The notes below the pieces were generated by a model that saw nothing but the letters and a program-made list of their open reading frames with translations, was not told the DNA's origin and made no database searches. The translations under genes and the position numbers were made by a program. Positions 1 to 42,550 of a stretch of 42,550 bases of DNA are shown one piece after another; the first letter of the stretch is position 1; each line of letters begins with the position of its first letter. The stretch lies in the NCBI GenBank assembly GCA_944332215.1, contig CALVJP010000021.1:1-42550 (forward strand), in the 5' to 3' direction. The DNA comes from an uncultured Bacilli bacterium (GTDB taxonomy: Bacteria; Bacillota_I; Bacilli_A; RF39; UBA660).

Positions 1-1
1 T

Positions 2-109
2 ATTTTAGAAAGAATAAAAAGTTATGTTTTAGAGAGTACCGAACAAACAGAACATTTAAATCCTCAATATGTAAAAACTCTAGAGCGTGCTAAAAATAGA
101 AGAAGGTAA
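2..109 (+). CDS. 3' end of an unidentified gene (partial)
   Basis: An open frame enters from the left edge and ends at a TAA only 2 nt before the ATG of the next gene. The visible 35 residues are charged and probably helical, ending in a basic tail (AKNRRR). No signature allows a family call. The tight spacing suggests it is co-transcribed with, and perhaps functionally paired with, the 190-aa protein downstream. A small protein before a possible toxin-like protein would be a toxin-antitoxin layout, but that is inference. Confidence 0.5.
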   Translation: MLERIKSYVLESTEQTEHLNPQYVKTLERAKNRRR

Positions 110-111
110 AT

Positions 112-684
112 ATGAAAGAAAAAATAAGTCATGTATATCACGGAAGTATACATCAAGGTCTAAGCATAATTAAAAGAAATAAAAGTACTCATGGTAAGTC
201 TTGGGTATATGCAACATTATCTAAAGCAATTTCTACAATTTTTATCAGCCATAAAGGTAGTGATTTATATTATTATTTAAGTGGTGATGGAACAGAAAAT
301 AATCCAGTAATTTTAGTGGAAAGAAAAGAAAATATGTTTAAAAATATTTTTAATGTTTCTGGTTCACTTTATACATTAAGTGGTAAAAATTTTATTTCAG
401 GAAAAACTGGTTGGTCAGCAGAAGTGGTTAGTGAATCTGATGAGAATGTTCTTCATGAAGAACATATAGATAACGTTTTTGAAAAACTTAAAGAATTAAA
501 TGCCAATGGAGAATTAAAACTTTATTTATACCCAAATAGACCCTCTTTTCTTCCTAAAGATAATAGCGATTTAATTCCTAAAGTTATAAGTTGGAAAAAC
601 AGAGGAATAAACATAGACCAATTTTTTAAATTATACCCAGAATTAAAAAATCAATATTTAAATATAATAAAAGAAAATGAATAA
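112..684 (+). CDS. hypothetical protein, possible ADP-ribosyltransferase-like fold
   Basis: A 190-aa soluble protein with no signal peptide or membrane segment. Near the N-terminus it has VYHGS (residues 9-13), then a VYAT stretch (about 32-35). This HGS...YAT layout is reminiscent of small ADP-ribosyltransferase-like or DUF3990-type proteins, but I cannot confirm catalytic residues. The middle has an ILVER segment and the C-terminal half contains LYPNRP and a helical tail. It lies 2 nt after an upstream partial gene, suggesting one operon. A weak hairpin (673-680 with 690-697) covers its stop codon. The adjacent IS element and lack of relation to the origin genes mark this end as accessory. 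The function is unknown; the fold suggestion is low confidence. Confidence 0.6.
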   Translation: MKEKISHVYHGSIHQGLSIIKRNKSTHGKSWVYATLSKAISTIFISHKGSDLYYYLSGDGTENNPVILVERKENMFKNIFNVSGSLYTLSGKNFISGKTGWSAEVVSESDENVLHEEHIDNVFEKLKELNANGELKLYLYPNRPSFLPKDNSDLIPKVISWKNRGINIDQFFKLYPELKNQYLNIIKENE

Positions 685-715
685 TAAACTCATTTTCTCA
701 GACTGTGAGAGTATA

Positions 716-747
716 GAAAAAGTTGTGTAAATAGGAGAAAACCTTCC
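716..747 (+). repeat. left terminal inverted repeat of the IS256 element
   Basis: Outer 17 nt (GAAAAAGTTGTGTAAAT) match the complement of the right end exactly. After a diverged stretch both ends share ACCTTCC. The innermost part also pairs with GGAAGGT just upstream of the transposase start. Confidence 0.85.
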
Positions 748-774
748 AATATGATAAAATAAGAAAAGGAAGGT
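741..774 (+). promoter_or_regulatory. hairpin able to mask the transposase ribosome binding site
   Basis: ACCTTCC (741-747) is complementary to GGAAGGT (768-774), and the latter is the Shine-Dalgarno of the transposase (ATG at 782). Transcripts entering from outside would carry both arms and could hide the RBS. A transcript started inside, for instance from the -10-like TATGAT at 750-755, would lack the left arm and be translatable. Several IS families limit transposition by impinging transcription this way. The pairing is seen; the role is inferred. Confidence 0.45.
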
Positions 775-781
775 TTTTAGT

Positions 782-1999
782 ATGAAGAAAAATGAATTAC
801 CAAAAGAAGTAAATGACTATATGGATGAGTATATCAAAACTCACACAATAAAGAATATGGCTGATATGCAAGAGATGATGAGAAATCTCTTTGGACCGGC
901 TTTGCAGAAAATGTTAGATGCAGAAATGGAATCAAAATTAGGATATTCTAAAAATAAAAAGAATGATACAAATAATAGTAGAAATGGATATTATAAAGAA
1001 CGAAACATTAATACTACTTACGGAGAAATACCAGTAAGTATACCAAGAGATAGACTTGGAGAATGTAAAAGTGATTTACTACCACCCTATGCCAAAAGTA
1101 TAAATGGGTTTGAAGATAAGATTATATCTATGTATGCTTTAGGAATGACGACGAATGAAATTAAAGATCAAATTTATGAATTATTCGGTTGTAACTTAAG
1201 TGATGATATGATCAGTGACATAACAGATAAAATCATGCCAGAAATACAAGAATGGCAAAAAAGAAGATTAGATAGAGTTTATCCGATAGTTTTCATTGAT
1301 GCTACTCATTTTAGTGTCAGAAGTAATGGAAGTGTAGTAAAGAAAGCAGCTTATATTACATTAGGAATTAGTAAAGAAGGAAATAAGGAAGTATTATCCA
1401 TTACGATTGGAGAAAATGAATCAGCAAAGGTATGGGCAAATATCTTAAACGATTTAAAAAATCGAGGGGTAGAAGATGTGCTTATTATGTGTGCAGATGG
1501 TCTCACAGGAATAAAAGAAGCCATAAGTGCAGTATATCCAAAATGCGAGTATCAACGCTGTATTGTCCATCAAATAAGAACAAGTTTAAAGTTCGTGTCT
1601 TATAAAGATTATAAGGAAATGGCAAATGACTTAAAGGGAGTTTATCAAGCTTCTACAGAAGAAATAGGATATGAGGAATTATTAAAGTTAGAGGAAAAAT
1701 GGAAAGGTAAATATCCACATGCCATCAATAGTTGGTTAAATAACTGGGATTCCTTATCCACTTTTTACAAGTTTTCACCCGAAATCAGAAAAGTTATGTA
1801 TACTACAAATGCCATTGAAAGTTTAAATAACAGATATAAGGCAGTAAATAAGAAAAGACCCGTATTTCCAACAGATCAAGCACTCCTTAAAACACTTTAT
1901 TTAACAACAATTAATGTAGCAAAAAAATGGACTGGAAGAATACGAGGATGGGATATGATTTATAACCAATTATCAATTATTTATGAAGGCCGAATTTAA
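782..1999 (+). CDS. IS256-family (Mutator-type) transposase
   Basis: A 405-aa DDE transposase, normal length for IS256 proteins (about 390-410 aa). The catalytic triad is visible: D173 in FIDATHF, D239 in CADGLTG and E346 in TTNAIESLN. Between D2 and E is the family's CxxH pair (C260 and H263 in YQRCIVHQIR). The N-terminal half has a helical DNA-binding segment and a basic loop; the C-terminus ends in YNQLSIIYEGRI, close to the family's usual end, so the gene looks intact. Start chosen at the ATG after AAGGAAGG. It catalyses cut-and-paste or circular-intermediate transposition using the terminal repeats. It is likely active unless repressed by the RBS hairpin. Confidence 0.95.
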   Translation: MKKNELPKEVNDYMDEYIKTHTIKNMADMQEMMRNLFGPALQKMLDAEMESKLGYSKNKKNDTNNSRNGYYKERNINTTYGEIPVSIPRDRLGECKSDLLPPYAKSINGFEDKIISMYALGMTTNEIKDQIYELFGCNLSDDMISDITDKIMPEIQEWQKRRLDRVYPIVFIDATHFSVRSNGSVVKKAAYITLGISKEGNKEVLSITIGENESAKVWANILNDLKNRGVEDVLIMCADGLTGIKEAISAVYPKCEYQRCIVHQIRTSLKFVSYKDYKEMANDLKGVYQASTEEIGYEELLKLEEKWKGKYPHAINSWLNNWDSLSTFYKFSPEIRKVMYTTNAIESLNNRYKAVNKKRPVFPTDQALLKTLYLTTINVAKKWTGRIRGWDMIYNQLSIIYEGRI

Positions 2000-2113
2000 A
2001 CACTCAAATTGCTTTTTGAAGATTTATATACACAACAAACGGAAAATCTATTGACAGGATTTTACTTGCTGCTATAATGAAGAAAAAGGACCATCTTTTT
2101 GATGGTTCTGTAC

Positions 2114-2147
2114 GGAAGGTAAAAATTACCATTTACACAACTTTTTC
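2114..2147 (-). repeat. right terminal inverted repeat of the IS256 element
   Basis: ATTTACACAACTTTTTC (2131-2147) is the exact complement of the left end. GGAAGGT at 2114-2120 mirrors the inner ACCTTCC of the left end. No direct repeat is seen next to it. Confidence 0.85.
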
Positions 2148-2203
2148 GAAAGGCTCAGGTAATATTTTACTTAAATAATTACTTGCTTGTTTTTTTATTT
2201 ACT

Positions 2204-2902
2204 TTATAAAGGCCTTTTTTTGATTTCTGAAAATTTCCGCGGATAACGGGTAGCTGTCTCTTTCACCTTAATTACTTTAATTAAATTTCGTTTAGCATTT
2301 TCCCTAGGCAACATAAATTCATCTTCCAAAACTATCTTTCCCGATAATAAAGCCAAAGCATTTAAACTATTTTTAGTATTTTCATTTCCTTTCATCGCAA
2401 TAAAATGTTTATTAACTTTAACTAAAGGTAAAGAATACTCCAGCAAAATATTTAAAGAAGCCACTGCTCTTGCGGTTACTACATCAAACTTTTCTCTGTT
2501 TTTTCTTGCATATTCCTCAGCCCTATCATGAATTAAAGTTACTTTTTCTAATCCCAATTCTCTAACAACTACCTCTAAAAACTTAATTCTTTTATTTAAA
2601 GCATCTACTAAAGTAAGAACTAAATGTGGATAAAATATTTTCAAAACAATTCCGGGAAAACCAGCACCGGTCCCAATGTCACACAAACTTTGCTCATGGT
2701 TTAAATCAATTACTCGAATGAGTGTCAAACTATCATAAAAATGTTTTAAATAAACTTCGTCATGATCCGTAATAGCCGTTAAATTCATTTTTTTATTCCA
2801 TTCTACTAATAATTCATAATATTTTTCTAAAAGCCTTATATGTTCTGAGGTAACTTTTAAACCAAGTTTAGATACAGCTTCTATAAATTCCGTCTTATTC
2901 AT
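2204..2902 (-). CDS. rsmG: 16S rRNA (guanine-527-N7)-methyltransferase RsmG
   Basis: A 232-aa class I SAM-dependent methyltransferase that modifies G527 of 16S rRNA; loss gives low-level streptomycin resistance in other bacteria (family knowledge). The SAM-binding motif CDIGTGAGFPGIVLK is visible at about residues 70-84, followed by LVDALNKRIKFL, VTARAVASL and KGN. The C-terminus KFSEIKKRPL matches the family's terminal basic tail, so it is full length. The ATG overlaps the end of mnmG by 8 nt, as in the conserved mnmE-mnmG-rsmG operon. It is the last gene of the leftward operon; the next thing downstream is the IS256 right end, not noc or parA. Confidence 0.96.
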   Translation of the reverse strand: MNKTEFIEAVSKLGLKVTSEHIRLLEKYYELLVEWNKKMNLTAITDHDEVYLKHFYDSLTLIRVIDLNHEQSLCDIGTGAGFPGIVLKIFYPHLVLTLVDALNKRIKFLEVVVRELGLEKVTLIHDRAEEYARKNREKFDVVTARAVASLNILLEYSLPLVKVNKHFIAMKGNENTKNSLNALALLSGKIVLEDEFMLPRENAKRNLIKVIKVKETATRYPRKFSEIKKRPL

Positions 2903-4757
2903 AATGATAATCCCTCTTTAAATAAATCATGAGAATGGAAATATCGGCCGGATTAACGCCACTTATTCTTAAAGCTTGACCCAATGAAGTAGGTTTAACC
3001 TCTTTAAGTTTTTGTTTGGCCTCACTAGCTAAATTATGCATAGCATCATAATCAATATCTTCAGGTATTTTCTTATTTTCTAACGCTTTCATTTTTGAAG
3101 CTTCCTTTAAAGCTTTGTTAATATAACCCTCATATTTAATCATAATTCCCGCTTGTTCTAAAATTTCCTCAGCATAATCATTATCTAAATAGTCTAATAA
3201 ATCATTAATAGCTACTTCCGGTCTTTTAAGTAAATTATATAGACTAAGACCATCCTTAATTTCATTCGTTTTAATTTTCAATAAAAAATCATTATCTGCA
3301 GGCGTGACCTTTTTATTTTTAATTTCCTCAATCAATTCATTTAACTTAGCCTTTTTATTTAAAAACTTTTGATAACGCTGTTCATCAATTAACCCCACCT
3401 CATAGCCATACTGGCGCAGGCGCAAATCAGCATTATCATGGCGCAATAATAAGCGATATTCAGCTCTCGAAGTTAATAAACGATAAGGATCACGGATTCC
3501 CTTAGTGACTAAATCATCAATCAAAACCCCAATATAAGCCTCATCGCGGCCTAAAATTAAGGGATCTTTTCCTTCCAATTTCAAAGCCGCATTTATTCCA
3601 GCGATTAAACCTTGCCCAGCAGCTTCCTCATAACCACTAGTCCCGTTTATTTGCCCTGCTGTATATAAATTTTCAATTAGTTTAGTTTCTAATGATTGCT
3701 TGAGCTGGGTTGGATAAATTGAATCATATTCAATTGCATAGGCATATTTTAAAATTTTAGCATTTTCTAAGCCTGGTAAACTATGGACCATTTGTTCTTG
3801 GACTTCGTAAGGCATACTAGTTGAAAATCCTTGAATATAAACATCATCATAATATAAACTCTCGGGCTCTAAAAAAAGTTGATGTCTTTCCTTATCACTA
3901 AACCTAACCACCTTATCTTCAATTGACGGACAATAACGAGGTCCAATTCCCTTAATATCATCAATTCCTCCATACATACTTGATTTATGCAAATTTTGCT
4001 GAATAATCTCATGAGTTTCCTTAGTTGTATAAGTTAAATAACAAGGCTCTTGTTTATTAACATCATATAATGGTTTTAAATCAAAACTAAAAGTATGATA
4101 ATCTTTATCGCCATCTTCACGTTTCGTTTTTGAAAAATCAATACTATTTTTGGCCACTCTTTGTGGCGTTCCCGTTTTTAATCTTTTAATTTCAAAACCC
4201 TTTTTAGCTAAATTATCACTTAAATAATTAGATGGTCTTTCCCCATGAGGTCCTTCGCGTCTACGTGTATCCCCAATTAAAATATCCGCATTCATATAAG
4301 TTCCCGTCGTTAAAATAACGGCTGAAGCTTTAATAAAAGTATCATCTTCTAAAATAACACCCGTAACTTTATTTTTCTGGTGCGATACATCTTTAACTAA
4401 AGCTTCTAAAATATCTAAGTTTGCTTGAGTTTCCAAAGTTTTTAACATTTCTTTAGGGTAAGTAATTTTATCCGCCTGAGCTCTAAGGGCTCTAACGGCA
4501 GGACCTTTCGCACTATTAAGCATTTTAATTTGCAATAAACTCTTATCGGCATTTCGGCCCATTTCCCCACCTAAAGCATCAATTTCTCGAACAACAATTC
4601 CCTTAGCACTCCCGCCAATTGAAGGATTACAAGGCATATCAGCAATATTTTTAATATTTCCCGTCACTAATAAGGTTTTATGACCCTTTCGAGCTGAGGC
4701 TAAAGCCGCTTCACAGCCAGCATGACCACCACCAACTACAATAATTTCATATTCCAT
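2895..4757 (-). CDS. mnmG: tRNA uridine 5-carboxymethylaminomethyl modification enzyme MnmG (GidA)
   Basis: A 620-aa FAD protein, normal length. With MnmE it installs the carboxymethylaminomethyl group on U34 of certain tRNAs. The Rossmann FAD motif GGGHAGCEAA is at about residues 8-17. Family signatures MPCNPSIGGSAKG, GPRYCPSIEDK and GTSGYEEAAGQGL follow in order, and the C-terminal helical domain that contacts MnmE ends normally. It starts 8 nt after the mnmE stop and overlaps rsmG by 8 nt, so the three are translated from one transcript. Nothing is odd. Confidence 0.97.
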   Translation of the reverse strand: MEYEIIVVGGGHAGCEAALASARKGHKTLLVTGNIKNIADMPCNPSIGGSAKGIVVREIDALGGEMGRNADKSLLQIKMLNSAKGPAVRALRAQADKITYPKEMLKTLETQANLDILEALVKDVSHQKNKVTGVILEDDTFIKASAVILTTGTYMNADILIGDTRRREGPHGERPSNYLSDNLAKKGFEIKRLKTGTPQRVAKNSIDFSKTKREDGDKDYHTFSFDLKPLYDVNKQEPCYLTYTTKETHEIIQQNLHKSSMYGGIDDIKGIGPRYCPSIEDKVVRFSDKERHQLFLEPESLYYDDVYIQGFSTSMPYEVQEQMVHSLPGLENAKILKYAYAIEYDSIYPTQLKQSLETKLIENLYTAGQINGTSGYEEAAGQGLIAGINAALKLEGKDPLILGRDEAYIGVLIDDLVTKGIRDPYRLLTSRAEYRLLLRHDNADLRLRQYGYEVGLIDEQRYQKFLNKKAKLNELIEEIKNKKVTPADNDFLLKIKTNEIKDGLSLYNLLKRPEVAINDLLDYLDNDYAEEILEQAGIMIKYEGYINKALKEASKMKALENKKIPEDIDYDAMHNLASEAKQKLKEVKPTSLGQALRISGVNPADISILMIYLKRDYHYE

Positions 4758-4765
4758 TTATTCAC

Positions 4766-6115
4766 CTACTTTCCAACACAAAAACGACTAAATAATTCAT
4801 CAATCAATTCATCAGAATAATTTTCACCAATAATTTCTCCTAGTAAATTCCAAATATTTTTTAAATCTATTTCGATCATATCTAAACTATATCCTAGTTC
4901 TAAAGCCTTTAAGACTTCACCAGCACTCTTAGAAATTTCTTTTAAAATAGCTAAAGAACGGGCACTACTTAAATAAGTCAAATCTTCAGTTTCGATTTTT
5001 TCTAAATTAAATAATTTCTTAATTTTATTTTTTAGCTGATCAATATTAATATTTTCTTTAGCACTAATATAAACTGTATTTTGCAATTTTTTATCATCAA
5101 TAACTTTTGGTAAATCATATTTGTTAATAATTGTAATATAATTTTTTCCTTGCAATTTTTCTAAAATTAAATGATCTTCTTCAGTCAACTTCTCATTATA
5201 ATTTAAAACTAAAAGTACTAAATCAGCTTCATCAATTAATTTTAAACTACGTTCAACGCCCAAACTTTCTACAAGATCATCAGTCTGACGAATACCAGCT
5301 GTATCAATTAGATTTAAAATGATATTATCAACAACAATTGAAGCTTCGACAGTATCACGGGTAGTCCCTTGAATTTCCGTAACGATAGCTTTTTCTTCCC
5401 CTACTAAATTATTAAGTAAACTACTTTTACCAACATTAGGGCGGCCAATAATAGCTGTTTTAATACCATTCTTTAATAATTGACCATTTTTACTTTCTTG
5501 GATAATTTTATTTATTTTTAAAACTAAATCATGCATCTTCAGTTGGATTTTTTCCGTGGTCATTTCTTCAATATCCTCATATTCTGGATAATTAAGATTA
5601 ACTTCAATATTGGCCAAAATAGCCGCTAATTCACTTCGAAGCTCTTTAATAAGTGAAGAAGCTTTTCCCCTTACTTGAGCAATCGCCATTTGTCGCGATT
5701 TTTCTGTTTTAGCATTAATTAAATCAATGATCCCTTCAGCTTCGGTTAAATCAATCCGGCCGTTTAAAAAAGCTCTTTTAGTAAATTCGCCAGGCTCAGC
5801 TAAACGGCAACCATTAACCAGTAACAATTCTAAAATTTTATTCGTTGTATTAATACCTCCGTGGGCATTTATTTCTACAATATCTTCCCGAGTAAAAGTT
5901 TTAGGAGCGCGCATTAAAGAAACTAAAACCTCATCAATTTTCTCATTATTATCAATAATATAGCCATAATGAATAGTATGGCTAGGAGCTACTTTCAAAT
6001 TATGATTTGAAAAAATTTTACTAACAATTTCAATAGCTTTGGGGCCACTGACCCTAATAATTGAAATAGCTCCTATTCCTTGAGCTGTGGAAATCGCGGC
6101 GATTGTATCTTCCAT
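4766..6115 (-). CDS. mnmE: tRNA modification GTPase MnmE (TrmE)
   Basis: A 449-aa protein, normal length. The N-terminal domain binds a formyl-tetrahydrofolate cofactor and drives dimerisation, followed by a helical domain with an inserted Ras-like G domain. P-loop GRPNVGKSS is at 224-232, TTRD at 251-254, DTAG at 271-274 and NKYD near 346. The C-terminal CVGK provides the catalytic cysteine (C446). It works as a complex with MnmG on U34 of tRNA. RBS GGAGGTG precedes the ATG. A TTGACT-17-TAAAAT promoter lies just upstream, so mnmE, mnmG and rsmG probably form a unit separate from the HD gene. Confidence 0.97.
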   Translation of the reverse strand: MEDTIAAISTAQGIGAISIIRVSGPKAIEIVSKIFSNHNLKVAPSHTIHYGYIIDNNEKIDEVLVSLMRAPKTFTREDIVEINAHGGINTTNKILELLLVNGCRLAEPGEFTKRAFLNGRIDLTEAEGIIDLINAKTEKSRQMAIAQVRGKASSLIKELRSELAAILANIEVNLNYPEYEDIEEMTTEKIQLKMHDLVLKINKIIQESKNGQLLKNGIKTAIIGRPNVGKSSLLNNLVGEEKAIVTEIQGTTRDTVEASIVVDNIILNLIDTAGIRQTDDLVESLGVERSLKLIDEADLVLLVLNYNEKLTEEDHLILEKLQGKNYITIINKYDLPKVIDDKKLQNTVYISAKENINIDQLKNKIKKLFNLEKIETEDLTYLSSARSLAILKEISKSAGEVLKALELGYSLDMIEIDLKNIWNLLGEIIGENYSDELIDELFSRFCVGK

Positions 6116-6145
6116 CTTTTCACCTCCAAAGATTTAACTATGGTA

Positions 6146-6174
6146 ATTTTACTCTATATAGTCTGATTAGTCAA
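6146..6174 (-). promoter_or_regulatory. sigma-A-type promoter for mnmE-mnmG-rsmG
   Basis: On the minus strand TTGACT (6169-6174) and TAAAAT (6146-6151) are separated by exactly 17 nt. They lie downstream of the HD-gene terminator and about 30 nt upstream of the mnmE ATG. Confidence 0.6.
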
Positions 6175-6200
6175 ATAAAAATAATAGTTTCCTATTATTT
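6175..6200 (-). terminator. intrinsic terminator after the HD-domain gene
   Basis: On the minus strand AAATAATAG, a GAAA tetraloop and CTATTATTT form a 9-bp stem running into a T-rich tract. It overlaps the HD-gene stop codon and separates that gene from the mnmE promoter. Confidence 0.6.
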
Positions 6201-6713
6201 ATTCTTTTTAGTTAAGCCCAGATACTTGAACATATTCTTCGATGGTTTTAACACATCAAGACTCACCTTTTTATCAACAAAAGTCACAATCCAAGACTCC
6301 GCATATTTCGGTGGATGAATATTTAAAGGAAACATATGTCTTAAAATTATATCCGAGATTCTTTCATTAATATATTCAGGGAAATATTTCATAGCATTGT
6401 CTAAAGCATTCGCTGCATGAACAAAACCATGTTGCTTAAAAAAAGGGTCTTTACGGTAAAGATGGTCTTGCCAAGGCTCCTCGTAAAAATCATGTAATAA
6501 ACCACCAATAGCCGCATCGGCATAATTTAATTTTAATTTTTTACAAATTTTATAAGCTAAATAAGAAACACTAATACAATGTTCATAAACTGAACAATTT
6601 TCATGATGAATATATCTTTTGCGTTTTAAAAACTCTGAGCTTGTTAAAATTGGAGCAATTATTTGATAATAATCTTTATCTTTTAAATATTCAGAAACTT
6701 TTTTGACTTTCAT
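6195..6713 (-). CDS. HD-domain metal-dependent phosphohydrolase-like protein
   Basis: A 172-aa protein with an HD-superfamily layout: His in YEHCISVSYLAYKI, then the HD doublet in GGLLHDFYEE, a later HG pair in KQHGFVHAANALD and a downstream histidine in ILRHMFP. The family hydrolyses phosphate esters of nucleotides or signalling molecules; the substrate cannot be told here. No membrane segment or signal peptide. RBS AAGGTGA precedes the ATG. It follows a short basic-tailed frame by 16 nt and is probably on the same transcript, from the promoter at 7133-7160. This gene is an insertion between the mnmE block and the jag-yidC-rnpA-rpmH block, which are adjacent in Bacillus. Confidence 0.8.
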   Translation of the reverse strand: MKVKKVSEYLKDKDYYQIIAPILTSSEFLKRKRYIHHENCSVYEHCISVSYLAYKICKKLKLNYADAAIGGLLHDFYEEPWQDHLYRKDPFFKQHGFVHAANALDNAMKYFPEYINERISDIILRHMFPLNIHPPKYAESWIVTFVDKKVSLDVLKPSKNMFKYLGLTKKNK

Positions 6714-6729
6714 AATTTATAATCACCTT

Positions 6730-6990
6730 TTATCTTAAATGACTTTTTATCTTTGGTTTAGAAATAGCACCTTTTGATAGCTTTTTTATTTTTAAATTAT
6801 TGCTTCGAAGTTGAAATTTTGCTAATAGCTTCTGATTTTTAGCCTGTAATTTTAATAACTTGGTTTGCAACATTAGATCACTTTTTTCCAATTTGCTTTC
6901 TAATAATTCAGGATCATGGCGATACTTCCAAGAATAAAAATCAAGCATAAAATGATGGCCTGAAAAATAACAAAAACTTCCAGCAGTCAT
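6730..6990 (-). CDS. hypothetical protein, probably the C-terminal part of a frameshifted gene
   Basis: An 86-aa frame starting MTAGSFCYFSGHHF and ending in a lysine-rich helix (ELLESKLEKSDLMLQTKLLK). No family is recognised. The same frame stays open upstream of this ATG back to a TAA and encodes protein-like sequence (NNWWAIKAVTPIIWPAIR), which suggests the ATG is not the true start. Removing one A from each of two short A-runs upstream joins it to the small frame that starts at 7103 behind a good RBS and promoter. It may be a decaying gene or contain sequencing errors. Confidence 0.4.
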   Translation of the reverse strand: MTAGSFCYFSGHHFMLDFYSWKYRHDPELLESKLEKSDLMLQTKLLKLQAKNQKLLAKFQLRSNNLKIKKLSKGAISKPKIKSHLR

Positions 6991-7025
6991 GCGAATTGCC
7001 GGCCATATTATTGGTGTGACTGCTT

Positions 7026-7103
7026 TTATTGCCCACCAATTATTTTAATCTGCTTTCCCAGCGTTGCTGTTTTTTGGATATTTTCCATTTTTAAATATAT
7101 CAT
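7026..7103 (-). CDS. 25-aa open frame, likely the 5' part of the same broken gene
   Basis: An ATG at 7103 has a GGGAG Shine-Dalgarno 7 nt upstream and a promoter 30 nt further up, but the frame closes after 25 residues (MIYLKMENIQKTATLGK...). Shifting +1 at the A6 run gives KQQRWESRL, and shifting +1 again at the A4 run gives NNWWAIKAV, leading into the 86-aa frame. It is either a very short real peptide or, more likely in my view, the start of a frameshifted gene. Confidence 0.35.
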   Translation of the reverse strand: MIYLKMENIQKTATLGKQIKIIGGQ

Positions 7104-7132
7104 TCCAAAACTCCCTTTCTCAAATTTACTAT

Positions 7133-7160
7133 ATTCTATCATTTTAAACAATTTTGTCAA
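7133..7160 (-). promoter_or_regulatory. promoter for the small frame and HD gene
   Basis: On the minus strand a perfect TTGACA (7155-7160) is followed after 16 nt by TAGAAT (7133-7138) with an extended TGA in front. It lies between the jag stop and the small frame at 7103, directed leftward. Confidence 0.6.
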
Positions 7161-7181
7161 TTTTAAAGAAAAAAGAAAGAA

Positions 7182-7796
7182 TTAATCTTCCTTATATTTA
7201 ATTACAACATAACGATTAGGGGCTATACCTTCACTTTCGGTTATTAAATTATCAAAAGCACTAACGACGGTATGGACAATTCTTCTTTCATAAGAATTCA
7301 TCGGATCAAGTTTAGCCGAAACTTTAGTGTCACGAACTTCACGGCAAATTTTCTTAACCTCGAAAGTAATATTACGCTCGCGCTTAGCTTTATAATTAGC
7401 AATATCAATATTTACTTTAATATCAAATTTTCCGTATTTGCGAAGTGACTGACGCAAAATAGTTTGAATACTATTTAAGGTTCGACCCTCACGGCCAATT
7501 AAAGCCCGGCTTTCATCCGTCACCACCACGACAGCAAAGCCATGATCAGTTTCTTTTATTTCAATATTAAATTTAGTATTCATGTTATAAGCTAAATCAT
7601 TTAAAAACTTTTTAATATATTCTTTAACCGCATATTTTGTAGTTATAACGGCAGTATATTTCTTGCCTTTAAATAATCCGCCCTCATTTTCTTCAAAGTA
7701 ATAGAAAGTTTCATCCGCGCGCACATTTAATTGTTCTAATCCTTTATTTAAAGCTTCTTCTTTAACTTTCGCTTCGCTTCTTATTAATTCTAACAT
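7182..7796 (-). CDS. khpB: RNA-binding protein Jag (KhpB/EloR)
   Basis: A 204-aa protein with the Jag architecture. An N-terminal Jag_N domain (about 1-50) ends in GGLFKGKK. A type II KH domain carries ALIGREGRTLNSIQ at about 117-130. A C-terminal R3H domain carries ERRIVHTVV at about 169-177, with the Arg and His that name the domain. It binds RNA and, with KhpA in Gram-positive cocci, affects cell elongation and division. It lies directly behind yidC, as in most Bacillota. Its ATG lies inside yidC with a 35-nt overlap behind an AAGGAGG site, implying coupled translation. Confidence 0.94.
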   Translation of the reverse strand: MLELIRSEAKVKEEALNKGLEQLNVRADETFYYFEENEGGLFKGKKYTAVITTKYAVKEYIKKFLNDLAYNMNTKFNIEIKETDHGFAVVVVTDESRALIGREGRTLNSIQTILRQSLRKYGKFDIKVNIDIANYKAKRERNITFEVKKICREVRDTKVSAKLDPMNSYERRIVHTVVSAFDNLITESEGIAPNRYVVIKYKED

Positions 7797-8757
7797 TTTT
7801 CTTCCTCCTTATAAACAAGGTTTGACATATTGTAAATAAACTTCCTGTAATCCAATAAATGATAATACTTGTCGACATCGTAAATGAAGCTACAGTGATA
7901 AATACCATCATAATATTCATAATTAAGCGCATTTGTTTTTCTTGATCTGGATTGGTCCCACTAACACCAGAATTCATTTTAAATGAGAAGAAGGTAGTTA
8001 AACCAACAATAATTGGTAATAAAATATAAATCCAATTACCATTGCCAAAGGCGTTCATTAAATGATCCCAAGAAAAACTTGTTCCAAATAAAGCACTGAA
8101 AGGACTTGTTCCTAAACTGAAAGCTAAAAATTTGCCTTCGAAAACGGCTGGTATTCGGTACAAACTTTCCAAGAAAGCAAAGAATAAAGGCATCTGAATA
8201 AACGCGAATAAGCATCCTGACATGGGATTAATATTATACTTTTTATAAATTTGCATCATTTCTTGAGCCTGCATCATTTGATCTTGCTGTGAAGTGCGAT
8301 TACGATACTTATTTTGTAATTTTTCTAAATCCTTACTCGCTTTCTTCATGTTTTCTGATTGCATCGCAGATTTTTTACTAATTGGGAAAATAAGTAATCT
8401 AATTAAAATGGTAACAAGAATGATTGCTAAACCATAATTTTTTACCAAAGTGCCAATTTGAATAATCAGCCAGCTTAATGGCTTAATAAAAACTGTACTC
8501 CAAATTCCCTCATATCCCCCATCAGCGGGCGTAAATTCTTGACAGGTTGGTAATTTTTCAATATCCACATCATATTTTTCATAAGTTTTAATTACATCTT
8601 TATTTTCGGGCTGACATAAAATATTTGAAGCTAAATTTTGCCCATTGGTTGTTTCTCTAACTACTTTGCCATCTTCATCTTTTAAATACTGAGTACATCC
8701 AGTCAGTGATAAAGTCATGACTAATAGGAAAACTACGAATATTTTCTTTTTGTGCAT
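7762..8757 (-). CDS. yidC: membrane protein insertase YidC/Oxa1 (lipoprotein form)
   Basis: A 331-aa insertase that places membrane proteins with or without SecYEG. The N-terminus is a lipoprotein signal, KKKIFVVFLLVMTLSLTGC, with lipobox LTGC and Cys21, typical of Gram-positive YidC (SpoIIIJ-like). Five membrane segments follow. The first carries the conserved positive residue of the hydrophilic groove (ILIRLLIFPIS), and a basic cytoplasmic loop with helical hairpin (about 125-165) follows. The C-terminus is basic (RRKKNVRINKKRSES). It starts 1 nt after rnpA and overlaps jag by 35 nt. No MifM-like leader is seen, since rnpA is immediately upstream. Confidence 0.95.
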   Translation of the reverse strand: MHKKKIFVVFLLVMTLSLTGCTQYLKDEDGKVVRETTNGQNLASNILCQPENKDVIKTYEKYDVDIEKLPTCQEFTPADGGYEGIWSTVFIKPLSWLIIQIGTLVKNYGLAIILVTILIRLLIFPISKKSAMQSENMKKASKDLEKLQNKYRNRTSQQDQMMQAQEMMQIYKKYNINPMSGCLFAFIQMPLFFAFLESLYRIPAVFEGKFLAFSLGTSPFSALFGTSFSWDHLMNAFGNGNWIYILLPIIVGLTTFFSFKMNSGVSGTNPDQEKQMRLIMNIMMVFITVASFTMSTSIIIYWITGSLFTICQTLFIRRKKNVRINKKRSES

Positions 8758-8758
8758 T

Positions 8759-9094
8759 TTATTTCTCCTTTGTTATTTTTATCATTTCCAAAGCTTTAAA
8801 CAAATTTTCTTCCATTTCCTTATAACTTCGGTCCAATATCCCCTTGCCTACTATTATAATACAATTAAAGCTTTTTTGGTAGGCTTTTTTATCAATTATA
8901 CTTTTAAGCCTTCGTTTATATTTATTGCGCGTGACCGCATTACCAATTTTTTTACCAACCGAAAAGCCAAATTTATAAGACCCCTCTTTTATCCATTCAA
9001 CATATAAAACATAGTCTTTATATTTAAACGGTTTATAATTCTTAATAATTCGGTTAAAATCATCATTACTTTTCAAAATATTAATTTTTTTCAT
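8759..9094 (-). CDS. rnpA: ribonuclease P protein component
   Basis: A 111-aa basic protein, the cofactor of the RNase P ribozyme in tRNA 5' maturation. The family core is visible: FGFSVGKKIGNAVTRNKYKRRLK at about 43-65, with the RNxxKR helix that binds the RNA. It lies between rpmH and yidC, the universal order. An AAGGTGG Shine-Dalgarno precedes the ATG. Length and composition are normal. Confidence 0.95.
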   Translation of the reverse strand: MKKINILKSNDDFNRIIKNYKPFKYKDYVLYVEWIKEGSYKFGFSVGKKIGNAVTRNKYKRRLKSIIDKKAYQKSFNCIIIVGKGILDRSYKEMEENLFKALEMIKITKEK

Positions 9095-9113
9095 CTAAAC
9101 CACCTTAATAATT

Positions 9114-9135
9114 AAAAACCACTTATTTTAAGTGG
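9114..9135 (-). terminator. short hairpin with T-run between rpmH and rnpA
   Basis: On the minus strand CCACTT, AAAAT loop, AAGTGG is followed by TTTTT, 3 nt after the rpmH stop. With only a 6-bp stem it is probably a leaky attenuator that makes rpmH transcript more abundant than the rest of the operon. Confidence 0.5.
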
Positions 9136-9138
9136 CTA

Positions 9139-9264
9139 TTAATGAGACAAGACTTTACGTCCTTTGGCTCTTCTTCTTTTAATAATATTTGTTTGCATTC
9201 TAGCAAAAAAACCCATTTTTTTACTTCTTCTTCGCGTATTAGGTTGAAAAGTTCTTTTACTCAC
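9139..9264 (-). CDS. rpmH: 50S ribosomal protein L34
   Basis: A 41-aa very basic protein with the L34 pattern: [33 protein letters not shown]. It binds 23S rRNA in the large subunit. The start is a GTG behind GGGAGGAG with a 9-nt spacer; the upstream ATG is out of frame and the frame is closed just before. It is a few residues shorter than usual (about 44) in the stretch before RRRAKGRK. It is the first gene of the leftward operon and is driven by a consensus promoter. Confidence 0.93.
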
Positions 9265-9858
9265 TGACCATCACTCCTCCCGTTAATTTTTCTGTTGCTT
9301 AGTTAATTATATAGATAAAACCTTATTTTGTCAATGTTTTTTTCTTTAAAAGCGATGCTTCCCCTTTTCCTTATATTATAAGAATATTTTTTTAATAGAT
9401 GAAAATTACCGAAAAAAATAAATTATCTAAATAATTTTTTAATTAGATCTTGACAATTTTTTATTTTGATATTTTTTTACCTTTTATTTTAAAATTACAT
9501 AGTTTTTCTTAATTAGTGTTTTTTATACAATAATTAAAAAAATTGATTTATTTTTCCAGATAATAATTTTCAAACTTTCATATATTTTAATTTTATCACC
9601 ATTTTATCCACCAACTTAAATATTAAGAAAATAGGGGAATAACTTCTTTTATTAACATATGTGTATTATTTAAAATTTATGCACATTGTGTATAAATTAT
9701 TTTTCCACAAATTATGTGGAAAAAACTAAAAATCCCTTATTTTTTTATAAAAAAAGAAATGTGGATAGTTTTTTTTAATTTTTTCCACAGTTTTTCTGGC
9801 CTTTTTCGTCAAAATAATGTAAAATGGTGTTAAGACTTACAGATAGCGGGGGATGTTT
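9265..9858. other. oriC: replication origin oriC (rpmH-dnaA interval) with DnaA boxes
   Basis: A non-coding, extremely A+T-rich stretch of nearly 600 nt. DnaA-box matches cluster at 9604-9789: TTATGCACA (9677-9685) and the reverse box TGTGTATAA (9687-9695) form an inverted pair 1 nt apart and fit TTATNCACA exactly. Near matches are TTATCCACC (9604), TTTTCCACA (9701), TGTGGAAAA (9715), TGTGGATAG (9760) and TTTTCCACA (9781). The A/T tract at about 9370-9600 could be an unwinding element. Divergent gene orientation on either side supports the origin call. The leftward rpmH promoter occupies the left edge; a dnaA -10-like TAAAAT is at 9820-9825. No coding frame is seen. Confidence 0.88.
9306..9334 (-). 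promoter_or_regulatory. consensus promoter of the rpmH operon
   Basis: On the minus strand TTGACA (9329-9334), exactly 17 nt, then TATAAT (9306-9311): a perfect sigma-A consensus, as expected for a ribosomal protein gene. It drives rpmH-rnpA-yidC-jag. Confidence 0.85.
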
Positions 9859-11193
9859 ATGGACTTAGATAATATCTGGAGTGTCTTTTTAGAGAAAATA
9901 TCCTTAAAAGTAAAACCAGTTTTATTCGCCACTTGGTTTAAAGACACGAAATTAATCAAACTTACGGATGATTATGCTTTAGTTGAAGTACCATTAGATG
10001 TACACAAAAAACATTTAAAAGAAAATTATAGTGAAATTATCAAAGAAACCTTTATGGAAGTTACTGGCTCCATTTTCAACTTTGAATATGTCACAGAAGG
10101 CGAGCAGCAGCCAGAAGAGATAGTCATTAAAGAAAATAACGAAGCAATATTTGAAAGTGGACTCGATTCCAAATATAATTTTGAAAATTTCATTGCAGGG
10201 GAAAGTAATAAATTTGCTAAAGCTATTGGGGTGGCCGTGGCCGAAAAGCCGGGCAGTATGTATAATCCACTGTTTATCTATGGGAGTAGTGGTCTAGGAA
10301 AAACACATTTAATGCATGCCATTGGTAATTATATTATGGCAAACTCTAACAAAAAGGTCCTTTATGTTACTAGTGAGAAATTTGTCGATGATTTTTTAAG
10401 TCTCTACCGCAAAAATGATAATAATTTTAAAGCTGTGGATAACTTTAAGCGCAAATACCGCAATATCGATGTGCTCATGATCGATGATATTCAATATTTA
10501 GAAATTGCCTCAAAAACGCAGCAAGAATTTTTCAATACTTTTAATGAATTACACACTAAAAATAAACAAATTATTATTTCCTCAGATCGCTCACCAGACG
10601 ATTTAAAAAAACTTGAAGAAAGATTAAGAACCCGATTTAACTGGGGCCTAACAATTGATATTTTGCCCCCAGATTTCAACTTAAGAATGGCGATTTTAGA
10701 TAAAAAAATCGAAGCTCAAGGCATTAGTAGTTATGTTCCAGAAGAAGTTAAAGAATATATTGCCAGTAATTGTACAACTGATATTAGAAAACTAGAAGGA
10801 GCTTTAACCCGAGTATTTGCTTATGCTACGATTATGAATGGCTCAGAAATTACTATTGATTTAACAATTGAAGCTTTAAAAGATTATATTGGAAAAAACA
10901 TAATTTCAAAAAATAAAATCGATAAAGTTATTCAATTAGTTGCCAATAATTATAACATTACACCAGAAGATATTAAAAGTAAAAAAAGATTATCCAAAAT
11001 TGCCGTTCCAAGACAAATCGGCATGTATATCTGCCGTATTTATCTCAAGGAAAGTCTGCCTAAAATCGGTAGTGAATTTGGCGGGAAAGATCATACAACT
11101 GTAATGCATTCAGTGGATAAAATTAAAAGGGAAATAATTAATGACAAAACCTTGGAAGAAGAAATAAATAAAATTGTAGCTGAAATAAAGTAG
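9859..11193 (+). CDS. dnaA: chromosomal replication initiator protein DnaA
   Basis: The AAA+ initiator that binds DnaA boxes and opens oriC. Domains in order: N-terminal interaction domain with WSVFLEKISLK and FATWFKDT; a short acidic linker; AAA+ core with Walker A GSSGLGKTH (about 142-150), Walker B VLMIDDIQYL and the RLRTRF arginine-finger region; and the C-terminal box-binding helix-turn-helix with IGSEFGGKDHTTVMHSVDKI. I chose the ATG at 9859 (444 aa) because GGGGG (9848-9852) is 6 nt from it but directly abuts the alternative ATG at 9853, which would add two residues. DnaA boxes on both sides of the gene suggest autoregulation. Confidence 0.96.
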   Translation: MDLDNIWSVFLEKISLKVKPVLFATWFKDTKLIKLTDDYALVEVPLDVHKKHLKENYSEIIKETFMEVTGSIFNFEYVTEGEQQPEEIVIKENNEAIFESGLDSKYNFENFIAGESNKFAKAIGVAVAEKPGSMYNPLFIYGSSGLGKTHLMHAIGNYIMANSNKKVLYVTSEKFVDDFLSLYRKNDNNFKAVDNFKRKYRNIDVLMIDDIQYLEIASKTQQEFFNTFNELHTKNKQIIISSDRSPDDLKKLEERLRTRFNWGLTIDILPPDFNLRMAILDKKIEAQGISSYVPEEVKEYIASNCTTDIRKLEGALTRVFAYATIMNGSEITIDLTIEALKDYIGKNIISKNKIDKVIQLVANNYNITPEDIKSKKRLSKIAVPRQIGMYICRIYLKESLPKIGSEFGGKDHTTVMHSVDKIKREIINDKTLEEEINKIVAEIK

Positions 11194-11218
11194 GGGATAA
11201 CTTAAAGTATTCCACAAT

Positions 11219-11256
11219 AAATAAACAGCTAAAAATATCAAAATACTGTTTATTTT
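11219..11256 (+). terminator. hairpin downstream of dnaA
   Basis: AAATAAACAG (11219-11228) pairs with CTGTTTATTT (11246-11255) across a 17-nt loop, with a weak T-tract inside the 3' arm. It may attenuate dnaA transcription before dnaN. Confidence 0.35.
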
Positions 11257-11272
11257 AAAGCGAAAAACTTAG

Positions 11273-11290
11273 TTTTCCACTTTATCCACA
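11273..11290 (+). promoter_or_regulatory. DnaA boxes in the dnaA-dnaN interval
   Basis: TTTTCCACT (11273-11281) is directly followed by the perfect box TTATCCACA (11282-11290), and a weaker TATTCCACA is at 11208-11216. After the perfect box comes TTAATAATAA and an A/T tract leading to the dnaN RBS. Together with the cluster upstream of dnaA this looks like a bipartite origin, as in Bacillus; unwinding on this side is an inference. Confidence 0.7.
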
Positions 11291-11336
11291 TTAATAATAA
11301 AAATATATTTAATAAATAAAAAAAGGAGAAGATTAT

Positions 11337-12458
11337 ATGAAATTAGAAATTAAACAATCAGTCCTTTTAGAACATTTAAATTATGTTATAAAAGGGATTT
11401 CAACAAAAAATTTAAGACCTATTTTAAACTGCATTAAATTTGAATTAACTATGGATGGTTTATATTTAATGAGTACTGATAATGAAATTGCTATTAAAAC
11501 TTTTATTGATAAAAAAGATATTGAAAAAATTGAAAATTGTGGGGAAATTGTTGTCTCTGGACGCTATATATATGAGATAGTGCGCAAATTACCAGATGAA
11601 ATAATAAATATTGAAGAGGTTATTGATTCTAAAATTTATATTACCACCCTTAATTCATCTTTTAATTTAAACTGTAATAATGTCCATGAATTTCCTGATT
11701 TAGAATTAGAATATCGTAAAGATCCTATTATTCTTAATCAAAAAGTATTTAAAACTATTGTTAATCAAACTTCATTTGCCACTTCAACAGGGGAATCTCG
11801 TCCTGTTTTAACGGGGATTAACTTTAAAATAAGCAATAATATAATGGAATGTACCGCCACCGATTCTTATCGTTTAGCTATTAAAAAAATTGAATTACCA
11901 GCAGAAATTTCCGAAAACATCAATATCATTATTCCAACCAAAAACCTTTTAGAATTAGTAAAATTAATGAATGATGAGGAAGATCAGGTGGAAATGCATA
12001 TTTTCAATAATAAAGTTATCTTTAAATTTGCCACTTTAACGATGATGACACGACTAATCAGTGGGACTTATCCTGATACTTCTAAATTAATTCCTAATGA
12101 TTTTAATTTAACTATGAAAGTAAAACTAATTGATTTCTTTAGTGCTATTGACCGGGCTTCTTTATTAACAAACGACAGCGATAAAAATACGATCAAATTT
12201 GCGAGTAAAGGGGAAACTGTCATTATTTCTTCAAATATTCCTGAAATTGGTAATGTTGAAGAAAAAATTATGGTGGAAAAAAATAATGATGAAGATATAA
12301 AAATTGCTTTTAACTCAAAATTTATGATGGAATCGATTAAAGTGTTAGAATCTGATGAAATCGAATTATTATTTAATGGTGAATTTAAGCCGATCATTAT
12401 TAAAAACCCTGAAAGTGATGATTTATTACAATTAATATTACCAATAAGAACTTATTAA
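11337..12458 (+). CDS. dnaN: DNA polymerase III sliding clamp (beta subunit)
   Basis: A 373-aa clamp that encircles DNA as a dimer and tethers polymerase III. The three clamp domains run at about 1-120, 125-245 and 250-373. Landmarks include SGRYIYEIVRKLPD, STGESRPVLTGINF, CTATDSYRLA and the C-terminal peptide-groove end ILPIRTY (family: LPIRT/LPVR). RBS AAAGGAG precedes the ATG. It follows dnaA by about 140 nt containing DnaA boxes, the standard order. Length is normal. Confidence 0.96.
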   Translation: MKLEIKQSVLLEHLNYVIKGISTKNLRPILNCIKFELTMDGLYLMSTDNEIAIKTFIDKKDIEKIENCGEIVVSGRYIYEIVRKLPDEIINIEEVIDSKIYITTLNSSFNLNCNNVHEFPDLELEYRKDPIILNQKVFKTIVNQTSFATSTGESRPVLTGINFKISNNIMECTATDSYRLAIKKIELPAEISENINIIIPTKNLLELVKLMNDEEDQVEMHIFNNKVIFKFATLTMMTRLISGTYPDTSKLIPNDFNLTMKVKLIDFFSAIDRASLLTNDSDKNTIKFASKGETVIISSNIPEIGNVEEKIMVEKNNDEDIKIAFNSKFMMESIKVLESDEIELLFNGEFKPIIIKNPESDDLLQLILPIRTY

Positions 12459-12477
12459 TTTAAGTTTTTTTCTTAAA

Positions 12478-12490
12478 AAAAATTCATTTT
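12478..12490 (+). promoter_or_regulatory. possible ComK half-box upstream of the comK homologue
   Basis: AAAA, five bases, TTTT (12478-12490) fits the ComK AT-box described in Bacillus, 46 nt before the GTG. Only one clear half-box is seen, not the usual pair, and in sequence this A+T-rich a single match is weak. TTGACA at 12489-12494 overlaps it and could be a -35, but no good -10 is spaced correctly. Confidence 0.2.
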
Positions 12491-12535
12491 GACAAAATTT
12501 GATAAATTTCGACAGCTTAAAGGAGTATAAGAAAG

Positions 12536-13024
12536 GTGTCGATTTTTTATATCGATAGAGAGGGGGAATTGGTTACGAAAACCGATTTATACGAAATTAC
12601 CAGTAGTACCTGTGCTTTAGTGGCGCTTGCTGAACGTCAAACTAAAGTCATCGAAAAACAGAGGAGCTTTATTATTAATAGGTCAGTATATGAAATATTA
12701 AGTTATAGTTGTGAATATTATGGAAGCTCCTTGGAAGGACGAATGAAAGGAGCTAAAAAACAACTTGGAATGGGGTATAAATTACCAATTACAATTGAAG
12801 GAAGCCAAGAAATAATAATTTTTCCTACCACGTCACCTACTAGAGATGATTGTTCCTGGATTGCCATTAAAAATATTGATACTTACCGGGCAATTGATAA
12901 TTGTGTTGAAGTGCATTTTTTCGGAGGAGCTAAAGAAATTTTTGAGTTATCGATAGACTCTTTAGAAAATCAAATGTTCCGAGCTACCAAACTAATGATG
13001 ATTATTCGAAATCGAAAATCATAA
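12536..13024 (+). CDS. comK: ComK-family competence transcription factor
   Basis: A 162-aa protein carrying the ComK core: SCEYYGSSLEGRMKGAKKQL (about 60-79), then YKLPITI, IIIFPTTSP and DDCSWIAIKNI (about 103-113), and later VEVHFFGG and NQMFRATKLM. In Bacillus, ComK activates DNA-uptake genes by binding paired AT-boxes. It is somewhat shorter than Bacillus ComK (about 190 aa), mainly at the C-terminus. The GTG start has AAGGAG 10 nt upstream. It lies alone between dnaN and recF, where Bacillus has the S4-domain gene yaaA, and is followed by its own terminator. The motif match is strong; the regulatory targets are unknown. Confidence 0.88.
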   Translation: MSIFYIDREGELVTKTDLYEITSSTCALVALAERQTKVIEKQRSFIINRSVYEILSYSCEYYGSSLEGRMKGAKKQLGMGYKLPITIEGSQEIIIFPTTSPTRDDCSWIAIKNIDTYRAIDNCVEVHFFGGAKEIFELSIDSLENQMFRATKLMMIIRNRKS

Positions 13025-13058
13025 AAATAAGCGTTAATTCGCTTATTTTTGCTTTTTT
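13024..13058 (+). terminator. intrinsic terminator after comK
   Basis: AAAATAAGCG, loop TTAATT, CGCTTATTTT, then further T-runs. It begins at the comK stop codon and isolates it from the recF promoter. Confidence 0.85.
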
Positions 13059-13070
13059 AGGCGATTTTTG

Positions 13071-13079
13071 TGGTATAAT
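13071..13079 (+). promoter_or_regulatory. extended -10 promoter for recF-gyrB-gyrA
   Basis: TGG followed by TATAAT (13074-13079) is an extended -10 element just after the comK terminator. A clear -35 is not seen. The leader to recF is about 70 nt. Confidence 0.6.
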
Positions 13080-13154
13080 GTAATAGAGGTATAGGAGTAC
13101 TACAAAGACCACTTTTTCATAGAATGACGTTTTAAAATTGAAAAGAGGAAAAAC

Positions 13155-14267
13155 ATGATTCTAAAAAATATCGAAATTAGAAATTTTAGAAACTACGAGC
13201 AACTGAGTTTACAATTGCATCCTCAGCTCAATATTATTTATGGAAATAATGGGGAAGGGAAAACTAATCTTTTAGAAAGTATTTATGTTTTAGCTTTCAC
13301 TAAATCTCACCGTTCCTTTATTGATCATAATTTAATTAAAAGTGGAGCCGAAACGGCGGTATTAAAAGGAACTATACTAAACAATATAACTTATAATCTT
13401 GAGATAATCTTAAATAAGACGAAAAAAACCTTGAAAATTGATAATAATATCGAAACAAAAACTGGGTCCTACATTGAAAAAATGAATATTATTATTTTTT
13501 ATTCTGAAGATTTGGAATTAATTAAAGGTTTTCCTGGAGCAAGACGCAAATACTTGAATCTTGAATTAAGTCAAATCTCACAAAATTATTATAATACCTT
13601 AAATGATTATAATAAATTGCTAAAAATTCGCAATGATTATTTAAAACAATTAAACCAGGGACAACATATTGATGAAGGCTATTTTGATATTCTCACCGAT
13701 TATCTTGTGGAAAAAAGTGTTTTTCTTTATCAAATGCGGGAACGTTTTTTAACGCGATTAAATAAAATATGTCCTAAAATATTTAAAGATATTGCCAAAA
13801 AAGATGGTTTTAAATTGCGATATGTTCCATCTGTCGAATTTACCAATATGGAAAAAGATACTATTAGAACAGAATTAAAACAGATTTTGAACACTAATTT
13901 AGACAAGGATATTAAATTTAAAACGACTTTATATGGTCCGCATCGTGATGATTTTGAGTTTTATCTTGGTCATAAAAATTTAAAATATTATGGATCTCAA
14001 GGTCAACAACGGGTAGCTGTCCTTGCCTTAAAACTATCAGAAATCGAATTATTTAAAGATTATAAGCAAACAAGTCCAATAATTTTGCTTGATGATGTTT
14101 TTAGTGAACTGGATAATGATAAAAAAAATAACCTTTTATCTTATATTGATAATGATATGCAAGTGATAATTACGACTACAGATTTAGAAAATATTGATAA
14201 AAAGATTATTGACAAAGCAAAACTGATCAACATCCAAAATGGCAAAATAATTAAAGAGGTGAAATAA
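13155..14267 (+). CDS. recF: DNA replication and repair protein RecF
   Basis: A 370-aa SMC-like ATPase that loads RecA at gapped DNA with RecO and RecR. Walker [10 protein letters not shown] is at about 30-38, the ABC signature [16 protein letters not shown] at about 275-290, and Walker [13 protein letters not shown] at about 308-319. A coiled or helical arm lies between. The stop TAA shares one base with the gyrB ATG, so translation is coupled. In Bacillus remB lies between recF and gyrB; here it is absent. Confidence 0.96.
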
Positions 14268-16189
14268 TGCAAGAAAAAGAACATTACAATGAATCTGACA
14301 TTCAGGTTTTAGAAGGCTTAGAAGCTGTGCGCAAAAGACCGGGAATGTATATTGGAACAACAGATGTTAAAGGTTTACATCATTTAGTTTGGGAAATTGT
14401 GGATAACTCCATCGATGAAGCTTTAGCTGGCTATTGTAACAATATTGAAATTATCATTAATAAAGATAATTCAATTACGGTGAAAGATAATGGCCGTGGT
14501 ATTCCAACCGGTGTCCATCCTAAAACCGGTTTATCAACCGTTGAAACGGTTTATACTGTTTTACACGCTGGTGGTAAGTTTGGTGGCGGTGGCTACAAAG
14601 TTTCTGGTGGCTTGCACGGGGTTGGAGCTTCTGTTGTCAATGCTCTTTCTAAAAGTGTTACTGTTACTGTTTATAAAGAGGGCCAAATCCATGAAGCTAA
14701 ATTTGCCGACGGTGGTAAAACCATTCAAAAATTAACGGTTGTTGGAACTTGCAGTCCAGATCGCACCGGAACGACGGTTACTTTTAAACCAGATCCTGAT
14801 ATTTTTGATACTGACATATATAACTATGAAACGCTTAAAGTGCGTACGCGAGAATTAGCCTTTCTTAATAAAGGTTTGAGCTTAACTTTAAGAGATGACC
14901 GCGATGATGAAGATACGACGGGGGAAACTTTCCACTACGAAGGTGGTATTAGTGAATATGTCCGCTACTTAAATAAAAATAAGACAACTATCCAAAATGA
15001 AATCATCCATTTAGAAGGTGAAGAAAATGGTGTTATTTTTGAAGTGGCTTTACAATACAATACCGGTTATACTGATAGTATTTATTCTTTCGTTAATAAC
15101 ATTAATACGCACGATGGGGGTACCCATGAAGAAGGCGTTCGCCGAGCTTTAACCCGCATTTTAAACAGTTATGCTCGTAAGACTAATCTGTTAAAAGAAA
15201 AAGACGACTCCTTAAGTGGCGATGATGTTAAAGAGGGTTTAACCATGATTATCTCTTGTAAACATCCAAATCCACAATTTGAAGGTCAAACTAAAGGCCG
15301 TTTAGGTAATTCTGAAGTGCGCAAAATAGCGGATAATGTTTTTGCGGCTGGATTTGAACGATATTTATTAGAACATCCTGACGAAGCTAAAGTAATTGTT
15401 GAAAAAAATATGACAGCTGCTCGCGCACGAATTGCTGCTAAAAAAGCTCGTGAATTAACTAGACGTAAAAGTGACTTAGATGTGGTTAATTTTGGCGGCA
15501 AATTAGTCGACTGTAAAGATAAAGATCCTGTCAAATGTGAAATTTTCTTAGTCGAAGGAGATTCTGCTGGAGGCTCGGCTCTTAAAGGTCGTGATTCTAT
15601 GACCCAGGCGATTTTGCCTTTAAGAGGTAAAATTTTAAATGTGGAAAAAGCTCGTTTAGATAGAGCCTTAAGTAATGAGGAAATTCGAACAATTATTACT
15701 GCTTTTGGTACTGGAATTGGCCAAGAATTTGATTTAAGTAAATTAAGGTATCATAAAATTATTATCATGACCGATGCCGATGTTGATGGCTCCCATATTC
15801 GGGTTTTATTACTTACTTTATTCTATCGTTTCTTTAAGCCAATAGTTGAAGCAGGCCATGTTTATGCGGCTCAGCCTCCGCTATTTTGTATCAAGCATGG
15901 TAAAACTATTAAATATGTTTTAAATGAAGAAGAAAGGGATGCTTATTTAGCTTCATTAAACCCTAATACTAAATATGATATTGCACGAATGAAAGGGTTA
16001 GGAGAAATGGACCCTGAAGAATTAAATGAGACTACCATGGATATTAATACTCGTATTTTAAGAAAAATAACTGTTAATGATGCTATTGCTGCTGATGAAG
16101 CTTTTTCAAAATTAATGGGTGAGGAAGTGGAGCCTCGCCGCCAATTTATTGAAACTAATGCGCTATATGCAGAAAATTTAGATATATAG
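14267..16189 (+). CDS. gyrB: DNA gyrase subunit B
   Basis: A 640-aa ATPase subunit of gyrase. GHKL ATP-binding residues are visible in [20 protein letters not shown] and [15 protein letters not shown]. The transducer domain follows, then the TOPRIM domain with [21 protein letters not shown] and the metal-binding [10 protein letters not shown]. The C-terminal GyrA-interacting tail ends [17 protein letters not shown]. Its start overlaps the recF stop by one base, and gyrA follows 10 nt after its stop behind AGGAGGTGA. Length and motifs are typical of gyrase rather than topoisomerase IV given the context. Confidence 0.97.
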
Positions 16190-16199
16190 GAGGTGAAGT

Positions 16200-18674
16200 A
16201 TGGATCATAGTAGAGATAGATTAGAAGAAAACAACATAGTTAATGAAATAGAAACATCATTTTTAGAATATTCTATGAGTGTTATTGTGGCGCGTGCTTT
16301 ACCTGATTTGCGCGATGGTTTAAAGCCTGTTCACCGCCGTATTTTATATTCAATGTATGAATCTGGTTATACACCAGATAAACCGCATAAAAAAAGTGCG
16401 AGAATTGTTGGAGATGTTATGGGTAAATATCATCCTCATGGTGATTCTAGTATTTATGAAGCCATGGTGAGAATGGCTCAGGATTTTAGTTATCGCTATA
16501 TGCTGGTTGATGGCCATGGTAACTTTGGAAATATTGATGGTTATGGTGCAGCAGCTATGCGTTATACAGAATCTCGATTATCCAAAATATCTTTAGAATT
16601 ATTAAGAGATATTAATAAGGATACTGTTGATTTTGATAATAATTTTGATGAAACAGAAAAAGAGCCAACGGTTTTACCTTCGAGATTTCCTAATATTTTA
16701 GTTAATGGAACTATGGGAATTGCGGTTGGAATGGCTACCAATATTCCACCGCATAACTTAGGCGAGGTTATCGATGGTTGTATTGCTTATATTGATGATC
16801 CAACTATTGATACCTTAGGTTTAATGCAACATATTAAGGGGCCAGATTTTCCAACAGGAGCCATTATCTTAGGTAATAGTGGTATTAAAAAAGCTTATGA
16901 AACCGGAAAAGGGACAATTACTGTTCGTAGTAGGGCAACTATCGAAGAAAAAAATGGCAAACAATATATCATTATTGATGAGGTTCCATATGGTGTGAAT
17001 ACTTTTGATCTTAAAAATAAAGTAGCTGAATTAGTCCATAGTAAAGTGATTGAGGGAATATCTGATTATCATACTGATTTAAAAGAGGGAATTAAAATTA
17101 CGATTACCTTGAAAAAAGATGCTAATGCTCAAGTTGTTTTAAATAATTTATATAAACATACTCAATTCCAAATTAGTTATGGCATCACTTTATTAATGCT
17201 AGATAATGGCGTTCCTAGGACTTTAGGTTTAAGAGATATTATTTCAAAATATATTGATTATCAAAAGGAAATTATTATTAGACGAACTCGCTTTGATTTA
17301 AATAAAGCGGAAAAACGCGTTCATATTTTAGAGGGATTAAAAATAGCCTTAGATAATATTGATGAAATCATTAAATTAATTAAAGCTTCTAAAAGTGATG
17401 AACAAGCTCAAACAGAGTTGATGGAACGCTTTGCTCTTACGGAAATTCAAGCCACGGCGATTCTTGAAATGAAATTAAGACGTTTGACTGGCTTAGAACG
17501 AGCAAAAATTGAAGAAGAATTGAAAGAATTATTAGAAAGAATCGCTTATTATCAAGAAATTCTAAATTCTGAACAAAAAGTTTTAAATATAATTAGAGAA
17601 GAATTGTTAGAAATTAAAAACAAATATAGCGATGAACGACGAACTGATATTGATATGACGGCGATTGACTATATCGAGGATGAATCATTAATTCCGGTGG
17701 AAAATATCGTTATAACTTTAACTAATCGTGGCTATATTAAACGCATGAATAGTGAGACTTATAAAACCCAAAATAGAGGTGGCGTAGGTATTAAGGGAAT
17801 GAGTACGAACGAAAATGATTTTGTGGAAAATCTTATTTCCATGACCACGCATGACTATTTAATGTTCTTTACTAATCATGGAAAAGTTTATCGTGTTAAA
17901 GGTTATGAGATTCCTCAATTTAGTAGACAGTCTAAAGGTTTACCAATAGTTAACTTATTACCATTAGAAAAAGATGAAATAGTCAAAGCTATGCTAAAAG
18001 TTAGCCCTAGTGAAGAAAAAAACAATATTGTATTTTGTACACAAAATGGTTTGATTAAAAGAACTGCTTTGAAAGAATTTGAAAATATTCGAACTAATGG
18101 GAAAATAGCGATCACTTTAAAAGAAGGCGATCAATTAATTTCGGTTAAAAAGACCAGTGGCGAAAATGAAATCATTATTGCTTCTTCAAATGGACGAATG
18201 ATCCGTTTTGATGAAAGAGAAATTAGAATTATGGGTCGTACTGCTGCGGGCGTAAAAGGTATTGATTTAGATAATGGTATTTGTGTAGGATGTGAAATAG
18301 CCGAAAAAGGTGAGCAAATTTTAGTAGTTACTGAAAATGGTTATGGAAAACGGACTGATACTGAAGAATACCGTATGACTCATCGTGGAAGTAAAGGCGT
18401 GAAAGGTTTAAATATTACAGATAAAAATGGAAATATTGTTGCTTTTAAATTAGTACATGGTGATGAAGATCTTATGATTATTACTAATAGTGGTATGATA
18501 ATTAGGTTAGCTGTAGAACAGATTTCTAGCACAGGCCGTGTTGCTCAAGGCGTTAGATTAATAAATCTAAAAGATGGTCAAAAGGTTAGTAATGTTGCTT
18601 TAATTGCTAAAGAAGAAAATGATGAGGAAAATTTAGACGAATCAAACATGATCGAAAATAGAAATGAAGAATAA
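16200..18674 (+). CDS. gyrA: DNA gyrase subunit A
   Basis: An 824-aa cleavage subunit. The catalytic Tyr122 is in [10 protein letters not shown]. The quinolone-determining segment [13 protein letters not shown] has Ser83 and Glu87 (E. coli numbering), the usual susceptible residues in Gram-positives. The C-terminal beta-pinwheel has repeated blades and a [11 protein letters not shown] segment (about 525-535) that fits the GyrA-box consensus QRRGGKG, which supports gyrase over ParC. The acidic tail ([20 protein letters not shown]) is normal. It is the last gene of recF-gyrB-gyrA and ends inside the first parS palindrome. Confidence 0.97.
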
Positions 18675-18708
18675 ACAATGTTTCACGTGAAACATTGTTT
18701 TCTTTTTC
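18673..18708 (+). terminator. gyrA terminator overlapping the first parS site
   Basis: The first parS copy is extended on both sides into a 28-bp perfect palindrome (18673-18700) that includes the last two bases of the gyrA stop, and TCTTTTTC follows. As RNA it would form a long stem with a T-rich tail, so the ParB site seems to serve also as intrinsic terminator. The other six copies lack the outer extension or the T-tract. Confidence 0.6.
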
Positions 18709-19276
18709 ACTATCTAGTTTACTAATGTTTCACGTGAAACATTGAAATATAGTAAATAATAAAGTAAATTGTTTTTTAATAATTAGAAATAGCGATATAT
18801 AATTACAATTAATAATATTTAATAGTTAATAATGTTTCACGTGAAACATTGGGATATAGTAAATAATGAAGTAAATTTTTTTTATAATTAAAAATAGTGA
18901 TATATAATTTCAATTATTAATATTTTAATGGTTACTAATGTTTCACGTGAAACATTGGAATATAGAAAATAATAAAGTAAATTGTTTTTTAATAATTAGA
19001 AATAGTGATATATAATTTCAATTAATAATATTTAATAGTTAATAATGTTTCACGTGAAACATTGGAATATGGAAAATAATAAAGTAAATTATTTTTTTTA
19101 ATAATTAAAAATAGCGATATATAATTTTAATTAATAATATTTAATAGTTAATAATGTTTCACGTGAAACATTGGGATATAGTAAATAATAAAGTAAATTG
19201 TTTTTTTTAATAATTAAAAATAGTGATATATTTTAATTAATAATATTTAATAGTCAATAATGTTTCACGTGAAACA
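18679..19276. repeat. parS: tandem array of seven perfect parS (ParB-binding) sites
   Basis: The 16-bp palindrome TGTTTCACGTGAAACA occurs without mismatch at 18679, 18726, 18833, 18939, 19046, 19155 and 19261. This is the exact consensus bound by ParB/Spo0J in Bacillus and many other bacteria, extended here to AATG...CATT. From the second copy on, start-to-start distances are 107, 106, 107, 109 and 106 bp, because the spacers are themselves diverged copies of one A+T-rich unit (shared pieces GTAAATAA, GTGATATATAATT, TTAATAATATTTAATAGTTAATAA). The array fills the gyrA-SRP RNA gap and has no coding frame. It is expected to nucleate ParB spreading and SMC loading next to oriC. No parB is in the window. 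Confidence 0.95.
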
Positions 19277-19285
19277 TTGTTTAGA

Positions 19286-19312
19286 TTGCATTTTTTATTA
19301 AAATCATATAAT
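19286..19312 (+). promoter_or_regulatory. promoter of the SRP RNA gene
   Basis: TATAAT at 19307-19312 is 10 nt before the first base of the RNA stem. TTGCAT at 19286-19291 is the best -35, with a short 15-nt spacer. It begins directly after the last parS. Confidence 0.55.
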
Positions 19313-19321
19313 ATATTAATT

Positions 19322-19398
19322 GGCACAATGTTTATATCTGAAACAGGTCAGGGTCGGAAGACAGCAGCCTTAAGGATCACTAAACATGTGTGCCTTTT
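19322..19398 (+). ncRNA. ffs: signal recognition particle RNA, small bacterial (4.5S-type)
   Basis: A hairpin RNA of about 75 nt. The conserved apical core GGTCAGGGTCGGAAGACAGC carries the GGAA tetraloop closed by GTC/GAC, and the symmetric internal loop CAGG/AGCA that Ffh binds. The outer arms GGCACA-ATGTTTA and TAAACAT-G-TGTGCC (ending at 19394) pair, and TTTT follows as terminator. It lacks the Alu domain of the long Bacillus scRNA. With Ffh it targets nascent membrane proteins to the translocon. Its place just upstream of tadA/dnaX matches Bacillus. Confidence 0.92.
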
Positions 19399-19412
19399 AA
19401 TTAGGTGATAAT

Positions 19413-19817
19413 GTGAACAAATATATGAAATTAGCTTTTAAAGAAGCTGAAAAATCAATTAACACAGGAGACGTTCCTGTCGGAGCAGTAATTGTGGAAA
19501 ACGGAAAAGTTATTTCCAAAGCTCATAATACCAAAGAAAAAAATAAAATAGTAACTCGTCATGCAGAAATAAATGCTGTGGAAAAAGCTTGTAAAAAAAA
19601 ACAGGGGTGGTATTTAAACCAGTGTGAAATGTATGTAACCCTTGAACCATGTAAAATGTGCATGGGGGCTATCGAACATGCGCGAATAAAAAAAATAATT
19701 TATGCTGCTCCTCGTGATAAAAAAGACACTCTAAAAATTCCAGAAAAAATTCAAGGAGAAGGACTTCAAAAATCCCAAGAAATACTAAAAAACTTTTTCG
19801 AAAACAAAAGGAAATAA
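19413..19817 (+). CDS. tadA: tRNA-specific adenosine deaminase TadA
   Basis: A 134-aa zinc deaminase converting A34 to inosine in tRNA-Arg(ACG). Catalytic HAEINAVEKA (HAE, about 50-59) and zinc ligands PCKMCMGAIEHARI (PCxxC, about 79-92) are present. N-terminal GDVPVGAVIVENGKVISKAHN is typical. It is slightly short at the C-terminus (usual about 150) but complete in motifs. The GTG start has AGGTGA only 4 nt away; the ATG 12 nt further in is possible but too far from the RBS. It sits between the SRP RNA gene and dnaX, as in Bacillus. Confidence 0.93.
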   Translation: MNKYMKLAFKEAEKSINTGDVPVGAVIVENGKVISKAHNTKEKNKIVTRHAEINAVEKACKKKQGWYLNQCEMYVTLEPCKMCMGAIEHARIKKIIYAAPRDKKDTLKIPEKIQGEGLQKSQEILKNFFENKRK

Positions 19818-19839
19818 AGTAAAGTTATTCCCTTTTTTG

Positions 19840-19848
19840 TGCTATAAT
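19840..19848 (+). promoter_or_regulatory. extended -10 promoter for dnaX
   Basis: TGC followed by TATAAT (19843-19848) lies 27 nt before the dnaX ATG. No good -35 is visible. Confidence 0.45.
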
Positions 19849-19874
19849 TAAAATATAATTTAGAAGGTGATTGC

Positions 19875-21581
19875 ATGTATCAAGCATTATATAGAAAATA
19901 TCGACCACAAACCTTAAACGATGTTAGTGGGCAAGACACCATCGTCAAAATAATTAGCAATTCTATAAAAAACAATAAAATTAGTCACGCTTATTTATTT
20001 GCTGGTCCTCGAGGTACCGGTAAAACAAGCATTGCTAAAATATTTGCTCACATGGTAAACTGCGAAAACTTGCAAAATAATTGCCCTTGTGGTAAATGTG
20101 TTAGCTGTACACAAATAAATAATAGCGATATTATTGAAATTGATGCTGCCTCAAATAATGGCGTTGATGAAATAAGAGAACTGCGAAATAAAGTTAATCT
20201 CGTCCCATCCTATGGTAAATATAAAGTATATATTATCGATGAAGTCCATATGTTGACAACTGGAGCCTTTAATGCCCTTTTAAAAACATTAGAAGAACCT
20301 CCAGCTCATATAATCTTCATTTTAGCAACAACCGATCCTCATAAAATACCAGAAACCATTCTTTCACGTTGCCAGCGCCTTGATTTTAAAAAAATAAGTG
20401 AAAATAATATTGTGGAAAAATTAACTGAAATCGCCCAAAAAGAACAAATTTCTATTGACCAGTCCGCTTTAAGAGAAATAGCGAGATTATCTGATGGAGG
20501 CCTTCGCGATTCCATCGGTATGTTAGACCAGGCTGTTGCCTATGCTAGTGATACCATCACCGCTCAAGATATTCATGATATTAATGGTACCTTAACCCCT
20601 GAAGATTTAAAAAACTTGCTAGAATTAATTACCGAAGCCAATCTCGAAGAAATATTTAAAAAGTTAGATTTTTATAATGACGGTGGTAAAAATTTTGTTA
20701 AATTAACCGAAGAAATCATTACATTCATGCGTAATATTCTACTTTATAAAGAAGCTCCCAAATATTTTAAGCAAATATATAGCAACCTAGAATTGTATAG
20801 TGACATTGCTCTAAAAATAAGCAATAACATTTTGTTAACATATATTAATATCTTAAACAATACCGTTTCCGAAATGAAAACAACAACTAACACCAAATTA
20901 TTATTAGAATTAGCATTGATAAAAATGGTTAACAATCAGGAAAAAGCCAAGCAACCAATAAAATCAGAAGCCAAAATTGAAAAAACTTTAGAGCAGCCAC
21001 AAAATAATATTCCAAAAACTGTGGAAAAACTTGAAGCACAGCCGGTTAAGGAAAACTTAGTTTCAAAAGAAAAAGACATTTCTAAAAACATAGACCAGCC
21101 AAATCCAAAAACCAAAGATAAACAACAACTTCAAAAAATCGCTGAAATTAAAAATATCCGTATCAATAATACCTTAGCCCGCTTTAAAAAAAGTCAAATC
21201 CCGATTTTATCTAAAAAAATATTAATTTTAAACGACTATTTACTTGACCCCGATGTTAGTAAATGGGCTGCCATTCTTTTAGATGGTCAACTAAAAGCAG
21301 CTAGTGAACAAAACTTAATATTTGTTTATCAAAATGAACGTCTGGCGAATTTATTTAATGAAAATTTAGTAGCCATAGAAGCAACTTTAACCAAAGTTAT
21401 GGATAAACCTTATAAAGCTATTGCTACCGATATAAACGATTGGGAAAATATCAAAAATATTTTCAATTCCAAAAAAAAGACATATACTTACGAAGAGGAA
21501 CAATTCAATTTAGCAGATATTTTTTCGCCTAAAGAAACTAACGAATTTTCCAACTTTGAAGATATAATAGAATATAATTAA
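19875..21581 (+). CDS. dnaX: DNA polymerase III subunits gamma/tau (clamp loader)
   Basis: A 568-aa clamp-loader ATPase. Walker A GPRGTGKTS is at about 45-53. A zinc module follows: the cysteines in NCENLQNNCPCGKCVSC. Walker B IIDEVHML, the SRC sensor (LSRCQRLDF) and the RDSIGMLDQA sensor-2 region come next. A low-complexity Lys/Gln/Pro linker (about 355-430) leads to a C-terminal domain typical of tau. No obvious A-run frameshift site for a gamma form stands out. RBS AAGGTGA precedes the ATG. ybaB and recR follow within 15 nt, the conserved dnaX-ybaB-recR operon. Confidence 0.96.
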   Translation: MYQALYRKYRPQTLNDVSGQDTIVKIISNSIKNNKISHAYLFAGPRGTGKTSIAKIFAHMVNCENLQNNCPCGKCVSCTQINNSDIIEIDAASNNGVDEIRELRNKVNLVPSYGKYKVYIIDEVHMLTTGAFNALLKTLEEPPAHIIFILATTDPHKIPETILSRCQRLDFKKISENNIVEKLTEIAQKEQISIDQSALREIARLSDGGLRDSIGMLDQAVAYASDTITAQDIHDINGTLTPEDLKNLLELITEANLEEIFKKLDFYNDGGKNFVKLTEEIITFMRNILLYKEAPKYFKQIYSNLELYSDIALKISNNILLTYINILNNTVSEMKTTTNTKLLLELALIKMVNNQEKAKQPIKSEAKIEKTLEQPQNNIPKTVEKLEAQPVKENLVSKEKDISKNIDQPNPKTKDKQQLQKIAEIKNIRINNTLARFKKSQIPILSKKILILNDYLLDPDVSKWAAILLDGQLKAASEQNLIFVYQNERLANLFNENLVAIEATLTKVMDKPYKAIATDINDWENIKNIFNSKKKTYTYEEEQFNLADIFSPKETNEFSNFEDIIEYN

Positions 21582-21595
21582 GAAAGGAAGATACC

Positions 21596-21892
21596 ATGAA
21601 CATTCAAGCCATGATGAAACAAGCTCAAAAAATGCAAAAAGATATGATGAACGCTAAAGAGGAAATAGATAACACTACTTTTGAAGGCAAATCCTCTTTA
21701 GTTAGCATCGAAATGAAAGGAACCAAAGAAATAACTAAAGTCAAAATTGATGCCGAGGCCATCCAAAGCGATGAAATAGAATTACTTGAAGATATGATTT
21801 TAGTTGCTGTCAATGATGCCAGTAAAAAAGTCGACCAAGCGACCGAAAACAAAATGGGTAAATACACCCAAGGGATGCCAGGATTATTTTAA
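21596..21892 (+). CDS. ybaB: YbaB/EbfC-family nucleoid-associated protein
   Basis: A 98-aa protein of the YbaB family, dimeric DNA-binding proteins encoded between dnaX and recR in most bacteria. N-terminal MNIQAMMKQAQKMQKDM and C-terminal NKMGKYTQGMPGLF match the family ends. It is separated from dnaX by 14 nt with AAGGAAG as RBS. The recR ATG follows its stop with no gap. Confidence 0.95.
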   Translation: MNIQAMMKQAQKMQKDMMNAKEEIDNTTFEGKSSLVSIEMKGTKEITKVKIDAEAIQSDEIELLEDMILVAVNDASKKVDQATENKMGKYTQGMPGLF

Positions 21893-22489
21893 ATGTATCC
21901 GCGAACAATCACCAATTTAATTGAGTGTTTTAAAAAATTTCCCGGCATTGGGGAAAAAACAGCCGAACGATTGGCCTTGTCATGCCTTAATATGGAAGAT
22001 GAAGCTTTAGAATTGTTTGCTAACTCCTTAAAAGACAGCAAAACTAAAATAAAAAAATGTACAAGATGTGGCAATTTATCCGAAGAAGAATTATGTCCAA
22101 TTTGTCAAGATAAGCATCGTGAAACTAGTGTTATTTGTGTCGTCGAAGAAAGCAAAAACATTGTTTTATTCGAAAAAATCGGCACCTTTAATGGCGTATA
22201 CCATGTTTTAGGTGGTTTAATATCCCCTTTAGAGGGAATTAACCCCGAAGATATTAATATTGATAAATTGATCAAAAGAATAAAAGAAGAAAATATTAAA
22301 GAAATCATTTTAGCGGTAAAACCAACCGTCGAAGGTGAAACAACCGCTCTTTATATTCGTAAGCTCTTAGAAAATACCGATGTAATCATTACGAAAATTG
22401 CTCACGGTATTCCGATGGGAGCTGATATTGATTATATCGATCCTTTAACTTTAGAAATCGCTTTAACAGATCGTACCAAAATCTCATAA
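21893..22489 (+). CDS. recR: recombination protein RecR
   Basis: A 198-aa recombination mediator working with RecF and RecO. N-terminal helix-hairpin-helix FPGIGEKTAERLAL (about 16-29), a four-Cys zinc finger CTRCGNLSEEELCPIC (about 57-72), then a TOPRIM domain with CVVEE and GVYHVLGGLISPLEGI, and a C-terminal GIPMGADIDYIDPLTL Walker-B-like stretch. Length is exactly typical. The ATG directly abuts the ybaB stop, implying translational coupling. Confidence 0.97.
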   Translation: MYPRTITNLIECFKKFPGIGEKTAERLALSCLNMEDEALELFANSLKDSKTKIKKCTRCGNLSEEELCPICQDKHRETSVICVVEESKNIVLFEKIGTFNGVYHVLGGLISPLEGINPEDINIDKLIKRIKEENIKEIILAVKPTVEGETTALYIRKLLENTDVIITKIAHGIPMGADIDYIDPLTLEIALTDRTKIS

Positions 22490-22529
22490 ATTATTTAAAA
22501 TAATATATAATTTATTGAGGTGAAAAAAC

Positions 22530-22739
22530 TTGAGTAAACTACAAACTTTAACTTTTTTAAGCCATTTAACCAATCTATTAAAAAGATTAATTGTTGCTTT
22601 TCTTATGCTTTATGGTTATAATTTACTCGTTCCGGCGGTAGCCATCATCCCAATAAATATTGTTACAGTAATTTTATTAACGATTTTTGGCCTGCCTGGC
22701 CTCATTGTTTTAATTATTATAAGATTATTAGTTTATTAG
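22530..22739 (+). CDS. bofA: BofA-like (pro-sigma-K processing inhibitor family) membrane protein
   Basis: A 69-aa protein with two hydrophobic segments. The second half fits the BofA family pattern: VAIIPINIVTVILLTIFGLPGLIVLIII (N-x-x-T then G-x-PG). In Bacillus, BofA holds the SpoIVFB protease inactive during sporulation, and bofA lies downstream of recR, as here. The start is TTG behind GAGGTG. Homologues exist in non-sporulating relatives, so the presence of the gene does not prove sporulation. Confidence 0.8.
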   Translation: MSKLQTLTFLSHLTNLLKRLIVAFLMLYGYNLLVPAVAIIPINIVTVILLTIFGLPGLIVLIIIRLLVY

Positions 22740-22751
22740 GGGGAAATAAAG

Positions 22752-23696
22752 ATGTTAGATGAATACCAAAATATTCAGCCCATTGTTTATCAAATATTAA
22801 AAAACGCTGTTAGTCAGGATAAGTATTCCCACGCTTATCTCTTTGAAACTAACGGTTTTTATGATAGCTTTAATTTCATATTTGCCTTTGTTAAATCAGC
22901 CATGTGTCCAAAACATTATACACATCAAGCAGAATGTGCTTCATGTGATCAATGCCAAGTTATCGACAGTGGTAACTTTCCCGAAATCAAAATAATTACG
23001 CCCGATGGTTTATGGATCAAAAAAGAACAATTACAAGAGCTTCAAAGTGAATTTACCAAAAAAGCTTTAATTGGAACTAAGAAAATATATATCATAAACG
23101 GAGCTGAAAAATTAAATAAACAAGCAGCTAACTCTATTTTAAAATTTTTAGAAGAACCCGAAGAAGGCATTATGGCCATTTTAATTACAGATAACATTTA
23201 CCAAGTTTTAGAAACCATTAGATCAAGATGTCAAATAATTAAATTAAAAGAGGTCCATCAAACTTTTAGTGTAGAAAATACACTAAATAAATTAAACCTT
23301 CTTTTATTTGAAGAAAATAGAGAATCTAATGATAATTTAGAAAAAATCGAAAAAGCCATTAACCTTGTGAATTATTATGAAAAAAATCATTTAGATACTA
23401 TTATATATATGAATAAATTGTGGCATGACTATATCAAAAACAAAGATGATATTATTCGAGCTTTTGATGTGATGATCATGTATTACCGTGAAATTTTAAA
23501 TTCATTTTTACATCGAAAGATTGAATTGTTCCATGATTATCAAACGGATATTGCCTTTATCAAAAGTAAAAATACCTTAAATAGTTTATGTACCAAGTTA
23601 AATATTTTAACGGAATTTAAAGAAAAAGTGAAATATAATGCTAATGTAAATTTACTAATGGACAAGCTTATTATCGAATTGGAAGGAGGAATATAA
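22752..23696 (+). CDS. holB: DNA polymerase III delta' subunit
   Basis: A 314-aa clamp-loader stator. It is related to DnaX but lacks Walker A (the equivalent spot reads ETNGFYDSFN), as is normal for delta'. A zinc module CPKHYTHQAECASCDQC (about 57-73) and the Lys-rich KKIYIINGAEKLNKQAANSILKFLEEP stretch with the IRSRCQ arginine-finger motif are present. It follows bofA by 12 nt with GGGGG as RBS and is followed directly by ricT, the Bacillus order minus tmk and yaaQ/yaaR. Confidence 0.92.
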   Translation: MLDEYQNIQPIVYQILKNAVSQDKYSHAYLFETNGFYDSFNFIFAFVKSAMCPKHYTHQAECASCDQCQVIDSGNFPEIKIITPDGLWIKKEQLQELQSEFTKKALIGTKKIYIINGAEKLNKQAANSILKFLEEPEEGIMAILITDNIYQVLETIRSRCQIIKLKEVHQTFSVENTLNKLNLLLFEENRESNDNLEKIEKAINLVNYYEKNHLDTIIYMNKLWHDYIKNKDDIIRAFDVMIMYYREILNSFLHRKIELFHDYQTDIAFIKSKNTLNSLCTKLNILTEFKEKVKYNANVNLLMDKLIIELEGGI

Positions 23697-24488
23697 ATGC
23701 AAAAAGTAGTTGGTATTGCTTTTAAAGATCATGGACGCATGTACTACTTTGATCCTAGCGGATATAAACTAAAAAAAAATGTCACCGTCATTGTTGAAAC
23801 AGATCAGGGCTTACAATTTGGGAAAGTTATTAATGAAAAAATTGAGATTGATCCTAAAATGCTTCATAGCCCCTTGAAGAAAATTATTAGAATTTCTAGT
23901 AAAGACGATTATCGCCGCCATTTAAAAAATCTGCGTGATTCCAAAGAAGCTTTACTTTGTTGCCGTAAGTTAGCTAAAAAACATTCATTAGGAATGCAAA
24001 TTATTGATGCCAGTTATACTTTTGATCGCGATAAACTTATTTTTAGATTTTTAGCTGATAACCGCGTTGATTTTCGCCAATTAGCTAAAGAGTTAGCCGC
24101 TATTTATAAGGTGCGTATTGAATTAAGACAAATAGGGGTTCGTGATAAAGCTAAAGAAGTAGGAGGATGCGGACCTTGTGGTCAAAAATTATGCTGTGCC
24201 AGATTTTTGAAAGATCTTGATACTGTTTCTATCAATATGGCTAAAAACCAAAATATATCCCTTAATCCCAGTAAAATAAATGGTGTTTGTGGAAGATTGC
24301 TTTGCTGTTTAAAGTACGAAGATGAAGATTATAAAAAATGCCGCCAATGCTTACCGAAAATGGGCGATAAAGTTTCCACGCCCCAAGGGGAGGGGACTGT
24401 AGTTGGGCTTGATATTTTAAAACAGCAGTATAAAGTGAACATTCCTAATTATGGAATTATTATGGTGGATAAAGTTGGAAGTAACTAA
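23697..24488 (+). CDS. ricT: RicT (YaaT)-like PSP1-domain protein
   Basis: A 263-aa PSP1-domain protein. In Bacillus, RicT with RicA and RicF forms an Fe-S cluster complex that assists RNase Y in mRNA maturation and affects competence, biofilm and sporulation. The Cys-rich core is visible: GGCGPCGQKLCCARFL (about 155-170) and NGVCGRLLCCLKYED (about 197-211), then a CRQCLPKMGD pair. It starts one base after the holB stop and overlaps trmN6 by 14 nt. Length is normal (about 275 in Bacillus). Confidence 0.93.
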   Translation: MQKVVGIAFKDHGRMYYFDPSGYKLKKNVTVIVETDQGLQFGKVINEKIEIDPKMLHSPLKKIIRISSKDDYRRHLKNLRDSKEALLCCRKLAKKHSLGMQIIDASYTFDRDKLIFRFLADNRVDFRQLAKELAAIYKVRIELRQIGVRDKAKEVGGCGPCGQKLCCARFLKDLDTVSINMAKNQNISLNPSKINGVCGRLLCCLKYEDEDYKKCRQCLPKMGDKVSTPQGEGTVVGLDILKQQYKVNIPNYGIIMVDKVGSN

Positions 24489-25194
24489 TTACCTTTTAGG
24501 GTATGAAAACCTTAAAATAATTCAAAATACCACAATGTTCAATTTCTCGCTGGATTCTGTTTTACTACCCAATTTTATTACTATTGGTAATTCTATTACC
24601 AAAATTTTGGATATTGGAACTGGCAATGCGCCTATTCCTTTAATTTTATCGACTAAGACTAAAGCTAAAATTATTGGGGTGGAAATTCAAAAAGACGTAG
24701 CTCGTTTAGCGGAAAAAAGTGTTAAAATAAATAAGCTGGAAAAGCAAATTGAAATTATCAATGCTGATATTAAAGAAATTAAAGATAATTTTTTAGCTAA
24801 TAGTTTTGATATAATTACTTGTAATCCGCCTTTTTTTGAAGTCCAAGCCGATTCTAAATTAAACTTTAGTACTTATAAAACCGTGGCGCGCCATGAAATC
24901 TGTTTAAATTTAGATGAAATATGTCATATTTCCCGAAAATTATTAAAAAATAATGGTATAATAGGTATCGTTCACCGCCCTAATCGCCTTACTGACCTTT
25001 TAGCTAAAATGCGTGAATATAATTTAGAACCTAAAAAAATCCAATTTGTTCATCCAAGGCCAGATAAAGAAGCCAATATTGTTTTAATTGAAGGACGGTT
25101 AAATGGCAAAAAAGGATTAAAAATTATGCCTCCACTTATTAGTCATGAAAAAGATGGCAGCTATACCAAAGCGGTGCAAAAATTTTTTAAGTAG
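24475..25194 (+). CDS. tRNA1(Val) (adenine-37-N6)-methyltransferase-like (YabB/TrmN6)
   Basis: A SAM-dependent methyltransferase of about 239 aa. Motif I ILDIGTGNAPIPLIL and motif IV ITCNPPFFE (NPPF, typical of N6-adenine enzymes) are clear, and LKIIQNTTMFNFSLDSVLL is the family's N-terminal signature. I chose the TTG at 24475 because GGTGG lies 6 nt before it and the family starts just before LLGYENLKIIQN. An ATG at 24451 would add eight unlikely residues and has no RBS. It overlaps ricT by 14 nt. The yabA gene that lies between these two in Bacillus is absent. Confidence 0.88.
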   Translation: MEVTNYLLGYENLKIIQNTTMFNFSLDSVLLPNFITIGNSITKILDIGTGNAPIPLILSTKTKAKIIGVEIQKDVARLAEKSVKINKLEKQIEIINADIKEIKDNFLANSFDIITCNPPFFEVQADSKLNFSTYKTVARHEICLNLDEICHISRKLLKNNGIIGIVHRPNRLTDLLAKMREYNLEPKKIQFVHPRPDKEANIVLIEGRLNGKKGLKIMPPLISHEKDGSYTKAVQKFFK

Positions 25195-25203
25195 GTGAAA
25201 CAT

Positions 25204-26040
25204 ATGCATCAAAAAAGTTATGATAATACGCCAACACTCTATTTGGTTCCCACACCCATTGGGAATATGGAGGATATAACTTATCGTGCTCTTCATATTT
25301 TAAAAACGGCTAATGTGATCTTTGCCGAAGATACTAGAGTAACACGTCAACTTTTAAATCATTTTAATATTCAAAATAAATTAATTTCTAGTCATTTATA
25401 TAATGAAAATGGCAATATTGACAAGGAAATTGCATATTTAAAACAAGGTAAGACGATTGCTCTTGTTAGTGATCGAGGGACCCCGGTTATCAGTGATCCT
25501 GGGTGTATTTTAGTCAAAGAAGCACTTAAATATAATTATAATGTTGTGTGTCTGCCAGGAGCGACCGCGCTTATTCCAGCTGTAGTGATGTCAGGACTTG
25601 GCGATCAGCCTTTTACTTTTTATGGTTTTTTTAATAGTAAAGAAAGTAAACGTAAAAAAGAACTTATGAATTTAAAAGAGCATCAATTTACTTTAATATT
25701 TTATGAGGCTCCGCACCGGATTACTAAAACTTTAAATAATATTTTAGAAGTATTTGGTAACCGTAAGGCTGCTATTTGCCGGGAAATAAGCAAAAAATAC
25801 GAAGAAATAATTCGGGGGAATATCACGGAATTAATTAAAGAATCCGAAAATTTAAAAGGGGAAATTGTCTTAGTTGTGGCGGGTAATGATGATAAGCCAG
25901 ATTTCCACAATTTATCATTAATTGAACATGTTCACCTTTATTTAAAAGAAGGCAAAGATCCTAAAGAAGCTATAAAGTTGGTGGCTAAAGACAGAAATAT
26001 GCCTAAAAGTGAAGTTTATCGTGAATATCATCGGAGGTGA
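25204..26040 (+). CDS. rsmI: 16S rRNA (cytidine-1402-2'-O)-methyltransferase RsmI
   Basis: A 278-aa tetrapyrrole-methylase-fold enzyme methylating C1402 of 16S rRNA in the decoding centre. Signatures: LYLVPTPIGNMEDITYRAL at the N-terminus, FAEDTRVTRQLL, SDRGTPVISDPG and the PGATALIPA loop. The ATG at 25204 is 5 nt after AGGTGA; the GTG at 25195 overlaps that RBS and is less likely. The GIY-YIG gene (yazA) usually between yabB and rsmI is absent. The end of rsmI supplies the RBS for pth. Confidence 0.95.
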   Translation: MHQKSYDNTPTLYLVPTPIGNMEDITYRALHILKTANVIFAEDTRVTRQLLNHFNIQNKLISSHLYNENGNIDKEIAYLKQGKTIALVSDRGTPVISDPGCILVKEALKYNYNVVCLPGATALIPAVVMSGLGDQPFTFYGFFNSKESKRKKELMNLKEHQFTLIFYEAPHRITKTLNNILEVFGNRKAAICREISKKYEEIIRGNITELIKESENLKGEIVLVVAGNDDKPDFHNLSLIEHVHLYLKEGKDPKEAIKLVAKDRNMPKSEVYREYHRR

Positions 26041-26045
26041 TATCT

Positions 26046-26615
26046 ATGAAATTAATCGTGGGCTTAGGTAATCCTGGTAAAGAATATGAAAATACGCGTC
26101 ATAATGCCGGTTTTCGTTTTCTTGATGCTTATGCTAAAAGTCAAAACTTAACCTTTACTAAAGAAAAATTTAATGGATTATATACTGATTTTATTCATAA
26201 TGGTGAAAAAGTTATACTTTTAAAACCTTGCAAATATATGAATTTATCCGGGGAGGTTATTAAAGATTATCTTGAGTTTTATAAAATCTCTTTACCAGAC
26301 CTTTTAATTATTTGCGATGATTTAGATACCGATAGTGGCAAAATAAAATTGAAATATAAAGGTTCTTCAGGGGGGCATAATGGTCTAAAAAATATTGAGA
26401 GCCATTTAAAAACTAATGAATATAAGCGTTTAAAAATTGGTATTGGTAATAAAAAAGACCAAAATACCATTGATTACGTCATTGGAAAAGTGCCCTCTGA
26501 AGAACTTGAGCAAATTAATGCTGTTAATAATTTAGCTCCCAGTCTTATTAATGATTATTTAGATTTGCCTTTTGATAAGGTGATGAATAAGTATAATAAA
26601 GGAGTAAATTCATGA
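26046..26615 (+). CDS. pth: peptidyl-tRNA hydrolase
   Basis: A 189-aa enzyme releasing tRNA from peptidyl-tRNA that has dropped off ribosomes. Family motifs: GLGNPGKEYENTRHNAGF with catalytic His, KPCKYMNLSG, IICDDLDTDSGKIKLKYKGSSGGHNGLK. The ATG at 26046 follows CGGAGGTGA by 5 nt; the in-frame GTG at 26037 lies within that RBS. It overlaps mfd by 4 nt (ATGA). pth followed by mfd is the Bacillus order, minus fin/yabK. Confidence 0.96.
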   Translation: MKLIVGLGNPGKEYENTRHNAGFRFLDAYAKSQNLTFTKEKFNGLYTDFIHNGEKVILLKPCKYMNLSGEVIKDYLEFYKISLPDLLIICDDLDTDSGKIKLKYKGSSGGHNGLKNIESHLKTNEYKRLKIGIGNKKDQNTIDYVIGKVPSEELEQINAVNNLAPSLINDYLDLPFDKVMNKYNKGVNS

Positions 26616-29600
26616 GTTTTCTTAATGATCTTTTTCAAATCCAAGATGAAGAAGAAATCATCGGTCTTAATAGCGAATTAAAAAGTCTTTATCTTTATAA
26701 TCGCTTTCAAAAAAAACACCAATCAATTTTATTTGTGACCACTAATTTACATGAAGCAGGAAAAATCTATAATGCACTTACCCACCATACTGATCAAGTG
26801 TGGTTTTTCCCGATGGATGATTTTTTGACCAGTGAAGCGATTGCTATCTCGCCAGAGTTTAAAACAAGCCGTCTGGAAACGATTAATAATCTTTTAACGG
26901 GTAAGCCAAGCATTGTTATCACTAATTTAATGGGGTATTTAAGATTTCTTCCCTCAAAACAAAATTTCAAAGATAGTTATCTTGAACTGGAAACTGGCCA
27001 TGATTATCAGCTAGATGATTTAGTGACCAAACTTTTTAAACTGGGATATAAACGGGAAACAACGGTGAATATGACGGGAGAACTGGCGGTTCGTGGTTTT
27101 GTTTTAGACGTTTTCCCGCTTAATAGTGAGAATCCTCTTCGTTTAGAATTTTGGGGGGACACTTTGGATTCTCTTAAAACATTTAATGTCGATACACAAA
27201 GAACGATGAAAGATCTTAAAAAAATTACGATTTATCCCAATACTGAATTTTTAATTGATGAAGATACCTTTGATATTCCTTATCGTGATCTTTATAAATA
27301 TACGGAAGTCACAAACATTGCAGGCTATATGAACGAGCCATTAGTGGTTTTTGATGATTATCATAATTTACTAACTAATTATGAAATTTTAACTGACGAA
27401 ATTATTAATTACAATCAAAGTGTTGAAAGAGCGAAAGATACCAAGTATATGCATGAATTAACTGCTTTAAACCCTAAGGAGACTTTGTTTTTTGAAACCT
27501 TTGTTAATTATAATAATGTAAAAAATACACAATTTTATCAATGCCAAGAAATTGAATATTTTCCGAAAACAGTTGAGGGCATCAATAATCGTCTTAAAAA
27601 ATATTTAAAAAGTGGTAAATATGTAGTTATTTGCTTAGATAGCCGCTATCAAATTAACAAATTAATTGACAATTTAGCTAATAATCAAATTATTTATACC
27701 AATGAATCTAAGTTATTTCTTGGCAAAATAAATGTTTTAGTTAAAAATCTTAATTCTGGTTTTGAAACTTCCAAGTATATAGTTATTACCAAGCGAGAAC
27801 TTTTTAACCAAAATGAAGAAAGCCATTATCATACGAAATTTCGCTATGGCAGTCGAATTAAAGACATTACCAAATTAGAAATTGGAGATTATGTTGTTCA
27901 TGGAACCCATGGTATTGGCCGCTATCTTGGCATTCGGACCATGAATAAAAATGGCGTACCCAAAGATTATTTGACTGTTGAGTACCGCGAGCAAGATAAA
28001 CTTTATATCCCGGTAGAAAAACTGGATTTAATTACTAAATATTCCGGCAAAGAGGGGGCCACTCCTAAATTAAATAAATTAGGTAGCCATGAATGGGCTA
28101 AAACCAAAGCTAAAGCACGAAAACATGCTGAAGATATGGCGGCTGAGCTTTTAGATCTTTATGCTAAGCGGGAAGCTAAAAAAGGATTTGCTTTTGATCA
28201 TGATACGGAAGAACAAATTGAATTTGAAAAGCAATTTGAATACACCGAAACATTAGACCAAATTAGAGTCACCGATGAAATAAAAAAAGATATGGAAAGC
28301 TCTAAACCCATGGATCGGCTTCTTTGTGGCGATGTTGGTTATGGAAAAACCGAGGTGGCTTTTCGAGCTATTTTTAAATGTATTTTATCTGGAAAACAAG
28401 CCGCCTTACTCTGTCCTACGACTATCTTATCATCCCAGCATTATCAAAATGCTTTAAAACGTTTTCAAGCTTTTCCGGTTAAGATTGAAATTTTAAACCG
28501 TTTTGTTAATCCACATAAAATTAAAGAAATCTTGAAAGATTTAAAAGAAGGGAAAATTGATTTATTAATAGGTACACATCGCATCTTAAGTGATGACGTT
28601 GATTTTAAAGATTTAGGATTATTAGTTATTGATGAAGAACAACGCTTTGGCGTTAAACATAAAGAGAAAATCAAAAAATATAAAAATAATGTTGATGTTT
28701 TAACTTTGTCGGCCACCCCAATCCCACGGACATTACAAATGTCGATGGCTGGTATTCGAAGCTTATCAATGATTGAAACACCACCTGTTGATCGTTATCC
28801 AATTCAAACTTATGTTTTGGCTGAAAATAATCAGATAATTAAAGAAGCTATCTATAAAGAATTAGCCCGTCACGGACAAACATTTATACTTTTTAATCAT
28901 ATTCAAAATATGGAGCAAAAACTCCATGAAATTCAAACTTTAGTGCCGGATGCGACAATTGCCTGTGCTCATGGGCAAATGAGCAAAGCTGAGTTAGAAA
29001 ACATTATGTTTAAATTTAATAATCATGAATTTGATATTTTACTATGTACGACCATTATCGAAACGGGTATAGATATTCCAACCGTGAATACTTTAATTGT
29101 CATTGATGCGGATCGTTTTGGGCTATCTCAGTTGTATCAAATTCGCGGCCGTATTGGGCGCAGTAATAAAATAGCCTATTGTTATTTAATGTATGATAAC
29201 AAAAAAATTCTTTCGGAAGTTGCGGTTAAACGCTTAAAAGTTATTAAAGATTTTACGCAATTAGGAAGTGGCTTTGCCATTGCGATGCGTGATTTATCGA
29301 TTAGAGGTGCCGGGGATATTTTGGGTAGTCAGCAAGCTGGCTTTATAGATAGTATTGGGATTGAATTATTTTTAGAAATGTTAAATGAAGAAGTGCAAAA
29401 ATTACAAGGTAAAGAAATTAAACACAACACTGAGGAAGAGACTAGTCCATTAATAGAAGTGAAAACCGCTATTGATGATAATTATGTTAGTGAAGAAGAA
29501 TTAAAAATAGAAATTCATCAAAAAATTAACACAATTGATTCATACGAAAAATTAATATCCGTTAAAAATGAATTAGAAGATCGTTTTGGTAAAGTTTCAG

Positions 29601-29896
29601 AAGATTTAATTATTTATATGCACGAAGAATGGTTTGAAAAATTGGCTGAGCAAATAGGCATTAACCAAATTAGACAAATGAAGAATTTTGTGGAAATAAC
29701 TTTAGATAAAGATTTAACTAAAAAAGTGGATGGAGAAACCTTATTTTATGAGGTTAGTCAGCTAAGTCGTATGTTTCGTTTTAGTCTAAAGTTTGAGCGC
29801 CTTATTATTACTTTAGATACCATTAAATTGGAAAAACACTTTATTTATTATCTTATTGATTTAATGCAAATATTAGCTAAAAGTCTTAAAAAATAA
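26612..29896 (+). CDS. mfd: transcription-repair coupling factor Mfd
   Basis: A 1094-aa DNA translocase that removes stalled RNA polymerase and recruits UvrA. Domains: N-terminal UvrB-homology module (about 1-340), linker, RNA-polymerase-interaction domain beginning GDYVVHGTHGIGRYLG (about 428-443), and RecG-type helicase with Walker A GDVGYGKTE, DEEQRFG, SATPIPRTLQMS, TTIIETGID and the QIRGRIGRS motif. A shorter C-terminal autoinhibitory domain ends the protein. Slightly shorter than Bacillus Mfd (1177 aa) but no motif is missing. Translationally coupled to pth by ATGA. Confidence 0.97.
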   Translation: MSFLNDLFQIQDEEEIIGLNSELKSLYLYNRFQKKHQSILFVTTNLHEAGKIYNALTHHTDQVWFFPMDDFLTSEAIAISPEFKTSRLETINNLLTGKPSIVITNLMGYLRFLPSKQNFKDSYLELETGHDYQLDDLVTKLFKLGYKRETTVNMTGELAVRGFVLDVFPLNSENPLRLEFWGDTLDSLKTFNVDTQRTMKDLKKITIYPNTEFLIDEDTFDIPYRDLYKYTEVTNIAGYMNEPLVVFDDYHNLLTNYEILTDEIINYNQSVERAKDTKYMHELTALNPKETLFFETFVNYNNVKNTQFYQCQEIEYFPKTVEGINNRLKKYLKSGKYVVICLDSRYQINKLIDNLANNQIIYTNESKLFLGKINVLVKNLNSGFETSKYIVITKRELFNQNEESHYHTKFRYGSRIKDITKLEIGDYVVHGTHGIGRYLGIRTMNKNGVPKDYLTVEYREQDKLYIPVEKLDLITKYSGKEGATPKLNKLGSHEWAKTKAKARKHAEDMAAELLDLYAKREAKKGFAFDHDTEEQIEFEKQFEYTETLDQIRVTDEIKKDMESSKPMDRLLCGDVGYGKTEVAFRAIFKCILSGKQAALLCPTTILSSQHYQNALKRFQAFPVKIEILNRFVNPHKIKEILKDLKEGKIDLLIGTHRILSDDVDFKDLGLLVIDEEQRFGVKHKEKIKKYKNNVDVLTLSATPIPRTLQMSMAGIRSLSMIETPPVDRYPIQTYVLAENNQIIKEAIYKELARHGQTFILFNHIQNMEQKLHEIQTLVPDATIACAHGQMSKAELENIMFKFNNHEFDILLCTTIIETGIDIPTVNTLIVIDADRFGLSQLYQIRGRIGRSNKIAYCYLMYDNKKILSEVAVKRLKVIKDFTQLGSGFAIAMRDLSIRGAGDILGSQQAGFIDSIGIELFLEMLNEEVQKLQGKEIKHNTEEETSPLIEVKTAIDDNYVSEEELKIEIHQKINTIDSYEKLISVKNELEDRFGKVSEDLIIYMHEEWFEKLAEQIGINQIRQMKNFVEITLDKDLTKKVDGETLFYEVSQLSRMFRFSLKFERLIITLDTIKLEKHFIYYLIDLMQILAKSLKK

Positions 29897-29940
29897 AACC
29901 TTTTTAAAGTAAAAAAATTTATGTATGACTTACACCAACA

Positions 29941-29967
29941 AAAAAACTAGATTAAATTCTAGTTTTT
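29941..29967. terminator. bidirectional terminator between mfd and the pyrophosphatase gene
   Basis: AAAAACTAGA, loop TTAAAT, TCTAGTTTTT: the stem has A-runs on the left and T-runs on the right, so it can end both converging transcripts. It abuts the pyrophosphatase stop. Confidence 0.85.
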
Positions 29968-31588
29968 ATTTATTATCTAAATAATTCATAATTTTAGGAA
30001 CCATCTGTTTTTTCCGCGAAACCAAACCATCAAAGAAATGGGCTTCTTCAATATTTTCCACATTAAAAGATCCACTAAAGACTTCCTTGCTATCTTCATT
30101 AAATAAAACATAAGAGCCATTTTTCAAAATATCCGTCACAAATAAAGCTACTGCTGTATAATCTTCATTACGAGCAATATCATTTAAAGTTTCGATAAAT
30201 TCATCTTGTTTACTCATGATTTCTTCTGTACTCATCGTTGAAATCTGACCAATTCCCAATTTTTGATTATCAATAATAAAGTTTTTAAAGTCAATGTGAA
30301 TAACCTCATTAATACTCATGCCCTCAATCGAAGAGCCAGCTTTAAACATTTCCATCCCATATTTTTCGTAATCCACTTCCGCGATTCGCGCTAAATCTTT
30401 TAAAGCTTTCTTATCAGTTTCTGTAGTCGTTGGTGAACTTAGTAATAGAGTATCCGAAATGATTCCTGAAAGCATTAAGCCGGCGATGTCTTTAGGAATA
30501 TCAACATTATTTTCTTTATACATTAAATATAAAATGGTTTCCGTACAACCAAGTGGCATATTGCGAAAATTAATTGGCATAGATGTTCCAATATTGCCAA
30601 TTTTATGGTGATCGACAATTTCGACAATCTCAGCTTCATCCAATCCAATGACACTTTGTTCTTTCTCATTATGATCTACTAAAATAACCTTTTTAGGATG
30701 CTTATTATCCGAGATATTCGCTTTAAAAATACCTAAGCATTTGCCATTATTATCTAACACAGGATAATTACTAAATTTCTTTTTATTAGCTAGTTCTAAA
30801 ACATCATATAAAGAATCATTTTCATTAACCGCGATAATTTCCTCTTTTTTCACTTTATCCTTAATATAATTACTTAAAACCACTAAATTAGCGGTAGTAA
30901 TACCATCATATTTAGTTCTAATCACATCGACTTTGTTTTTCCTAGCAATTTCCAAATGTTCCGGCTTCATTTCCACATTATTGGTTAAAATAATAATAGA
31001 TGCTTTATTATTAACCGCATATTCAATAATACTATGGCGATCTCCAACAATTAACACACTATTTTCATCAATTTTAATTAATTCTTTGAATGTCGTACTA
31101 CGATATGAAGGAACAATAATTTCCCCGGTAATTTCTTTATCAAATCTTAGGATTTCCTCTGCTTGTAAAGCTTCAAGTAAATTATCATAAGATGTATTAA
31201 TTTGTCCAAGGTTTCCAGAAATTAAATTACCAGCGACATCTTTCATCGATACGGCTCCTAAATAATCTTTATTTTCACTAATAACCGGAATTGTTCCAAT
31301 TTTAGTTTCATTCATATAATTATAACCTTTAAAAATTGAATCTGTCTCATGTAAAAAACAATCATTAATATAGTCGACATCTTTAATTTGTAAGCGAACA
31401 TCATTTAAATATTTTGGTATTTCAAAGCCAAAATGGTTTAAGACAAATTTAGTTTCCTTATTAATATCACCTAAAACTCGCGGCTCCGTATTTTCCCCTA
31501 GTTGATTTTTTAAATAAGATAAAACAATGGCTGCGGTGACGGCATCCGTATCTGGCTTCTGATGACCAAAGATTAAAGTTTTTTCCAC
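29966..31588 (-). CDS. ppaC: family II manganese-dependent inorganic pyrophosphatase with CBS and DRTGG regulatory domains
   Basis: About 540 aa, the large regulated form of family II pyrophosphatase. N-terminal DHH domain begins TLIFGHQKPDTDAVTAA; CBS motifs flank a DRTGG insert (about 60-300) in which adenine nucleotides regulate activity in studied homologues. The DHH doublet is in VEIVDHHKIGN, and the DHHA2 end has SRKKQMVPKI. I chose the GTG at 31588 (VEKTLIFGHQ): AAGGAG is 9 nt upstream and the extended -10 at 31618-31626 lies over the longer ATG at 31618, so that ATG would not be transcribed. The gene is read leftward, against the surrounding genes, between mfd and spoVT, which are adjacent in Bacillus. 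Confidence 0.94.
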   Translation of the reverse strand: MEKTLIFGHQKPDTDAVTAAIVLSYLKNQLGENTEPRVLGDINKETKFVLNHFGFEIPKYLNDVRLQIKDVDYINDCFLHETDSIFKGYNYMNETKIGTIPVISENKDYLGAVSMKDVAGNLISGNLGQINTSYDNLLEALQAEEILRFDKEITGEIIVPSYRSTTFKELIKIDENSVLIVGDRHSIIEYAVNNKASIIILTNNVEMKPEHLEIARKNKVDVIRTKYDGITTANLVVLSNYIKDKVKKEEIIAVNENDSLYDVLELANKKKFSNYPVLDNNGKCLGIFKANISDNKHPKKVILVDHNEKEQSVIGLDEAEIVEIVDHHKIGNIGTSMPINFRNMPLGCTETILYLMYKENNVDIPKDIAGLMLSGIISDTLLLSSPTTTETDKKALKDLARIAEVDYEKYGMEMFKAGSSIEGMSINEVIHIDFKNFIIDNQKLGIGQISTMSTEEIMSKQDEFIETLNDIARNEDYTAVALFVTDILKNGSYVLFNEDSKEVFSGSFNVENIEEAHFFDGLVSRKKQMVPKIMNYLDNK

Positions 31589-31617
31589 TAAAATCATCTC
31601 CTTTTTTAAGCATTTCA

Positions 31618-31626
31618 ATTATAACA
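31618..31626 (-). promoter_or_regulatory. extended -10 promoter of the pyrophosphatase gene
   Basis: On the minus strand TGT then TATAAT (31618-31623). The predicted start of transcription, near 31611, is downstream of the ATG at 31618, which supports the GTG start at 31588. Confidence 0.65.
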
Positions 31627-31696
31627 TGCTTTTCCTTATTTTTAAAGTATAAATAAAAATTTTTATCACACAATATTTTTAGAAAGAAGGTAGAAA

Positions 31697-32230
31697 ATGA
31701 AAGCAACTGGAGTCGTAAGACGTATTGATGATCTAGGCCGAATTGTTATCCCAAAAGAAATTAGAAAAAATCTTCGGATTAAAAATGGTGAAAATTTCGA
31801 AATATTCCTTGATGAAGAAGAACATATTATTTTAAAAAAATATAGTCAAATTGATAAATTAAAAGATGTCGCCACCTCTTTAGCTGATGCTATTTATAGT
31901 TTAATAAAAAAAGATATTTTTATTACTAATACGGATACTTTTATTGCAATTGGTGGCCATTTAAAAAAAGAATATTTAAATAAACCTTTATCGGGGCAAA
32001 TTGAAAAAGCCATCCATAGTCGTCAAGAAGTAATTGAATCAGAAATTAATTCTCTGGATATTTCCGCAGAGAAAACAATCAAAGCAAGTTATGCCTTATG
32101 TCCAATAATTGCTGGTGGTGATGCTGTAGGCTCCCTTATTCTTATTTCTACTAAAGAAGCGCTTCAAGATCCTGATTTTCAAATTATAAAACTAGCAGCT
32201 AACTTTTTAGCTAGGCATATTGAACAATAA
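31697..32230 (+). CDS. spoVT: SpoVT-type transcriptional regulator (AbrB N-domain plus GAF-like C-domain)
   Basis: A 177-aa protein, almost exactly the length of Bacillus SpoVT (178). The N-terminal swapped-hairpin DNA-binding domain is MKATGVVRRIDDLGRIVIPKEIRKNL through ILKK (about 1-50), and the rest is the GAF-like regulatory domain (IAGGDAVGSLILIS near 138-151). In Bacillus SpoVT modulates sigma-G genes in the forespore and lies just after mfd; here only the pyrophosphatase gene intervenes. RBS AGAAGGT. Its stop codon overlaps the promoter of the T-box transcript. Confidence 0.92.
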   Translation: MKATGVVRRIDDLGRIVIPKEIRKNLRIKNGENFEIFLDEEEHIILKKYSQIDKLKDVATSLADAIYSLIKKDIFITNTDTFIAIGGHLKKEYLNKPLSGQIEKAIHSRQEVIESEINSLDISAEKTIKASYALCPIIAGGDAVGSLILISTKEALQDPDFQIIKLAANFLARHIEQ

Positions 32231-32248
32231 AAAAAAATATGCTATAAT
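32220..32248 (+). promoter_or_regulatory. promoter of the T-box-controlled operon
   Basis: TTGAAC (32220-32225), 17 nt, TATAAT (32243-32248). It overlaps the end of spoVT and points into the T-box leader. Confidence 0.8.
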
Positions 32249-32256
32249 TGGAAAGA

Positions 32257-32467
32257 AAAGCCACGAAAGAGAGAAAAGTAGGTAACTTTATAGAGAGTTT
32301 ATGGTTGGTGCAAATAAACAAGGTGACTACTCGAAATGGCTCTGGAGCTGTCTAACTGAATATTTAGGTTAGAACGAGGACATGCGTTAAATGTAGAAGG
32401 CAAGCACAGCTTGTAAATTAAGGTGGTACCACGTCAATCACGTCCTTATGTTAAGGGCGTTTTTTTG
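32257..32467 (+). promoter_or_regulatory. T-box riboswitch leader with methionine (AUG) specifier
   Basis: The leader has T-box landmarks in order. Stem I has the loop-E pair AGTA (32277-32280) and GAA (32333-32335), and a distal arm GTTTA...TAAAC holding the GGTTGGTG GNUG motif. The specifier AUG follows GAA at 32336-32338. The conserved AAGGTGGTACCACG box is at 32420-32433; its TGGT (32424-32427) would pair with the ACCA end of uncharged tRNA. A 9-bp terminator ACGTCCTTA/TAAGGGCGT with T7 is at 32440-32467. Uncharged tRNA-Met should favour readthrough into dut-DHH-metG. The specifier fits the downstream metG. Confidence 0.92.
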
Positions 32468-32483
32468 TTTAAAGGAGGAGAAT

Positions 32484-32969
32484 ATGGCCAGACAATTTAA
32501 TAAAATTAGTTTCAATCAGTTTAGCCAGGATACAGGTTTAAATATTAAAGAATATAATGAGTATCCAATACCTAAGCGTAGCACTTTTCATAGTGCTGGC
32601 TATGACTTTAGCTTGCTTGATGATATTACAATTTTACCTGGGGAAATCAAAAAAATTCCAACCGGAATTAAAGTTCAAATGGAAAATGATGAGGTTTTAT
32701 TAATTTTTATTAGAAGTAGCCTCGGCTTCAAATATAATCTTCGTATGTGTAATCAAGTTGGCATTATCGATAGTGATTATTATAATAACGAAGAAAACGA
32801 AGGTCATATTTTTATCAAATTGCAAAATGAAGGGGAAAAAACGGTTACCCTTAAAAAAGGTGAGCATATTGTTCAAGGGATTTTCATTAAATATCTTATG
32901 ACAGATAATGATGATCTTTTACAAGTTAAACGGACTGGTGGTTTTGGAAGTACCAATAAGGAGGGTTAA
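32484..32969 (+). CDS. dut: dUTPase (deoxyuridine 5'-triphosphate nucleotidohydrolase)
   Basis: A 161-aa trimeric-type dUTPase that converts dUTP to dUMP and keeps uracil out of DNA. Motifs: HSAGYDFSL (I), IRSSLGFKY (II), NQVGIIDSDYYNNEENEGH (III), EHIVQGIF (IV) and the C-terminal RTGGFGST (V) that closes over the site. The DYYNNxxNEGH form is like the Bacillota and phage group. The ATG at 32484 follows AAAGGAGGAG; a longer in-frame start at 32448 lies inside the T-box terminator and is excluded. First gene after the Met T-box; the DHH gene starts 1 nt after its stop. Confidence 0.93.
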   Translation: MARQFNKISFNQFSQDTGLNIKEYNEYPIPKRSTFHSAGYDFSLLDDITILPGEIKKIPTGIKVQMENDEVLLIFIRSSLGFKYNLRMCNQVGIIDSDYYNNEENEGHIFIKLQNEGEKTVTLKKGEHIVQGIFIKYLMTDNDDLLQVKRTGGFGSTNKEG

Positions 32970-32970
32970 A

Positions 32971-33921
32971 ATGAGTGAAAAAAAACGATTATTAATTACC
33001 CATGTGGCTGATCCTGATGGCATCACGCCCATTATTTTAGCTCAATTAGTTTTTGATAATTTTGATAAATTATTATTAAATCCGCCTGAGGTTGATGCTA
33101 ATTTACGAGAAAATTTGGATAAATATGATGAAATTCATCTAGTTGATTTATCAATGTCGGAAACTTTAGCTGCTGAAATAGCTAGTAATGAGCAGTTAAA
33201 AGGCAAAATTAAATTATTTGATCACCATAAAAGTGCTTTACCTTTAAATAAATATTCTTTCGCTACAGTTATTGATGAACAAAATGGCCAAAAAGAAAGT
33301 GCGACTAGTATCTATTACAGCTATTTAAAAACTATTTCCGATAATAAAACACTCCATAAAGCCTCTACCCAAGGTCTGGTCGATCAAGTAAGAATCATTG
33401 ATACTTATGACTTTAAAACAGAAAATGATAAAACCGCGCATAATATTGACGATTTATTTTCAATTATGGGTCGCCAAAATTACATCGATTATTTTTTTAA
33501 ATATTTAAAAACCCATGATGAGTTTCAATATAGTGAGGCCGAATTATTTTTAATTAAATTAGAGCAAGATAAAAAAAATAATTATATCGAACAAAGAGAA
33601 GGGGAAATGTTAAGAGCTAATTTAGATGGCTATAATATTGGTCTTTCATATGCTGAGAAATACCGTAGTGATTTGGGAAACTATCTTGTTAATAAATATC
33701 CCGATTTAGATTTTGTCATTATTATTAATGTGGCTAAAAGTATTAGTTACCGCGGGCAAGATAAAGTTGATCTTTCAGGATTGGCTGAAAAATATGGTGG
33801 AGGTGGACATAAAAATGCCTCAGGCAGTCCCTTACCACCTAAGCTATTGGAAAATATTACTAAAATGATTTTCCCAACGATAGAATTAAAAGAAAATTTA
33901 AGCAAGGAGGAAATAAAATGA
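32971..33921 (+). CDS. DHH/DHHA1-family phosphoesterase
   Basis: A 316-aa DHH-superfamily protein. Metal motifs: THVADPDGITPI (DxD-like, about 11-22), HLVDLSMS, the DHH signature KLFDHHKSALP (about 83-93), and the C-terminal DHHA1 motif YGGGGHKNASGSPLP (about 270-284). Relatives cleave short RNA, pAp or cyclic dinucleotide products; the substrate is not decidable here. The ATG at 32971 follows GGAGGG; an upstream in-frame ATG lies within dut. The ATGA overlap with metG indicates coupled translation. Control by a Met T-box is unexpected for this family. Confidence 0.88.
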   Translation: MSEKKRLLITHVADPDGITPIILAQLVFDNFDKLLLNPPEVDANLRENLDKYDEIHLVDLSMSETLAAEIASNEQLKGKIKLFDHHKSALPLNKYSFATVIDEQNGQKESATSIYYSYLKTISDNKTLHKASTQGLVDQVRIIDTYDFKTENDKTAHNIDDLFSIMGRQNYIDYFFKYLKTHDEFQYSEAELFLIKLEQDKKNNYIEQREGEMLRANLDGYNIGLSYAEKYRSDLGNYLVNKYPDLDFVIIINVAKSISYRGQDKVDLSGLAEKYGGGGHKNASGSPLPPKLLENITKMIFPTIELKENLSKEEIK

Positions 33922-35483
33922 AACCAACTTTTTATATAACCACTTCCATCTTTTATGCTTCAGCTAAACCTCATATTGGTAATTCTTATGAGGGGGTTTT
34001 AACGGATGCCATTGCCAGATATAAAAGGTTAACTGGCTATGATGTTCAGTTTCACACTGGCACCGATGAACACGGGGAGAAAGTTCAGCAAAATGCTATG
34101 AAAAATGGCAAACAGCCACAAGAATATGTCGATGAAATTTCTTTGGAAGTGCGTCGGATTTTAGACTTATTAAATGTTAGCTATGATAAATTTGTTAGGA
34201 CTTCTAATCTTCATCATAAAGAAATTGTGCAAAAAATATTTCAAAAATTATACGATCAAGGAGATATTTATAAAGGAAAGTACGAAGGATTATATTGCAC
34301 ACCTTGTGAATCGTTCTTTACTGAGTCCCAATTAGTGGATGGTAAATGTCCTGATTGTGGCAGAGAAGTTAAATACGCCAGTGAAGAAGCTTATTTTTTA
34401 AAACTTAGTAAATATAATGAATGGCTTAAAGATTATATCAATGATCATCCAGATTTTATTGAACCGGAAAGCCGTAAGAATGAAATTATGAATAATTTTA
34501 TTATACCTGGGGTCCAAGATCTTTGTATTTCTCGTACTTCATTTGACTGGGGGATTAAAGTGCCTTTTGATGAAAAACATGTGATTTATGTCTGGCTAGA
34601 TGCTTTAGTTAACTATATTACTTTTATCGGGTATGATCCTGAGAAAAGTGAGATAGAGTTTAATAAATATTGGCCAGCGGATGTTCATGTTATTGGTAAG
34701 GATATTTTAAGATTCCATACTATTTATTGGCCTGTTATTTTACACGCTTTAGATTTACCAATGCCAAAAAAGATTTTCGGTCATCCATGGGTTTTGTTTG
34801 GTGATGGGGAAAAAATGAGTAAGTCTAAAGGTAATGTCATATATGCTGATGAGTTAGTTAAGCATTTTGGAGCCGATGCCGTTAGATATTACCTTCTTCA
34901 TGAAATTCCTTATGGTCATGATGGTAATATTAGTTATGAGCTTCTAATTGAAAGACTTAACTCTGATTTAGCCAATGTTATGGGTAACTTAGTTAATCGG
35001 ACTATTACCATGGCTCATAAGTATTTTGATGGCCTTGTTTATGAGCCCACAGCTATTACTGATCAAGATCAGCAATTAATTGAGATGGCGAAAGCTTTAA
35101 AAGGTCAAGTTGAAAACAAAATGAATGATCTTAAGGTGGCTGAAGCCATTGATGCCATTTTCGAGCTTTATCGCCGTAGTAATAAATATATTGATGAGAC
35201 CATGCCTTGGGTTTTAGCCAAAGATCCTGAACAAACTGATAGATTAAAAACCGTTATTTATAATCTTTTAGAAGCTATCAGAATCGCCACCGTCTTTTTG
35301 CAAGCATTCTTGCCAGAAACGGCAGATAAAATCTTTAAACAATTAAACACCGAAAATCGGGGAATTGATTCTGTTAATGATTTTACCGGTATGGATGGCG
35401 GAATTAAATTAAATACTCCTGAAGTATTATTCGCACGAGTTGATAAAGATGAAAAATTAAAAGAAATTTACGAAGTACAGTAA
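33918..35483 (+). CDS. metG: methionyl-tRNA synthetase
   Basis: A 521-aa class I synthetase charging tRNA-Met. HIGN (residues 19-22) is the HIGH motif, GEKMSKSKGN the KMSKS loop. A complete zinc knuckle has C127, C130, C144 and C147. The C-terminal anticodon-binding helical domain is present, but there is no Trbp111-like extension, so this is the short form (Bacillus MetS is about 660 aa). It is the last gene of the T-box operon and the probable reason for its methionine specifier. A strong terminator begins at its stop. Confidence 0.97.
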   Translation: MKPTFYITTSIFYASAKPHIGNSYEGVLTDAIARYKRLTGYDVQFHTGTDEHGEKVQQNAMKNGKQPQEYVDEISLEVRRILDLLNVSYDKFVRTSNLHHKEIVQKIFQKLYDQGDIYKGKYEGLYCTPCESFFTESQLVDGKCPDCGREVKYASEEAYFLKLSKYNEWLKDYINDHPDFIEPESRKNEIMNNFIIPGVQDLCISRTSFDWGIKVPFDEKHVIYVWLDALVNYITFIGYDPEKSEIEFNKYWPADVHVIGKDILRFHTIYWPVILHALDLPMPKKIFGHPWVLFGDGEKMSKSKGNVIYADELVKHFGADAVRYYLLHEIPYGHDGNISYELLIERLNSDLANVMGNLVNRTITMAHKYFDGLVYEPTAITDQDQQLIEMAKALKGQVENKMNDLKVAEAIDAIFELYRRSNKYIDETMPWVLAKDPEQTDRLKTVIYNLLEAIRIATVFLQAFLPETADKIFKQLNTENRGIDSVNDFTGMDGGIKLNTPEVLFARVDKDEKLKEIYEVQ

Positions 35484-35508
35484 ACGAAAATCCCCTTTTC
35501 GTTTTTTT
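35482..35508 (+). terminator. intrinsic terminator of dut-DHH-metG
   Basis: AAACGAAAA, loop TCCCC, TTTTCGTTT plus more T, beginning in the metG stop codon. Confidence 0.88.
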
Positions 35509-35519
35509 GTTTATAAATA

Positions 35520-35548
35520 TTGTAAAAGTTAATAAAAAATGCTATAAT
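35520..35548 (+). promoter_or_regulatory. promoter of the adenylate-forming ligase gene
   Basis: TTGTAA (35520-35525), 17 nt, TATAAT (35543-35548), 40 nt before the ATG and directly after the metG terminator. Confidence 0.75.
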
Positions 35549-35587
35549 TCAAGGTGTAGTGTGCTGTATGATAGGGGGAATTAAATT

Positions 35588-37432
35588 ATGGAACAGACTA
35601 CTAAAATTGCTACATCAAAAAGCAATTTACCATCAAAAGTGCGTGCCCATGAACAGTTATATAATATAACAGATCCATTACCACGCATGACAATTTATGA
35701 CTATGTATATCAAAACAATCTCATGTATGAGGGAAATCCTGCTTTTGATTATATGGGAACTGTAATTACTTATAGCAAATTTTTCAAAATGTGTCAAAAA
35801 ACCGTTCAGGCTTTGGCTCATTATGGAGTTAAAAAAGGTGATATTGTTACAATAATGATGCCAACTCAACCGGAAACATTTTATCTTTTCTATGCTTTAA
35901 GTAGATTAGGGGCGGTGGCTAATATGGTTGACCCAAGATACCCAAAAGATTACTTAGAACATGCAATTAACCGAGTTGAATCAGAATTAGTCATTGCTTC
36001 AACCGCCACTGGTGATAGTTTAAAAAATGCGAAGCAAAAAACTTCGGCAAAAGAAATAATTATGGCTGCGCCAGGGTTATCAGTTGGCCTTAAAGCTATA
36101 TTGACCGATAAGGAGTTGCGCGAAAATGCTAAAAATATGACCACTACAGATTTTGCTAAAAGCTGTAATTCATGGCGTAGATTTCTTAAAGATGGTAAAC
36201 AGACGAAAGATATAGACTTTCCAGAATATGAGCCTGATTTAACTGTCGCAATGGTTGGCACAGGAGGAACAACAGGTACGCCTAAATTAGTGGAATTAAC
36301 TAATGATAATATTAATTCAGCCGTTTTTCAATGCATGAATGCTAACTTCAACTTCCAAAGAGAACATACGTGGTATGATATTATGCCACCATTTATTGCT
36401 TTTGGTATTGTTGATGGCCTTCATTTGCCTTTATCTAAAGGCATGAAAGTCATCTTAGAGCCTCAACCATCACCAGCTAGAATGATAAAAGTATTAACTA
36501 ATAATATAGTTAATCACCAAGCTTGTGGCCCTAATTTCTATACCGAGACTAAAGATGATCCAAGACTTAAAAATGCTGATTTAACTCAATTATATTCACC
36601 TATTTTGGGTGGTAAAAACATTAATCCAAAAAATGAAATCGAAGTTAATCAAGCTTTAAAAAAACAAGGATGTCCAAGCCGCTTAAGAGTAGGATATGGC
36701 TTAACTGAATGCGCGGGCGCAGCTTCAGCTCCCGGTACGGATGATACGGCTTTACCGCAATCTTGTGGAGCCACTTTACCTGAAGAAATTGTCAGTACTT
36801 TTCGCCCTATTCAAAATGAAGATGGCACGATCAGTTATCAAGAATTACCATATATTGATGTTAACTATGATGGCCCGATTACAGAAAACATGAGTGGCGA
36901 ACTTTGGATAAGTGGTCCAAATGTCATGAAAGGTTATTATAAGAATGAAGAAGAAACCAATCGAGTATTAATAAAACACGATGGTCGCGTGTGGCTTCGT
37001 ACAGGTGATTTAGGTTATGTCACTTCTAACGGCCTTGTTTATGTGATTGGACGCTCTAAAGAATTGATTATTAGATTTACCGGCTTTAAAGTCCCACCAA
37101 AAGAAATAGAAGATATTATTTTAGCTGATCCAGCAGTAGATGATTGCAAAGTGGTTGGCTTTGAAAATCCACATATCACTAATGACCAATTACCTAAAGT
37201 TTATTATACATTAACCAAAGATATAAAAAATCCCAATATCAAAGAGATAGAATCACGTTTAGCGCTCCTTTGCGAAGCAAAATTACCTGATTATAAATGG
37301 CCTGTAGCTTTTGAATGCCTAGAAAAAATGCCATTAACGCCGATTGCTAAAATTGATATTAAAAAATTACAAGCTGATGCCACCGAAAAGGCTCAAACAG
37401 TTTCTAAACAGCTATGTTTAAGAATAAAATAG
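35588..37432 (+). CDS. AMP-dependent synthetase/acyl-CoA ligase-like protein
   Basis: A 614-aa ANL-superfamily enzyme that activates a carboxylic acid as its adenylate. Core motifs: P-loop VGTGGTTGTPKLVELT (first residues differ from the usual SSGTTG), YGLTECAGA, WLRTGDLGYV, RFTGFKVPPKEIE, and the C-terminal catalytic lysine in PLTPIAKIDIKKL. Such proteins are fatty- or aryl-acid CoA ligases or stand-alone adenylation domains. With no carrier protein or partner gene nearby, the substrate cannot be assigned. It is a single gene with its own promoter and terminator. No signal peptide. Confidence 0.88.
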   Translation: MEQTTKIATSKSNLPSKVRAHEQLYNITDPLPRMTIYDYVYQNNLMYEGNPAFDYMGTVITYSKFFKMCQKTVQALAHYGVKKGDIVTIMMPTQPETFYLFYALSRLGAVANMVDPRYPKDYLEHAINRVESELVIASTATGDSLKNAKQKTSAKEIIMAAPGLSVGLKAILTDKELRENAKNMTTTDFAKSCNSWRRFLKDGKQTKDIDFPEYEPDLTVAMVGTGGTTGTPKLVELTNDNINSAVFQCMNANFNFQREHTWYDIMPPFIAFGIVDGLHLPLSKGMKVILEPQPSPARMIKVLTNNIVNHQACGPNFYTETKDDPRLKNADLTQLYSPILGGKNINPKNEIEVNQALKKQGCPSRLRVGYGLTECAGAASAPGTDDTALPQSCGATLPEEIVSTFRPIQNEDGTISYQELPYIDVNYDGPITENMSGELWISGPNVMKGYYKNEEETNRVLIKHDGRVWLRTGDLGYVTSNGLVYVIGRSKELIIRFTGFKVPPKEIEDIILADPAVDDCKVVGFENPHITNDQLPKVYYTLTKDIKNPNIKEIESRLALLCEAKLPDYKWPVAFECLEKMPLTPIAKIDIKKLQADATEKAQTVSKQLCLRIK

Positions 37433-37454
37433 TGAGTTAAATCTCATTATTTTT
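37428..37454 (+). terminator. intrinsic terminator after the ligase gene
   Basis: AATAGTGAG, loop TTAAAT, CTCATTATT then TTT; one G-T pair in the stem. It overlaps the stop codon. Confidence 0.7.
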
Positions 37455-37502
37455 AAAAAATTTCATAATTTTCTCAGTAAATATACCAACTGAAGGTATC
37501 CA

Positions 37503-37511
37503 TGGTATAAT
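37503..37511 (+). promoter_or_regulatory. extended -10 promoter of the hybrid sensor gene
   Basis: TGG then TATAAT (37506-37511), 24 nt before the ATG with GGAGGG as RBS. No convincing -35. Confidence 0.6.
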
Positions 37512-37535
37512 GTAGTTAGTTTAAGGAGGGTTAAA

Positions 37536-39374
37536 ATGGTTATAGGAACATCTGTCATATGTTGTTGTTTAGTTTATAGTATTATGTTATTAATCCTATA
37601 TTTTTCTAAACGCCGAATTAATAATACGGAAAATAAAATATATAGTGTTTTAGTGGTTATCAATGTTTTTGGTTTGGTTTTGGAACTACTATGTTGTTAT
37701 TTTACATATTATAATGGAATAGATACGCTCCATACCATGTTATGTATTATATGTAATCGCTTATTTATCTTATATTTATTAACTTGGTTATCGGTTTTTA
37801 CTTTTTATATTTTTTATATTACTTTTACCAAAAACGATAAAATCCAAAAAAACATGGCAACGAATAAAAAAAGATTTTTTATCATCGCCGGCATTTTGTA
37901 TGCAATTATGCTAGTATTTGCTTTAATGCTTCCATTATATTACTTTAATGATGGTAATTATGTATATAGTTATGGCTCAGCCACTTCTTTACTTATGGTT
38001 TTTGGAGGTATAACCATTGTTTTTGATATTTTTTGTGTTTTTAAAAATCGCAAAAACATACGTAATCGGCAATATTATCCTTTGTTCGTGTTAATCATTT
38101 TGATGATTATTGTCTTAATTATTCGTAATGTCAATCCGGGAATTATTTTAATAAATTCTACCTTTGCTTTTATCACGGCGTTAATGTTCCATACCATTGA
38201 AAACCCAGATGTTCAATTAATTGGTGAATTATATAAAAATAAAAAATTGATTGAAAAATCTAATGAAGATACTTCAAAATTTTTGTTTAAAATGACGCAA
38301 GATATTAAAAATCCAGTTAAAGAATTAATTAGTATTAGCCGTGATATGACCAACGAAACCAATATTGATGTATTAAAGCAGGCCTCAAAACATATCAATA
38401 ATTATAGTACACAAATAGACTATTTAATTAATAAAGCCTTAAATATTTCCAGTATGGATACGCAGAAAATCAAGATATATGAAAATAAATATAATGTTAT
38501 TAATTTGTTTAAAGAAATTTCCTTTAGAACACAAGAAAAAATCAATCCAGAAGTACAATTTTCCTTTTCAATTAATCAAAATATTCCAGAGTACCTATAT
38601 GGGGATGCAATTAAATTAAAACAGGCTGTTTATTCATTAATTGATAATGCCATGAATAATACGAAAACGGGGTTTATTAATTTAGACGTTAGCTCCATTG
38701 TAAGATATAACGTCTGCCGTTTAATTATTAGTATTGAAGATTCTGGGCAAGGACTCGATATTGACGAAGTCAATAAAATTCTTAGTTTAAACAGTGAAGA
38801 TTTAGAGGAAATTAAGTTAACTAGCCTTGAGGATCGCAATAATCTTGATTTTAAATCGGTTAAAAAAATTATTAATATTTTAGGCGGAAGTATGATGCTG
38901 AAAAGTGAGCTGCAACATGGAACAACGGTTACCCTCGTATTAGATCAAAAAATTGTGGCCAATGATGATACCACAATTACTCAAAAACTGGAAAGTTATG
39001 AACAAACTTTATATGGTGATAAAAAAGTTTTAATTGTTGATGACGATGCCGAAGAATTGGCTAATATAACTTCTTTACTGGAAAAAGAAAATGTCATTGT
39101 CAGCTCATCGGTTTATGGCCGCGATTGTATTGAGAAAGTGCGCGTTAAAATGAAATATAATCTAATTATTCTTGATGATGATATGCCTAATTATAGTGCC
39201 TTAGCTATTTTGCAAGAACTTCAAAAAATTAAGAATTTTAAAACGCCTGTAGTTGTGATGATCAATGATAATAAAGAAAGCATCAAACTGCACTATTTAA
39301 AAGATGGCTTTGCTGATTGTATTATGAAATCTAAGCTAGAATCAGAACTTGCTAGAGTCATCAAAAGATTTTAA
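37536..39374 (+). CDS. membrane hybrid sensor: seven-TM domain, degenerate histidine kinase, receiver
   Basis: A 612-aa membrane protein. About seven hydrophobic segments fill residues 5-220. A kinase-like region follows: the H-box reads FKMTQDIKNPV with Gln255 where the phosphorylated His should be. The N-box IDNAMNN (370-375), G1 DSGQG (402-406) and the final HGTT (461-464) are kept, so ATP may still bind. A C-terminal receiver domain has the acidic DDD 502-504, phosphoacceptor Asp547 in IILDDDMP and Lys598. It is probably a pseudokinase or signal integrator, with the receiver phosphorylated by another kinase. No separate response regulator is adjacent. Single gene with strong terminator. 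Confidence 0.85.
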   Translation: MVIGTSVICCCLVYSIMLLILYFSKRRINNTENKIYSVLVVINVFGLVLELLCCYFTYYNGIDTLHTMLCIICNRLFILYLLTWLSVFTFYIFYITFTKNDKIQKNMATNKKRFFIIAGILYAIMLVFALMLPLYYFNDGNYVYSYGSATSLLMVFGGITIVFDIFCVFKNRKNIRNRQYYPLFVLIILMIIVLIIRNVNPGIILINSTFAFITALMFHTIENPDVQLIGELYKNKKLIEKSNEDTSKFLFKMTQDIKNPVKELISISRDMTNETNIDVLKQASKHINNYSTQIDYLINKALNISSMDTQKIKIYENKYNVINLFKEISFRTQEKINPEVQFSFSINQNIPEYLYGDAIKLKQAVYSLIDNAMNNTKTGFINLDVSSIVRYNVCRLIISIEDSGQGLDIDEVNKILSLNSEDLEEIKLTSLEDRNNLDFKSVKKIINILGGSMMLKSELQHGTTVTLVLDQKIVANDDTTITQKLESYEQTLYGDKKVLIVDDDAEELANITSLLEKENVIVSSSVYGRDCIEKVRVKMKYNLIILDDDMPNYSALAILQELQKIKNFKTPVVVMINDNKESIKLHYLKDGFADCIMKSKLESELARVIKRF

Positions 39375-39406
39375 AATATTGGAGGTAATTCCAATATTTT
39401 TATTTT
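39373..39406 (+). terminator. strong intrinsic terminator after the hybrid sensor gene
   Basis: An 11-bp stem AAAATATTGGA/TCCAATATTTT with a 6-nt loop and T-rich tail starts in the stop codon. Confidence 0.88.
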
Positions 39407-39484
39407 CTATTAGCTAAAATAAAACCATCTTGAATAACTTGACAGTTAATCCGTAAAATGTAGCATATTGTCGATAGAAAATAT

Positions 39485-39513
39485 TTGATATTCTTACCTT
39501 TTGATGTTATATT
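39485..39513 (+). promoter_or_regulatory. promoter of the small membrane protein
   Basis: TTGATA (39485-39490), 17 nt, TATATT (39508-39513) with TGT in front. A second possible -35, TTGACA, lies at 39439-39444 but lacks a well-placed -10. Confidence 0.6.
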
Positions 39514-39542
39514 AGAAGAGGACATGATAGAGGGAGAAGCGC

Positions 39543-39722
39543 ATGATTACAAAACATAAAAAGGATATAATTATTGGCTCAGTCTTTGTAGCCATTATTA
39601 TATTCTTAATACTTGATGTAATTAAGAAGGCTAGTTTAATTGATGTGGTATATTTAATATTTATTGTCGGCTGCTTTATTAGATTTATTTATATTAAAAC
39701 ACATCCTAAAGGATTATACTAA
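39543..39722 (+). CDS. 59-aa membrane protein of unknown function
   Basis: ATG behind AGGGAGA, preceded by a plausible promoter. The product starts MITKHKKD, then two hydrophobic segments (about 9-25 and 35-51) separated by DVIKKASLIDV, and ends YIKTHPKGLY. No family is recognised. It lies between the hybrid sensor and tatD, the latter having its own -10 within the last bases of this gene's trailer. RBS, promoter and hydrophobic pattern make it a likely real gene. Confidence 0.6.
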   Translation: MITKHKKDIIIGSVFVAIIIFLILDVIKKASLIDVVYLIFIVGCFIRFIYIKTHPKGLY

Positions 39723-39726
39723 TTTA

Positions 39727-39735
39727 TGGTATAAT
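39727..39735 (+). promoter_or_regulatory. extended -10 promoter of tatD
   Basis: TGG then TATAAT (39730-39735), 20 nt before the chosen ATG; short leader. Confidence 0.6.
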
Positions 39736-39755
39736 CTTTTTAGGTGATTAAATTG

Positions 39756-40511
39756 ATGATAGATACACATTGCCATTTAATGCGGCAAGATTATGATAAT
39801 GTTGATGATGTCATAAAAAATATGGGGAGTAATATTATGATAGTAAGTACAGCTAGTCCTCAAGATCTTGAAGAAATTATCCAACTTTGTGAAAAGTATC
39901 CCAATGTCTATGGTACTATTGGGATTCATCCCGAGTTTGCTGATACTTATACACAAGATGATTTAATTAAAATTGAAAAATTTTTAACTCATCCAAAAAT
40001 TGTAGGAGTTGGTGAGGTTGGTTTAGATTATCATTATACCAAAGATAATAAAGAACGCCAAATAGAACTTTTTAAAAGGCAAATTGAATTAGCTAATAAA
40101 TATCAAAAAACTTTAGTTGTACATAGCCGGGAGGCAATTTTGGATACTTATGAGCTCATTAAAACCTATAAAGAAACAGAACTTAATTGTGTACTTCATT
40201 GTTATAGTGGCAGTTTAGAAATGGCCCAACGATTTATTCCTTTAAATACTTATTTTGGTATTGGTGGGGTATTGACTTTTAAAAACGAAAAAAAATTAAA
40301 AGAAATTGTGATGCTTTTAGATCTTAGACATTTCGTTTTAGAAACAGATAGTCCTTATTTAGCGCCAGAGCCATTGAGGGGCCATCAAAATGAGCCTTGT
40401 AACGTCCAATATGTTGCTTTAAAAATAGCTGAATTAAAAAGGATAAAATTGGAAAAAGTCCTTGATATTACAAGCCAAACTGCTTGCCGTCTATTTGACA
40501 TCCACTACTAA
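39756..40511 (+). CDS. tatD: TatD-family metal-dependent deoxyribonuclease
   Basis: A 251-aa TIM-barrel metallohydrolase (YabD in Bacillus); family members are Mg-dependent DNases or RNases. Metal residues: DTHCHL (HxH) at the N-terminus, GEVGLDYHY with Glu, LVVHSREA, LHCYSGS and ETDSPYLAPEP. The ATG at 39756 gives the classical start MIDTHCHL and is 8 nt from AGGTGA; the GTG at 39744 overlaps that RBS. In Bacillus metS, yabD and yabE are consecutive; here the ligase, the hybrid sensor and the small membrane gene have been inserted between metG and tatD. Confidence 0.94.
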   Translation: MIDTHCHLMRQDYDNVDDVIKNMGSNIMIVSTASPQDLEEIIQLCEKYPNVYGTIGIHPEFADTYTQDDLIKIEKFLTHPKIVGVGEVGLDYHYTKDNKERQIELFKRQIELANKYQKTLVVHSREAILDTYELIKTYKETELNCVLHCYSGSLEMAQRFIPLNTYFGIGGVLTFKNEKKLKEIVMLLDLRHFVLETDSPYLAPEPLRGHQNEPCNVQYVALKIAELKRIKLEKVLDITSQTACRLFDIHY

Positions 40512-40514
40512 TTA

Positions 40515-40523
40515 TGATATAAT
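40515..40523 (+). promoter_or_regulatory. extended -10 promoter of the 3D-domain protein
   Basis: TGA then TATAAT (40518-40523), 35 nt before the ATG; AGGAGG is the RBS. Confidence 0.65.
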
Positions 40524-40558
40524 CGAAAAGATTTCAATTTTGAAATTAGGAGGTATTT

Positions 40559-41263
40559 ATGAATACTTATTTACTGGGGCTGATAGCAAAATGGGCATCA
40601 ATTGTATGGCTTTCAGTTACCGGGCTATTTTCTGATTTACTATTTTCAGAAGTGAAATTTGAAGTTGATAATATCAATCAAACGAAAAATTCGGCAGCTT
40701 CAATTACTGAGGTTGCTTTTGATACACTTAAAATCTATAATAGCAAATTACCTAAAAACATAACGATTACTAAACAAGAAGGTCAAACAGGTCTAGCTTA
40801 TACTGATAACATTAATCATAAAATGGAAATTATCGAAAAACCAGTCAATGCTATTATTGAAGTTGGTACCGGTGATTATGGCGAATATGTTGGTAAAATG
40901 ACTGGATATGGCGCGGATTGTCAAGGCTGTAATGGCTCTGGTTTTTTATCTTGTCGTACCAGCTCTGGACAAACTTGGAGTTTAACTAGAGATGGAGAAA
41001 CCTACGTTGATGAAGAATTTGGGAAAGTGCGGATTTTAGCTGCAGCTTTAGATAAATTTCCTTGCGGGACGATTATCAAAGTTTCTCATTCGAAGCTGGG
41101 GACTTTCTATGCTGTTGTTTTGGATACTGGTAGTGCGATGCGCACTGCTTGGCAGCAGGGAATCGTGCATATGGATTTAGCCTTTGTTACAGAAAAAAAC
41201 CGAGCCATTTATAAGGCAACGGGCTTTAATATTAAATATAGTGTTCAAAGATGGGGATGGTAA
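40559..41263 (+). CDS. 3D-domain (YabE-like) cell wall protein
   Basis: A 234-aa exported or membrane-anchored protein: hydrophobic N-terminus (about 4-29), then a short region resembling the end of a G5-type domain (KNITITKQEGQTGLAYT...IIEVGTGD). The C-terminal 3D double-psi barrel follows: GKMTGYGADCQGCNGSG, FPCGTIIKV, YAVVLDTGSAMR and HMDLAFVTE. The barrel's conserved aspartates (DTG and MDL) are present. The family acts on peptidoglycan, and yabE follows tatD in Bacillus. This copy is shorter than YabE (about 437 aa) and lacks its DUF348 repeats. No lipobox is seen, so it is probably a signal anchor. Confidence 0.85.
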   Translation: MNTYLLGLIAKWASIVWLSVTGLFSDLLFSEVKFEVDNINQTKNSAASITEVAFDTLKIYNSKLPKNITITKQEGQTGLAYTDNINHKMEIIEKPVNAIIEVGTGDYGEYVGKMTGYGADCQGCNGSGFLSCRTSSGQTWSLTRDGETYVDEEFGKVRILAAALDKFPCGTIIKVSHSKLGTFYAVVLDTGSAMRTAWQQGIVHMDLAFVTEKNRAIYKATGFNIKYSVQRWGW

Positions 41264-41272
41264 ATCCCTTTT

Positions 41273-41500
41273 TTAAAGCTCTTTTCTTGGAAAATCTCTT
41301 GATTGAAATTTTTCCCCGGTTACATTATTGACAAAATAAATACTAAAATTGCATTCAGTTGCAATTTTTTCAATTGTCGAGAAATCGGGCTGTCTACGTC
41401 CACTTTCGTATCCAGATAAAGTTGTTCTTTCTATTTCCAAACTTTTAGCTATAACTTCTTGCTTCAAATTTCTATATGTACGCATGTACTTCAAAACCAT
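41273..41500 (-). CDS. small XRE-type helix-turn-helix regulator
   Basis: A 75-aa protein that is almost only an HTH domain: YRNLKQEVIAKSLEIERTTLSGYESGRRQPDFSTIEKIA (about 9-47) has the classic Cro/CI layout including the SGYESGRRQP turn. It is read leftward, convergent with the 3D gene and divergent from the FHA gene. The minus strand upstream has TATAAT about 3 nt before the ATG at 41500, so the first ATG may be leaderless or the ATG at residue 6 may be used. It could control the divergent FHA gene; that is inference. Confidence 0.8.
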   Translation of the reverse strand: MVLKYMRTYRNLKQEVIAKSLEIERTTLSGYESGRRQPDFSTIEKIATECNFSIYFVNNVTGEKFQSRDFPRKEL

Positions 41501-41714
41501 ACCAATTATAATACCACCTCATACATTATTATTGTCGCAAAATGTCACATAAAATATAAAGTAGTAGAATTTATTAAAAATAAGGGACGGTTGTAGTAGT
41601 TATTTAAAACCACTCTTAAATATACTGTTTTTTATTAAAGATAAGGATGTATATCAAAATTAAAAACAATAGGAAACAAAAATACTGAAGTAAGCAATAC
41701 AAAGAGGTGTCTTT
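41501..41714. other. intergenic region between the HTH regulator and the FHA gene
   Basis: This divergent gap of 214 nt holds no convincing frame. The left edge has the regulator's -10-like TATAAT on the minus strand; the right edge has the FHA gene's AGAGGTG RBS. No clear operator palindrome is seen. Confidence 0.4.
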
Positions 41715-42506
41715 ATGCGAATTATTTTATGTGATAATGATCAAATAACCAAATTAGATTTGCCAGCTAACGTTGAGGGCAGTTTTTTCTTAAATGCTCC
41801 TAATCAAGAACGTAGTTTAGTGGCTATCAATTCGGAAAACGGCAAGTGGTATATGATTTCTAATGCTGATGTCGTTATTACCTATAATAATCAGCCAGCT
41901 AGTAAAATAGAAGTGGTAAGTCACTGTCTTTATGGCTTAAAAGCCCAAGGTAAAAACTATTTAGTTTATGTTGAGGATTCCTATGATTCCTCTATTTGTG
42001 CTTATAAAATGCTCGATTCTACTATTACCATTGCTTATCAAAATGCTGATATTACTTATAACTTTAAATATATAGGCCCACAATCATTTAAAATTACCCA
42101 TAATGAAAATGGTTATAATTTATCGATTATTAAAGATGCTCTTCTTTTCAAAAATGGTTTTCATTTAAAAGAAAGTACGACAGTTTTACATAATGGGGAT
42201 ACCATATTTTTCTATGGATTAAAAATTATGGTCTGTAACAATTTAATTATTATGAATAATCCTCTTGGTAAAGTCAGTGTTAGCAATAAACTGCAATTAA
42301 TAGATTTACCGTACCAAAAATATACGCCAGCTGCCACTGATAAAAATGATCACGTGAATCTGTACGACGAAAAAGATTATTTTTATAAAACACCGCGTAT
42401 TCGCCGGTATATTAAAACATACTATATGTCTGTTGCCTTACCTCCAGCCAAAGTTGAAGAAGAGATCGCTCAAAAAATTCAAGAAAATTTAGCAATTTTA
42501 TATTAA
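41715..42506 (+). CDS. tandem-FHA protein resembling the N-terminus of type VII secretion ATPase EssC
   Basis: A 263-aa protein with two FHA-like beta domains (about 1-95 and 100-190). The second ends NGDTIFFYGLKIMVCNN, very like EssC. The stretch DYFYKTPRIRRYIKTYYMSVALPPAK (about 221-246) matches the segment that in EssC links the FHA domains to the membrane helices. EssC is about 1480 aa and continues with two membrane helices and FtsK-like ATPase domains. Here the frame stops at PPAKVEEEIAQKIQENLAILY and a terminator-like hairpin follows. It is either a free-standing FHA subunit or a truncated EssC. RBS AGAGGTG. The similarity is from memory of the family, not a search. Confidence 0.65.
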   Translation: MRIILCDNDQITKLDLPANVEGSFFLNAPNQERSLVAINSENGKWYMISNADVVITYNNQPASKIEVVSHCLYGLKAQGKNYLVYVEDSYDSSICAYKMLDSTITIAYQNADITYNFKYIGPQSFKITHNENGYNLSIIKDALLFKNGFHLKESTTVLHNGDTIFFYGLKIMVCNNLIIMNNPLGKVSVSNKLQLIDLPYQKYTPAATDKNDHVNLYDEKDYFYKTPRIRRYIKTYYMSVALPPAKVEEEIAQKIQENLAILY

Positions 42507-42516
42507 TTATGTTCAT

Positions 42517-42535
42517 TCATTAAAAAATGATTTTT
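42517..42535 (+). terminator. short terminator-like hairpin after the FHA gene
   Basis: TCATT, loop AAAA, AATGA, then TTTTT, 10 nt after the stop. The stem is only 5 bp, so termination may be partial. Confidence 0.45.
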
Positions 42536-42550
42536 GAAAACATTTGAATA

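Follow-up and report, generated by a model that had tools for sequence, protein, structure and literature searches.

Why does a gene for a competence regulator stand between dnaN and recF, next to the replication origin, in a bacterium with a very small genome, and what switches it on? The question is raised by a 42,550-nt stretch of DNA (hereafter, the window), which is contig C21 of a 1.08-Mb draft genome, 86% complete, of an uncultured bacterium of the RF39 group of Bacilli. Gut Bacilli of this kind, none of them named from culture here, are common and genetically opaque; in public records, the relatives appear as metagenome-assembled genomes (MAGs) of uncultured Bacilli, Tenericutes or Erysipelotrichaceae, mainly from gut samples and ∼1 Mb in size. 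The window was compared with 117 genomes of its family, all of which are MAGs, and the features discussed below are listed in Table 1.

A preliminary description of this DNA had recognized a ComK-family protein from three core motifs (SCEYYGSS, FPTTSP and CSWIAIKNI). All three motifs are present, and a Pfam search confirmed the assignment: the protein gave a full-length match to PF06338 (ComK) with an E-value of 4.3e-36. The score was 124 bits, where the cut-off is 22.3, and the match spanned 144 residues and profile positions 3–151 of 152. The residues of the core (SC-x-Y/F-GSS, FPT-x-SP and C-x-W) form invariant columns in an alignment of 16 relatives, and this is the single ComK gene of its genome. 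An NCBIfam search of the protein yielded no match, and no solved ComK structure was found by a sequence-based search.

The open reading frame as listed begins with GTG. We rejected this codon as the translation start and preferred the TTG at position 12569, because the GTG coincides with the transcription start predicted from the –10 element (approximately positions 12537–12539). The TTG is preceded at a distance of five bases by GAGG, for which relatives show the same AGGGGGAA context, and the proteins of relatives start with MxxYEI, in agreement with this reading; translation of a 151-aa product therefore probably begins there. The gene had also been credited with a terminator of its own, which we recovered as a stem followed by a T tail, and terminator-like sites were present in 33 of 88 comK–recF gaps, compared with 2.8 in shuffled sequences. 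Downstream lies a candidate separate promoter for recF. The gene thus encodes a genuine ComK-family transcription factor and forms its own transcription unit between dnaN and recF. In one relative (G100:C21:13098-13527), comK appears to be disrupted by a stop codon or a frameshift.

Table 1. Features of the window referred to in the text (positions within the window)
Feature	Position	Strand	Basis or remark
dnaN, sliding clamp, left neighbour	11337–12458	+	Pfam DNA_pol3_beta 1/2/3
0A-type box 1 (distal), TTTGACA	12488–12494	+	Family-wide array
0A-type box 2 (middle), TTTGATA	12498–12504	+	Family-wide array
0A-type box 3 (proximal), TTCGACA	12508–12514	+	Reverse complement of TGTCGAA; consensus from PMC5295017
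–10 element of comK, TATAAG	12526–12531	+	11 bp past box 3
comK ORF as listed	12536–13024	+	162 aa, GTG start
Ribosome-binding site GAGG for preferred start	12560–12563	+	Same context in relatives
comK, preferred reading	12569–13024	+	TTG start, 151 aa; PF06338, alignment of relatives
Intrinsic terminator of comK	13022–13051	+	12-pair stem, T tail
Candidate separate recF promoter, extended –10 TGG-TATAAT	13071–13079	+	Read from sequence
recF, right neighbour	13155–14267	+	SMC_N/RecF Pfam match
RicT-like PSP1 protein	23697–24488	+	PF04468, E 1.6e-29
SpoVT, sporulation regulator	31697–32230	+	PF15714, E 1.5e-25

ComK was found in 109 of the 117 family genomes. The placement in the dnaN–recF interval, as described for the window, proved to be general when this gap was compared across relatives: the order dnaN–comK–recF was observed at 95 of 108 ComK loci, one per genome, and most of the remainder were cut by contig ends. 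Among 80 named loci, 75 showed the intact order and 4 others were cut. The gene was relocated in five genomes (G026, G072, G039, G005 and G059), mostly to the vicinity of ligA and gatCA. We rejected a loss of comK in the eight genomes without a ComK match; assembly gaps are likelier, because most of these assemblies also lack a complete recF and an intact dnaN–recF interval lacking comK was found in none of them. Sister families of the class possess ComK-like genes of the same Pfam family, but these are much diverged, most of them matching with E-values between 1e-4 and 1e-19, and mostly occupy another position, in the order ABC transporter–comK-like–pgk–tpiA, or lie next to ridA; none of the 20 examined was located in the dnaN–recF gap. 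Since the other families of the class keep these genes elsewhere, the origin-adjacent dnaN–comK–recF position is a trait of the window's family. At the sister-family loci L308–L322 and L327, the divergent ComK-like gene is mostly flanked by a gene for an ABC transporter ATPase on one side and by pgk-tpiA on the other, which constitutes a conserved glycolytic neighbourhood.

Upstream of comK, the window contains three boxes resembling, in reverse complement, the box bound by Spo0A, the master switch of sporulation; the consensus of that box is TGTCGAA (PMC5295017). The boxes stand in tandem with a 10-bp period and in the same orientation, and the array ends 11 bp before the –10 element. The pattern TTYGAYANNNTTYGAYA (TTYGAYA-N3-TTYGAYA) occurred without mismatches only at the comK promoter within the window. 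In 92 dnaN–comK gaps of the family, we counted 51 copies of the exact sequence TTCGACA, compared with 0.2 in shuffled sequences, and none in the dnaA–dnaN and comK–recF gaps; the spacing between pairs of copies peaked at 10 and 20 bp. We then computed a score for three-box arrays with strict 10-bp spacing and no gaps. The window array matched at 18 of 21 positions (P = 0.005), and 54 of the 88 genomes with full-length Spo0A, including that of the window, reached P = 0.01 or better, whereas about a third had weak arrays (34/88 above P = 0.01); these statistics take the genomes as independent, and with one exception every genome represents a different genus. Where the arrays are clearest (66 genomes), their consensus runs on to TGnTATAAT, and the –10 element lies exactly 11 bp past the last box. 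Boxes of the TTCGACA type, by which members of the Spo0A regulon are recognized, are thus found near the comK promoter. We also considered the possibility that TTCGACA represents DnaA boxes and rejected it, since DnaA boxes have a different consensus (PMC5295017) and arrays of this kind also occur at spo0A and kinase genes.

The family possesses the protein that such boxes call for. A Spo0A_C domain was detected in 108 of the 117 genomes, and in the window's genome (E 2e-42) Spo0A is full-length, comprising a receiver domain (Response_reg) and Spo0A_C (G000:C51:2707-3018, minus strand). Its recognition helix, SRVERAIRHAIEV, is intact; it is the helix of B. subtilis Spo0A and is identical to that in the C-domain structures 1fc3 and 1lq1. 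Across the 117 genomes, the two-box pattern TTYGACA-N3-TTYGACA occurred at 148 sites, compared with 3 for the reversed pattern. We read 30 of the two-box loci and found that 3 precede comK, 3 precede spo0A and 10 precede a membrane protein of ∼415 aa, which looks similar in all ten cases and in the one tested contains HisKA and HATPase_c domains; among the genes behind the other loci were those for a sigma factor, AgrB and another histidine kinase. In seven genomes (G003, G015, G048, G064, G078, G097 and G105), arrays preceded the Spo0A_C domain by approximately half a kilobase, which corresponds to the start of the gene, and 14 of 27 non-comK arrays had a –10-like hexamer exactly 11 bp away. 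At the level of sequence, this is the pattern expected of an autoregulated Spo0A regulon. Sporulating Bacillota likewise have spo0A and kinase promoters autoregulated by Spo0A, to which the TTCGACA arrays before spo0A in several relatives correspond; the difference is that comK here belongs to the regulon consistently and lies at the origin.

The ∼415-aa membrane histidine kinase located behind 0A-type arrays (L281, L285, L286, L289, L290, L293, L294, L302, L303 and L305) is typical of the family and a candidate for a Spo0A kinase under Spo0A feedback. The AgrB homologue located behind such an array in G069 (L280:819-1415, minus strand) hints at a peptide signal within the Spo0A regulon.

We consider it probable, with a likelihood of roughly three in four, that the comK promoter is a direct target of Spo0A through the three tandem 0A boxes and that ComK drives the uptake genes. 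According to this model, a rise in Spo0A~P would lead to binding at the three boxes and switch comK on, and the same signal would drive spo0A itself, the sensor kinases and the sporulation genes; ComK would most likely activate the genes for the type IV pilus/ComG apparatus and the ComEA–ComEC DNA-uptake proteins. The proximal box, being close to the –10 element, could act in a second, repressing role. A comK promoter with a conserved triple Spo0A site suggests that DNA uptake and sporulation are placed under one command. The sporulation marker SpoIVA was detected in 98 of the 117 genomes, including that of the window, which accords with the published prediction that RF39 bacteria are possibly spore-forming (PMC10868615), and the presence of SpoVT in the window fits a retained sporulation programme.

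The model also assigns a different level of control to ComK. B. subtilis ComK carries a C-terminal FMLYPK degron (PMC8138137). MecA was detected in none of the 117 genomes, with a positive B. subtilis control, and none of the ComK proteins had a C-terminal FMLYPK tail: only two matches to the motif were found, both in the core, and most of the proteins stop 18–24 residues after the NQ motif. Because both MecA and its degron are missing, control of ComK would have shifted from proteolysis to transcription by Spo0A, and in the absence of MecA the amount of ComK would be set mainly by transcription.

A search for DNA-uptake genes, which had been proposed as a check on the role of ComK, was successful in part. 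The window's genome contains comEA and comEC side by side (L144), ComEC is present in 102 of the 117 genomes, and a ComGA-type ATPase is widespread in relatives, with adjoining pilin-like genes in the congener G067; however, the assembly that contains the window, 86% complete, yielded no comGA. The paired AAAA-N5-TTTT boxes (K-boxes) anticipated at the promoters did not materialize. Upstream of comK, 63 pairs had the N5 spacing, compared with 92–102 at N6–N8, and no N5 excess was observed upstream of comGA or comEA, the latter set comprising just 7 loci. We accordingly rejected the K-box model, since N5 did not exceed the other spacings either in the dnaN–comK gaps or in the comGA and comEA upstream regions. 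The regions upstream of comG and comE yielded no ComK site of another kind either, and the step from ComK to uptake therefore rests on knowledge of the protein family. The divergent comGA/pilin promoter (L145:7241-7342 and relatives) contains a strongly conserved palindrome, TTATyCTAAA-N2-TATTATATAATA-N2-TTTAGrATAA, with a symmetric –10 element. When considered as a ComK site, this palindrome proved to be present in most of the relatives searched, at a small number of sites per genome, where matches on the two strands often overlapped.

RicT is a further protein to which the preliminary description had drawn attention, and a RicT-like PSP1 protein is indeed encoded in the window; its B. subtilis counterpart, RicT, promotes the Spo0A phosphorelay. 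However, its proximity to comK means little, because the gene stands beside holB, as it does in Bacillus.

The conserved location of comK invites an explanation by gene dosage, along the lines of the preliminary description: a gene at the origin would signal the state of replication through its copy number, comK would be kept there for that reason, and the promoter would be secondary. The retention of the position in nearly all intact loci agrees with this view, and pneumococcal competence is reported to respond to origin-proximal gene dosage under replication stress (Slager 2014, cited in PMC12795458). However, gene order around dnaA–gyrA is conserved in general, so that position alone constitutes weak evidence, and comK is read from a regulated promoter and ends in a terminator of its own. 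Moreover, in the group of G026 and G072, the two clearest relocations, comK has moved to the ligA–gatCA region and retains its upstream array (P = 0.005 and P = 0.01, respectively). Since the boxes accompany comK away from the origin, what is conserved in its regulation is the promoter and not position alone, and we regard dosage as an unlikely principal explanation. The same movement of the array along with comK bears on the idea that the boxes serve the origin or dnaN and recF, where Spo0A or another factor would restrain replication and comK would be a bystander. Although Spo0A~P binds 0A boxes at oriC of B. subtilis (PMC5295017) and the array sits inside a cluster of replication genes, its fixed distance of 11 bp from the comK –10 element, its restriction to the dnaN–comK gap among the three gaps compared and the identical architecture at the spo0A and kinase promoters render this idea highly improbable.

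A different alternative concerns the task of ComK, which might have been repurposed to control pili, behaviour at surfaces or the uptake of DNA as a nutrient, and not genetic transformation. DprA (PF02481) was found in none of the 11 genomes searched (G000, G067, G094, G048, G097, G038, G113, G115, G057, G082 and G096), whereas 11 of 14 control genomes were positive; classical chromosomal transformation is consequently not assured, and the DNA taken up may be used as a nutrient or in a form of transformation that does not need DprA. The failure to find Bacillus-type K-boxes points in the same direction, and scavenged nucleotides would presumably benefit small genomes. Against this stand the widely retained ComEC, the comEA–comEC pair in the window's genome, and the ComGA-type ATPase and pilin-like genes of relatives; moreover, loss of DprA reduces transformation but need not abolish it. 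We judge repurposing to be a possibility somewhat short of even odds. The family provides a setting for asking why ∼1-Mb genomes retain DNA uptake without DprA.

Control of comK by Spo0A, the reading that we prefer, can also be followed in natural variants of Spo0A and its boxes, which offer a concrete setting in which to watch the co-evolution of a regulator and its sites. In genomes lacking SpoIVA, Spo0A was often shortened, diverged or not found. No array was observed in G038, G113 and G043, which have no recognizable or intact Spo0A, and the TTCGACA array was absent from G115 as well. The comK promoter of G057, whose Spo0A helix reads NSVEHAIKRA, carries a triple ATCGCC repeat, and that of G082, with the helix KNIEKCIRYS, carries a triple TCGAC[TC] repeat (P = 0.002 for each as a motif-free repeat); G096 combines a near-perfect TTCGACA triple with a shortened Spo0A. 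However, four genomes (G014, G032, G050 and G087) exhibited the opposite tendency, having arrays but no detected Spo0A. This absence may reflect gaps, because the assemblies are 71–90% complete and SpoIVA is kept. The association of Spo0A divergence with altered comK-promoter repeats is accordingly suggestive and not proof, as independent events are few. Since several genomes without SpoIVA, in which Spo0A has shrunk to its DNA-binding part or drifted, keep a triple repeat at the comK promoter whose sequence has changed along with the recognition helix, we tentatively propose that comK might keep Spo0A alive after the loss of sporulation, as a dedicated competence regulator that possibly acts without phosphorylation.

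The connection between Spo0A and ComK is in itself already known. Direct binding of Spo0A~P to PcomK is documented for B. subtilis (Mirouze et al. 2012, PMC3297582), where it serves to activate and later to repress comK. Spo0A boxes are located at the comK promoter there too, one of them overlapping the –35 region; however, B. subtilis has five imperfect and dispersed boxes, in contrast to the three boxes described here, which follow one another with a strict 10-bp period and keep a constant distance of 11 bp to the –10 element. In addition, Spo0A of B. subtilis mainly counters Rok (PMC3297582), and K-boxes and MecA add control, whereas here K-boxes are not enriched and MecA is absent. The pneumococcal comCDE genes resemble comK of the window in that a competence regulator lies near oriC, but they belong to another regulator family; a dosage effect is reported for pneumococcus in the source cited above. 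No publication joining ComK with an origin position or with RF39 was found in the literature searched. The new elements are the family-wide tandem array, the position at the origin and the lack of both MecA and DprA. If the arrangement holds family-wide, the sporulation–competence link of B. subtilis would extend to a remote lineage with reduced genomes, where it would be simpler and operate without MecA.

Two further genes of the window were recorded. A hybrid histidine kinase with a C-terminal receiver (HATPase_c and Response_reg) is encoded at positions 37536–39374 on the plus strand, and a transposase-like open reading frame of 405 aa, of the IS256 type by appearance, is located near the left end of the contig (782–1999, plus strand).
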